45,400 nucleotides of DNA from Sebaldella sp. S0638 (lineage in GTDB: Bacteria; Fusobacteriota; Fusobacteriia; Fusobacteriales; Leptotrichiaceae), in NCBI RefSeq assembly GCF_024158605.1, contig NZ_JAMZGM010000027.1, positions 1-45,400 on the forward strand, given 5' to 3'. Under the pieces are notes generated by a model. The model searched no databases. It worked only from the letters and a program-made list of their open reading frames with translations, and was not told where the DNA came from. Positions within the stretch are counted from its first letter, which is position 1; each line of letters starts with the position of its first letter. Shown piece by piece: positions 1 to 45,400 of the stretch. Position numbers and translations under genes: made by a program.

Positions 1-39
1 CATTTCGGACACCTGCCTTCTCTCAATTAGTTTACACAA

Positions 40-219
40 TCAAGATTTTTGTGTCCACTTTTTCATACTAACACCAATCCAACTGCCAAAACATTTTTTT
101 ACCGCTGTTATTCCACAGGTATCTTTATCTTTAGAAAAACTCTTCATTGTTATTTTTCCGTTTTTTTCATAATGATCTCTCATTTGCTGAATTATCTCTT
201 TTTCACTATATAATATCAT
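40..219 (-). CDS. Short ORF with an HNH/homing-endonuclease-associated repeat, probably truncated
   Basis: A 59-codon ORF with a good ribosome binding site (AAGGAGATTGG, then ATG at 219). The protein contains one helical repeat of the kind found next to HNH homing endonucleases: a residue run EKNGKITMKSFSKDKDT (about 18-34) followed by the hallmark FGSW (about 44-47). In that family the repeat usually occurs in several copies ahead of an HNH nuclease, so a single copy ending at the window edge looks like a truncated N-terminus. Just beyond its stop, on the same strand, the sequence runs through GTGTAAACT and AGAAGGCAGGTGTCC to an ATG at positions 3-1, which resembles the leader of another gene, possibly a transposase. 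The repeat assignment is by pattern only. Function unknown. Confidence 0.5.
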   Translation of the reverse strand: MILYSEKEIIQQMRDHYEKNGKITMKSFSKDKDTCGITAVKKCFGSWIGVSMKKWTQKS

Positions 220-1500
220 TCCAATCTCCTTAAGGCTTTTTATTTTATAAAAAGATTTATTTTCAGCATAATTCAGGTTTTGTGTTCTCCTTCATCTTAC
301 TTCAGATTGAGAAATATCCCGATATTATTTATCATATAAAATTTAGCTGAATATTTATATACAGTGATTTTCCACTTTGAAAATCATCTTTTTTCTATGC
401 TCTTAAAATATATATTATTTTATTATCTAAATTTTACTTTCTAATATTTCAAAAATAAATTATATCTGGATCATTATCCCTTTATTAAACTGAAAAATAT
501 AAATCAATAAATAATTTTATTGTGACGGCGTATTCAGTCCTCTCATTTAGTTTCTGTTATCAATGTTAATAAATAATTTTTTTCATCAAATATTTTTACA
601 CGAGCTCTTTCCTTAGTTTTTTCTCAATTAATTACTGTTTTATTATGTTAATTCCAAGAGCATTTTTCTCATTTGACTTGTTATGAATAGTTTTCTATAG
701 TACCAGAATTGAAAATAATAATATCGGAAATACTGCCGGATCATTACTATCCCTTATATCGGCAATATTCTATATTCAATTTACTTTATAACCCTCTCCC
801 AATGATCAGAACCTTATTTACTCCGATCGACGTTATTGTACCGGTATATTCTTTTATTTCTAAGTTTCGTAAGATATTTCTCCTAGTTTCAAAGTTCTTG
901 AATATATGTCCTACAATTTCTTTTTTTTCTATACCTCTGTATGCGATATTACTGCTATATTTATTATTTTTCCTATAATTTGTAATAATATTTTCAACTT
1001 ATTGTTTACTTTAAGATTTTTACTGCAATTGTTCCGTTTTTTCAAAATAACAACTGATTTTGGAACCACACTGTTTAAAATATCATTTGTTAGATAAACA
1101 TAAATCTTATACATGATTTTTTGATATTTTCAGATATTTTTTGGCTATTTTACTGTGATTAATAAAAAATCTATATTATTCATAAAATAAATTTTTTATT
1201 TAATTTATCGTACGTTTAATTATTATTTTTTACTAATTACTTACTTTTTACAAATCTTTATTTAAATTTATCAATACGTTTTTATTAGTTTCAAAAATTG
1301 TTTTACTAGATGTGTGAATATAAAAGAATAAAATGGTTATACTGCTTTTTGTTAAAAAATATGTTAAAAATAATACTTAATCATAAAATATAAAACTATG
1401 ATAATTCTTACTGCTTCTTTGGCTGTTTCCTCTTTACCCGCTTTGTTTCCTTATTTTTCGGTTCTGTTTCTGATGAGCATTCTCAATATTTCAATATATA
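220..1500. other. Gene-poor, AT-rich degenerate region
   Basis: No ORF here is convincing. The open frames at about 709-978 (+) and 906-1097 (+) are hydrophobic, lack a ribosome binding site and look like chance. A minus-strand reading at about 1114-929 gives 61 codons with plausible composition, followed by several stop-interrupted stretches, so it may be a decayed gene, but I recognise no family. Base composition is more AT-rich than the coding part of the window. Confidence 0.5.
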
Positions 1501-1521
1501 AATTTTAATTACACCTCCCTC
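1395..1521 (-). pseudogene. Gene remnant: strong ribosome binding site and a Lys-rich C-terminal tail with no body between
   Basis: On the minus strand GAGGGAGGTG (1521-1512) is an excellent ribosome binding site, but the next codons reach TGA almost at once. Directly after that stop a frame reads ECSSETEPKNKETKRVKRKQ and then PKKQ and a stop (ends about 1411). Such a basic, low-complexity tail is typical of the C-terminus of a nucleic-acid-binding or surface protein. Together with the perfect promoter at 1606-1635 this looks like a gene whose middle has been deleted. The parent family cannot be named. Confidence 0.35.
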
Positions 1522-1605
1522 ATTAAAATTATTTATTTCCTATATAAACAAATATAAATATTGTACACAAGCTTTTAATTCTATCGCCACCACTTTTGTA
1601 TACCG

Positions 1606-1635
1606 ATTATATTACATTTCTATATTTAATGTCAA
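1606..1635 (-). promoter_or_regulatory. Consensus sigma-70-type promoter facing the gene remnant
   Basis: Minus strand: TTGACA (1635-1630), an 18-bp spacer, then TATAAT (1611-1606). Both hexamers are perfect. The transcript would start near 1599 and run through the ribosome binding site at 1521-1512, yet no intact gene follows. Confidence 0.6.
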
Positions 1636-1639
1636 TATT

Positions 1640-2059
1640 TTTTTCCCTGATAAAAAATCTATCAACCCGTTACTATATATGCATTTGAAAAATTATACAT
1701 GTCAAAAATCCAGTTTTTCCAGTCTTTCCAGAACATTTAGTGATATTTTATCCTCATATTTTCTAAGGTAAATATTATTTTACATGCGACAATTAACAAA
1801 AAAACCTTGAAAATCAAGCACTTTTTCAAAAACTTTTTTTAGAAAAAACGTTCTAATGTCATTATTCATTAACTTATTCTACATATTTAATTTTTTAAAA
1901 AATTATTTTTTGACAAATTTGAAATTATATTTTTTTTTAAAAAAAGAGCGTAAAAAATCTAATATCCAGATAATAAAATATACATTTTTTCCATATTTAT
2001 TTACATATAAAAAAAAGAGAAATCTTCAAGATCAAAATCTATAAAGCTCTCTCCTGTAA
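1640..2059. other. AT-rich intergenic stretch
   Basis: Very AT-rich, with homopolymer T and A runs. A plus-strand frame at 1856-2044 is low-complexity and lacks a ribosome binding site, so I do not call it. A T-rich run at about 2014-2021 (read as TCTCTTTTTTTT on the minus strand) may end transcription of the gene at 2060-2578, but the stem in front of it is weak. Confidence 0.4.
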
Positions 2060-2578
2060 TTAATATTCCATCATCAATGCTTCATCCGACCCCGGTTCCA
2101 CACCATTTTTCACTAACTCTTTCACTACATTTTCTATATCTTCTTTTATTTTCTCTATATTTTCTTGTTTTTTTCCTCTGTAATAAATATTTGCAGGAAA
2201 TAAACCTATAAATTTCTCCAGACAATTCATGTATATATTCACATTTTCCCTGCTGTTTCTTAAAATATCATAAGTAAATCTCAGTCCGTCATACGGTCCG
2301 GGATTATGCCACACTTCTGTTTTCTTAATAAGCGGTATGATCCACAAAATAATATCATCGCCAAAATCATAATTTTCATTTGGAACAGCGAAAAAATCAT
2401 CAGACTGTTCTATTCCCAGATCAGCCAATTTCAAAAAATTTTCATTTTTCATGGGAAATTTTGAATCTTCTATGCCTGTCATGGCCAGCAGATCACCAAA
2501 TACAGGTTTTTCCCCTATGAAGCTGATATCAGTTATTATCAGACATTTATCAGTAATTTCTTTATCAAGTTCTTTCAT
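2060..2578 (-). CDS. Hypothetical protein, acidic cytosolic
   Basis: A protein of about 172 residues that I do not recognise. It has no signal peptide or membrane segment and is acidic, with a helical C-terminal third (NIEKIKEDIENVVKELVKNG) ending in GSDEALMMEY. A central run reads DFGDDIILWIIPLIKKTEVW. The upstream ATG at 2584 abuts the ribosome binding site (GGAGGTATG, no spacer), whereas the ATG at 2578 lies 6 bases after GGAGGT, so the second is preferred. It is the last gene before the degenerate left end and is separated from the GHL10 gene by a hairpin. Its size and acidity would fit a small stand-alone cytosolic or immunity-type protein, but nothing in the sequence proves that. Confidence 0.75.
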   Translation of the reverse strand: MKELDKEITDKCLIITDISFIGEKPVFGDLLAMTGIEDSKFPMKNENFLKLADLGIEQSDDFFAVPNENYDFGDDIILWIIPLIKKTEVWHNPGPYDGLRFTYDILRNSRENVNIYMNCLEKFIGLFPANIYYRGKKQENIEKIKEDIENVVKELVKNGVEPGSDEALMMEY

Positions 2579-2653
2579 GCTCATACCTCCGGTTTATAAT
2601 TATTTTTATCTGATGTATTGCCGGATATTCTATTCCGGCTCTTTTACAACTAG

Positions 2654-2687
2654 AAAATTCCTTATCATTAATATAATAAGGAATTTT
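2654..2687 (-). terminator. Intrinsic terminator after the GHL10 gene
   Basis: A perfect 12-bp stem (AAAATTCCTTAT with ATAAGGAATTTT) around a 10-base loop begins a few bases after the stop at 2693. U-richness is partly inside the stem (…GGAATTTTCTAG on the minus strand), so it may be only moderately efficient. Confidence 0.6.
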
Positions 2688-2692
2688 GCTTT

Positions 2693-3913
2693 TTATTTTA
2701 AAATATATTCTGAATTATACGGTCCTTCTACCAAATTAAAAGTTACCTCTTTAGGATTATCTAAAAGAGATTTATAACTAAAGAATATACTTCCCTTTAC
2801 ATTTGAAAAATCTCTGTTAAAATAAATCTGGTTTATCAGCTCATCTGAATTTTTCCATTCTTTTACCTTATAAGCTGCCTGCCCTATGTACAGGTCAGTT
2901 TTTGATCCTGCCACAACATCACTCCACCATTTTACAAGAGTATTATATTCTGCAAGATTAAATCCCTGATTCCAGTATATCTGAGGTGCCACATAATCTA
3001 TCCAGCCTTTATCTACCCATAATAGTATATCTGCATATAAGTCATCATAATTCTGAACTCCGGCTCTTGTGTCAGAACCTCTCTCAGGATCAGTACTTTT
3101 ATTTCTCCATACTCCGAAAGGACTTATTCCAAACTTCACATTAGGCTTTGACTTTTTTATTTCTGCTGATAATTTTTCTACAAGTTTATTAACGTTATCT
3201 CTTCTCCAGTCATTTTTGCTGTAAAACTTACCGCCGTACTGTCTGTATGTGCTTTCATCAGGATACTCCTGATTCTTCACCTTATAAGGATAAAAATAAT
3301 CGTCCATATGCACAGCATCTATGTCATAGTTCTTTACTACTTCCATAATACTATCCACTACATAATCATCTACATCGGGAACACCCGGGTTAAGATAAAG
3401 TTTTCCTCCGTATTCTACTATCCATTCTGGTTTTTTGAATACGATGTTATCTCTTGACAGTCTGCTTCTGTCGCTGTTCATTGATAATCTGTACGGATTG
3501 AACCATGCATGAAATTCTATTCCACGTTTATGTGCTTCATCTACCATAAATTTCAACGGGTCATATCCGGGATCTACTCCCTGTTTTCCTGTAAGATATT
3601 CTGACCACGGACTGTATTTTGACGGATAAAAAGCATCTCCTGTAGGTTTCACCTGAACTACAACTGCATTCATGTTCCATCTTTTCAGATTATCTAATAT
3701 ATTCAGATACTCTCTTTTCTGCTGTTCTGCACTAAGTCCTTTTTTCGAGGGCCAGTCTATATTTGCCACACTTGCTACCCACACTGCTCTAAATTCTTTT
3801 CTCGGCTTTGCAGCTGCCGTTTCTGTTTTCTTAGTATTTGCTGCCGGTTTTACAGCTGAAAAACCTGTGCAAAATATAAACAAACTGATTAACAGTATTA
3901 TTTTTGATTTCAT
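2693..3913 (-). CDS. Secreted glycoside hydrolase-like 10 (GHL10/DUF187) family protein
   Basis: 406 residues. Residues 1-20 form a Sec signal peptide (KSKIILLISLFIFCTGFSA); the Cys lacks a proper lipobox context, so export rather than lipidation is more likely. A short Ala/Lys/Thr linker follows, then a TIM-barrel domain of the GHL10/DUF187 family (YngK-like). This is recognisable from FRAVWVASVANIDWPS (41-56), FHAWFNPYRLS, VHMDDYFYPY and ISPFGVWRN. Members are thought to act on cell-envelope glycans, but substrates are largely uncharacterised. The acidic pair in the MDDYFYP motif is the likely catalytic or binding site by analogy. Ribosome binding site GTGGAGGAATA precedes the ATG. It appears to be transcribed alone, with hairpins on both sides. 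Confidence 0.88.
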   Translation of the reverse strand: MKSKIILLISLFIFCTGFSAVKPAANTKKTETAAAKPRKEFRAVWVASVANIDWPSKKGLSAEQQKREYLNILDNLKRWNMNAVVVQVKPTGDAFYPSKYSPWSEYLTGKQGVDPGYDPLKFMVDEAHKRGIEFHAWFNPYRLSMNSDRSRLSRDNIVFKKPEWIVEYGGKLYLNPGVPDVDDYVVDSIMEVVKNYDIDAVHMDDYFYPYKVKNQEYPDESTYRQYGGKFYSKNDWRRDNVNKLVEKLSAEIKKSKPNVKFGISPFGVWRNKSTDPERGSDTRAGVQNYDDLYADILLWVDKGWIDYVAPQIYWNQGFNLAEYNTLVKWWSDVVAGSKTDLYIGQAAYKVKEWKNSDELINQIYFNRDFSNVKGSIFFSYKSLLDNPKEVTFNLVEGPYNSEYILK

Positions 3914-3949
3914 TATTCCTCCACTTTATTACAATGTAAAAAATTTAAA

Positions 3950-3984
3950 AAGTTATAAAACAAGATATCCTTGCATTATAACTT
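3950..3984 (-). terminator. Intrinsic terminator after the YheT-like gene
   Basis: AAGTTATAA pairs perfectly with TTATAACTT (9 bp, 17-base loop). On the minus strand it is followed by a T-rich run (TTTTAAATTTTTT). It lies about 35 bases after the stop at 4017. Confidence 0.65.
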
Positions 3985-4016
3985 CTTCATTTTACCTTAT
4001 TAACCTTAGAAACATC

Positions 4017-4955
4017 TTAGCCTGCACGTCTAAAAAAATCCAAAACCTTATAATCAGTCCAGTAATAGTCTTTATTAAATTTGGCAAAACCAACATGTCC
4101 TCCATATTTTGGATAAAGTATATTTAAATTTTCATTTATTTTTTTTAAATGTTTCGGATAACATTTATTTGACAATATTGGATCATCTTTTGCATTTATT
4201 ATCAAAGCCGGAATCTTTATATCAGGAAGAAAATTTATTGCACTTTCTTTTTTGTAATAATCTTCCGCATCCTTAAACCCGTTTAATTTTGCAGTATATT
4301 TATTGTCCATTTCATTGAAGTCAGTCATCTTATCTATTCCGTCAATATTGATCTTATTCGGCATCAGCTTATGTTTTTCCTTTATCTTTTTTCTGAAACT
4401 CAAAATAAATTTCATTCTGTACACATAGTTTCTTCTTTTATTAAGAGTGAATGAAGAATCATAAAGATCCAGCGGACAGGAAATAGCCACACCGGCCTTT
4501 AGCTTTTTGTCTCTGCCGGCATCTACACCCATATATTTGAGTATCAGATTTGCTCCCAGACTGTATCCCACCAGATACACCTCATTATATTCAGGCTCTA
4601 TATGATTTATTACCTCTTTCAAATCATCAGTTGCCCCTGCATGATAAAACTTAGGGAGTCTGTTTAATTCCCCGCTGCACGATCTGTAATTTACAGCAGT
4701 TATATCAAATCCGTTTTTGCTCAAAAAGCTCGCAGCAGCTCTGATATAGTTACTGTTTGAGGAACCTTCAAGCCCGTGGCATAAAACTGCCACTTTTTTA
4801 TTTCCGTTTTTTATTCTGTCTATATCCAGAAAATCGCCGTCTTTCAGCTCAATTCTTTCTCTCTCATAGTCCACTTTTACATTTCTGAAAAAAGTCGGAT
4901 ATACAGTATTTACATCCCCTAATTTAAATAAAAAGTTAGGTTTATATGTTTTCAT
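4017..4955 (-). CDS. Alpha/beta hydrolase, YheT/EMB8 family
   Basis: 312 residues, typical for the YheT (COG0429) branch of alpha/beta hydrolases. The catalytic machinery is visible: oxyanion/His-Gly motif HGLEGSSNSNY (60-70), nucleophile elbow GYSLGAN with Ser132, an acid in NAKDDP (Asp257/258) and His287 in GGHVGF. The motif NYRSCSGE after the second strand is characteristic of this family. There is no signal peptide, so it is cytosolic; the substrate is probably a short-chain ester or lipid but is not known. Ribosome binding site CAGGAGGGATAAA precedes the ATG. It lies 28 bases after the EEP-family gene and is probably co-transcribed with it. Confidence 0.9.
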   Translation of the reverse strand: MKTYKPNFLFKLGDVNTVYPTFFRNVKVDYERERIELKDGDFLDIDRIKNGNKKVAVLCHGLEGSSNSNYIRAAASFLSKNGFDITAVNYRSCSGELNRLPKFYHAGATDDLKEVINHIEPEYNEVYLVGYSLGANLILKYMGVDAGRDKKLKAGVAISCPLDLYDSSFTLNKRRNYVYRMKFILSFRKKIKEKHKLMPNKINIDGIDKMTDFNEMDNKYTAKLNGFKDAEDYYKKESAINFLPDIKIPALIINAKDDPILSNKCYPKHLKKINENLNILYPKYGGHVGFAKFNKDYYWTDYKVLDFFRRAG

Positions 4956-4983
4956 TTTATCCCTCCTGTGCTAAAACAAGATT

Positions 4984-5715
4984 CTAAATTGTTTCAAAGT
5001 CCACATACAGCGGCAGATGATCCGAGAGTCTCACATCCAGTACTTTAAAATCATTAATTTTTATCCCTTCGGAATATATGATAAAATCTAGTACTTTTTT
5101 TGGTTTCCAGCTTGGATATGTGGGAATATTCTTTACATTTGCATTTTTCAGGTTTAATGCTCTCAGAAATAACTCTATCTCTTCCTCACCCCAGAATAAA
5201 TTAAAATCACCGGCTATAATAAACGGTTTTGTACATGAATCTATTACTTCATACAGTTCCACTATCTGCTTTAGCCGTGTTTTTGCTCCCAGTGCAAGGT
5301 GTATCAGAAATATGGAAAAATCTTTTGTTTCCAGTTCTATTACCAGTTTTTTCATTCCATTATTAAAATAATGAAATTTCTGCCCTTCTACCTGAAGGCC
5401 TGATAAGAATGCATTTCCCTGTCTTCTCAAGACAGGAACTTTCATAAGACTGGAATTCTGGGAGTATTTATGTTCATAAATCCCATAATGACCCAGCTGT
5501 TTTCCCAAAAATGTTGCCTGATTTTTCCTTCTTGTTCTGTAAGAACCAAGGTCGACCTCTACAAGTCCTACTACATCAGGCTTGTATTTCTTTAAAAAAT
5601 CCCCGATTTTATCAGTCTGTTCTACTGACTTGCCCAAATAACCCCTTATGTGTTTTAAAGGCTGGTGTAAGTATTTTCCTGTTCCATACCGGATATTATA
5701 TAAAATAAATTTCAT
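4984..5715 (-). CDS. Endonuclease/exonuclease/phosphatase (EEP) family protein
   Basis: 243 residues covering one EEP (DNase I-like) domain. The metal and catalytic residues are all present: N7 (YNIRYG), E53 (LVEVD), H139 (LIHLALG), D170/N172 (AGDFN), D210 (LDFI) and the terminal SDHLP pair D232-H233. The family hydrolyses phosphodiester bonds in nucleic acids, phospholipids or inositol phosphates. This short version has no signal peptide and no specificity domain, so the substrate cannot be told. The ribosome binding site is weak (GGTGATGAG). First gene of a two-gene unit with the YheT-like hydrolase. Confidence 0.87.
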   Translation of the reverse strand: MKFILYNIRYGTGKYLHQPLKHIRGYLGKSVEQTDKIGDFLKKYKPDVVGLVEVDLGSYRTRRKNQATFLGKQLGHYGIYEHKYSQNSSLMKVPVLRRQGNAFLSGLQVEGQKFHYFNNGMKKLVIELETKDFSIFLIHLALGAKTRLKQIVELYEVIDSCTKPFIIAGDFNLFWGEEEIELFLRALNLKNANVKNIPTYPSWKPKKVLDFIIYSEGIKINDFKVLDVRLSDHLPLYVDFETI

Positions 5716-5746
5716 ATTCTCATCACCATTCTGCGTTTATATTATT

Positions 5747-5775
5747 ATATTACTCCTTTTAAAAAAATTTTACAA
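5747..5775 (-). promoter_or_regulatory. Possible promoter for the EEP/YheT unit
   Basis: Minus strand TTGTAA (5775-5770), 17-bp spacer, TAATAT (5752-5747); an overlapping TATAAT lies at 5749-5744. Placed about 30 bases ahead of the EEP start. The AT-rich context makes chance matches likely. Confidence 0.35.
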
Positions 5776-5867
5776 GAATCAAATTCAAAATTATTCTGTC
5801 TTAGAGAGTTCTAAGTATTTGTTCCGTTAATGAAAGCCCTGAATTCCCAATGCTTTTCACAAATAAA

Positions 5868-5960
5868 AAATGAGGCTGGTATAATTACATTTTCAGAGTC
5901 TTTTTTGATATTACCCTGAATATCTTCATTACCCTTTATAAAAATTATACCACCTCATTA
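5868..5960 (-). terminator. Large two-tier hairpin with U tract, downstream of the DUF5713 gene
   Basis: An outer inverted repeat pairs AATGAGGCTGGTATAATT (5869-5886) with AATTATACCACCTCATT (5943-5959), with one bulged base. An inner hairpin GATATT-ACCCTG-AATATC lies in its loop at 5907-5924. Read on the minus strand the outer arm is followed by TTTTATTTG. It ends the operon of the genes at 6026 and above. It is much longer than a standard terminator. The remainder of 5716-6025 holds nothing else I can identify. Confidence 0.5.
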
Positions 5961-6025
5961 AAAATTATATCTCATTGGTAAGCCTGAAATTTCCTTTTTA
6001 TATAAAGCAGGAATACAGTGTCAGT

Positions 6026-6352
6026 TTACCAGTCTCTTTCGCCTATTGCCGTTTCTGTGTCAATATCAATATCGAAATACTTTAATATATAGTCCACTGT
6101 TTCCCCTATGGATTCTCTGGCTCCGGTTTCTATCTCGCTGTCGTTTTCATCGAATTCTTCCTGAAGGTCATTTATTGCTATAGTCATATTATCAAATTTT
6201 TCCTGTATCTCCTCTGTTTTATGCCCTTCTTCCTCAAGATATTCCACTACTTTTATTATCTCATCCCTTACTTTATCGACTAAAAACTTCGGGAAATAAC
6301 TGTCATTATACATATCTTTCAAATAGATATAATTTTCGTCGAATTTTTTCAT
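6026..6352 (-). CDS. DUF5713 family protein
   Basis: 108 residues, very acidic. It matches the DUF5713 pattern: an N-terminal YLKDMYNDSYFPKFLVDK, then a helical stretch with NDLQEEFDENDSEIETGARE, ending in an RDW tail. Function of the family is unknown. There is no signal peptide or membrane segment. It lies 29 bases after the Na/Pi cotransporter gene with a ribosome binding site (AAAAGGAGAAAT) before the ATG, and is probably the last gene of that transcript. Confidence 0.8.
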   Translation of the reverse strand: MKKFDENYIYLKDMYNDSYFPKFLVDKVRDEIIKVVEYLEEEGHKTEEIQEKFDNMTIAINDLQEEFDENDSEIETGARESIGETVDYILKYFDIDIDTETAIGERDW

Positions 6353-6381
6353 TATTTCTCCTTTTATTACAAAATATCAGA

Positions 6382-8094
6382 TTACTCTACAATAAATTTT
6401 GATAAATCCAGATTTTCTTCTTCCGGAGTAAGTACAAGATCTTTGTAAGTATAGTGTTCTACTATATTTACAGCATGATCGCCTATTCTCTCTATATCCG
6501 AAATTATATCCACATATATTACTGCCGCACTTCCCACACATTTTCCTTCTCTTGTTCTGTTCATGTGGTTCTTTATGGCTTTTCTTTCCAGCTTATCTAT
6601 ATACTCTTCTTTTTCATTAACAGAAGCACCGAATTTCAGATCTCTTTGTAAAAACATATTTATGGTATCTTTTACTGCAAGATAACATACATCAAGCATT
6701 TTCACTATTTCTCCCACTGCTTCGTCAGTTATTTTTTCTTTTGTGCTGTATATATTCTGCATTTTTATAACTGTATTCTGTGCAAGATCAGCTATTCTCT
6801 CATAATCTCTAAGCGAATACATAATTACGTTTAATTTTTTTGTATCTTCATTTGATAAAACCGCACCTGATAATTTTATACAGAAGTTATGCAGCTTTTT
6901 ATCTATTGAGTTTACTGCTGTTTCTATACTAAATACTGTTTTTGCATTTTCCTGATTTTTAGTTTTTATATATTCATTTGTCTCTTCGAGCATTTCCACC
7001 ACGAGGTTCGCCAGAGCAAGCAGAGTCTTTGAAGCCTGTTCTGTTGCCAGTACAGGTGACTGTACTATTAATTCCTCACTTAGCAGTTTTTCATTAAATT
7101 TAGTTTCTCTTTCACCTTTTTTAGATGGTATTATTTTCTTAACTGTTCTTTCCAGTAACGATACAAACGGAAGCAGCATTAATGTCACGGAAAAGTTAAA
7201 TAATCCGTGTGTAAATGCCAGCTGCATTTCGGGATTCAGATGAAGTACACCTGTCACCAGATATTCATACGGTATAATAGCCTGAAACAGGAATAATACA
7301 ATACCAAATACTACAGCACCGAATATATTAAATATTACGTGTGCAGTTGCTGCTCTTTTTGCTGCTGTAGCTCCGCCCAGTGCAGATAAAACCGCTGTTA
7401 TCGTTGTCCCTATATTGTCTCCCAGAAGTACCGGTATCGCACCGACAAATGATATAGTATGCTGTGCATAAAGAGTCTGCAGTATCCCTATAGTAGCAGA
7501 TGAAGACTGTACTACCATTGTAAGTGCTGTTCCTGTTAATATCCCTAATATTGGATTGTGTGATAATTTTACCATATATTCTGCAAATATTGGTAAGTGT
7601 GCCAATGGTTCCAGAGCTTTACTCATTATATCAAGTCCGAAAAACAAAGCACCGAATCCGAAGAAAATCTGCCCCAGGGAGTTTACTTTATTCCCCTGTG
7701 CAAACATATATATTATCGCACCAACAAACATTATGGGTAATGCGTAATCCTTTATTTTCAATCCTATTAAAAATGCCGTTATTGTTGTTCCTATATTGGC
7801 TCCCATTATTACCCCTATGGCCTGCCGCAGATCCATTAGTCCTGCTCTTACCAGCGATATCGTAAGTGCGGTAGTTCCTGAACTGCTTTGTATCAGCATT
7901 GTTGAAAACGTTCCTACCAAAACACCTTTCACCGGCGTATCAGTGTATTTATTTATCAGGTCTCTCATTTTATCCCCGGCGTAATTCTTTAGTGCTTCGC
8001 CCATAAATTTAATTCCAAATAAAAAAATACCCAATCCTCCTAATAACATCATCAGAGTCTGCGGGCTGATTGCCCCTTCGTTTCCATCCAGCAT
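6382..8094 (-). CDS. Na+/phosphate cotransporter family II (NptA/YjbB-like) with C-terminal PhoU-like domain
   Basis: 570 residues. The N-terminal ~320 residues are a multi-pass membrane domain with the duplicated family signature: QSSSGTTALT and QSSSATIGI, each followed by a GANIGTT or GDNIGTT motif. The C-terminal ~220 residues form a cytosolic PhoU-like helical bundle (SLRDYERIADLAQN and DIISDIERIGDHAVNI). Proteins of this type import inorganic phosphate with sodium, although some bacterial YjbB-type members export it. Ribosome binding site AAGGGAGAAAAAT precedes the ATG. Neighbours are DUF5713 downstream and an O-methyltransferase upstream; no pst or phoB genes are nearby. Confidence 0.92.
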   Translation of the reverse strand: MLDGNEGAISPQTLMMLLGGLGIFLFGIKFMGEALKNYAGDKMRDLINKYTDTPVKGVLVGTFSTMLIQSSSGTTALTISLVRAGLMDLRQAIGVIMGANIGTTITAFLIGLKIKDYALPIMFVGAIIYMFAQGNKVNSLGQIFFGFGALFFGLDIMSKALEPLAHLPIFAEYMVKLSHNPILGILTGTALTMVVQSSSATIGILQTLYAQHTISFVGAIPVLLGDNIGTTITAVLSALGGATAAKRAATAHVIFNIFGAVVFGIVLFLFQAIIPYEYLVTGVLHLNPEMQLAFTHGLFNFSVTLMLLPFVSLLERTVKKIIPSKKGERETKFNEKLLSEELIVQSPVLATEQASKTLLALANLVVEMLEETNEYIKTKNQENAKTVFSIETAVNSIDKKLHNFCIKLSGAVLSNEDTKKLNVIMYSLRDYERIADLAQNTVIKMQNIYSTKEKITDEAVGEIVKMLDVCYLAVKDTINMFLQRDLKFGASVNEKEEYIDKLERKAIKNHMNRTREGKCVGSAAVIYVDIISDIERIGDHAVNIVEHYTYKDLVLTPEEENLDLSKFIVE

Positions 8095-8124
8095 ATTTTT
8101 CTCCCTTCATCTTTCAAAAAGCTT

Positions 8125-8754
8125 TTACTTTGTAACTAGTCCTACCCCGTCACCAAACGGAAGAAGCACAAAATTGTGATTATCATTCAGATAATTAATG
8201 AATTCATTTAATTTTCTTACTATTGTTTTGTATCTTTTCGGTATCTCTGCTTCTGCTACCAATCCTTTGAACATTATATTATCGATAAATACAATACCAT
8301 TTTCCGATAGTTTCGGATATGCGAGATCAAAAAACTTTTTGTATTGTCCTTTAGCTGCATCTATAAAAATAAAGTCAAACTTTTCATCTATTTCACTTAT
8401 TTTTTCCAGCGCATCACCTAAAATCAAATTCACATTTTCAAAACTAAATTTTTCAAAATTCTTCTTTGCCTTGCTGTATCTTTCATTGTCTATCTCAATT
8501 GTATAAAATTTTCCCCCGTTTTGTTCAGAAATCTCTGCTAAAAATATTCCCGAATAACCAATAGCAGTTCCTATTTCCAAAATATTAGCAGCTTTTCCTG
8601 TTTTAGCTGAAAAAATCATAAAGTTCAAAACTTCCTCGGTTATTATGGGAACTTTATTTTCTTCCCCGTATTTTTTTATCTCAAGTATTTTTTCATTATT
8701 TATTTTCAGCAATTTTCTGGTATACTCAGAAGCTTTATCAAAATCGACTATCAT
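8125..8754 (-). CDS. SAM-dependent O-methyltransferase (caffeoyl-CoA OMT/TrmR-like)
   Basis: About 209 residues, the normal length of bacterial class I methyltransferases of the PF01596 fold. Motif I is ILEIGTAIGYSGIFLAE; the acid after the next strand is in YTIEIDNER; FDFIFIDAAKGQY is the metal/catalytic loop, and FIDNIMFKG follows. The best-known small bacterial members are TrmR (YrrM), which methylates 5-hydroxyuridine at the tRNA wobble position, and this is the likeliest role given the neighbouring tgt. A GTG two codons upstream overlaps the ribosome binding site (AGGAGGTGGGCATG), so the ATG at 8754 is preferred. Confidence 0.85.
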   Translation of the reverse strand: MIVDFDKASEYTRKLLKINNEKILEIKKYGEENKVPIITEEVLNFMIFSAKTGKAANILEIGTAIGYSGIFLAEISEQNGGKFYTIEIDNERYSKAKKNFEKFSFENVNLILGDALEKISEIDEKFDFIFIDAAKGQYKKFFDLAYPKLSENGIVFIDNIMFKGLVAEAEIPKRYKTIVRKLNEFINYLNDNHNFVLLPFGDGVGLVTK

Positions 8755-8802
8755 GCCCACCTCCTCATATTATAATATTTTTTTTCTGATTTTCCTAACA
8801 TT

Positions 8803-9651
8803 TTATTTTTTGCTGCCCTTATTATCTGCTAAAATTTTCCTTAATTTTTCCAAATCGCCTTCTATCTCGGAATATTCGAATAAAAAGCACTTATATCTTT
8901 GGATATAGAATAAAATTCCATATTTAATTTCTTTTATTTTGAAAAATTCTCCATATTTCAATATTAAAATTTCTGCTTTTGACTTATTTATTATTTCTGC
9001 CCTGTCCTGATAAAAAAGCACTCTTGCTCTCAAAAATCTGTTATTCATTGATTTCAGCGTTTTTTTCGGTGTTATAAAATAATTATATAAATATTGAATA
9101 GAAGTTCCCAATGCTATTAATATATATAATAATTTAGAAGTATTATTCTTTCCTAAAAATAATCCTGATATCAGAATTACATATGCTGTGATTACTAATA
9201 AAAGCCTGTGATTAAACACTCTTTTAAACATTATCTTTCTTATTTTATCTTCTGTATATTCAGAATTTTCTATTTTTGCTATGATTTCTTCCTTTTCTGT
9301 TTCATAATATGGTTTCAAAATTTCATCGAGTTTTTTCAGACTCTCAGGCTCAAACTCATCAAACCCATAGAAAAGAAGGCTGTCTTTAGTTACATAAAAC
9401 AAATATCCTATATCTGTTTTATCTACAGCATATAATTCATTATATAAAAAAGTTGTTTTTTCATCTTTTACAATATTTTGGGAAATAACTCTGTCATCAA
9501 AAAATACATCTGAATATTCTTTTTCGCTGTCAGATCTGGAATCATAAATTTCTTGTGAGAATTCTTTATAATTCACCTTATATCTGGCGTAATACAGGCG
9601 CATAAGCCTGTCTGCGGTTACTGTATACCGTATCTCTGCTATTTCTTTCAC
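8803..9651 (-). CDS. YcxB-like membrane protein with duplicated domain (copy 1)
   Basis: 282 residues, GTG start with ribosome binding site AAGGGGGAGATAC. Organisation: an N-terminal soluble domain (about 1-135), two membrane helices (about 148-195, through VITAYVILISGLFLG and LLYILIALGTSIQYLYNYF), then a C-terminal YcxB-like domain (about 205-280). The C-terminal part (FYQDRAEIINKSKAEILILK then EFFKIKE) resembles the N-terminal one (FFDDRVISQNIVKDEKTTFL then ELYAVDK), so the two soluble parts appear to be an internal duplication. The family function is unknown. The next gene upstream is a paralogue of the same layout, 29 bases away. Confidence 0.8.
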   Translation of the reverse strand: MKEIAEIRYTVTADRLMRLYYARYKVNYKEFSQEIYDSRSDSEKEYSDVFFDDRVISQNIVKDEKTTFLYNELYAVDKTDIGYLFYVTKDSLLFYGFDEFEPESLKKLDEILKPYYETEKEEIIAKIENSEYTEDKIRKIMFKRVFNHRLLLVITAYVILISGLFLGKNNTSKLLYILIALGTSIQYLYNYFITPKKTLKSMNNRFLRARVLFYQDRAEIINKSKAEILILKYGEFFKIKEIKYGILFYIQRYKCFLFEYSEIEGDLEKLRKILADNKGSKK

Positions 9652-9680
9652 AAAGTATCTCCCCCTTTCATATCCTGACG

Positions 9681-10523
9681 CTACATGTATCCGGATAAAG
9701 CGCTGTTAAGTTTTTCCAGTTCATTCTCTTTGAATTCATCATAAAAAAAGAAATAAAAACTGTATTTTTGAATTAAAAATATATATCCTTTTTTTGTCTT
9801 TTTTATTTTATAAAATTCATTATAATAAATCTCTGTAAGTCCCATTTTTCTTTTGGCTATTACTTCTATCTTATCTTCATAAAATAATATTCTGGCATAT
9901 AAAAAATTCTTATTGGTAGACTTTATTATCCTTTTCCCTATATTTTTGTAATAAAATTTAAGAAAAAACAATATAAAAACTGTATATAATACAATTGTAA
10001 GAATACTTATCCAAATACTGCGGTATATCAATTGATGGAGTAATGTTAAAACAATTCCCAATATCAAAAATACAATATTCAGACTTTTATATATAATTTT
10101 ACTTGCAGCAATGACTCTTTTTTCGTTAAGCTCATAATTTTCCAGTACTGCAAGAACTTCTCCCTGAGTTTTTTCATAAAAATTTTTTAGTATGTCATCT
10201 ATTTTACCAAGATCTTCAGAAGAAAAATCACTGAATTTAAAGTAAAAAAACTGAACTTTACTTATAAAAAATAAATAACAGTCTTTTTCTTTTTTTATAT
10301 TAAAAATTTCCTTATACATATAAGTATTTTTCTCATTTTTATCAATAGTTTTTATAACTACTTTTTCATTATCAAACTCTGCTTCGATATTCCTCATTCT
10401 GTCTGCTATTGATCTGTCAAGCTCATGCAGATACTCTTCACTTGTTGCACCATATGCTAATAAATATGTATCTTTCAGCCTGTTAAAATCCAGTCTGTAT
10501 TTTATTTTTATAATATCTTCCAC
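9681..10523 (-). CDS. YcxB-like membrane protein with duplicated domain (copy 2)
   Basis: 280 residues, same architecture as its downstream neighbour: soluble domain, two membrane helices (about 145-195, through IVFLILGIVLTLLH and IWISILTIVLYTVFILFFL), then a YcxB-like domain. The internal repeat is clearer here: VVIKTIDKNEKNTYMYKEIF then NIKKEKDCYLFFI in the first half matches IEVIAKRKMGLTEIYYNEFY then KIKKTKKGYIFLI in the second. It starts with GTG, and its ribosome binding site (AAGGAGATATAAGAGTG) is made of the last codons of tgt, leaving two bases between the genes, so translation is probably coupled. Function unknown. Confidence 0.8.
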   Translation of the reverse strand: MEDIIKIKYRLDFNRLKDTYLLAYGATSEEYLHELDRSIADRMRNIEAEFDNEKVVIKTIDKNEKNTYMYKEIFNIKKEKDCYLFFISKVQFFYFKFSDFSSEDLGKIDDILKNFYEKTQGEVLAVLENYELNEKRVIAASKIIYKSLNIVFLILGIVLTLLHQLIYRSIWISILTIVLYTVFILFFLKFYYKNIGKRIIKSTNKNFLYARILFYEDKIEVIAKRKMGLTEIYYNEFYKIKKTKKGYIFLIQKYSFYFFFYDEFKENELEKLNSALSGYM

Positions 10524-10525
10524 TC

Positions 10526-11692
<1,167 letters not shown>

Positions 11693-13855
11693 TTATCTTA
11701 TTATATCAACGATGTCTTTCATTGACTTTAGGTTATTCGCCAGTCTGTCAAAGTCATCACGTTTTTTTATCATAATATCAAATTTCATAAGTGAATATTC
11801 TATGCCGTTTTCCTTTGTTACAGTGGTATTCACATTTATCAGATCCATTTTAAAGTCATTAAGCACTTTTATTATATCCATAAGAATATTTGGTCTGTTC
11901 AATGCCTTTGCCGTAAATACGAATTCATACTTTGATGTGGATTTTCCTATTTCATCTACATCCCATTCCACGTCAATTGCTCTGTCCGGATCATTTTTCA
12001 AAAGATTATGAAGATTTTTGCAGTCTTTTCTGTGGATTACTATCCCTCTTACCTTTGTTACAAAGCCTTGTATTTCATCTCCCGGAAGCGGAGTACAGCA
12101 TTTTGCGAACTTATACATTGTGTTGTCAGTCCCGCTTATTCTAATACCGCCTGTACTTTTTTCCTTTCTTTTGTTTCCTTTCAGAGTTTCTTCCTCAAGA
12201 ACCTGTTTCTCGTTAAGCTCTTTCTTTACTTCAAATCTGTTTGTGAATCCTTCCAGAGAAAGCTCCCCTGTTGCAAATTTATAAAATAAAGATTTTGTAT
12301 CATTAATATTATATTTTTTCATATATAGAAAAAGTTTTTCATCTTCCTCTATATCTTTAAATTTGAGATTTATTTTTTCCAGTTCACGTTCAAGAAGCAG
12401 TTCCCCGTCTTTTGTTCTTTCCTCGAATTCCTTATCCTTGAACCATTTTCTGATTTTTACTTTGGAGCTGTTTGCCTTTACCATGTTTATCCAGTCTTTT
12501 CCCGGACCCTTGCTGTTTTTTGAGGTAAGTATCTCTATCTTATCTCCGTTTTTCAGCTCATAATCCAAAGGCACGATTTTATCATTTACCTTGGCTCCTA
12601 TTGTTTTATATCCGATCTGTGTATGTATATGAAAAGCGAAATCTAACGGTGTTGCCGCATTTTGCAGCTCCACTACGTCACCTTTCGGAGTAAATACAAA
12701 TATTGTCTCGTTTAATACATTATCAGTTACTTCTTTTACAAAACTGTCTACATTCTCATTACCGGCTATTATTTTCTTTACAGCTGCGTAATAATTCTCA
12801 TCTTTGCTCTTACTCTTTTTCTCTTTGTATTTCCAGTGTGCAGCGACTCCTTCTTCTGCTATCATATGCATAGCATAAGTTCTTATCTGCACCTCTATAT
12901 TCTGTTTGTCAGGCCCTTCTATAGTCGTATGTATAGATTGGTAGCCATTCGACTTCGGAACGGCTATATAGTCCTTAAAACGACCTGCTACAGGTGTATA
13001 CAGACTGTGTATTATCCCGAGAACGTTATAGCACTCCACTTCCTTATTAACGAGAATTCTGATTGCAATAAGATCATGAAGATCATTAAAATTTTTCTGT
13101 TTCTCCACCATTTTTTTATATATACTGTAAAGATGTTTCGGTCTCCCTGTAACTTCTCCCTGAATATTAAATTTTTTCAGTTCGCCGGATATTTTCTCTA
13201 TTACTTCATTAGTGTATTTTTCACGTTCTTTCCTCTTTGTTTTTACCAGAGTGCTTATTTCTTTATATTTCTCCGGATAAAGATATCTGAAACTTATATC
13301 TTCAAGTTCCCATTTTATCTTTGCCATCCCTATTCTGTGTGCTATAGGTGCATATATTTCCAGCGATTCTTTCGCCTTTTCTATCTGCTTTTCCGGTTTC
13401 ATATATTTAAGGGTTCTCATATTATGAAGTCTGTCAGCAAGCTTTATTAGTACCACTCTGATATCTTCCGACATGGCTACTACCATTTTTCTTATATTTT
13501 CTATTCTTTTGCTGCTGTCTGTTCTGGGAAGATTACGTAATTTTGTCACTCCGTCCACCAGTCTTGCCACTTCTTTTCCAAAATTATATTCTATATCCGG
13601 AATTGTAATCAGCGTATCTTCTACCACATCATGCAAAATTCCCGCCACTATAGTGTCGGTATCAAGTCTCAGATCTACCAGAATTTCTGCTACTTCAATA
13701 GGATGCAGGATATAATCTTCCCCGCTTTTTCTCTTCTGTCCCACATGTGATTCATATGCCAGCACAAAGGCATTTTCAATTTTGTCTACATCTACATCCA
13801 GATTATTTTCTTTAATCTTTTCTTCCAGTTTCGCAAATTTCTCTTTTATTCCCAT
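11693..13855 (-). CDS. rel: Bifunctional (p)ppGpp synthetase/hydrolase, Rel (RSH) family
   Basis: 720 residues with the full RSH layout. The HD hydrolase domain carries H51, H75-D76 and E79-D80 (ILHDVVEDT), so hydrolysis should be intact. The synthetase domain carries RFKD (292-295) and NGYQSIHTT (303-311); RxKD instead of ExDD is the signature of bifunctional Rel/SpoT enzymes rather than RelA. TGS (about 388-450, ETIFVFTPKGDVVEL) and a C-terminal ACT domain (about 645-720) follow, with a CC-containing conserved region (FAKCCTPLPGD) between them. Ribosome binding site CTGGGGAGATAAA precedes the ATG. An intrinsic terminator stands between apt and this gene. Confidence 0.96.
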   Translation of the reverse strand: MGIKEKFAKLEEKIKENNLDVDVDKIENAFVLAYESHVGQKRKSGEDYILHPIEVAEILVDLRLDTDTIVAGILHDVVEDTLITIPDIEYNFGKEVARLVDGVTKLRNLPRTDSSKRIENIRKMVVAMSEDIRVVLIKLADRLHNMRTLKYMKPEKQIEKAKESLEIYAPIAHRIGMAKIKWELEDISFRYLYPEKYKEISTLVKTKRKEREKYTNEVIEKISGELKKFNIQGEVTGRPKHLYSIYKKMVEKQKNFNDLHDLIAIRILVNKEVECYNVLGIIHSLYTPVAGRFKDYIAVPKSNGYQSIHTTIEGPDKQNIEVQIRTYAMHMIAEEGVAAHWKYKEKKSKSKDENYYAAVKKIIAGNENVDSFVKEVTDNVLNETIFVFTPKGDVVELQNAATPLDFAFHIHTQIGYKTIGAKVNDKIVPLDYELKNGDKIEILTSKNSKGPGKDWINMVKANSSKVKIRKWFKDKEFEERTKDGELLLERELEKINLKFKDIEEDEKLFLYMKKYNINDTKSLFYKFATGELSLEGFTNRFEVKKELNEKQVLEEETLKGNKRKEKSTGGIRISGTDNTMYKFAKCCTPLPGDEIQGFVTKVRGIVIHRKDCKNLHNLLKNDPDRAIDVEWDVDEIGKSTSKYEFVFTAKALNRPNILMDIIKVLNDFKMDLINVNTTVTKENGIEYSLMKFDIMIKKRDDFDRLANNLKSMKDIVDIIR

Positions 13856-13872
13856 TTTATCTCCCCAGATTT

Positions 13873-13900
13873 TAAAAAAAACGACATATTACATGTCGTT
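13873..13900 (-). terminator. Intrinsic terminator between apt and rel
   Basis: Minus strand AACGACAT-GTAAT-ATGTCGTT followed by a run of T, starting 2-3 bases after the apt stop. It would end most apt transcripts before rel, or act as an attenuator if readthrough is regulated. Confidence 0.8.
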
Positions 13901-13901
13901 A

Positions 13902-14432
13902 TTAGTATTTTAAGATAGAATAAACACTATGACCATCTAATAAATTTCTACCATTTAAATCGTCTAATTCAATTAAGAAAGCCAGCTCATATACTTTTGC
14001 CCCGAGTATTTCCACCAGCTTTACCATAGCTGCCGCAGTACCTCCTGTAGCTAATAAATCATCTACTATAAGTACGTTGGCACCATCTCCAAAGGCATCC
14101 TTATGAACTTCTATTGTATTTGTTCCATATTCAAGATCGTATTCCACCCGTGCAGTTTCTCCGGGTAATTTTCCAATTTTTCTCGCAGGTACGAATCCCG
14201 CACCAATATTATATGCAATGGCCGCACCGAAAATAAATCCTCTTGCATCTGCACCAAGTACATAGTCTATTCCTTTATCTGTGTATCTATCTGAAAAATC
14301 TTTAATTATAGCATGAAGCCCTTCTTTATCTTTAAGAGCCGTAGTTATATCTCGAAACATTACTCCTTTTTCGGGAAAATCCGGTATAGTTCTTATTAAT
14401 TCCTTTAATCTTTTCATTTCTAATTTTTCCAT
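13902..14432 (-). CDS. apt: Adenine phosphoribosyltransferase
   Basis: 176 residues, full length. It converts adenine and PRPP to AMP in purine salvage. The PRPP-binding motif is VLIVDDLLATGGT (120-132). ADARGFIFGAAIA (61-73) and the flexible-loop region KIGKLPGET with a downstream acidic run are typical of bacterial Apt. Start ATG with ribosome binding site AATAGGAGGACAA, 8 bases after the Nudix gene stop. Apt placed just upstream of rel is a common arrangement in several bacterial phyla and links purine salvage with (p)ppGpp metabolism. Confidence 0.97.
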   Translation of the reverse strand: MEKLEMKRLKELIRTIPDFPEKGVMFRDITTALKDKEGLHAIIKDFSDRYTDKGIDYVLGADARGFIFGAAIAYNIGAGFVPARKIGKLPGETARVEYDLEYGTNTIEVHKDAFGDGANVLIVDDLLATGGTAAAMVKLVEILGAKVYELAFLIELDDLNGRNLLDGHSVYSILKY

Positions 14433-14440
14433 TTGTCCTC

Positions 14441-14884
14441 CTATTTATCCCAAATCATACCCAAAAAATTTTCATATGACTCTTTTTTCATAATTTTTTT
14501 TAAAATACCGTTTACATTCGGGTATATTTTTATTTTTTCCATTTCTTCGAGTGTGAAAAATCTCAGATCGCTCAGCACATCATCATCACCCAGTGCAAGT
14601 TCTCCGGACTTCCTCTTTACTCTGAAGTATAAATTTATTACATGTTTAGTCTTATCAGGAGCAAGTGTTTCAGATATAAATAAAAATTCTTCAATTTCCA
14701 CTACAAGATTAGTTTCTTCCAGAAATTCCCTTTTTACTGCTTCTTCTATTGATTCTCCCCAGTCGACTCCGCCTCCCGGGAGCAGCCAATAGCTTTTATC
14801 ATTTTTCGTATGTTCTATCAGCAGCAGCTTTCCATCTTCTTCCAGTATTCCTGCGACTCTGACCCTCGGCCTATTATTCTCCAT
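14441..14884 (-). CDS. Nudix hydrolase
   Basis: 147 residues when started at the ATG at 14884, which has a strong ribosome binding site (TGAGGTGACA). An in-frame ATG 24 bases earlier has none and would overlap the upstream gene. The Nudix box is complete: GGGVDWGESIEEAVKREFLE then ET (about 37-58), with the metal-binding REFLEE. The enzyme hydrolyses a nucleoside diphosphate linked to another group; the substrate cannot be inferred. Sits in a tight run between a CorC-type protein and apt. Confidence 0.9.
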   Translation of the reverse strand: MENNRPRVRVAGILEEDGKLLLIEHTKNDKSYWLLPGGGVDWGESIEEAVKREFLEETNLVVEIEEFLFISETLAPDKTKHVINLYFRVKRKSGELALGDDDVLSDLRFFTLEEMEKIKIYPNVNGILKKIMKKESYENFLGMIWDK

Positions 14885-14891
14885 TGTCACC

Positions 14892-16187
14892 TCAGTTATC
14901 TTCTTCATTTATTTCTGTAACCAGTTTTATTACTCTTACTTTATCTATTCTGTGGTTATCCAGATGCAGAACTCTTACGACATAATCTTCGCCGTTTACC
15001 TTATCGTTAACCTCTGCGACTTTCCCCAGTTCATAATGCACATACCCTGCTATGGTATCATACTCGTCAGAAATAGGAATGTTTATATCCAGTTCTTTAT
15101 TTACAGTTTCTATCTCTGTGTCACCCTTTATATCAAATACTTCATCTTTTATCTGATTAATATTTTCTTCCTCAAAGTCATACTCATCTCTTATTTCCCC
15201 CACGATCTCTTCAAGAAGATCTTCTATGGTAACAAGACCAAGTGTTCCGCCGTATTCATCTATTACGATCGCCATATGATTCTGCTTTTCCCTGAATTCT
15301 TCAAGAAGCTCTATAAGAGTCTTTGTCCCCGGGATAAAATAAGCATCTCTTTTCAGTTCTTTTACCCTTACATCTTTATCCCTTGTTCTGTCGAATTTTA
15401 ACAGATCCTTAGAATAAAGGATACCCACTACATTATCTATCTGCTCTTCATAAATCGGGATTCTTGAAAATCCCTGATCAATTATGCTGTCCCACACTTC
15501 ATCAAGACCTTTGCTTCCTTCCAGTGCAAAAATCGATGTTCTCGGTGTTAATATCTCCTTTGCACTTGTGTCAGTAAAATCTATAATGCTGTGTATCATT
15601 TCCTGCTCTTCTTCCTCTATTGCCCCGTCTTCTTTTCCCTGGACTACATATGTTTTTATGGAATCTTCCGTAATCAGAAACATATCGTCATTTATAGGAA
15701 CGTTAAAAAGTCTGCTGAAAAATTTAGAAATAGCTATAAACACCACAACTATGATTTTAGACATTTTCTTTAGTGTATTTATCGGGACAATTACAGCTTT
15801 AGAAATCTGTATTGAATAGTTTTTGGCAATTACTTTAGGGGTTATCTCCCCGAATATCAAAAGTAATGCAGTCATAATTACAGTTACCATTAAACCTGCT
15901 ATCCCCTGGTTTATTCCTAATTTTTGGACAACACCGAATGTAATAATCGTAGCTATAGTAGTAGCTCCTACATTCACTATATTGTTGCCCAGCAGTATTG
16001 TAGTAAGGTATTCGTTTGGCTTAGCCAGCCATTCTTTTAATAACTTTACTTTTTTCTTATCTTTTATTTCTCCTATATATATTCTTCTAAATGAAGTTAA
16101 GGCTGTTTCCGATGCGGAAAAAAATGCTGAAAGCCCTATCAAAATCACTAATAAAGCTATCTCCATCCAAAACCTGAATTCTTCCAA
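14892..16187 (-). CDS. CNNM/CorC/HlyC-type membrane protein with CBS pair
   Basis: About 431 residues. An N-terminal CNNM (DUF21) membrane domain has three to four helices (about 5-190) with GLSAFFSASETALTS and LLGNNIVNVGATTIAT. A CBS pair follows (about 205-330, ending DEYGGTLGLVTIEDLLEEIV) and then a C-terminal CorC/HlyC domain. Family members take part in Mg/Co homeostasis; the haemolysin name is historical. An in-frame ATG at 16217 lies inside the preceding gene. A TTG at 16187 is 9 bases after AAAGGAAGG and is the likely start. That ribosome binding site overlaps the stop of the CBS gene, so the two are coupled. Confidence 0.88.
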   Translation of the reverse strand: MEEFRFWMEIALLVILIGLSAFFSASETALTSFRRIYIGEIKDKKKVKLLKEWLAKPNEYLTTILLGNNIVNVGATTIATIITFGVVQKLGINQGIAGLMVTVIMTALLLIFGEITPKVIAKNYSIQISKAVIVPINTLKKMSKIIVVVFIAISKFFSRLFNVPINDDMFLITEDSIKTYVVQGKEDGAIEEEEQEMIHSIIDFTDTSAKEILTPRTSIFALEGSKGLDEVWDSIIDQGFSRIPIYEEQIDNVVGILYSKDLLKFDRTRDKDVRVKELKRDAYFIPGTKTLIELLEEFREKQNHMAIVIDEYGGTLGLVTIEDLLEEIVGEIRDEYDFEEENINQIKDEVFDIKGDTEIETVNKELDINIPISDEYDTIAGYVHYELGKVAEVNDKVNGEDYVVRVLHLDNHRIDKVRVIKLVTEINEEDN

Positions 16188-16203
16188 ATTTAAGCACCTT
16201 CCT

Positions 16204-16647
16204 TTAAAATATACCATTTATAAGGTCAGTTTTAGTCAGTATCCCTGCTAAACTACCCTTATCAAAAACGAAAAAGAATTCTTTTTCATTATCCACAATA
16301 CTTGAAACTGCTTCCTGAAGATCAGCATCTATATCTATTGTGTTAAATTCTTTTGTCATTATTTCTTTTGCTGTTACACCTGTTATTTTATCATATTTTT
16401 CTCTGAATTCTTTGTTATTCGGTAATGTTATGAGAAGATCCCATATCGCCAGTACAGGCGGCAGAGGAGCCTTTTCAGTCTTTACCAGAATATCATTTCT
16501 TGTTATTACACCTATTAATTTACCGTTTTCCATGACAGGGATTCTCCCTATCCCTTTTTCTTTCATTAACTTTAAAGCTTCTTCAAAACTATCGCCGGCA
16601 TTTACTGTTACCAGATTTTTATTCATAATATCAGCTATTTTTTTCAT
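16204..16647 (-). CDS. CBS domain pair protein
   Basis: 147 residues, consisting only of two CBS motifs: IMNKNLVTVNAGDSFEEALK with GRIPVMENGKLIGVITRNDI first, and EIMTKEFNTIDIDADLQEAV with LAGILTKTDLI second. CBS pairs bind adenine nucleotides or divalent-ion ligands and act as sensors. Its position directly before a CBS-containing CorC-type protein suggests a shared regulatory input, but that is inference. Ribosome binding site ATAAGGAGGGAATT precedes the ATG. Confidence 0.9.
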   Translation of the reverse strand: MKKIADIMNKNLVTVNAGDSFEEALKLMKEKGIGRIPVMENGKLIGVITRNDILVKTEKAPLPPVLAIWDLLITLPNNKEFREKYDKITGVTAKEIMTKEFNTIDIDADLQEAVSSIVDNEKEFFFVFDKGSLAGILTKTDLINGIF

Positions 16648-16685
16648 AATTCCCTCCTTATTTTATCACCTTATATTCTCAGGAT

Positions 16686-16714
16686 TTTATATCGGCTGAG
16701 ATGATGAGATACAA
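16686..16714 (-). promoter_or_regulatory. Probable promoter for the CBS-corC-nudix-apt run
   Basis: Minus strand TTGTAT (16714-16709), 17-bp spacer, TATAAA (16691-16686), about 40 bases before the CBS gene start. It could drive the genes down to the terminator after apt. Confidence 0.5.
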
Positions 16715-16957
16715 GTACTTTATATTGCCATATTTAGTTACTTTGAATAAAACGCCAGAAGAACACATTTTATATTAATTACCTGCTAATTTTATCATAT
16801 TTTTATTTGATTAACAAGAGTTATAGAAAACTATTTTTTAGTGGCTGATATACCGGTTCATCCGTATTTTATATTCGGGACGCCTGTTATTATATGCTTT
16901 TTTTATTGTATCTTTAGTTAACCATTATTTTTATGATTTATTATGTTTTTATTCTTT
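16715..16957. other. Intergenic stretch downstream of ndk
   Basis: No ORF or convincing terminator. A weak CCGTAT/ATTCGG pairing lies at about 16871-16887 without a U tract. Nothing else seen. Confidence 0.4.
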
Positions 16958-17410
16958 TTACTCGGGATAAACCCATTTTGCAGTTATAAGCTCATAATTT
17001 ATTATTTCTTCTTCACTGAAAAACAGTGAAATTTCTCTTAATGCGCTTTCTTTTGAATCAGAAGCATGTATGAGATTATACTCTACATCGAGGGAATAGT
17101 CTCCTCTCACTGTACCCGGAAGTGCAGCCTCGGGAGATGTGGCACCTACCAGTTTTCTTACCATATTTATTACATCTTCACCTTCAAAAACCATTGCCAG
17201 AACAGGTGATGAAGTAATAAATCTTATCAAATCATCATAAAATCCTTTTCCTTTATGTGCCTCGTAATGTTTTTCAGCGAGTTCAGGGCTGATCATCATA
17301 AATTTCATTGCAGCTATTTTTATTCCTTTTTTTTCAAACCTTTGCAGTATCTCTCCTACGAGTCCTCTCTGAATACCGTCAGGCTTTATCATTGAAAAAG
17401 TTTTTTCCAT
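16958..17410 (-). CDS. ndk: Nucleoside diphosphate kinase
   Basis: 150 residues, normal Ndk length. It transfers the terminal phosphate between nucleoside tri- and diphosphates. The active-site histidine is H115 in YNLIHASDS; KPDGIQRGLVGEI (9-21) and GTVRGDYS (99-106) are family motifs. The usual NxxHGSD has Ala for Gly here, a mild variant. Ribosome binding site CAGGAGGTAGCAA precedes the ATG. It appears to be a single-gene unit with an extended -10 promoter. Confidence 0.97.
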   Translation of the reverse strand: MEKTFSMIKPDGIQRGLVGEILQRFEKKGIKIAAMKFMMISPELAEKHYEAHKGKGFYDDLIRFITSSPVLAMVFEGEDVINMVRKLVGATSPEAALPGTVRGDYSLDVEYNLIHASDSKESALREISLFFSEEEIINYELITAKWVYPE

Positions 17411-17432
17411 TTGCTACCTCCTGAATATTTAT

Positions 17433-17441
17433 ATTATATCA
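17433..17441 (-). promoter_or_regulatory. Extended -10 promoter for ndk
   Basis: Minus strand TGATATAAT (17441-17433) is a TGnTATAAT extended -10, 22 bases before the ndk ATG. No good -35 is visible, as expected for this promoter type. Confidence 0.5.
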
Positions 17442-17491
17442 TATTTGGCTTAGTTTAGTTTTATAATCATTATCTTTGGTGTAATTTTTTT

Positions 17492-18214
17492 TTAAAAACC
17501 ATATGTTGTTTTTGGCTTTTTTTTCGGTATCAACAGGAAAACCGGAAGAAATACCAGTATAACAGTAAAATAAGCACTAATAAGCCATGTAATTATATAT
17601 CCTGCTTTATAAGCTATACCATAAAAAAGAAAACAATTCAGACCTATATTCAGATAATCTCCCATTGTAACAAAATATGCCTTCAAAACTGAAACAGGTA
17701 GTGATTCCCCATCGGCAGTAAGATTTATAAACTTGTCCTTTACCGCAGCAGGATAACTGGTACCTATTATAAGTCCGTTTTTCAGTCCTGAAAGAAAACC
17801 TGCATTTCTTTTTAATGCTGTTCTGTTATTATATACGTCACTAACAAGCTTATCTTTCATCAGTTCATCTTTTACAGTTCTGTCAAACATAGCCTGCTGT
17901 ACTGTCAGGTCTACCATTCCGTCATACAGATCTGTGAAAAACTGAGGTTTGCCGTTAAGGGAAACTCCCGCAGCTTCATTTATTCTGCTGATTTTCCCTT
18001 TAAGTTCTTTTCTCAATTTTGCAGCTTTGCTTCTTTTGGTCAAAAAGCTGTCATTGGAATTTTTTCCTTCAAGATAAATTATAGTATTCGCATATTTATT
18101 CATAAAACTTCTCAAAAATCTGTAACTGTCCACATCATATTTTATGTATTGTAAAAAAAATCCCAATACTAAAACAGATATTGCTGCGGTTACATAATAC
18201 ATTTTTTTCTTCAT
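17492..18214 (-). CDS. Hypothetical membrane protein
   Basis: 240 residues, family not recognised. An N-terminal membrane helix (about 5-22, YVTAAISVLVLGFFLQY) is followed by a soluble, Lys/Arg-rich helical region of about 150 residues. The C-terminus has one or two membrane helices (about 190-230, CFLFYGIAYKAGYIITWLIS and VILVFLPVFLLIP) and a short basic tail. The soluble part would face outside if the N-terminus is cytosolic. Ribosome binding site GGGAGAAGGGGCAG precedes the ATG. It follows accB after a weak terminator and could be an independent gene. Confidence 0.7.
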   Translation of the reverse strand: MKKKMYYVTAAISVLVLGFFLQYIKYDVDSYRFLRSFMNKYANTIIYLEGKNSNDSFLTKRSKAAKLRKELKGKISRINEAAGVSLNGKPQFFTDLYDGMVDLTVQQAMFDRTVKDELMKDKLVSDVYNNRTALKRNAGFLSGLKNGLIIGTSYPAAVKDKFINLTADGESLPVSVLKAYFVTMGDYLNIGLNCFLFYGIAYKAGYIITWLISAYFTVILVFLPVFLLIPKKKPKTTYGF

Positions 18215-18264
18215 TATATCTGCCCCTTCTCCCTAAAAAAATAAAACAACCTGACTATACCTGT

Positions 18265-18284
18265 TAAAAAGCTTCTGAAAAGCT
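18265..18284 (-). terminator. Weak intrinsic terminator after accB
   Basis: Minus strand AGCTT-TTCAG-AAGCT followed by TTTTAA. A five-bp stem, so only a likely weak terminator. It sits 59 bases after the accB stop. Confidence 0.4.
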
Positions 18285-18342
18285 CTCAAGAGTTATAATC
18301 AAGCTGATTTTTTGTGCTTACTCTCGCAATATATAAAATGCC

Positions 18343-18807
18343 TTACTCTATTACCATCAAAACATCGCCTTTTTTTATTGTCATCCCGTCTTTTGCCAGT
18401 ATTTTTTTTATAGTTCCCCCTGCTGATGCTTTTATTTCATTCATTAATTTCATCGCTTCCACTATGCAGAGTGTATCCCCTTCTGATACCTTATCTCCCT
18501 CTTTTACAAAAGCTGACGCTGTTGGTGAAGGTGCTGCATAAAAAGTCCCTACCATTGGTGATTCTATTTTTATTCCGGAAATTTCTTCCTGTACAGGCTT
18601 TGCCTCTGTGCTTTCCGCATTTGGTGCTGCAGCAGGCTGAACGGCTTGTACTGCCTGTGGTTCGCTTACTGTAGTATAAACCACTTTTTCCTCTATATTT
18701 TTTTTGATTTTTACTTTAAAATCTTCATTTTCATATTCTACACTGTCTACCTCATAAGTATTTATACTCTTAGCAAGCTCTTTTATTAATTTTACCTTTT
18801 CTTTCAT
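18343..18807 (-). CDS. accB: Biotin carboxyl carrier protein of acetyl-CoA carboxylase
   Basis: 154 residues. The N-terminal ~45 residues resemble AccB leaders. A Pro/Ala/Val-rich linker (about 46-75) follows, and residues 78-154 form the biotinyl domain with the biotin-accepting lysine K120 in EAMKLM. The conserved GDTLCIVEAMKLMNEI and the closing GDVLMVIE are typical. It would carry carboxybiotin in malonyl-CoA synthesis. Its ATG overlaps the folD stop (TAATG), so translation is coupled. An accC gene, which commonly follows accB, is not here. A decarboxylase-type biotin carrier is a possible alternative. Confidence 0.88.
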   Translation of the reverse strand: MKEKVKLIKELAKSINTYEVDSVEYENEDFKVKIKKNIEEKVVYTTVSEPQAVQAVQPAAAPNAESTEAKPVQEEISGIKIESPMVGTFYAAPSPTASAFVKEGDKVSEGDTLCIVEAMKLMNEIKASAGGTIKKILAKDGMTIKKGDVLMVIE

Positions 18808-19664
18808 TACTTAACCTCTCTTCTTCTATTTTTAAATGATTTCAGCGTATTCCCGAGAAGGCTTGTGATAGTCATCGGCCCTACCCCGCCGGGAACAGGT
18901 GTTATATACGATGCTTTTTTAGATACACCAGTGAAATCCACATCACCGCATACTTTTCCTTCTACTCTGGAAATACCCACATCTATTACTACTGCTCCTT
19001 CTTTTACATTCTCTTCTGTTACCAGATTCGGGACTCCCACAGCTGATATTATTATATCCGCATTTCTCATTTTTTCAAATAAATTTTTTGTCTTGGTATG
19101 GCATACCTGAACTGTGGCACTTTTTTGAAGCATAAGCATAGCCATAGGCTTTCCTACTATATTGCTTCTTCCTATTATCACGGTATCCTTTCCCTGAGTT
19201 TCTATCTTATACTCATCCAGTAATTGTATTATACCATATGGCGTACAAGGTAAAAAACCACTTTCATCACCTATAACATATTTTCCTATGTTTACGGGAT
19301 GAAATGCATCTACATCTTTTTCCGGTGATACACTGGTAATTACTTTCAGCTCGTTTATATGCTTCGGCAGAGGCAGCTGCACCAGAATACCGTCTGTATT
19401 TTCATCATTATTCAAAGTTATTATCAGGTCCAGAAGCTCTTTTTCGCTTACATCCCCGCCGAGATAATGAACCATTGAATGAAACCCTGCTTTTTCACAG
19501 GCTTTTATTTTATTATTTACATATATTTTTGAGGCAGGATCATCTCCTGCAAGAATTACTGCCAGCCCTGCTTTTCTTCCTGATGCTAAAGCCAGTACTT
19601 CATGTTCTTTTCTTATCTGCTCTCTGATTTTTGCAGAAACTGCTTTTCCGTCTATTACCACCAA
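18807..19664 (-). CDS. folD: Methylenetetrahydrofolate dehydrogenase/cyclohydrolase
   Basis: 285 residues, full FolD length. It interconverts 5,10-methylene- and 10-formyl-THF using NADP. Visible: Y48 and K52 in YVNNKIKACEKAG, DGILVQLPLPKHI, GRSNIVGKPMAMLM (cofactor domain) and the signature PGGVGPMT. It starts at TTG (19664), placed 7 bases after the ribosome binding site AAGGGGGAATAGCT, with GTG as the next codon; the rex stop lies 2 bases upstream. Formyl-THF is the donor used by fmt two genes upstream. Confidence 0.96.
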   Translation of the reverse strand: MVVIDGKAVSAKIREQIRKEHEVLALASGRKAGLAVILAGDDPASKIYVNNKIKACEKAGFHSMVHYLGGDVSEKELLDLIITLNNDENTDGILVQLPLPKHINELKVITSVSPEKDVDAFHPVNIGKYVIGDESGFLPCTPYGIIQLLDEYKIETQGKDTVIIGRSNIVGKPMAMLMLQKSATVQVCHTKTKNLFEKMRNADIIISAVGVPNLVTEENVKEGAVVIDVGISRVEGKVCGDVDFTGVSKKASYITPVPGGVGPMTITSLLGNTLKSFKNRRREVK

Positions 19665-19666
19665 AG

Positions 19667-20317
19667 CTATTCCCCCTTATTCTTAAGCATATCTTTCCAG
19701 AAATTAAGCTCCTGCAGATTAGCACTTATGTTAACATCTACTACTGCTACATCATCAGGTGTTTCCAGTTTATACGTAGTAAAATTCAATATTCCTTTTA
19801 TATTGTTTTTTACCAGTATATCAGTAACTATCTGTGCCTGTTCCTTTATTACAGATAAAATAGCAGTATCTACGTTTAGTTTGCCAAGCTCGCCGTCTAT
19901 ATCCTTAATATCCTTTATTTTTATATTCAGATCCTTTATTTCTTTTCCTACCTTACTCGGACTTTTATCAAATACTTCCACTATGTTAAAGCTTTTCCCC
20001 AGAACTTCGGTATTGGAAGTAAGCATTTCCCCAACTTTTCCGTGTCCTACGAGAATCACTTTATTAATTCTGTCTATCCCGAGTATTCTTTCTATTATTG
20101 ATATCAGATTTTCAATATCATATCCTTTTCCTCTTATCCCGAATTCCCCGAAAGTGGATAAATCCCTTCTTATCTGAGCAGAAGTAGTATTCATTATCTT
20201 TGAAAGTTCAGATGAATTTATATACTCTTCGTATTTCTTCATGTCATGCAAAATCGATAAATATTTGGTTAATCTCTGTATAACTCTGTCCGAAATATCA
20301 TCTCTCTTTAATTTCAT
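19667..20317 (-). CDS. rex: Redox-sensing transcriptional repressor Rex
   Basis: 216 residues, normal Rex size. The N-terminal winged helix (about 1-80) includes SSELSKIMNTTSAQIRRDLS and FGEFGIRGKGYDI. The C-terminal Rossmann domain includes KVILVGHGKVGEML. Rex senses the NADH/NAD+ ratio and represses fermentation and respiratory genes. It sits between fmt and folD with 16 bases to fmt. I did not find a clear Rex operator in the window. The ribosome binding site is AGGAGGGAAAAATG. Confidence 0.95.
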   Translation of the reverse strand: MKLKRDDISDRVIQRLTKYLSILHDMKKYEEYINSSELSKIMNTTSAQIRRDLSTFGEFGIRGKGYDIENLISIIERILGIDRINKVILVGHGKVGEMLTSNTEVLGKSFNIVEVFDKSPSKVGKEIKDLNIKIKDIKDIDGELGKLNVDTAILSVIKEQAQIVTDILVKNNIKGILNFTTYKLETPDDVAVVDVNISANLQELNFWKDMLKNKGE

Positions 20318-20333
20318 TTTTCCCTCCTAAAAT

Positions 20334-21263
20334 TTAAATAAATTTATCCCCTGTCTGAAATACTCTTCCGTTAAGTAAGTCTACTCCACTTTGATTCTTT
20401 TTCCCCTGTAGTTTTACATTTTTTAATATTAGATTCCCGTCTCTCAGCTTTACTACAGGGCCGTGTTTTTTCTTTAAGGCCACTACCTCTCCGAAGTCTC
20501 CCTCATATTCTTCATAATCTTTTTCTGTTTCATATATTTTTACCACAGTATCTTTGAAAGTCGTATAAGCTCCCGGAAAAGGATTCAGTCCTCTTACTTT
20601 ATTGTATACTTCATCCGCGGGCTTATTCCAGTCTATCTTCTCTTCTCCTTTTGTAATAGGTTTTACAAAAGTTGCTTTTGGATGATCCTGAGGAACAGCA
20701 TGCACTTCTTCTTTTTCTATAAGATCAAGCGCTTTTCCCAGAAGATCGGCTCCGATTACTTTTAATTTATCATGCAGTGTTCCCAGTGTGTCAGTGTCTG
20801 TTATTTCACATGACTCCATTAGAATCACATCTCCCGAATCCAGTTCCTCTTCAATATACATAATACTCACGCCTGTTTCTTTGTCACCATTTAATATTGC
20901 CGAATGAATCGGAGAAGCACCTCTGTATTTTGGCAAAAGTGAAGAGTGAACATTAATTATCCCGTATTTTGGAATATCTATTATTTCTCTGGGTATTATT
21001 TTACCATATGCCACCACTACAATCAAATCAGGAGCCAGTTCTTTTATTTTGTTTACCAGATCACTGTCTTTCAGTTTACGCGGCTGTATAATTTCTATGT
21101 TATGATCCAGTCCGAACTGTTTTACAGGGCTGACTATAATTTTATTTCCTCTTGCATTTGGCTTATCCTCTTTTGTAAATATAGCGGCAATATCTGTCAT
21201 CTCAAAGACTTTTTCCAGACTTGGCACTGCAAATTCAGGGGTTCCCATAAATATTGTTTTCAT
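20334..21263 (-). CDS. fmt: Methionyl-tRNA formyltransferase
   Basis: 309 residues, full length. It formylates initiator Met-tRNA using 10-formyl-THF. Visible: N104, H106 and the SLLPKYRGASPIH motif (108-120), with D142 in EEELDSGDV; the C-terminal OB-like tRNA-binding domain includes VRGLNPFPGAYTTF. Ribosome binding site AAAAAGGAGTAAAC precedes the ATG. With def two genes upstream and folD two genes downstream, it forms a formylation/deformylation cluster. Confidence 0.97.
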   Translation of the reverse strand: MKTIFMGTPEFAVPSLEKVFEMTDIAAIFTKEDKPNARGNKIIVSPVKQFGLDHNIEIIQPRKLKDSDLVNKIKELAPDLIVVVAYGKIIPREIIDIPKYGIINVHSSLLPKYRGASPIHSAILNGDKETGVSIMYIEEELDSGDVILMESCEITDTDTLGTLHDKLKVIGADLLGKALDLIEKEEVHAVPQDHPKATFVKPITKGEEKIDWNKPADEVYNKVRGLNPFPGAYTTFKDTVVKIYETEKDYEEYEGDFGEVVALKKKHGPVVKLRDGNLILKNVKLQGKKNQSGVDLLNGRVFQTGDKFI

Positions 21264-21283
21264 GTTTACTCCTTTTTCTATAA

Positions 21284-21988
21284 TTAATTTTTGCTTTTTA
21301 TTTCATTATCCAAAATACTTCTCAGATTTTCCAGTGATTGGTAAGTATTATCTTTTTCTGTACTGAATTCTATGTTTTTTATATATTTTGAAGTATCATA
21401 TTCTCCTATAATTCCATCAAGAAAAATATATGTAATATAGAGATTGTCCTCTGTTGCCGAAGGATAATGTATTACCAGTTCCAGTCTGCCGTCATCGCTT
21501 TTTTTATATGCAAATTCCACAGTTTTGGAATCCAGAATTATTCCTTTGTAATCAATGATTACCGGAAGTTTTACCCTTTGTTTCAAAGCTTCTATTTTCC
21601 ATAATCTTTCTTTTGGTGCTGCTTTGGCTATTTTTATTACCACCGGAAATAATTCCGGTATACCGCTTGCTGTAATTGTAAGGACTCTTTCCTTATCAGT
21701 ATTGGGTTTTATTTCCACAGAAAGGCTGGGGTCTATTTCCCTCAGCTTATTATCCAAATCAGCTATATATTTGTTCTGATATTTATCTCCTTCATTAAAA
21801 CTGTCAAGCATCTGTTTTTCTGTTTTTGAGTATAAATCCCAAAAATCCTTTATATCTTCTTCTTTTACCTCCTGCACAGATCCGCTGCCATTCATATTAT
21901 CGAGACCTGATCTTATATTTATTTCTTTGTTTTCTTTCCCGCATGAAAACAGGAGCAGAAGAAGAAATAAACAGATTATCTTTTTCAT
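21284..21988 (-). CDS. Putative lipoprotein, unknown function
   Basis: 234 residues with a clear lipoprotein signal: KKIICLFLLLLLFSCGK, lipobox LFSC with the Cys at about 16. The mature part is charged and mostly beta/alpha mixed, without a motif I know (VLTITASGIPELFPVVIKIA; LVIHYPSATEDNLYITYIF). Its ribosome binding site (GAAGGTAATTAAAAT) is formed by the last codons of def, 3 bases away, so it is coupled to def. It is probably attached to the outer or inner membrane. Confidence 0.75.
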   Translation of the reverse strand: MKKIICLFLLLLLFSCGKENKEINIRSGLDNMNGSGSVQEVKEEDIKDFWDLYSKTEKQMLDSFNEGDKYQNKYIADLDNKLREIDPSLSVEIKPNTDKERVLTITASGIPELFPVVIKIAKAAPKERLWKIEALKQRVKLPVIIDYKGIILDSKTVEFAYKKSDDGRLELVIHYPSATEDNLYITYIFLDGIIGEYDTSKYIKNIEFSTEKDNTYQSLENLRSILDNEIKSKN

Positions 21989-21991
21989 ATT

Positions 21992-22480
21992 TTAATTACC
22001 TTCTTTTTTTATTTGTGCCAGTCTTTTTGATATTAATCTTTTATTTAATGGTGATAATTTATCTATGAATAAAACACCGTTCAGATGATCAAGCTCGTGT
22101 TGGTATACTCTTGCCCAGATTCCGTCAAGTTCCTCTTCCACAGTTTCACCTTTTTCGTTCATATATTTTACACTTATTTTTTCAGGTCTCTTTACCCTTT
22201 TATAAATTCTCGGAATGCTCAGGCATCCTTCTTCCATTTCTATCTCTTCCTCGCTGAATTTGATAATTTCGGGATTAATTATTTTTTTTACATTACCTTC
22301 TACTTCACATACGAAAAATCTTTGTGTTAGTCCTACCTGATTCGCTGCAAGTCCCACTCCGCTTTCTTCTCTCATTGTTTCTACCATTTCATCAAGTATT
22401 TTTCTTATTTCGTCGGTAACCTCGGTAACTTCTTTTGATGTTTCACGTAATACCGGATTACCATAATATATTATTTTCAT
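21992..22480 (-). CDS. def: Peptide deformylase
   Basis: 162 residues, standard length. It removes the N-formyl group from new proteins. All three family motifs are present: GVGLAANQVG (41-50), EEGCLSIP with the metal ligand C86, and QHELDHLNG with H128, E129 and H132. Ribosome binding site AAAGGAGAAAGTA precedes the ATG, 19 bases after priA. Confidence 0.97.
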   Translation of the reverse strand: MKIIYYGNPVLRETSKEVTEVTDEIRKILDEMVETMREESGVGLAANQVGLTQRFFVCEVEGNVKKIINPEIIKFSEEEIEMEEGCLSIPRIYKRVKRPEKISVKYMNEKGETVEEELDGIWARVYQHELDHLNGVLFIDKLSPLNKRLISKRLAQIKKEGN

Positions 22481-22499
22481 TACTTTCTCCTTTATATTT

Positions 22500-24647
22500 T
22501 TATAATAAATTCACGGGATCTACGTCTACGCTTATTCTGACATCTTTTTCCCTGTAATTTATCAGCGAACTTCTGATTTTATATTTAATATTATTTATAG
22601 ATATTCTATCAGATTTTATAAAAATTTGATACCTGTATCTGTTATTAATACGATAGATGGGTGCTTTAAATGGTTTTGGAATAAAACTATTCTTCTCCCT
22701 GATCATATTATAAAACTTTTCCGCCTTATCTTTCAAGCCTGTTTCTGTTTCCGATGATATTACTATATTGATAATTCTCCCGTACGGGGGATATTTCAGT
22801 ATCTTTCTTATTGCCATTTCATTTTCGTAGTATCCTTCGTAATTATCAGTTATAGTTTTCTTTATTGCATCATTATCAGGATCATAAGTCTGAATCAGTA
22901 CTTCGCCTTCTTTCTTCTCACGTCCTGATCTTCCAGAAGCCTGTGTAAGCAGCTGATATGTTTTCTCTCCCGCTCTGAAATCAGGAAAATTCAGTATTAT
23001 ATCTGCATTTATTATACTTACCAGAGTTACATCGGGAAAATGAAAGCCTTTGGCTATAATCTGCGTTCCCAGCAGTATATCAAATTTATGATCTTTAAAA
23101 TCATTGTACATTTTTTCAAACTGTTCCTGTGTTCTTGTATTTTCAGAATCAATTCTCAAAATTCTGGCATCCTTAAATAATTCACCAAGTTCTGACTCTA
23201 TTTTTTCTGTTCCCGTTCCGAGATGAATGAGATTTTTACTTCCGCAGTTGCCGCATACAGGCTTAAAGTACTTCTCATATCCGCAGTAATGACATTTCAG
23301 CTTATTTTCCTTTCGGTAATAATTAAGACTTATACTGCAGTTAGGGCACGTTTCCACTGTTCCGCAGTCTCTGCATTTTATAAATGTAGAAAATGCCTTT
23401 CTGTTTAATATCAAAATTATCTGTTCATTTTTTGAAAGTTTTTCTGATATTTTTTCCAGCAGTTCATGAGAAAAATTTCCGTTTACATTCTGTAAATTTA
23501 CAAGATCGTAAACAGGCTTTTTAGCATCATTATATCTGTTATTCAGCTCCAGAAGCTCTATGACTCCTTCTTTAGCCTGATAGTATGTATCAAATGAAGG
23601 TGTAGCTGATCCAAGCACTACTTTTACATTTTCTAACAGATTTGCCCTTTTTATTGCCACATTTTTAGTGTGATATCTGGGATTACTCTCCTGCTTATAA
23701 GTAGTTTCATGTTCTTCATCCAGAATTATGTATTTCAAATTCTGCACAGGTGCAAAAACAGCTGATCTTGCTCCTATTACTACTTTTTTATTTCCGCTCT
23801 TTATGGAATACCATTCTTCTTTTCTTTCCTTTGCAGTAAGACGGCTGTGAAGAAGAGCAACATTATTGCCAAACTCTCTTCTTAGTCTGTGCATCATCTG
23901 AGGTGTAAGAGATATCTCAGGAACCAGAAATATGGAACCTTCGCCGGATTTCAGCGCATTTTTGATCAGTCTTATATACACTTCTGTTTTTCCTGAACCT
24001 GTTATTCCCTTTATAAGATAATAGTTATTATTTCCATTTTCTATTGCATCCACTGTATTTTTCTGTTCTTCATTAAGCTCAATATCAGTTTCGTTGATTA
24101 TTCCGTCAGTTTCTATTTCTTTTATTTTATTTTCTTTTGTAATAAGATGTTTTTCTATTTTTACCGCATCTTTTGACTGTGCATAAGAAACAATATCTTT
24201 GCCGAACTTTTTTATAAGTGTGGCAGAAGTGACTATTTTTTTCTTTTTCATGTAATCATTGAATTCTTTTACTATTTCTATATCATATTTTTCTGTATTT
24301 TCAAGCTCTTTAAAAAAAACTGCCTTTTGTGAATAGTTCAGCTTTAGTATTCCGGGAAAGACTGTTTTTATTACATTATAGTAGTCACTTATGTAATAGG
24401 CAGCCATCCAGTCTACCAGCTTTATAATATCTTCGGGAATAGACAGTATATCTGCTCTGCTGTCTATTTCCTTTATTTTTTTTATATCAAAATCTATCTT
24501 TTCTTCTTCTGTTTCTCTTAATATAACGGCCGATCTTTTACGGCCTGAAAAGTCTACTATACACCATTCTCCAGGTTTGTATTCCTCTTCTGATTTATAT
24601 GTAAAGAAACTTTTCGTATTTTCCACATAAAGCACGTAATATTTCAT
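22500..24647 (-). CDS. priA: Primosomal protein N' (replication restart helicase)
   Basis: 715 residues. A superfamily 2 helicase that restarts stalled forks. The N-terminal 3'-DNA-binding domain (about 1-105) is followed by the helicase core with Walker A GITGSGKTEVY (about 215), DEEH in IILDEEHETTYKQ, and SATPSFDTY. A zinc-binding insertion contains eight cysteines in CRDCGTVETCPNC, CHYCGYE and CGNCGSKN. QASGRSGREKKEG marks motif VI. Ribosome binding site CGGGAGTATAA precedes the ATG, 12 bases after the PBP gene. Confidence 0.96.
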   Translation of the reverse strand: MKYYVLYVENTKSFFTYKSEEEYKPGEWCIVDFSGRKRSAVILRETEEEKIDFDIKKIKEIDSRADILSIPEDIIKLVDWMAAYYISDYYNVIKTVFPGILKLNYSQKAVFFKELENTEKYDIEIVKEFNDYMKKKKIVTSATLIKKFGKDIVSYAQSKDAVKIEKHLITKENKIKEIETDGIINETDIELNEEQKNTVDAIENGNNNYYLIKGITGSGKTEVYIRLIKNALKSGEGSIFLVPEISLTPQMMHRLRREFGNNVALLHSRLTAKERKEEWYSIKSGNKKVVIGARSAVFAPVQNLKYIILDEEHETTYKQESNPRYHTKNVAIKRANLLENVKVVLGSATPSFDTYYQAKEGVIELLELNNRYNDAKKPVYDLVNLQNVNGNFSHELLEKISEKLSKNEQIILILNRKAFSTFIKCRDCGTVETCPNCSISLNYYRKENKLKCHYCGYEKYFKPVCGNCGSKNLIHLGTGTEKIESELGELFKDARILRIDSENTRTQEQFEKMYNDFKDHKFDILLGTQIIAKGFHFPDVTLVSIINADIILNFPDFRAGEKTYQLLTQASGRSGREKKEGEVLIQTYDPDNDAIKKTITDNYEGYYENEMAIRKILKYPPYGRIINIVISSETETGLKDKAEKFYNMIREKNSFIPKPFKAPIYRINNRYRYQIFIKSDRISINNIKYKIRSSLINYREKDVRISVDVDPVNLL

Positions 24648-24659
24648 TTATACTCCCGG

Positions 24660-26630
24660 TCATTCCAAATTAATAACTATTTTTGATTTACCGTCTATTT
24701 TGGCTCCTTTTGCAGGTGACTGTGTTCTTACCCTGCCGCTGCCGTTGATCTTAAAATTAGGATATACATTGGCAGGCATTATCGCCAGAACCTCTCTCAG
24801 ACTCAGCCCCGTAAAATCAGGCATAAATCCGCTTAGCAGAGACTTTTCCAGTTCCTGATGGTTTTGCGCTGCGGTTCTTTTGTCGTCTCCCACATTCAGG
24901 TTTACTATTATATTTTCTTCGCCGTTTGGCTTTATTCCCTTATATTTTATAATTTTTTCTATCATTGCCTTAACAGTGGGAAGTGCTACCTGTGCCCCGT
25001 AATACTGTCCTCTGGGCTCATCTATGGTAACAAGAATAGTATATTTAGGATTATCCACCGGAAAAAATGCAAAAAACGAAGATACATAACCGCCGCCTGC
25101 ATAACCTTTGCTTCCGGCTTTTTGTGCAGTACCTGTTTTTCCTCCTATTTTATATCCTTCTATTCTTGTTCCTTTTCCTGTCCCTTTATCTACAACACTT
25201 TCCATTATTCTTCTTACTTCTCTTGCTACCTCCGGCGAGAAAACTGTTTCTTCCACCACAGGTTTTGTCAGTTCCAGCACTTTTCCGTTTTCATCTACTA
25301 TCTTGTCCACTACATACGGTCTTACTCTTTTACCGTCATTTACTATAGTATTAAGTGCAGTGATTATCTGGATCTGTGTCATGGAAATTCCCTGTCCGAA
25401 AGACATATTTGCCTTCCTTACTCCGTCCCATTTATTTGGCGCGGGAACTTTTATAGATGTTTCCGAATAAAGGTCTATCCCTGTTTTGCTGTCCAGACCG
25501 AATTTTTTCAGATATTCATAAAATGTTTCATCTTTTATTCTCTCTGCAATTTTTACCATCGCCACGTTTCCTGAAAGCGAAATTATTTTTTCCAGAGTAA
25601 GATCACCTGTTGTCGAATTATCGTGATCTTTTATTATTCTGTCTTTTACCTGAATCTGCCCTGATGAATTTATTATGGAATTTTTATTTATTACACCTTC
25701 CTGAAGTCCTTCTGCCACTATAAGAGGCTTAAAGATGGAACCCGGCTCGAATAAATCCGAAATATTGTTATTCTTTATTTCAGAATTGTCTTTTGCTTTT
25801 GGGTAGGAAGACATTGCTATAATCTTACCTGTGTCGCTTTCCATTATTATCCCTGTTGCTGTTTTAGCATCAAATTCCACAAAGGCCTTTTTTAATTCCT
25901 CATCTAATGTATACTGTAATACTGAATCAATTGTAAGCACAAGGTTTTTTCCGTCCTCTGCATACTTCTTTTCTGCTCTTCTTTTGGCAGTGGGAAGTTC
26001 AAAATCCCTGTATGTAGCTCTGTATGTGGCTATTACCCCGTTTGTCCCTTCAAGAGTATCTTCATAGTGCTTTTCAAGACCATATACACCTTTTCCTTCA
26101 GAATTCAAAAACCCGATTATAGGCCCGTATAATTCTTTTCCCGGATCTTTTCTTTTATATATTGTTTCAAAGAAAACACCGAATTTCAGTCCTGTTTCTT
26201 TGGAAAGCTCGCTGTTAAGCTTATTTTTCATATTATAATCAATAGGTTCCCCTACTTTCATATATTTTCTGCTCAACTTTTTTTTATCACTTATTTCCTT
26301 TTTCAAAGTCTCGAATTTTACTGATTTCAAATCTTCAGAAATTATCTTTGATATTTTCTCTATATTTTCAGTTTTCACTAAAGTCGGATCAAGTATAATC
26401 TGATATGCTTCCACATCATAAGCTATATCCTGTCCGTCTGCTGTTACTATTCCTCCTCTTTTGGCCTTTGTGATTACCTCACTGTAGTATTGTCTGTAGC
26501 CTACTTCGGACCAACGACGCCCTTCCATTACCTGTATTTTAAATAATATAAACAGCAGAAACAGAAAACTGAAGAAAAAAAACATACATACTATTATGAA
26601 TCTGCCTTTAAAGCTATATTTTCTTTTCAT
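24660..26630 (-). CDS. FtsI/PBP2-type peptidoglycan transpeptidase with one PASTA domain
   Basis: 656 residues. One N-terminal membrane helix (about 12-31), a dimerisation/pedestal domain, then a class B penicillin-binding transpeptidase with S298-x-x-K301 (PGSIFKP), SGN (353-355) and KTGT (498-501). A single C-terminal PASTA domain occupies about 598-656 (MPDFTGLSLREVLAIM). It cross-links septal or sidewall peptidoglycan; FtsI (division) is the best guess, but it is not next to the usual dcw genes. The PASTA tail recalls SpoVD/PBP2x. Ribosome binding site TTAGGTGAATAT precedes the ATG, 8 bases after gatB. Confidence 0.9.
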   Translation of the reverse strand: MKRKYSFKGRFIIVCMFFFFSFLFLLFILFKIQVMEGRRWSEVGYRQYYSEVITKAKRGGIVTADGQDIAYDVEAYQIILDPTLVKTENIEKISKIISEDLKSVKFETLKKEISDKKKLSRKYMKVGEPIDYNMKNKLNSELSKETGLKFGVFFETIYKRKDPGKELYGPIIGFLNSEGKGVYGLEKHYEDTLEGTNGVIATYRATYRDFELPTAKRRAEKKYAEDGKNLVLTIDSVLQYTLDEELKKAFVEFDAKTATGIIMESDTGKIIAMSSYPKAKDNSEIKNNNISDLFEPGSIFKPLIVAEGLQEGVINKNSIINSSGQIQVKDRIIKDHDNSTTGDLTLEKIISLSGNVAMVKIAERIKDETFYEYLKKFGLDSKTGIDLYSETSIKVPAPNKWDGVRKANMSFGQGISMTQIQIITALNTIVNDGKRVRPYVVDKIVDENGKVLELTKPVVEETVFSPEVAREVRRIMESVVDKGTGKGTRIEGYKIGGKTGTAQKAGSKGYAGGGYVSSFFAFFPVDNPKYTILVTIDEPRGQYYGAQVALPTVKAMIEKIIKYKGIKPNGEENIIVNLNVGDDKRTAAQNHQELEKSLLSGFMPDFTGLSLREVLAIMPANVYPNFKINGSGRVRTQSPAKGAKIDGKSKIVINLE

Positions 26631-26638
26631 ATATTCAC

Positions 26639-28075
26639 CTAATCAGAGATTTTTGACAAAATAATATCTGTTACCATTTTTGGGTTAGCCTTCCCTTTTG
26701 ATAATTTCATAGCCTGTCCTACCAGAAATCCCATTGCCTTATCTTTTCCGGCTTTATAATCTTCCACAGACTGTGCATTTTCACTTAAAACCATATCCAC
26801 TATTTTTTCTATCTCATTATTGTCTGTTATCTGAACCAGACCTTTTTCTTTTACTATTTCTTCTGGATCTCTGTTATCCGTGAGAAGGACTTCAAAGATA
26901 TCCTTTGCTATTTTCGAACTTATTGTATTATTTTTTATTAAAAGTATTAATTTCCCCAGATTTTTCGGCGAAACTGTAAATTCTTCTATTGATATATTTT
27001 TATCTTTAAGTATTCTCAACACTTCTGTCAAAACCCAGTTTGAAGAAAGCTTAGCATCTCCCGAAGTTTTTACGACACTCTCATAATAATCGGCAAGTTC
27101 GATCTCTCCTGACAAAATACCGGCATCATACTCAGGAATTTTGTATTCATTGATGAATCTTCCCACTTTATCTTCAGAAAATTCAGGCATATCACCTTTT
27201 ACAGCTTCAAGTCTGCTTTCTGAAATGTGCACTCTTGGAAGATCAGGTTCAGGGAAGTATCTGTAGTCCATAGACTCTTCCTTACTTCTCATTGTTCTTG
27301 TTATTCCGTTTTCCTCATCCCACAGTCTTGTTTCCTGTACTATTCTACCGCCGTTTTCAAGTATTTCAATCTGTCTCGCAGCCTCGTACTCTATAGCTCT
27401 TACCACTGCCTTGAAAGAGTTCAGATTTTTAGTTTCTGTTCTTGTTCCCAGTTCAGTTTCGCCTTTTACTCTTACAGATACGTTGGCATCACATCTCAGC
27501 GACCCCAGCTCCATGCTTACATCACTGATTTTTGTATACTTTAATCTGTCTCTTAATGTAGTCAGATATGCATATGCCTCTTCCTGATTTTTTATTTCAG
27601 GTTTTGAAATAATTTCAATCAGAGGAATAGATGCTCTGTTAAAATTCAAAAGCGATTCGCTTTCTGTATGTATATTTTTAGCTGTATCTTCTTCTATCTG
27701 GATTCTTTCTATTCCTACCTTTGCTTCTTTTCCGCTGTTTGTTTTTACATTCAGATACCCATTTTCCGCATATGGTTTAAAATACTGCGTAATTTGGTAA
27801 TTTTTTGGAGAATCAGGATAAAAATAGTTTTTTCTGTCAAACTGACTGTTTGAGTTCACATCACAGTTCAGTGCAAGTGCAGCCTTTATTGCATAATCCA
27901 GTACCTTATCATTTAGTTTCGGAAGTGCCCCCGGCTGTCCTGTACACACAGGACACGCTGATGTGTTCGGATCTTTATGATCATAGTCTGCGTCACAGCC
28001 GCACCATACCTTTGTCTTTGTCTTTAGCTGGCAGTGTACTTCCAGACCTATTACCGTTTCGTATTCTTTGCTCAT
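26639..28075 (-). CDS. gatB: Asp-tRNA(Asn)/Glu-tRNA(Gln) amidotransferase subunit B
   Basis: 478 residues, full length. GatB binds the misacylated tRNA and phosphorylates its side chain before amidation. Visible: GLEVHCQL (10-17), zinc ligands C25/C27/C41/C44 (WCGCDADY and ACPVCTG), YFYPDSPKNYQITQ, and a C-terminal GatB/YqeY helical domain. Ribosome binding site ATAGGAGGAAAA precedes the ATG, 8 bases after gatA. Confidence 0.97.
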   Translation of the reverse strand: MSKEYETVIGLEVHCQLKTKTKVWCGCDADYDHKDPNTSACPVCTGQPGALPKLNDKVLDYAIKAALALNCDVNSNSQFDRKNYFYPDSPKNYQITQYFKPYAENGYLNVKTNSGKEAKVGIERIQIEEDTAKNIHTESESLLNFNRASIPLIEIISKPEIKNQEEAYAYLTTLRDRLKYTKISDVSMELGSLRCDANVSVRVKGETELGTRTETKNLNSFKAVVRAIEYEAARQIEILENGGRIVQETRLWDEENGITRTMRSKEESMDYRYFPEPDLPRVHISESRLEAVKGDMPEFSEDKVGRFINEYKIPEYDAGILSGEIELADYYESVVKTSGDAKLSSNWVLTEVLRILKDKNISIEEFTVSPKNLGKLILLIKNNTISSKIAKDIFEVLLTDNRDPEEIVKEKGLVQITDNNEIEKIVDMVLSENAQSVEDYKAGKDKAMGFLVGQAMKLSKGKANPKMVTDIILSKISD

Positions 28076-28083
28076 TTTTCCTC

Positions 28084-29523
28084 CTATAGCTCAGGATATG
28101 TTATTTTTCCTCTTATTTTTTCAAATTTGTCAGATACTCTGAATAATGTTCCTTCATCAAAAAACTTTCCTATTATCTGCAGTCCCACGGGAAGTCCATC
28201 TACAAAACCTGCAGGCACTGATATTCCCGGCAGTCCGGCCAGATTTATTGACACTGTAAATATATCAGCAAGATACATCTGTACAGGGTCTTCCATTTTC
28301 TCACCTTTTTTAAACGGAAGAACAGGTGATGTCGGTGTAAGAATTACGTCCACTTCTTCCAGTGCTTTATCAAAGTCATTCTTTATAAGTCTTCTTACCT
28401 GTGATGCCTTTTTATAATAAGCATCGTAAAATCCGCTGCTTAATACATAATTTCCAAGCATTATTCTTCTTTTTACTTCTTTACCGAGTCCCTGTGTTCT
28501 CGATTTCACATACATGTCCTCTACACTGCTGTTGTCCCCTCTGTAGCCGTATCTAACCCCGTCATATCTCGCAAGATTCGATGCTGCTTCAGCACAGGCT
28601 ATTATGTAGTATGTAGGAACAGCATATTTTGTGTGGGGTAATGATATCTCCCTGATTTCAGCCCCCTGTTCCTTCAGCATATTTATTGAATTATCTATTA
28701 CTTTTTTTATTTCCGCATCAAGGCTTTCCGAAAAATATTCCTTCGGTATTCCTATTTTCAGCCCTTTTATGTCCTCTGTAAGATATTCTGTATAATTATC
28801 CACAGCTACATCTGCAGAAGTAGAATCCATTTCATCATATCCAGCTATTATTTTCAGTGTTTCAGCTGCATCTCTTACAGTTTTGGAAAATACTCCTATC
28901 TGGTCAAGCGAAGAACCAAAAGCCATCAAACCATATCTTGATACTCTTCCGTAAGTAGGTTTTATTCCTACTACACCAGATAATGCCGCAGGCTGTCTTA
29001 CACTTCCTCCGGTATCAGTTCCCAGTGCTACAGGTGCTTCTCCTGCTGCTACTGCCGTTGCAGAACCTCCGCTGCTTCCCCCAGGTACTCTGTCCATGTC
29101 CCAGACATTGGAAACCGGCTTTATTCCCGAGTTTTCATTTGACGATCCCATTGCGAACTCGTCCATATTAGTTTTTCCCAGTATCGGCATGCAGCTTTCT
29201 TTTATTTTTTTAACAACAGTAGAATCATAAATTCCAATGTAGTTATCTAAAATTTTTGATGCTGATGTTGTCAAATCACCTATAGATAAAATATTATCTT
29301 TTATTGCTATAGGAACACCATGCAAAGGACTGCTGTTTTCTTTATCTCCGTATTCTTTTGCTTCTTTCAGGGCTTTCTCTCTGTTCACACTCACAAAAGC
29401 TCCTGTTTTTTCATCTATTGAATCAATTCTGTCTAAGAATGTCTTAGTTACTTCTTCAGAAGTGGTACCGGAATTTTTTATTTTTTCCGACAGCTCTACT
29501 GCTGATAATTCATGTAGTTTCAT
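28084..29523 (-). CDS. gatA: Asp-tRNA(Asn)/Glu-tRNA(Gln) amidotransferase subunit A
   Basis: 479 residues, amidase-signature family. It releases ammonia from glutamine for the GatCAB reaction. The Ser-cisSer-Lys triad is visible: K75 (PIAIKDN), S150 (PGGSSGGSA) and nucleophile S174 (GTDTGGSVRQPA). Ribosome binding site TTAGGTGAGATTAT precedes the ATG, 10 bases after gatC. Confidence 0.97.
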   Translation of the reverse strand: MKLHELSAVELSEKIKNSGTTSEEVTKTFLDRIDSIDEKTGAFVSVNREKALKEAKEYGDKENSSPLHGVPIAIKDNILSIGDLTTSASKILDNYIGIYDSTVVKKIKESCMPILGKTNMDEFAMGSSNENSGIKPVSNVWDMDRVPGGSSGGSATAVAAGEAPVALGTDTGGSVRQPAALSGVVGIKPTYGRVSRYGLMAFGSSLDQIGVFSKTVRDAAETLKIIAGYDEMDSTSADVAVDNYTEYLTEDIKGLKIGIPKEYFSESLDAEIKKVIDNSINMLKEQGAEIREISLPHTKYAVPTYYIIACAEAASNLARYDGVRYGYRGDNSSVEDMYVKSRTQGLGKEVKRRIMLGNYVLSSGFYDAYYKKASQVRRLIKNDFDKALEEVDVILTPTSPVLPFKKGEKMEDPVQMYLADIFTVSINLAGLPGISVPAGFVDGLPVGLQIIGKFFDEGTLFRVSDKFEKIRGKITYPEL

Positions 29524-29533
29524 ATAATCTCAC

Positions 29534-29821
29534 CTAACCTATAATTTTTGGTACTATTATAAAATTTTCATCTTTATCGGGAGCATTTTTCAACACTTCT
29601 TCCTGCTTTAAGCTATCTCTGACCTCGTCTTTTCTCGTTACATCGTCCAGATCCAACACGTTAAACAAAGGGTTTATCCCTTCTGTGTCCAGTTCATTCA
29701 GTTCGTTCATATAATTTAATATCTCGCTCAAGTCGCTTCTGAAGTTTTCTATCTCGTCGTCGTTAAACTCAAGTTTTGATAATATTGCTATTTTTATTAC
29801 GTCTTCTTTACTTAATTCCAC
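29534..29821 (-). CDS. gatC: Asp-tRNA(Asn)/Glu-tRNA(Gln) amidotransferase subunit C
   Basis: 95 residues. A small subunit that wraps GatA and GatB. Typical pattern: AILSKLEFNDDEIENFRSDL then SEILNYMNELNELDTEGINP and the late DEV. It starts at GTG (29821), 6 bases after the ribosome binding site AAGGAGG, and overlaps the upstream HAD gene by 14 bases, so its translation is coupled to that gene. Confidence 0.94.
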   Translation of the reverse strand: MELSKEDVIKIAILSKLEFNDDEIENFRSDLSEILNYMNELNELDTEGINPLFNVLDLDDVTRKDEVRDSLKQEEVLKNAPDKDENFIIVPKIIG

Positions 29822-30455
29822 AATGTTCCTCCTTATACTGCCTTATTAAATCTTCAAAATCTGTAAATTCCTTAAATTCTATATTATTTTCATTACAGTG
29901 ATCTACCAGCCTTGACGAACTTCTGGCAAAAACACAGTCTGCTACTTTTACCGCTTCATAATCAGACGGTCCGTCGCCTACGAAAATTACTTTTTTCCCG
30001 TTGTTTTTATAATCCAAAACAAGAGATCTTTTGTCCAGTCCAAAATATCTCTCTTCATCTAAATAAGGGAATTCCATTTTTACTTTTCCGTCTTCAAACT
30101 TTAGTTCATTAGATATAATCAGATCGCCGTCCACGAAGATATCTTCTTTTTCAAGTGATCCCGTTACATTGGTTCTTGTACCTGCACTTACTATTCTAAA
30201 GTCAAAGCCGCTTTCCAGAAATGTCTTAAATGTCCTGTCTATTCTTACATCTTCCAGAGAATTTATATACTCTTCCTCTGATAATTCGAGAGATTCCAGA
30301 CAGGATTTCATAAATCCCATTATTCCCACCTGTTTATTTCTGAATTTTTCTCTTACTTTTTTCAAAAACTCAGGATTGTGCTTTCTCATTATTACATCTG
30401 TACTATCATTAAAGGAAATCGTTTTATCGAAATCCACTAAAAAAATACTTGTCAT
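29808..30455 (-). CDS. HAD-superfamily phosphatase (MtnX/SerB-like)
   Basis: About 215 residues. Motif I VDFDKT (nucleophile D8, acid D10), motif II FRIVSAGT, and motif IV VGDGPSDYEAV place it in the HAD-IB group with SerB and MtnX. The substrate could be phosphoserine, a methionine-salvage intermediate or another small phosphate. An upstream GTG (30467) overlaps the ribosome binding site AGGTG, so the ATG at 30455 (AGGTGATAAAGAAAATG) is the better start. It overlaps gatC and lies 9 bases after the pseudouridine synthase stop. Confidence 0.85.
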   Translation of the reverse strand: MTSIFLVDFDKTISFNDSTDVIMRKHNPEFLKKVREKFRNKQVGIMGFMKSCLESLELSEEEYINSLEDVRIDRTFKTFLESGFDFRIVSAGTRTNVTGSLEKEDIFVDGDLIISNELKFEDGKVKMEFPYLDEERYFGLDKRSLVLDYKNNGKKVIFVGDGPSDYEAVKVADCVFARSSSRLVDHCNENNIEFKEFTDFEDLIRQYKEEHCGIK

Positions 30456-30476
30456 TTTCTTTATCACCTGATATTA

Positions 30477-31163
30477 TTATAAATTTTTTATGTATTTTAC
30501 CTCATCTTCAGTAAGTTTTCTGTATTCTCCCGGCTTTAGATTACCGATTTTGAATTCCCCTATTGTAACCCTTTTTAATTCTTTCACATTATAATGAAGA
30601 TTCTCAAACATTTTTCTTATTTGTCTGTTTCTTCCTTCATAAATAGAAACCTTTATCTCTGCTTCGTCTATTTTCTTTATCTTCGCAGGAGCTGTTTTCT
30701 GACCGTCTATAAGTATTCCTTTTTCAAGTCTGGCAAGATCTTTTTCTTCCATAGGTTTATCCAGCTTTGCTATATATGTCTTGAAGAGTTTCTTTCTCGG
30801 ATGCATGACTTTATTATATGTATCTCCGTCATTACTCACAAGAATAATTCCCTCTGTCATGTAATCCAGTCTTCCGTATGTGAAAAGTCTTTTTTTTGAT
30901 CTGATAAAGTCCACTGCTATTCTTCTTCCGAAAGTATCTGCATTAGTACATATTACCTTTTTAGGCTTATACAAAAGGTAGTATTCATAACTCGTGTCCA
31001 GCTTTATTCTCTCTCCGTCGACCCTTACTATATCAGTGTCGCTTACTTCCATACCAAGCTTAGCTGTGTCTTTATTTACTGTTACCCTGTTTTGAGATAT
31101 TAATTCATCTGCCTTTCTTCTTGAACAAAAACCGCTCTCGGCTATATATTTATTTAATCTCAT
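30477..31163 (-). CDS. Pseudouridine synthase, RsuA/RluB family
   Basis: 228 residues. An N-terminal S4 RNA-binding domain (MRLNKYIAESGFCSRRKADE, 1-20, onward) is followed by the catalytic domain with the nucleophile D100 in TYGRLDYMTEGIILVSNDGD and a closing IYEGRNRQIRKMFE. It isomerises a uridine of rRNA; RluB (23S) is the usual relative found next to scpB, but RsuA-type specificity cannot be excluded. It starts inside the end of scpB (14-base overlap). Confidence 0.93.
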   Translation of the reverse strand: MRLNKYIAESGFCSRRKADELISQNRVTVNKDTAKLGMEVSDTDIVRVDGERIKLDTSYEYYLLYKPKKVICTNADTFGRRIAVDFIRSKKRLFTYGRLDYMTEGIILVSNDGDTYNKVMHPRKKLFKTYIAKLDKPMEEKDLARLEKGILIDGQKTAPAKIKKIDEAEIKVSIYEGRNRQIRKMFENLHYNVKELKRVTIGEFKIGNLKPGEYRKLTEDEVKYIKNL

Positions 31164-31776
31164 TATTTTCCTCGTTTTCTTCTAATATATTATTCTCGTT
31201 AATAACTGCTGTTTCAGGAACTTCATTATCATCTTCGCTGTTTACACTTTTTTGTGTAAGAAGATTTATTTTCCTGAATTCCTCATATCCCGGGAGACTT
31301 TCTTCCTTATCTATATTCAGATAGCTGTAAAAGTCTTCTGTTACGTTGTACAGATTCGGAGTCCCTATGGACTTTCTCTTCCCTGAGACATATATAAGAT
31401 TTTTTTCCAAAAGATTCCCGATAGCTTTCTCAGCACTTACTCCCCTGATGACTTCTATCTCTCCTTTGGTAATAGGTCCTTTATATGCTATTATTGCCAG
31501 AGTCTCCATGGTTGACTTTGATAATTTTTTTATCTTCAGCTCAGGATGAAAAAAATTCTTTATCTCTTCACCGCAGGAAGGATTAGTAACGAAACTCAGT
31601 ATATCTTTATCTGTTTTCAGATTTATTCCCGTATTTTTTTTATCTTCCTTAAGCTCATTAACTGCATCTTCTATCTGCTGTTTCTCAAGTTTGAAATATT
31701 TAGATAATTCATCTATTGACAAAGGTTCTTTTGAAAGAAAAATCAGTGCTTCTATTTTATTCTTCAAATCAAGCAT
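31150..31776 (-). CDS. scpB: Segregation and condensation protein B
   Basis: 208 residues. ScpB binds the kleisin ScpA in the Smc-ScpAB condensin. Two winged-helix domains are evident (KIEALIFLSKEPLSIDELSK; ETLAIIAYKGPITKGEIEVI, then RGVSAEKAIGNLLEKNLIYV). The last ~35 residues are acidic and low-complexity (EDDNEVPETAVINENN onward). ScpA, usually upstream, is absent; 417 bases of non-coding DNA precede the gene. Ribosome binding site CAGGAGGAAAGAGAT precedes the ATG. Confidence 0.94.
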   Translation of the reverse strand: MLDLKNKIEALIFLSKEPLSIDELSKYFKLEKQQIEDAVNELKEDKKNTGINLKTDKDILSFVTNPSCGEEIKNFFHPELKIKKLSKSTMETLAIIAYKGPITKGEIEVIRGVSAEKAIGNLLEKNLIYVSGKRKSIGTPNLYNVTEDFYSYLNIDKEESLPGYEEFRKINLLTQKSVNSEDDNEVPETAVINENNILEENEENNEIK

Positions 31777-32193
31777 ATCTCTTTCCTCCTGAAAATTTTA
31801 TGCTCTAATACTTTAATTAAAGATTCTATGTCTAAACACGTCAGATTAAGCATAAACTCCCTGACAATCAAAATATTTAAAACATAAAATTCTGACTTAC
31901 CAAAGTATTAGTACCCTGTCTTATTCACATTTGATATTTGAATAAGGTTATTCCGGTATAAGCGGTCAGACAGAATTATTCTCTTCTGAATTATTACAGC
32001 CTTGATGCTTTTTACCTGAAAAAGGATACGAATGTTTTGACTTCGTCATTTTTTTAAATTTAAATAAGACAAAACATTAAATCTCAGCCGTAAAAAATCC
32101 CATGATCAAACCTGCCTGATAAAATAAAAATTATCAAAATGCAGCAGATTTTGAAAATAAAAATCCGGCCTTTGTTTATTTGTAAATGCAGAA
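31777..32193. other. Intergenic region between mreB and scpB
   Basis: No ORF. Small hairpins are visible: CTTATTCA/TGAATAAG at 31920-31946, a tiny TGAC-TTC-GTCA followed by a T run at about 32038-32055 (plus strand), and TGATAA/TTATCA at 32120-32139. A promoter for scpB must lie here, but no pair of hexamers stands out. No standard terminator for mreB is evident. Confidence 0.45.
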
Positions 32194-33240
32194 CTAATAC
32201 TCTGAATGTGATGAAATAATAACATTTTTGTACATAGCAAAATTCTCAAGTATTATCGCAATTCCTTTTATTACTGCATAAATAGGCTCATCTGCTATTG
32301 TTACAGTAAGATTAAATTCTTTTTCCAGCTTTCTTGTAAGCTCTTTTATGGCAGCACCGCCTCCTGAAAGAAATATCCCTGTTTCGTAGATATCCGCTGA
32401 TACTTCCGGCTCTATTCCTTCAAGTGCAAGTTTTACAGTTTCTATTATAGTATCTATATCTCTTGTAATAGCTTCATCTATGTCGTGCCCGTGAACTTTC
32501 ATACTCTTTGGAAGTCCTGTTACCAGTTCTCTTCCTCTTATTTCAAAAAGATCTTTCTCGCTTGCTGAATTGCTGGCATCTATCTTTAGTTTTTCAGCTG
32601 TTGTTTCTCCTATAAGAAGATTATATTTCTGTCTTATAAAATCTATAATATCCTCGTTAAATCTGTCTCCTGCCACTTTTATCGAAGTCGAGTAAGCAAC
32701 TCCTCCTGATACTATAAATGCAAGTTCTGTAGTTCCTCCGCCTATATCGATTATCATGTGTCCTTTTGGTTCAAAAATGTCTATTCCTGCTCCTATTGCT
32801 GCTGCTACCGGCTCTTCCACCAGATATACCTCTTTAGCTCCCGAGTCTTTTACTACGTCCATAACGGCTCTTCTCTCTACCTGTGTTACGCCGCTCGGAA
32901 CACAGATAATTACTCTTGCACTCTGGAACTTATCTTTTTTTATCTTATTCAAAAATCTCTCAAGCATTTTTTCAGTAATTTCATAGTTTGAGATTACTCC
33001 GTTTTTCAGAGGTCTTATGATTTTTGTGTGTGAAGCAGTTCTTCCTATTACTTCTTTTGCTTTTATCCCTATGTTTTCTATACTTTCAGTTTTTAGGTTT
33101 ATTGCTATATATGTCGGTTCATCTATTAATATTCCTTCGTTTCTTACATACACTACTGTGTTCGCCGTCCCCAGGTCAATTCCTACATCTTTAGATGCAG
33201 ATTTTACAAAACTTCTCATTACTTTTTTAATTTTAAACAT
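32194..33240 (-). CDS. mreB: Rod shape-determining protein MreB
   Basis: About 348 residues, actin fold. Motifs: phosphate-1 DVGIDLGTANTVVYV, connect-1 and phosphate-2 MIIDIGGGTTELAF, adenosine motif GIFLSGGGAAIKEL. It polymerises along the membrane and guides the elongation machinery. An upstream ATG (33252) overlaps the ribosome binding site itself (ATGGAGGGAAAAATG), so the ATG at 33240 is chosen. No mreC/mreD follows. It lies 30 bases after ftsK. Confidence 0.95.
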   Translation of the reverse strand: MFKIKKVMRSFVKSASKDVGIDLGTANTVVYVRNEGILIDEPTYIAINLKTESIENIGIKAKEVIGRTASHTKIIRPLKNGVISNYEITEKMLERFLNKIKKDKFQSARVIICVPSGVTQVERRAVMDVVKDSGAKEVYLVEEPVAAAIGAGIDIFEPKGHMIIDIGGGTTELAFIVSGGVAYSTSIKVAGDRFNEDIIDFIRQKYNLLIGETTAEKLKIDASNSASEKDLFEIRGRELVTGLPKSMKVHGHDIDEAITRDIDTIIETVKLALEGIEPEVSADIYETGIFLSGGGAAIKELTRKLEKEFNLTVTIADEPIYAVIKGIAIILENFAMYKNVIISSHSEY

Positions 33241-33270
33241 TTTTCCCTCCATGAATTTTAATGTAATATT

Positions 33271-35979
33271 CTATTCTTCATCCATCATTACCTGTTTATC
33301 TTCATTAATTACCCCACAGTCCATTAATTGTTCATAAATTCTGGATGCCCTGTTAAATCCTATTTTCAGTTTTCTCTGTATCAGAGAAATTGATGCTTTC
33401 CCCTCCTGTCTTATTACCTCTACAGCCTCATTAAATAATTCGTCTTTTTCTATATCATTTTCCATTTCAAACAATATTCCCTCATTGTAATCTGTCTCAT
33501 AGTTTGCCTTAAGCTTTGTAGTGAGCTTATGCACTTCCTCGTCTGAAATAAATGCTCCCTGTATTCTTTCCAGTTTTGACGAACCATTTTCCAAAAGAAG
33601 CATATCCCCTTTTCCGAGAAGTTTTTCCGCACCGGGACTATCTAAAATTGTTCTTGAATCTATCTGCGATCTCAGTGCAAATGATATTCTGCTTGGCAGA
33701 TTTGCCTTAATCATTCCTGTTATTACATCTGTCGACGGTCTTTGTGTTGCCACTACAAGGTGGATACCTACTGCTCTTGCTTTCTGTGCGATTCTTGCTA
33801 TTGATTCTTCCACACTTCCGGCGGCTACCATCATCAGGTCTGCCAGCTCATCTATTATTATAATTATGAATGGCATCTTTTCTATGCCGCCCAGTTCATT
33901 ATAACTCTGAATATTTCTTACTCCTACCTCCATTAACGTTCTGTATCTGTTTTCCATTTCGCTTACAGCCCATTTCAGTGCAATAGAGGCCTGTTTAGGA
34001 TCTATTATTACCGGCAGGAGCAGATGTGGTATTCCGTTAAACGGCATCAATTCTACCATTTTAGGGTCCACCATTATGAATTTTACATCTTTGGAGGATC
34101 TTTTTGTAATCAGGGAAGCTACCAGTGTATTTACCGCCACACTTTTCCCTGAGCCTGTCTGCCCTGCTATAAGCAGATGAGGCATTTTGGCTATGTCTAT
34201 TATTTTATCTCTTCCTACTATATCTTTTCCCAAAATTACCTTTAGGGATTTTCGTTCTTCCAGTTCTTTATTCCTTATTAGATTCGAGAAATAAACCGGT
34301 TCCTTGACTTTATTCGGCGTTTCTATCCCTATGGTATTTTTCCCTGGAATAGGAGCCTCTATTCTTATGCTTTCTGCTGACAGGTTCATTGCGATGTCGT
34401 CTGCCAGTGCAGTAACCTTATTTACTCTTATTCCTTTTGGTATTACCAGTTCATACCTTGTAATCGTGGGTCCTCTCTGATAATCTACCACCTGTGCATC
34501 TATTCCGAATTCTTTCAGTACTGATTCCAGATGAGCTACATTTTCCTGTATGATTTTTTCCATTTCCATTCTTTTATTTTCGTCAGGCTCTCTCTGTACA
34601 AATATATCATCAATGGATATCTTATGAAATTCCTCTTGTACATATTGTGCTTTCTGCGGCTCCTGAACAGGTGCCGTCTCTTTCTGAATAAGTGTTTCCG
34701 GTGAGAAAGTCTTCTGTACCGGAGGCATTTCTTTTTCCAGAGAATGAATACGCATTTTTTCATACTTGTTCATGCCGCCCTGTGTGTCATCCTGTGTATT
34801 ATCGGCTGCCGGCATGCTGCTGTATGTTTCCTCACTGTCTTCTGTATAGTCTGATTCATTCATAAGTATATTTTCATTTAACTCTTCTTCAATAAGTTCG
34901 TTTTCCGCAAACTGATCCTGTATACTCTGCTCTTCGTCATAAAAATTATTATCATCTGTCAGTTCTTCAGGATAATCAGGCATTTCCTGCGGTTCTTCCT
35001 GCTGATCCGATATTTTGAATTCCTCCTGAAAGTTATGCACTGTCCTTATGGGTGAAACATCTTCTTCCTGTTCGCTGTCACTGCCCTCCTGTCTTGGAGC
35101 GGCTGTTTTTCTTGTCAGACCGAATGCTTCGGCTTTTTTCTTTCTTTCTTTATCTCTTCTTATTTCTTCGAGGTAATCAAGCCATTCTTTCTGCTTTCTT
35201 TCCAGCTCTGAATTACTGTAATGTTCCTCTCCGTCCTCTGTTTCTGTCTTAGGTTTTCTCGACAGCTCGAAACTGAGTTTTTCTTTTCTTGCATTTATAA
35301 TTTTATTTTTAAGTTCTTCTCTTTTATCCAGACGCAAATTCTGCTGTTCCTTTTTCTCTATAATCTTCTTCGCCTTAAGTATCTTCGATTTCTTCCTGTA
35401 TTCATCACTTCTGTAATATTTTACTAGAGCTAAGATCAGCAAAGCACCGAAAGCAATAAAATCCTTCAGAAGGAATAGTATCGCCGTAGTAACTATTATC
35501 AACAGAATTACAGAAATACTTCCGGAATGAATTATTTTGTAAAACGGAAAAGCCAGAAAACTTCCGATCAGACCGCCGCTGTTAGGAAATCTGTTAACAT
35601 TAAATCCTATTTCAAGTAATTTTCTTCCGGATTCAAAAAAGTTTCCCGGAAGCTTCACGCTGATATATTTTTGTGTAAAATACAGCGACATGCTTAAGAA
35701 TAAGATTATATAAGCGTATAATTTTCCTTTATCTACTTTTATTTTTGATTTACTTGTGTATATATTAACCAGCCCGAAAAAAATCAATGAAAAAACTGTA
35801 AATAACAGCATTTTCCCGAAAATTATCTCAAATAAATTTAAAATTGATAAAAGTGCATTCTCCTCAATTTTATCATTTTTATATATTAATATTTTTTTAT
35901 ATAAAAGCAATAGTAGGACTACCAGTCCGATAGTAGTAAAAACAGTTCCCCGAAGCATCTTTCTTCTACTATTATTCAT
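33271..35979 (-). CDS. ftsK: FtsK/SpoIIIE-type DNA translocase
   Basis: 902 residues. The N-terminal region has about four membrane helices (roughly 12-28, 52-72, 86-102, 155-188). A long charged linker, rich in Glu, Gln and Asp, follows to about residue 470. The RecA-like motor has Walker A GQTGSGKSVAVN (about 600) and Walker B IIIIIDELADLMM. A C-terminal winged-helix gamma domain (about 840-900, ASISLIQRKLKIGFNRASRI) recognises orienting DNA sequences. It pumps chromosome DNA through the septum. Ribosome binding site TTAGGAGAAAAATA precedes the ATG. Confidence 0.96.
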   Translation of the reverse strand: MNNSRRKMLRGTVFTTIGLVVLLLLLYKKILIYKNDKIEENALLSILNLFEIIFGKMLLFTVFSLIFFGLVNIYTSKSKIKVDKGKLYAYIILFLSMSLYFTQKYISVKLPGNFFESGRKLLEIGFNVNRFPNSGGLIGSFLAFPFYKIIHSGSISVILLIIVTTAILFLLKDFIAFGALLILALVKYYRSDEYRKKSKILKAKKIIEKKEQQNLRLDKREELKNKIINARKEKLSFELSRKPKTETEDGEEHYSNSELERKQKEWLDYLEEIRRDKERKKKAEAFGLTRKTAAPRQEGSDSEQEEDVSPIRTVHNFQEEFKISDQQEEPQEMPDYPEELTDDNNFYDEEQSIQDQFAENELIEEELNENILMNESDYTEDSEETYSSMPAADNTQDDTQGGMNKYEKMRIHSLEKEMPPVQKTFSPETLIQKETAPVQEPQKAQYVQEEFHKISIDDIFVQREPDENKRMEMEKIIQENVAHLESVLKEFGIDAQVVDYQRGPTITRYELVIPKGIRVNKVTALADDIAMNLSAESIRIEAPIPGKNTIGIETPNKVKEPVYFSNLIRNKELEERKSLKVILGKDIVGRDKIIDIAKMPHLLIAGQTGSGKSVAVNTLVASLITKRSSKDVKFIMVDPKMVELMPFNGIPHLLLPVIIDPKQASIALKWAVSEMENRYRTLMEVGVRNIQSYNELGGIEKMPFIIIIIDELADLMMVAAGSVEESIARIAQKARAVGIHLVVATQRPSTDVITGMIKANLPSRISFALRSQIDSRTILDSPGAEKLLGKGDMLLLENGSSKLERIQGAFISDEEVHKLTTKLKANYETDYNEGILFEMENDIEKDELFNEAVEVIRQEGKASISLIQRKLKIGFNRASRIYEQLMDCGVINEDKQVMMDEE

Positions 35980-36207
35980 TATTTTTCTCCTAAATAAATT
36001 TTCAAATTATTTTATCATAAAAATAGTATTTTTACAATTATTGAATTACGTTCACTATCAATAAAAATTACCAATTTTCAAAAATAAAACACCTGTATTT
36101 TTTTATACTTTGTTCTATATGCTGTAAACGCATATTTTTCGCCATTTCCAAATAAAGCATGTATTAAATAAATCATTCATACTAAGATGTGTAAAAAAAA
36201 CGTTAAA
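35980..36207. other. AT-rich stretch upstream of ftsK
   Basis: No ORF or clear promoter. A TGCTGTAAACGCATATTTTTCG segment and T runs are the only departures from plain AT-rich sequence. Nothing else recognisable. Confidence 0.35.
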
Positions 36208-36315
36208 TTACCCGCTTTTGATATTATGCAAAGACATTAAAAAATGCTTTTCCTGCTTTATTTTATGTAAATTTGCCTGTTTTACCGCTGTTTCAATTTC
36301 TGCATAATTTACCAT
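36208..36315 (-). CDS. Possible 35-residue leaderless small protein
   Basis: ATG at 36315 to TAA at 36208 encodes MVNYAEIETAVKQANLHKIK and then QEKHFLMSLHNIKSG. The composition is protein-like and more GC-rich than the flanks. There is no ribosome binding site, but an extended -10 (TGATATAAT) ends 9 bases before the ATG, so an mRNA would start almost at the start codon. It could equally be the 5' end of a decayed gene. No family recognised. Confidence 0.3.
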   Translation of the reverse strand: MVNYAEIETAVKQANLHKIKQEKHFLMSLHNIKSG

Positions 36316-36324
36316 AATACAATT

Positions 36325-36333
36325 ATTATATCA
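36325..36333 (-). promoter_or_regulatory. Extended -10 promoter upstream of the small ORF
   Basis: Minus strand TGATATAAT (36333-36325). A transcript would begin near 36318 and run towards ftsK. Confidence 0.4.
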
Positions 36334-36339
36334 TGTTTG

Positions 36340-36690
36340 AACATTAATTTTAACTATTTTAACAGCTTTTTTCATATAAATAATTTATTATTACGATATA
36401 AAAAATCCAGACTGGATTTACATAAAAAATTCAAGACTTATTTTTTATTAATTAAGTATAATTTTAAAAAATCAACAAATAAATTTGTATATTATTTTAT
36501 ATCTCACATGTTTTTTTAATTAATTCCGTAAAAAAGCATCTGAACCTGCGAAAATATTTCTTTTTCCCTTTAAAAATTAATTATAACATATTTTCCTGTG
36601 TTTTTTCAGTTTTATTATTTCAAAAGTAAAGCGGTACTTTCTTTAGTCAAAGCTCAAAGCCGCAGATAACTGTCAACATTTTGTCATTGA
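36340..36690. other. AT-rich intergenic stretch
   Basis: No gene. A TGTTATAAT box lies at about 36585-36577 on the minus strand with a weak -35 (TGAAAA, 17 bases upstream), which could give a transcript towards ftsK. Otherwise nothing recognised. Confidence 0.35.
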
Positions 36691-36735
36691 CATAAAAAAT
36701 AAGGCACCGGACTAATTTTTAATCCGGCACCTTTT
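36691..36735 (-). terminator. Orphan intrinsic terminator
   Basis: On the minus strand AAGGTGCCGGA pairs with TCCGGTGCCTT through 11 bp, including two adjacent G-U wobbles, and is followed by ATTTTTTATG. On the plus strand the two wobbles become C-A mismatches, so the minus strand is the one selected. No ORF precedes it; the rplT operon already has its own terminator 190 bases upstream. Confidence 0.65.
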
Positions 36736-36910
36736 CTGTCAGCAGACGAAATATTCATACTCAGGCCGATTTTTTCTCTACATCATTACCAGCCCGGCAT
36801 TTATACTCGAAGGGTACAAGTGTCCGGATATTAACCCGCAGTTATTATTCTGATCATTGATGTATCAGACACACCAGTTACCCCGATAACAGAATTTTAT
36901 ATGAAGGTAT
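36736..36910 (-). ncRNA. Candidate structured small RNA between two terminators
   Basis: A 175-base stretch on the minus strand, bounded by the rplT terminator and an orphan terminator, with local hairpins TCTGAT/ATCAGA (36849-36869) and GTTA/TAAC (36877-36890). It is more GC-rich than the adjacent intergenic DNA. No promoter is convincing, so it may also be trailer RNA from readthrough. Confidence 0.25.
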
Positions 36911-36965
36911 AAAAAACAAATACCTCGGCAGACTTAGACGTTAAATATCTAATATTGCCAAGGTA
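36911..36965 (-). terminator. Intrinsic terminator of the infC-rpmI-rplT operon
   Basis: Minus strand TACCTTGGCA pairs with TGCCGAGGTA (one G-U), with an inner TTAGA/TCTAA helix, followed by TTTGTTTTTT. It starts 28 bases after the rplT stop. Confidence 0.75.
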
Positions 36966-36992
36966 CCATATATATATCCCTAAAATATTATA

Positions 36993-37337
36993 TTATTTTA
37001 CAAGGTCTACCAATTTTGCAAATTCTCCTGCATTATTCACAGCTAAATCAGCCAGAACTTTTCTGTCTAATTCAATTCCTGCTTTTCTCAGACCATTCAT
37101 AAATTTAGAGTAAGATAATCCGTTTAATCTTGCTGCTGCATTTATTCTGATTATCCATAATTCTCTCATTTTTCTTTTCTTTAATTTTCTATGCTCTGTA
37201 GCATAAGCCATTGCTTTTTTTACAGCTTCGTTTGCTTTTTTATAATTAGTTCTGCTAGACCCTCTAAAACCTTTAGCTTCCGCTAAAACTTTTTTATGTC
37301 TTTTTTTTCTTACTATTCCTGTTTTTACTCTTGGCAT
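36993..37337 (-). CDS. rplT: 50S ribosomal protein L20
   Basis: 114 residues, normal L20 size. A basic N-terminal extension ([20 protein letters not shown]) and the conserved [20 protein letters not shown] and [20 protein letters not shown] blocks are present. It binds 23S rRNA early in assembly and, in other bacteria, represses its own operon through the leader RNA. Ribosome binding site AAGGAGGGAATAAA precedes the ATG. Confidence 0.98.
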
Positions 37338-37356
37338 TTTATTCCCTCCTTATCGA

Positions 37357-37563
37357 TTATCTTCCTTCTTGTCCTGCTAACAATTTAGCTATTTTTCTGC
37401 TTCCTCCAACAGGTGCTTCTATATCTTTTCCTAGTCTGTTCTTTCTCTTTTTACTTTTCTTAGTCAAAATGTGACTTTTTCCAGAATGTCTCAGCACAAA
37501 CTTTCCTGTTCCCGTAACTTTTACTCTCTTTTTCGTCCCTTTATGAGTTTTCATTTTAGGCAT
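37357..37563 (-). CDS. rpmI: 50S ribosomal protein L35
   Basis: 68 residues, very basic. Typical L35 pattern: [20 protein letters not shown], then [15 protein letters not shown]. Ribosome binding site AAGGAGGAATGAAGCA precedes the ATG. Sits between infC and rplT as in most bacteria. Confidence 0.98.
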
Positions 37564-37584
37564 TGCTTCATTCCTCCTTATTCG

Positions 37585-38109
37585 TTATTTTTTAGGTGAA
37601 AGCAAAACAAATTTCTGTATTTGGTCTTTCCCGTATTTTTTTTCTATGATCGCTTTATCTTTAAAATGATCAGCTAGTTCATCCAGTACTTTTATTCCCT
37701 GATCAGCATATAACTTTTGTCTTCCTGCAAGTCTCAGACTGATTTTTATCTTATATTCTTTTTCAAGGAATTTTTCGATTTGTGAAATCTTTGTATCTTT
37801 ATCATGAGTATCAATATGAGGTTTTACTCTCATCTCTTTTGTAACTACCTGTTTTTGCTTCTTTTTGTTTTCCTTATCTTTTTTTGTTTTCTCATATTTA
37901 AATTTCCCATAATCCATTATTTTACATACTGGCGGATCGGCATTCGGAGATATTTCTACTAGATCCATACCTGCCTCCTGTGCTTTTTCCAAAGCCTCTC
38001 TAAGCGTCAAAACTCCGTATTGTTCACCATCATCAGATACTACTCTTAGTTCCTTTGCTCTTATTGCCTCGTTTATTCTTGTAGTATCTTTATTAGTTCC
38101 TTTAAATAT
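37585..38109 (-). CDS. infC: Translation initiation factor IF-3 with a probable ATA start codon
   Basis: About 174 residues, normal IF-3 length. The N-terminal domain begins with TTRINEAIRAKELRVVSDDG; the linker is Lys-rich (KTKKDKENKKKQKQ), and the C-terminal domain begins near KEMRVKPHIDTHD. It keeps the subunits apart and discriminates against non-standard start codons. No ATG is available. A GTG at 38118 is fused to the ribosome binding site (AGGAGGTG) and cannot be spaced correctly. The codon 8 bases after AGGAGG is ATA at 38109, in frame. infC with AUU or other rare starts is the known basis of IF-3 autoregulation in other bacteria, so ATA is the likely start. Confidence 0.93.
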   Translation of the reverse strand: MFKGTNKDTTRINEAIRAKELRVVSDDGEQYGVLTLREALEKAQEAGMDLVEISPNADPPVCKIMDYGKFKYEKTKKDKENKKKQKQVVTKEMRVKPHIDTHDKDTKISQIEKFLEKEYKIKISLRLAGRQKLYADQGIKVLDELADHFKDKAIIEKKYGKDQIQKFVLLSPKK

Positions 38110-38119
38110 ATAGAACACC

Positions 38120-38157
38120 TCCTAAAATAATAAAAACAGGGTAATAGAAAACCCTGC
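38120..38157 (-). terminator. Attenuator in the infC leader
   Basis: Minus strand CAGGGT-TTTCTATT-ACCCTG followed by TTTTTATTATTTT, directly ahead of the infC ribosome binding site. It matches the L20-controlled attenuator known from infC-rpmI-rplT leaders of other bacteria in position and form. Confidence 0.75.
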
Positions 38158-38304
38158 TATCTCTCATATAAAAATAAGATAAACATATTCATTTACCCGG
38201 ATATCTCGGAATAGACATATTCCAGCATGTATAATTAACTATACACGGATATCAAGGTGAGAAACAAAGTTTCTACTTCTACTATAACCTGTTATTCAAT
38301 TGAC
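38158..38304 (-). ncRNA. Structured leader of the infC-rpmI-rplT operon
   Basis: Between the promoter and the attenuator the RNA can form a three-way junction: a closing helix GATATC/GATATC (38248-38253 with 38200-38205), hairpin GTGTATA/TATACAT (38246-38227) and hairpin GGAATA/TATTCC (38223-38208). This is inferred from base pairing only; it is consistent with an L20-binding leader but does not look like a copy of the Bacillus one. Confidence 0.6.
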
Positions 38305-38310
38305 TTGAAT

Positions 38311-38339
38311 ATAATACACTAATATTTCCGCTTTGTCAA
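38311..38339 (-). promoter_or_regulatory. Promoter of the infC operon
   Basis: Minus strand TTGACA (38339-38334), 17-bp spacer, TATTAT (38316-38311). Transcription should begin near 38304, giving a leader of about 190 bases. Confidence 0.8.
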
Positions 38340-38424
38340 GAATTATTACTCTTCTTTGATAAAATATTCTGCTCCCTGCTGGATTTCTGCTTCTGTATTC
38401 TGCTTTTTAAATAAAAAAAATTCA

Positions 38425-38489
38425 AAAAATAAGGTGCAGATATTCCTGTAACAAAAATATAATTTTTGTCAGCCGGAGCATTGCACCTG
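38425..38489 (-). terminator. Long foldback terminator after modA
   Basis: An imperfect palindrome with 27-base arms and a 3-base centre: outer AGGTGCA/TGCACCT (38433-38439, 38483-38489), inner ACAAAAAT/ATTTTTGT. On the minus strand it is followed by TATTTTTTG. It lies about 50 bases after the modA stop. The interval 38340-38424 holds nothing else recognisable. Confidence 0.55.
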
Positions 38490-38539
38490 TACTGTATATA
38501 ATCATTACCTTTTAGAAGGTAGTATTACCATAGATATTT

Positions 38540-39340
38540 CTATAATTTGAAACCGTATTTGGCAAATATTTCTTTTGAAGCATCGTTTTGAAGATATTTC
38601 AGGAATTTTTCCGCTTCTTCTTTATTTTTTGCTTCTTTTATAATAGCTGCAGGATATACAATAGGATCATGCGTATCAGCTGCAAATTCTTCAATTATAA
38701 ATCCGTTTTTCAGAGTCAGTGCATCAGAAGAGTAAACCACTCCTGTTTCTATTTCTCCGGAATCCACTATAGTAAGCACTGCTGTAACATCTTTTTGATA
38801 AATAGCTTCTTTTTCTATTTCAGTCCACATACCCAGTTTTTCAAAAGCTTGTTTTGCATACTTTCCTGCCGGCACTGTATTCAGTTCTCCCAAAGCTATC
38901 TTTATTCCTCCGGCTTTCAAATCTTCTATACTTTTTATTTTGTCTTTTACATCGCTGCTTCCTATTAATACAAGACTGTTTTTCAAAAGATCCTGTCTTG
39001 TCCCTTCAAGAAGAAATCCTTTTTCTTCCAGATTATCCATATTTTTCTTACTTGCCGACAGGAATATATCTACAGGGGCTCCTCCTGTAATCTGTTGTTC
39101 CAGTGTTCCCGAACCTCCTGAATTAATTTTTATTTTTACTCCGGGATTTTCAGTTTCATAATTTTTCACTATTTCATCAATTGCATTTTTTGTACTGGCA
39201 GCTATACTTACAGTAAGTTCTTTCTGCTCTGTTGCTGGTTTTTCCGCGGCTGCCTCCTTTGCATCTTTTCCGCTTCCACATGCTGTTGTCAGCACTATAA
39301 TACTTAATGACAGCAGAATCCCCAATATTTTTTTCACCAT
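38540..39340 (-). CDS. modA: Molybdate ABC transporter substrate-binding lipoprotein
   Basis: 266 residues. Lipoprotein signal with lipobox LTTAC (Cys21), then a flexible linker rich in Ala, Glu and Lys. The ModA fold shows in VSIAASTKNAIDEIVKNYE, INSGGSGTLEQQITGGAPVD and FLSASKKNMDNLEEKG; the late VDSGEIETGVVYSSDA is also typical. It captures molybdate or tungstate outside the membrane. Ribosome binding site AAGGAGATCAGGT precedes the ATG, 51 bases after modB. Order modB-modA with no modC. Confidence 0.92.
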   Translation of the reverse strand: MVKKILGILLSLSIIVLTTACGSGKDAKEAAAEKPATEQKELTVSIAASTKNAIDEIVKNYETENPGVKIKINSGGSGTLEQQITGGAPVDIFLSASKKNMDNLEEKGFLLEGTRQDLLKNSLVLIGSSDVKDKIKSIEDLKAGGIKIALGELNTVPAGKYAKQAFEKLGMWTEIEKEAIYQKDVTAVLTIVDSGEIETGVVYSSDALTLKNGFIIEEFAADTHDPIVYPAAIIKEAKNKEEAEKFLKYLQNDASKEIFAKYGFKL

Positions 39341-39391
39341 ACCTGATCTCCTTTATATTTTAGTTTTATTACCAGTTTTATATTGCATGTC

Positions 39392-40066
39392 TCACTCGGA
39401 ACTTTCTTTTGTTATTTCGTTTCTTTTAAGAAGTTTGTTTGTTACCAATACAAGCGACATGCTTATTACCATAATAAGTATTACCAGTATATTTGCTGTT
39501 CTGTTATCCCCGCTTCCAATAGAAAAATAAATCAGGAGAGGTATTGTCTGTGTCTGTCCCGGAATATTCCCCGCTACAATCAGTGTAGCCCCGAATTCTC
39601 CCAGCGCTCTTACAAATGCAAGTATAACCCCGCCTATTATTCCGTTTAATGCAATTGGTATTATTATAAACCAAAAAAGCTTCAGTTCGCAGGCTCCGTC
39701 CACTCTTGCCGCATCTTTTACATCTTCTCCCACATAAGTAAAAGCATTCTTGGCATTTTGGTATATCAGCGGAAAACTTACTACTATTGCTGCGATACAT
39801 GCTGCCTGCCATGTAAATAATATATTAATTCCAAAATTTTTATAAAGAATCTGGCCGAACATACTTTTTCTTCCGATCCCGAGCATTATCAAATAACCGA
39901 CCACAGTAGGCGGCAGTGCTATAGGCATAAGAAATAATGTCTCCAGTATGCTTTTTCCCCTAAAGTCATGTTTACTAAATATATATGCTGTAATAATCCC
40001 CAGAAAACTGGTTATTAATGTTGAAATCCCCGTAACCTTCAATGATAAGAATATTGCTTCATACAT
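39392..40066 (-). CDS. modB: Molybdate ABC transporter permease
   Basis: 224 residues, five to six membrane helices. Substrate channel protein of the ModABC importer. Family features: LFLMPIALPPTVVGYLIML and the EAA loop DAARVDGACELKLFWFIIIP that contacts the ATPase, then RALGEFGATLIVAGNIPGQT. No ATPase gene (modC) is next to it. Ribosome binding site GCGGAGGCTAATATTA precedes the ATG. First gene of the unit. Confidence 0.94.
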   Translation of the reverse strand: MYEAIFLSLKVTGISTLITSFLGIITAYIFSKHDFRGKSILETLFLMPIALPPTVVGYLIMLGIGRKSMFGQILYKNFGINILFTWQAACIAAIVVSFPLIYQNAKNAFTYVGEDVKDAARVDGACELKLFWFIIIPIALNGIIGGVILAFVRALGEFGATLIVAGNIPGQTQTIPLLIYFSIGSGDNRTANILVILIMVISMSLVLVTNKLLKRNEITKESSE

Positions 40067-40114
40067 TAATATTAGCCTCCGCCCTTTTTTATGTTATTTC
40101 ACTTCATCATCTTT

Positions 40115-40131
40115 CGTCATGTTTCATAACG
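40115..40131. promoter_or_regulatory. Candidate operator in the modB/regulator intergenic region
   Basis: A near-palindrome CGTTATG-AAA-CATGACG on the minus strand (6 of 7 pairs), positioned at about +1 to +18 of the modB transcript. That is a repressor position and suits the divergent HTH-PBP regulator. Inferred from symmetry and placement only. Confidence 0.4.
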
Positions 40132-40139
40132 TTTAATAC

Positions 40140-40168
40140 ATTATAGTTAGGAAAGAATAATTTGTCAA
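40140..40168 (-). promoter_or_regulatory. Promoter of modB-modA
   Basis: Minus strand TTGACA (40168-40163), exactly 17 bp, TATAAT (40145-40140). Perfect consensus, which is consistent with a promoter that needs a repressor to be kept off. Confidence 0.85.
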
Positions 40169-40187
40169 GTGTCTGATATTCAAATAA

Positions 40188-40216
40188 TTGCATTTACGCC
40201 CCAAAAAAGCTATAAT
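40188..40216 (+). promoter_or_regulatory. Promoter of the HTH-PBP regulator gene
   Basis: Plus strand TTGCAT (40188-40193), 17-bp spacer, TATAAT (40211-40216). Diverges from the modB promoter; the two -35 boxes are about 20 bases apart. Confidence 0.7.
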
Positions 40217-40254
40217 AAATTAAAAAACTTATTCATACGGAAAGGTTGGATTAT

Positions 40255-41217
40255 ATGGATAATACTAAAGCCCTTACTGTACAGGATGTAGCCGACATGT
40301 TGAAAATAGCCAAAAATACAGTTTATGAACTGGTAAAACGCGGCGAGCTGAATTCCTACAAAGTAGGGAGAAAAGTCCGTTTTACATTAGTAGATGTGGA
40401 GTCCTATATTGAAAATTCAAAAAAAATACAAAATCCCCAGGAAAAGGGAAGCACCGGTCTTTCGGATTTATACTCGGATAATCTGGGCGGTCTTAATAAA
40501 ATTCCTGCGGGAAATGATTTTATAGTATGTGGTCAGGATCTTATGCTGGATATTCTCACAAGTTATATGGGAAAATATTGTAAAAATATCTCTGCACTTC
40601 GTGCTTATATAGGCAGTTACAGCAGTCTTGTCGCCTTATATCACGGATATATTCAGGCTGCTACCACACATTTATGGGACGGGGATACAGGACAGTATAA
40701 TGTTCCTTTTGTAAGAAGACTCCTTCCGGGAATTCCCGCTGTTATAATTCACCTTACCTGTCGTATGCAGGGATTTTATGTAGCTAAAGGAAATCCTAAA
40801 GGTATAAAATCTTGGGATGATCTGAAACGTGACGACATTACCCTTATCAACCGTGAAAAAGGTGCAGGTTCACGTGTTCTGCTTGATGAGCATCTCCGTC
40901 TTATTAATATTTACGGAAGCTCAGTAAAAGGCTATAATAACGAAACTCAGTCCCACCTTACCGTAGCAAGTACAGTAAGCCGGGGAGCTGCCGATGTGGG
41001 AGTAGGTATAGAAAAAATTGCTTCACAGGTCGAGGGAATTGAGTTTATTCCTCTTCAAAAAGAAAGATATGATTTGGTGGTAAAAAAAGAGATTTTTGAT
41101 ACATTTACTGTTCAGAGTATTCTGAAAATTTTACGTTCCGACGAGTTCAGAGCTGAATTTAAGGATATCGGCGGCTATGATATAAGTGAAATGGGCGAAA
41201 TCGTCGCATGGACATAA
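40255..41217 (+). CDS. HTH (excisionase-type)-PBP domain regulator, probable molybdate-responsive repressor
   Basis: 320 residues. An N-terminal MerR/excisionase-like helix-turn-helix (about 3-55: LTVQDVADMLKIAKNTVYEL, then RGELNSYKVGRKVRFT) is joined by a linker to a periplasmic-binding-protein-like ligand domain of the PF12727 type (about 85-320: INREKGAGSRVLLDEH and SRGAADVGVGIEKIA). The family is commonly found beside molybdate transporters and is thought to bind molybdate or a similar oxyanion, or a cofactor. It is divergent from modB. A TTG at 40246 is possible, but ATG at 40255, 9 bases after GGAAAGG, is better. Confidence 0.88.
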   Translation: MDNTKALTVQDVADMLKIAKNTVYELVKRGELNSYKVGRKVRFTLVDVESYIENSKKIQNPQEKGSTGLSDLYSDNLGGLNKIPAGNDFIVCGQDLMLDILTSYMGKYCKNISALRAYIGSYSSLVALYHGYIQAATTHLWDGDTGQYNVPFVRRLLPGIPAVIIHLTCRMQGFYVAKGNPKGIKSWDDLKRDDITLINREKGAGSRVLLDEHLRLINIYGSSVKGYNNETQSHLTVASTVSRGAADVGVGIEKIASQVEGIEFIPLQKERYDLVVKKEIFDTFTVQSILKILRSDEFRAEFKDIGGYDISEMGEIVAWT

Positions 41218-41238
41218 AAGAACGATTGGATATTTTTA

Positions 41239-41267
41239 TTGCTTCTCTTGTGTTATTATGTTAGAAT
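41239..41267 (+). promoter_or_regulatory. Promoter of the small lipoprotein gene
   Basis: Plus strand TTGCTT (41239-41244), 17-bp spacer, TAGAAT (41262-41267), about 30 bases before the ATG at 41297. Confidence 0.55.
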
Positions 41268-41296
41268 TATGCTAATTTTATATTAGGAGGGTATTG

Positions 41297-41830
41297 ATGA
41301 AAAAACTATTTATTTTTGTTATGATGTTCTTTTTAGTAATAAGCTGTGGCAAACCAAAGTCACAAAAAGATTTTGAAGGCCGTATGTCTGAGATTCAGTC
41401 GGCTGATAATGAAAAAGCGTTGAACTTTCTTGAAGAAGGTACTGATAATGCAGCTGTTCAAAATTTTGAAGACTTTTATCTGAATTTTTTCAAAAAAGTC
41501 GAATATAAGGTGTTAAGCGCTGAAGAAAAAGAGAATGAAAGTATACTTCAGGTAGAAATAAAAGCTCCAAATGTAGTGGAACCTTTTATTGATATCTTTC
41601 AAGAAGGAATTGGTCTGGCTTTTAGCGGTGCTTCCGAAGAAGAAATGGAAAAATTCTTCAATGACAGCATGAACGGCATTTTACAAAAAAAAGACATAAC
41701 CTACTTATCAGGAACTATTCCTGTATACATGACAAAAAATGAGGATGGAGAATGGGAAATCGACACAGAAAGGAATTCTGAGTTATTCGTATATCTTACT
41801 GGCGGGTTAAGTACTTTTGCACAGCAATAA
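41297..41830 (+). CDS. Small lipoprotein, unknown function
   Basis: 177 residues with lipoprotein signal KKLFIFVMMFFLVISCGK (lipobox VISC). The mature protein is acidic; it runs from a helical N-terminus to a beta-rich end (ITYLSGTIPVYMTKNEDGEW). This layout recalls DUF4878/DUF5105-type NTF2-like lipoproteins, but the match is only general. A TTG three bases earlier is also open; ATG at 41297 is 6 bases after GGAGG and preferred. Own promoter and shared terminator, so a single-gene unit on the plus strand. Confidence 0.75.
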   Translation: MKKLFIFVMMFFLVISCGKPKSQKDFEGRMSEIQSADNEKALNFLEEGTDNAAVQNFEDFYLNFFKKVEYKVLSAEEKENESILQVEIKAPNVVEPFIDIFQEGIGLAFSGASEEEMEKFFNDSMNGILQKKDITYLSGTIPVYMTKNEDGEWEIDTERNSELFVYLTGGLSTFAQQ

Positions 41831-41842
41831 AATTTGAATCTA

Positions 41843-41892
41843 TATGAAAAACAGGCTCTTTAAGATAAAAACTTAAAAGCCTGTTTTTCATA
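41843..41892. terminator. Bidirectional terminator between the lipoprotein gene and tenA
   Basis: TATGAAAAACAGGCT pairs perfectly with AGCCTGTTTTTCATA over 15 bp, with the A and T runs at opposite ends. It serves the convergent genes on both strands. Confidence 0.8.
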
Positions 41893-41900
41893 TTTGCTTA

Positions 41901-42569
41901 TTAATAAGACATTTTCATTTTATATGACATATCCCAAAATAAAAATTCAAATTCCATGCTTGTTCTGAATATTTCCTCTATTTTCTTTAACTCTTTTTGT
42001 TTTTTATTCTCGCATAATACATCAAGGTAATCGCAAAACCAGCTGAAAGATTCTCCGAATTCGTCACTTGCGTAAGTATCTATCCATTTATTATAAAAAT
42101 CATTCTTCGGAAGATTTCCGTATTCCTGCTTCAGTCTTTTGGCAAAGTCGTGATAAGACCATGCACAGGGGAACACCACTGCAATAATTTCGGCAATTGT
42201 TCCTGTATATGCAGTGGAAAGCATATTTGAAGTATAGGCTTTATTAAACAGAGACTGCCCTGCATTTGCCGCTTCTTCCTCGGTAATCCCGAAATCTTCC
42301 ATATATTTCCTGTGAATATTCATTTCTTCACATAAAATATTATGTTGAATTTCTGCAAATTTTGCCATATATTTTTCTTCATTACATTTTACCATTCCTG
42401 CGGCAAATACCTTGGCATATTCCATTAGATACTGATAATCCTGTATAAGATAAAATTTGAATTTTTCCTTTTCCAGAGTTCCCATCCCCAATTCCTGTAA
42501 AAACGGATGTTTGTAACATTCTTCCCAGATTTTCCCGGCTTTTTCTTTTAAAGTTTCTGAAAATGACAT
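41901..42569 (-). CDS. tenA: Thiaminase II / aminopyrimidine aminohydrolase
   Basis: 222 residues, all-helical TenA fold. It salvages the pyrimidine moiety from degraded thiamine. The catalytic cysteine falls at position 135 (VVFPCAWSYHDF), the standard TenA number, with D44 (LIQDYQYL) and the C-terminal FLFWDMSYKM conserved. Ribosome binding site CAGGGAGGAAATTAT precedes the ATG, 17 bases after thiE; last gene of the thi operon. Confidence 0.95.
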   Translation of the reverse strand: MSFSETLKEKAGKIWEECYKHPFLQELGMGTLEKEKFKFYLIQDYQYLMEYAKVFAAGMVKCNEEKYMAKFAEIQHNILCEEMNIHRKYMEDFGITEEEAANAGQSLFNKAYTSNMLSTAYTGTIAEIIAVVFPCAWSYHDFAKRLKQEYGNLPKNDFYNKWIDTYASDEFGESFSWFCDYLDVLCENKKQKELKKIEEIFRTSMEFEFLFWDMSYKMKMSY

Positions 42570-42586
42570 ATAATTTCCTCCCTGAT

Positions 42587-43231
42587 TTAAATCTTCTTTA
42601 GTTTTTTTAATTTCAAAGCAGCTTCTTTCATATCTTTTTCACCTAATATTGCTGATACTACAGCTATTCCATCTGCTCCTGCCTTAAAGATTTCTTCTGC
42701 ATTGTTTATATTTATTCCTCCTATTGCTACTACCGGAATTTTGGTTTTTAATTTTATTTTCTCTAATTCATTGATTCCTACATACTTTGCATCAGATTTC
42801 GTCCTTGTAAGAAACATCGCTCCGGCTCCCAGATAATCGGCACTGTTTCTTTCGGCCTCCAGTGCTTCTTTTACATTTGATACTGATACACCTAATATCT
42901 TATTTTCCCCTATTAATTTCCTTACTTCTCTTGCCGGCATGTCATCCTGCCCTACATGCACACCTGCTGTATCTGCTGCCATTGCCACATCCACTCTGTC
43001 ATTTATTATCAGCGGAATATTATAACTGTCAGTAAACATTTTTATTTTTAAAGCCATATTGTAAAATTCCGCTGTAGAAATATCCTTTGCCCGCAGCTGT
43101 ATTACGGTAACTCCTCCCTCTATTGCTTCACTTATGCTCTTTTCGGCATTTTCCAGTGTAATAAAACTGCTGTCTGCTACGAGATACAGAGAGTAATCAA
43201 CATCTGCCTTGTATCTGTTTTCTTTATTCAT
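42587..43231 (-). CDS. thiE: Thiamine phosphate synthase
   Basis: About 214 residues, normal ThiE size. It joins HMP-PP and HET-P to thiamine phosphate. Visible: YSLYLVADSSF, QLRAKDIS, LIINDRVDVAMAADTAGVHV, then GQDDMPA, GAGAMFLTRTKSDAKYVGI and VVAIGGI. The open frame continues 42 codons further upstream inside thiM, but ATG at 43231, after GATGAGGTGAAAATAGAG, gives the family length and has the ribosome binding site; it overlaps the thiM stop region only by its ribosome binding site. Confidence 0.95.
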   Translation of the reverse strand: MNKENRYKADVDYSLYLVADSSFITLENAEKSISEAIEGGVTVIQLRAKDISTAEFYNMALKIKMFTDSYNIPLIINDRVDVAMAADTAGVHVGQDDMPAREVRKLIGENKILGVSVSNVKEALEAERNSADYLGAGAMFLTRTKSDAKYVGINELEKIKLKTKIPVVAIGGININNAEEIFKAGADGIAVVSAILGEKDMKEAALKLKKLKKI

Positions 43232-43244
43232 CTCTATTTTCACC

Positions 43245-44075
43245 TCATCCTTCAAAAATTTTTGTATTTTCTCCGATAATTCCGTGTGAAATCTTATATA
43301 CTTCATCAAGAAGTGCAGTCCTGAAACTTCCGCTTCCATATTGCCCTGCCAAAGCAAAAGCTCTCTCTCCTGCGAGACCCATACACATTATCCCCGCTGC
43401 CGTCCCCAGCAGCAAATCATTAGAGATACTGCAAAACACTGCTGTTAACGATGTTGTCATGCAGCCTGTTCCTGTTATATCCGACATCATTTTATGCCCG
43501 TTCTCCACATATATAACTCTTTTCCCGTCAGAAATAATATCCTTTTCACCTGTTGCGGCTACTATACAGCCTGTATCTGCTGCCAGTTTCATCACTTTTT
43601 CCCTGATGATATCCTCATTTATATTTTTATCATCATCAGAGACATCTACCCCCTTTGCTCCGGCACTTACACCCGAAATGAACAGTATTTCCGATACATT
43701 CCCTTTCAAAACCGACGGCTTTACTTCATTAAGAATTCTGTCCGCAGTTTCATTTCTGAAAGTTCCTGCTCCTGCACCCACAGGATCAAAAATCACCGGA
43801 ATATTTTTTTTCTTTGCGGCTTTACCTGCTTTTATCATTGACTCTATAGTTCTTTTATTTAATGTCCCCATATTTATCACCAATGCCGCAGCTAAAGACA
43901 CAATATCCTCTGCTTCTTCGGGATCATCAGCCATAACAGGCGACGCTCCTGCTGCAAGTGTAATATTGGCACAGTCATTTACAGTTACATAGTTGGTTAT
44001 ATGATGAATCAGCGGTTTCTTCGCTCTCACGATATCAGGATATTCCTTTATTATATCTGTTATTTTATTATTCAT
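43245..44075 (-). CDS. thiM: Hydroxyethylthiazole kinase
   Basis: 277 residues, full length. It phosphorylates the thiazole HET. Visible: IHHITNYVTVNDCANITLAA, AGASPVMADDPEEAEDIV, FDPVGAGAG and the active-site loop DITGTGCMTTS. Start ATG at 44075, after AGCGGAGGGGAAGATC; a TTG seven codons earlier is inside thiD and lacks a proper site. It overlaps thiD by 8 bases. Confidence 0.95.
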   Translation of the reverse strand: MNNKITDIIKEYPDIVRAKKPLIHHITNYVTVNDCANITLAAGASPVMADDPEEAEDIVSLAAALVINMGTLNKRTIESMIKAGKAAKKKNIPVIFDPVGAGAGTFRNETADRILNEVKPSVLKGNVSEILFISGVSAGAKGVDVSDDDKNINEDIIREKVMKLAADTGCIVAATGEKDIISDGKRVIYVENGHKMMSDITGTGCMTTSLTAVFCSISNDLLLGTAAGIMCMGLAGERAFALAGQYGSGSFRTALLDEVYKISHGIIGENTKIFEG

Positions 44076-44886
44076 GATCTTCCCCTCCGCTTTCAAGTCC
44101 GTTTTTATATAAAGAATAAAAATGATTTGTCGGTCCGTGGCCTTTTCCTATATCAAGCGAATGCTTTATTGCTGTTGTAACATATATTTTTGCTTTCCTA
44201 ACCGCGTTCTCCAAGTCCATTCCCAGTGCAAGATTTGAAGCAATTGCCGACGAATACGTACAGCCTGTTCCATGTGTATTTTTAGTATTTATTCTCTTGG
44301 CATTAAAATAATGATAGTTTTTCCCGTCATACAGGATATCAAGCGCCTCGCTCTCAAGGTGTCCGCCTTTTATCAAAACATTTTTACTTCCCATATCATG
44401 TATTTTTACAGCGGCTTTTTTCATATCATCTGTAGTTTCGATTTTTATTCCTGCTATTCTTTCAGCTTCGGGAATATTCGGCGTAAGCAGATCAGCCGCC
44501 GGGATTATTATCTCTATTAACGCACCCACAGAATCAGGATCCATGAGCGGACAGCCGTTTTTAGCATACATTACAGGATCAGCTACAATATTCTGTGCTT
44601 TATACTCCGAAAGTTTCTCTGCTACTGCCTTCATGCTTTCCTCTCCTGAAAGCATGCCTATTTTCACCGCATCTGCTCCAATATCTTCAAAAACTGCATC
44701 AATCTGCTTTTGGATCATATCAGTTCGTATGTCCTGAATATCAATAACTCTGCTGGTATTTTCCGCCACTACAGATACTATTACACTCATTCCAAAAAGA
44801 CCGTGAGCCGAAAAAGTTTTCAAATCTGCCTGTATTCCAGCTCCGCCGCTGCAGTCAGATCCTGCGATACTCAAAATTTTTTTCAT
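44068..44886 (-). CDS. thiD: Hydroxymethylpyrimidine (phosphate) kinase
   Basis: 272 residues, full length. It phosphorylates HMP and HMP-P. Visible: IAGSDCSGGAGIQADLKTFS, VADPVMYAKNG and the anion-hole motif NTHGTGCTYSSAIA. Ribosome binding site CCTAGGAGGAACATA precedes the ATG. First gene of thiD-thiM-thiE-tenA. Regulation is by the TPP riboswitches upstream. There is no thiC or thiG in the window, so this cluster looks like salvage plus coupling. Confidence 0.95.
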   Translation of the reverse strand: MKKILSIAGSDCSGGAGIQADLKTFSAHGLFGMSVIVSVVAENTSRVIDIQDIRTDMIQKQIDAVFEDIGADAVKIGMLSGEESMKAVAEKLSEYKAQNIVADPVMYAKNGCPLMDPDSVGALIEIIIPAADLLTPNIPEAERIAGIKIETTDDMKKAAVKIHDMGSKNVLIKGGHLESEALDILYDGKNYHYFNAKRINTKNTHGTGCTYSSAIASNLALGMDLENAVRKAKIYVTTAIKHSLDIGKGHGPTNHFYSLYKNGLESGGEDHE

Positions 44887-44913
44887 TATGTTCCTCCTAG
44901 GTAAAAAATTTAT

Positions 44914-44943
44914 ATAAAAAAAACTTCCCTCTATAGGAAAGTT
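44914..44943 (-). terminator. Riboswitch expression platform terminator before thiD
   Basis: Minus strand AACTTTCC-TATAGA-GGGAAGTT (one U-G pair) followed by eight T. It lies 28 bases before the thiD ATG and is the termination hairpin of the thiD-proximal TPP riboswitch. Confidence 0.8.
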
Positions 44944-44985
44944 CTCTCTTTATATCTCATAATATTTTACCTCAAAATAAAAAGA

Positions 44986-45228
44986 CTGCTTCCCTGCACT
45001 AGTGTAGTAACCACAATATATTCTGTGAAACGATGCCGGATATTTTTTCACTCTGCAAGGAAGAAGATGAAGATGTAGCGGGTCTACATCGACTGATGAT
45101 AACGCCGCAGATGGAAAAATAGACAATGTCGTTTGGCAGAATATATTGTGGTTGCTACACTAATATTAACTGACAGGTTCTATGGGTCAGGTTTTAGCCT
45201 TCTCAACTGCAAGCAGTCCCCCCGCATA
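44986..45228 (-). promoter_or_regulatory. TPP riboswitch 2 (thiD-proximal), split by a foldback element
   Basis: Minus strand. The 5' part (45228-45162) reads GCGGGGGGACTGCTTGCAG, TTGAGA, ACCTGACCCATAGAACCTG, TCAGTTAATATTA. The 3' part (45001-44986) reads GTGCAGGGAAGCAG. These are TPP aptamer elements: TGAGA for CUGAGA, ACCC…GAACCTG, and AGGGAAGC. The 159-bp insertion at 45002-45160 separates them inside the P4/P5 arm. Joined at the TA, the parts align base for base in length with the intact copy. Its terminator is at 44914-44943. Confidence 0.85.
45002..45160. mobile_element. 159-bp foldback MITE inserted in a TPP riboswitch
   Basis: The ends are 24-bp inverted repeats with one mismatch (GTGTAGYAACCACAATATAT at positions 45002-45021 and 45141-45160, plus four more matching bases). 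They are flanked by TA on both sides (45000-45001 and 45161-45162), a TA target duplication as made by Tc1/IS630-type transposases. The arms are each 77 bases with scattered matches (AAACGA, ATTTTT, GATGTAG) around the 5-base centre CGGGT, so the whole element is an imperfect palindrome. No ORF. The relative that mobilised it is not in the window. Confidence 0.82.
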
Positions 45229-45240
45229 ATATTTAATTTT
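45164..45240. repeat. 77-bp direct repeat, copy 1
   Basis: Identical to 45324-45400 over all 77 bases, at a distance of 160 bases. It covers the 5' part of the TPP aptamer and the AT-rich DNA in front of it. Copy 2 runs to the window end, so the true repeat may be longer. Confidence 0.95.
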
Positions 45241-45279
45241 ATTAAAATAAAAAAGGTGCCTCAAAAATATAGAAAGCAC
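45241..45279 (-). terminator. Terminator of the upstream TPP riboswitch
   Basis: Minus strand GTGCTTT pairs with GAGGCAC (two G-U pairs), followed by CTTTTTTATTTT. It lies about 30 bases downstream of the first aptamer and ahead of the second one. Confidence 0.6.
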
Positions 45280-45306
45280 TTAATCAAAAAAATTATAGTT
45301 TTGTAA

Positions 45307-45388
45307 CTGCTTCCCTACTCCAGTATTAACTGACAGGTTCTATGGGTCAGGTTTTAGCCTTCTCAACTGCAAGCAGTCCCCCCGCATA
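45307..45388 (-). promoter_or_regulatory. TPP riboswitch 1 (distal, intact)
   Basis: Minus strand GCGGGGGGACTGCTTGCAG, TTGAGA, ACCTGACCCATAGAACCTG, TCAGTTAATACTGGAGTAGG, GAAGCAG. All aptamer parts are in order: P3 hairpin ACTG-CTTG-CAGT, TGAGA, ACCC…GAACCTG, P5 CAG/CTG and GTAGGGAAGC. TGAGA is preceded by T in place of the more usual C. It controls thiD-thiM-thiE-tenA by transcription termination; the promoter lies beyond the window. Confidence 0.92.
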
Positions 45389-45400
45389 ATATTTAATTTT
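45324..45400. repeat. 77-bp direct repeat, copy 2
   Basis: Identical to 45164-45240. Part of the intact distal TPP riboswitch and its upstream DNA; runs off the window edge. Confidence 0.95.

Follow-up and report, generated by a model that had tools for sequence, protein, structure and literature searches.

Tandem TPP riboswitches are a known arrangement, and the passages available from PMC9481103 give 213 members, many of them likely pseudo-cooperative. The locus described here resembles the pairs described in those passages in that two switches, each with its own predicted terminator, precede one thiamine operon. It differs from them in the mobile element that splits its second aptamer and probably leaves one working switch. 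The element itself is like Correia/NEMIS, ERIC and RUP, as far as the passages of PMC2229807 describe them: these are about 100-200 bp long with terminal inverted repeats and TA ends, lie between genes and give long stem-loop transcripts. It belongs to a genus-restricted family that we take to be separate from NEMIS, ERIC and RUP. A repeat element in a tandem riboswitch leader is also described, in the passages of PMC3049150, for the pneumococcal trp leader; there BOX lies between two T boxes, whereas here the MITE lies inside an aptamer. In the accessible parts of the open-access literature we found no MITE or IS inside a riboswitch aptamer, which is weak evidence of absence, and the passages of a Bordetella paper hold no insertion in a riboswitch.

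The window is the whole of contig 27, 45,400 nucleotides, of a 4.27-Mb Sebaldella genome (G000); the contig ends at position 45400. The genus set consisted of four genomes, namely G000 itself, G001, G002 and G003. The closest relative, G003, whose ThiD is 90% identical to that of G000, is probably Sebaldella termitidis, a termite-gut species. The features of the thiD locus are listed in Table 1. G000 has a third TPP riboswitch elsewhere (C1:60054-60140, 60.5 bits), which precedes an ABC transporter with an NMT1/THI5-like binding protein.

Table 1. Features of the thiD locus, with positions in the window.
Feature	Position	Strand	Basis
tenA-type gene	41901..42569	-	Pfam PF03070, E 5.7e-55
thiE (thiamine monophosphate synthase)	42587..43357 as listed, overlapping thiM	-	Pfam PF02581, E 1.1e-65
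thiM (hydroxyethylthiazole kinase)	43245..44096 as listed	-	Pfam PF02110, E 1.3e-80
thiD (phosphomethylpyrimidine kinase)	44068..44886	-	Pfam PF08543, E 1.9e-98
Terminator 2 (predicted intrinsic)	44915..44943	-	Fold of -17.0 kcal/mol for 44960-44895
Aptamer 2, 3' part (J5-4, P4 3', J2-4, P1 3')	44985..44999	-	Agreement with G003 copy 2
TA target-site duplication, right	45000..45001	-	Sequence
Palindromic MITE, 159 bp	45002..45160	-	Inverted arms, hairpin, family model R1 162.7 bits (by construction)
TA target-site duplication, left	45161..45162	-	Sequence
Aptamer 2, 5' part (P1 5', P2, P3a, P3, P4 5', P5 5' strand, L5)	45163..45233	-	Partial match to RF00059
Promoter-like site TTGAGG-17-TAAAAT, between terminator 1 and aptamer 2	45236..45264	-	Consensus match only
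Terminator 1 (predicted intrinsic, hairpin and U run)	45249..45279	-	Fold of -6.4 kcal/mol for 45285-45235
Intact TPP aptamer 1, upstream copy	45294..45393	-	Rfam RF00059, 54.1 bits, E 7e-10

No match in the window passes the RF00059 gathering threshold of 54.3 bits, and aptamer 1 falls 0.2 bits below it. We call it a TPP aptamer from this score and its E value, its orthologue in G003 and its gene context; it agrees with G003 copy 1 in both position and sequence. Each copy is followed by a predicted terminator. A simple terminator scan called neither of the two; the G003 counterpart of the terminator 1 hairpin folds with -7.6 kcal/mol. The 5' arm of each terminator can pair with the 3' strand of its aptamer, at -10.3 kcal/mol for copy 1 and -8.5 kcal/mol for copy 2. 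OFF switches usually have this layout. Between the two units, the spacing of the promoter-like site is identical in G003 (L129 2554-2582). The site is a weak consensus match; sites of this kind were found 7 times against 1.8 expected in the stretch of the window scanned and 3 times against 2.0 in the G003 stretch.

Aptamer 2 is interrupted. RF00059 matches it with 35.6 bits at 45233-45135, below gathering, and in this match the first bases of the element replace the missing 3' half. Its 5' part, base 45163 excepted, lies within 77 nt that are identical to copy 1. Its 3' part differs from G003 copy 2 at one base, by which it gains a P4 pair. Removal of the element and one TA leaves 81 nt, as many as the intact copy has. 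The joined flanks differ from that copy at 4 positions, which are confined to the 3' strand of P5, J5-4 and P4; the flanks also contain a C-A mismatch in P5. The core is conserved in both halves, with no sign of decay. We also scored the copies with a profile HMM built from 36 other TPP aptamers, which is not the Rfam model. The joined flanks scored 46.4 bits, compared with 52.5 for copy 1, 46.1 for the third TPP aptamer of G000, and 53.6 and 54.7 for the two G003 copies. As it stands, the interrupted copy gave 37.4 bits for its 5' part and 3.0 for its 3' part.

The tandem pair is also present ahead of thiD in G003. Its aptamers are both intact there, 81 and 80 nt long, with 53.1 and 55.2 bits against RF00059. 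Because of these intact copies, the element in G000 is most simply taken as a derived insertion into the second copy. Compared with G003, the target carries two base differences in the 3' strand of P5 (CTGG to TTAG). The G-to-A change supplies the TA and presumably predates the insertion. The insertion of the element into aptamer 2 is confirmed as an observation. The initial annotation, made from the letters of the window, had described a MITE inside a TPP aptamer, and the inverted arms, the family copies and the intact G003 orthologue bear this out. Its 24-bp inverted repeats agree with 25 matches among the first 26 terminal positions, TA included, and the TA duplication it reported is seen on both sides of the element and in filled and empty alleles at the SRP site described below. 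That excision would restore an aptamer of the same length also held, and the joined sequence is not far below aptamer level (46.4 versus 52.5 bits by the HMM, a model other than that of Rfam).

The element is too small for a transposase gene and has terminal inverted repeats, as a MITE does. Its inverted arms are 51 nt long and 80% complementary. Folded as RNA with the two TAs it reaches -62.4 kcal/mol (z -10.5), and 0 of 200 shuffles were as stable. By BLAST only 1 copy was found in G000. Among 98 genomes of the phylum, with up to 8 candidates scored per genome, at least 3 had a match, all in this genus; the plasmid and phage collections gave no match. A covariance model built from three copies, with 89 of up to 590 candidates scored per genome, detected the family in at least 3 of 33 genomes of the bacterial family, again all three in this genus. 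It found at least 2 copies in G000, at least 3 in G002 and at least 8 in G003, and none in G001 among the candidates scored. The matches numbered at least 21 at 13 places, the weakest with E 0.0095, and 3 of the 13 places had built the model. At least 12 places in the genus are thus additional to the thiD site, 10 of them outside model building. The 13 places represent 11 independent sites, as the SRP site and one other are common to G002 and G003. A chance palindrome present once, as the BLAST result could be read, is ruled out by these copies at 11 independent sites. Two pattern matches were not counted as elements: G000:C75 lies inside a long reading frame, and G002:C156 is a single end without a partner in the sequence shown.

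Family members are 132-166 bp long, and 9 of the 13 start with TAGT and 8 end with ACTA. Several lie between co-directional genes or just ahead of a start codon, judged by Pfam matches of the neighbours. At the 3' end of the SRP RNA, a copy is present in G002 and G003, and the site is empty in G000 (C6:66538-66802). The empty site reads GTATGGCTAGAAAAG; G002 and G003 have the same sequence with the element between two copies of TA. These filled and empty alleles fix TA as the target duplication of the family. The thiD site has the reverse distribution, filled in G000 and empty in G003, with the two base differences at the target given above. By eye, the right end of the G003 SRP element and its flank repeat 12 bases of the 5' flank of the SRP gene. 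The four genomes of the genus yielded no IS630-type (DDE_3) transposase.

In the three-sequence alignment, both sides had changed in 9 of 54 pairs. None of 500 shuffles reached the alignment in four of the five measures of the pair-change test, and 87 of 500 reached the fifth. As evidence of RNA-level selection on the palindrome this was rejected: the structure had been derived from the same alignment, and over the 13 copies the stabler strand was sense in 8 and antisense in 5. DNA-level maintenance explains the palindrome equally well. With respect to orientation, 6 of the 11 independent sites combine co-directional neighbours with an unambiguous model orientation, and the element was sense at all 6; chance would give this at 0.5 to the 6th, or 0.016, for a count chosen post hoc. 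The count omits 5 sites with divergent, convergent or unclear neighbours or ambiguous orientation, and at the thiD site the upstream gene is beyond the contig end.

In the computed folds the element pairs with itself. We obtained 55.7 expected pairs inside the element and 2.0 between element and aptamer; in 60 shuffled-element controls the latter had a mean of 22.0 and a minimum of 6.1. P4 formed across the insertion with a probability of about 0.25 when unconstrained (control mean 0.002). When P1, P2 and P3a were held it re-paired with a probability of 0.99, compared with a mean of 0.136 and a maximum of 0.869 in the 60 controls. P5 is absent from this constrained fold, in which 8 nt are unpaired, including 5 of the 6 bases of L5. 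In the best rejoined fold, the element helix continues through bases of J5-4 into P4, so that J5-4 is paired. The insertion point is in the 3' strand of P5, which is now apart from its partner.

The initial annotation is partly supported by these results. The arms of the element do pair with each other, and the expectation that the element would bring the aptamer halves together agrees with the constrained folds. The fold was right but the argument for tolerance was not. The insertion had been placed in a peripheral P4/P5 arm, which is the pyrophosphate sensor and keeps 16-18 nt in 33 of 34 measured aptamers of the bacterial family. It had also been pictured as a giant P5; P5 is removed and not lengthened. 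Retained TPP sensing by the interrupted copy appears unlikely.

We also calculated what it costs the ensemble to form the aptamer core. This cost was 8.2 kcal/mol for the interrupted copy, 7.6 for the joined flanks and 3.9 for copy 1 of the same genome; the two G003 copies cost 3.3 and 9.5 kcal/mol, the latter being copy 2, which is presumably functional. The ligand-free lowest-energy folds of intact copies are likewise not the TPP fold. Because of that 9.5 kcal/mol and these ligand-free folds, computed energies do not separate working copies from broken ones.

In the available passages, the L5-P3 contact is essential for metabolite binding (PMC6414600), P4 belongs to the stacked helices that recognise pyrophosphate, and C77 and G78 of J5-4 are highly conserved (both PMC3764141). 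The passages of PMC6414600 use another numbering, and by our reading the beta-phosphate contacts given there are C77 and G78. Arm length was obtained for 34 of 40 TPP matches in the bacterial family. The arm had 18 nt in 24 aptamers, 17 in 6 and 16 in 3, and 177 nt in the interrupted copy; the P3 segment of the measured aptamers ranged from 3 to 21 nt. Outside the family, 80 thiD loci of other bacteria were fetched and the first 10 examined; 7 of these had TPP aptamers, three of them in tandem. All 10 aptamers at those loci had an arm of 16 nt (9 by script, L015 by eye), and both L014 aptamers were longer by a hairpin outside the P4-P5 arm. Natural TPP aptamers in the sampled sets lengthen outside this arm, and the interrupted copy lacks a P5-L5 hairpin of the constant size.

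In G000 and G003 (L129 2430-2675), the thiD-type aptamers share a short arm of 16 nt and an A or U at the expected C77 of J5-4. Of the other family aptamers, 29 of 30 end in CG at that point. The ligand preference of the thiD-type aptamers could differ from TPP.

We favour the reading, with a probability of about 60%, that the second tandem OFF switch is disabled or weakened and that the first controls thiD-thiM-thiE-tenA. A genus-restricted MITE has entered the downstream riboswitch at a TA within the 3' strand of P5. The RNA of the element would form a hairpin of about 55 bp that keeps the aptamer halves near each other. With P5 lost, most of L5 in an open strand and J5-4 paired, the pyrophosphate-sensor arm would be broken, and TPP sensing by copy 2 would be poor or absent. 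The 3' strand of this aptamer would then more often be free for the 5' arm of terminator 2 while the polymerase passes, and terminator 2 would be bypassed more often. Riboswitch 1 would still terminate at high TPP, so one OFF switch would replace the two-step switch of the operon. The insertion would be tolerated because the first OFF switch remains after loss of the second. In this reading the insertion, the MITE family, its empty sites and the intact pair of the relative are observed, and the folding of the element on itself is a computed prediction; we infer the loss of binding, the default state of terminator 2 and the regulation by copy 1.

Several results argue for this reading. The two aptamers each have a predicted terminator with antiterminator pairing and are intact in G003, and tandem TPP pairs are already known from the passages of PMC9481103. 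The arm is 177 nt compared with 16-18 in the other family aptamers measured, although P3 takes lengths of 3 to 21 nt there, and it is 16 nt in 10 of 10 aptamers at other thiD loci. The L5-P3 contact is essential according to the passages of PMC6414600, and J5-4 is highly conserved according to those of PMC3764141. P5 is missing and J5-4 is paired in the constrained fold, and copy 2 has a C-A mismatch in P5 even without the element. Other results argue against a disabled switch. The halves are conserved without decay, and at the single base where the 3' half departs from G003 it gains a P4 pair; the 77 nt of the 5' half identical to copy 1 suggest ongoing homogenisation. The core cost of 8.2 kcal/mol is below the 9.5 of the presumably functional G003 copy. 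The promoter-like site, if used, would give transcripts outside copy 1 and under the interrupted copy alone. Without the 5' part of the aptamer, moreover, the 3' strand and platform fold to terminator 2 (-17.0 versus -8.5 kcal/mol). Because this fold beats the antiterminator duplex, a read-through default is not what equilibrium folding predicts, and whether terminator 2 is open or shut by default would hinge on the order of folding during transcription.

Three other outcomes were considered. The element could fold first, rejoin the halves and stack on P4. The split aptamer, held by a transposon hairpin of 160 nt, would then still bind its ligand, if with an affinity that may be reduced, and would control terminator 2. 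Sensing would need no more than P4 and the pyrimidine-sensor helix, or else the UCAG-L5 strand would manage to dock in the absence of P5. The excess of inside over cross pairs (55.7 to 2.0), P4 at 0.99 with P1, P2 and P3a held (mean of 0.136 with shuffled elements) and the conserved halves speak for it. We consider it unlikely, in view of the lost P5 and L5 hairpin, the paired J5-4 in the best rejoined fold, the constant arm of 16-18 nt in the 33 other family aptamers and a P4 of only about 0.25 when unconstrained. If true, a mobile element would have been turned into a structural arm of a natural riboswitch. RNase III might instead cut the leader hairpin, which would separate the halves and trim the thiD mRNA, with processing altered more than sensing. 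The stem is long and almost perfectly paired (25 of the first 26 positions, -62.4 kcal/mol), which suits such cutting, and Neisseria NEMIS transcripts are proposed RNase III substrates in the passages of PMC2229807. Cutting acts on the finished RNA, however, and would not by itself settle how terminator 2 is regulated; as the main effect we regard it as conceivable but doubtful. Constitutive termination would arise if the element blocked the antiterminator or stopped the polymerase, and the thiD operon would then be expressed at a low level unless a promoter lies further downstream. Terminator 2 is strong at -17.0 kcal/mol and forms even without the 5' part of the aptamer, and the element contains a terminator-like hairpin at 45090-45072. 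The latter is followed by a mixed tract (TTCATCTTCT) and no U run, though, each gene of the operon is an open reading frame that matches its Pfam family in full, and the several family copies between co-directional genes suggest that read-through is tolerated. This outcome, too, we judge improbable.

The position of the locus at the contig end allows one more explanation, a misjoin that produced the element or the tandem order. Aptamer 1 lies 7 bases from the contig end, and the last 77 bases of the contig (45324-45400) repeat 45164-45240 exactly. No other contig with this stretch was found among the 40 of 87 candidates scored. A length of 77 is a frequent assembler k-mer, and the repeat looks like an assembly break at a repeat. 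Nevertheless, the G003 chromosome has the same tandem order and a similar linker, the element has its TA duplication and family members elsewhere, and its junctions are some 240 and 400 bases away from the contig end. An artefact is therefore very improbable for the insertion, and only the copy number upstream is in doubt, because the contig stops at the intact aptamer 1. Over the duplicated 77 nt, G003 shows less similarity between copies 1 and 2 than G000 does, and the closer match in G000 points to gene conversion or to an additional copy in tandem. The upstream region of G003 was not found in G000 among the 40 of 314 candidates scored in a search without a positive control.

The results outline a MITE family that occupies TA sites in non-coding DNA of the genus, including the 3' end of the SRP RNA. 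The thiD leader represents a natural insertion experiment within one genus and one operon, in which the second riboswitch copy is intact in the relative and split here. With this pair of alleles, the tolerance of self-complementary insertions inside folded RNAs becomes directly testable, and so does the behaviour of a tandem riboswitch on the loss of one unit.
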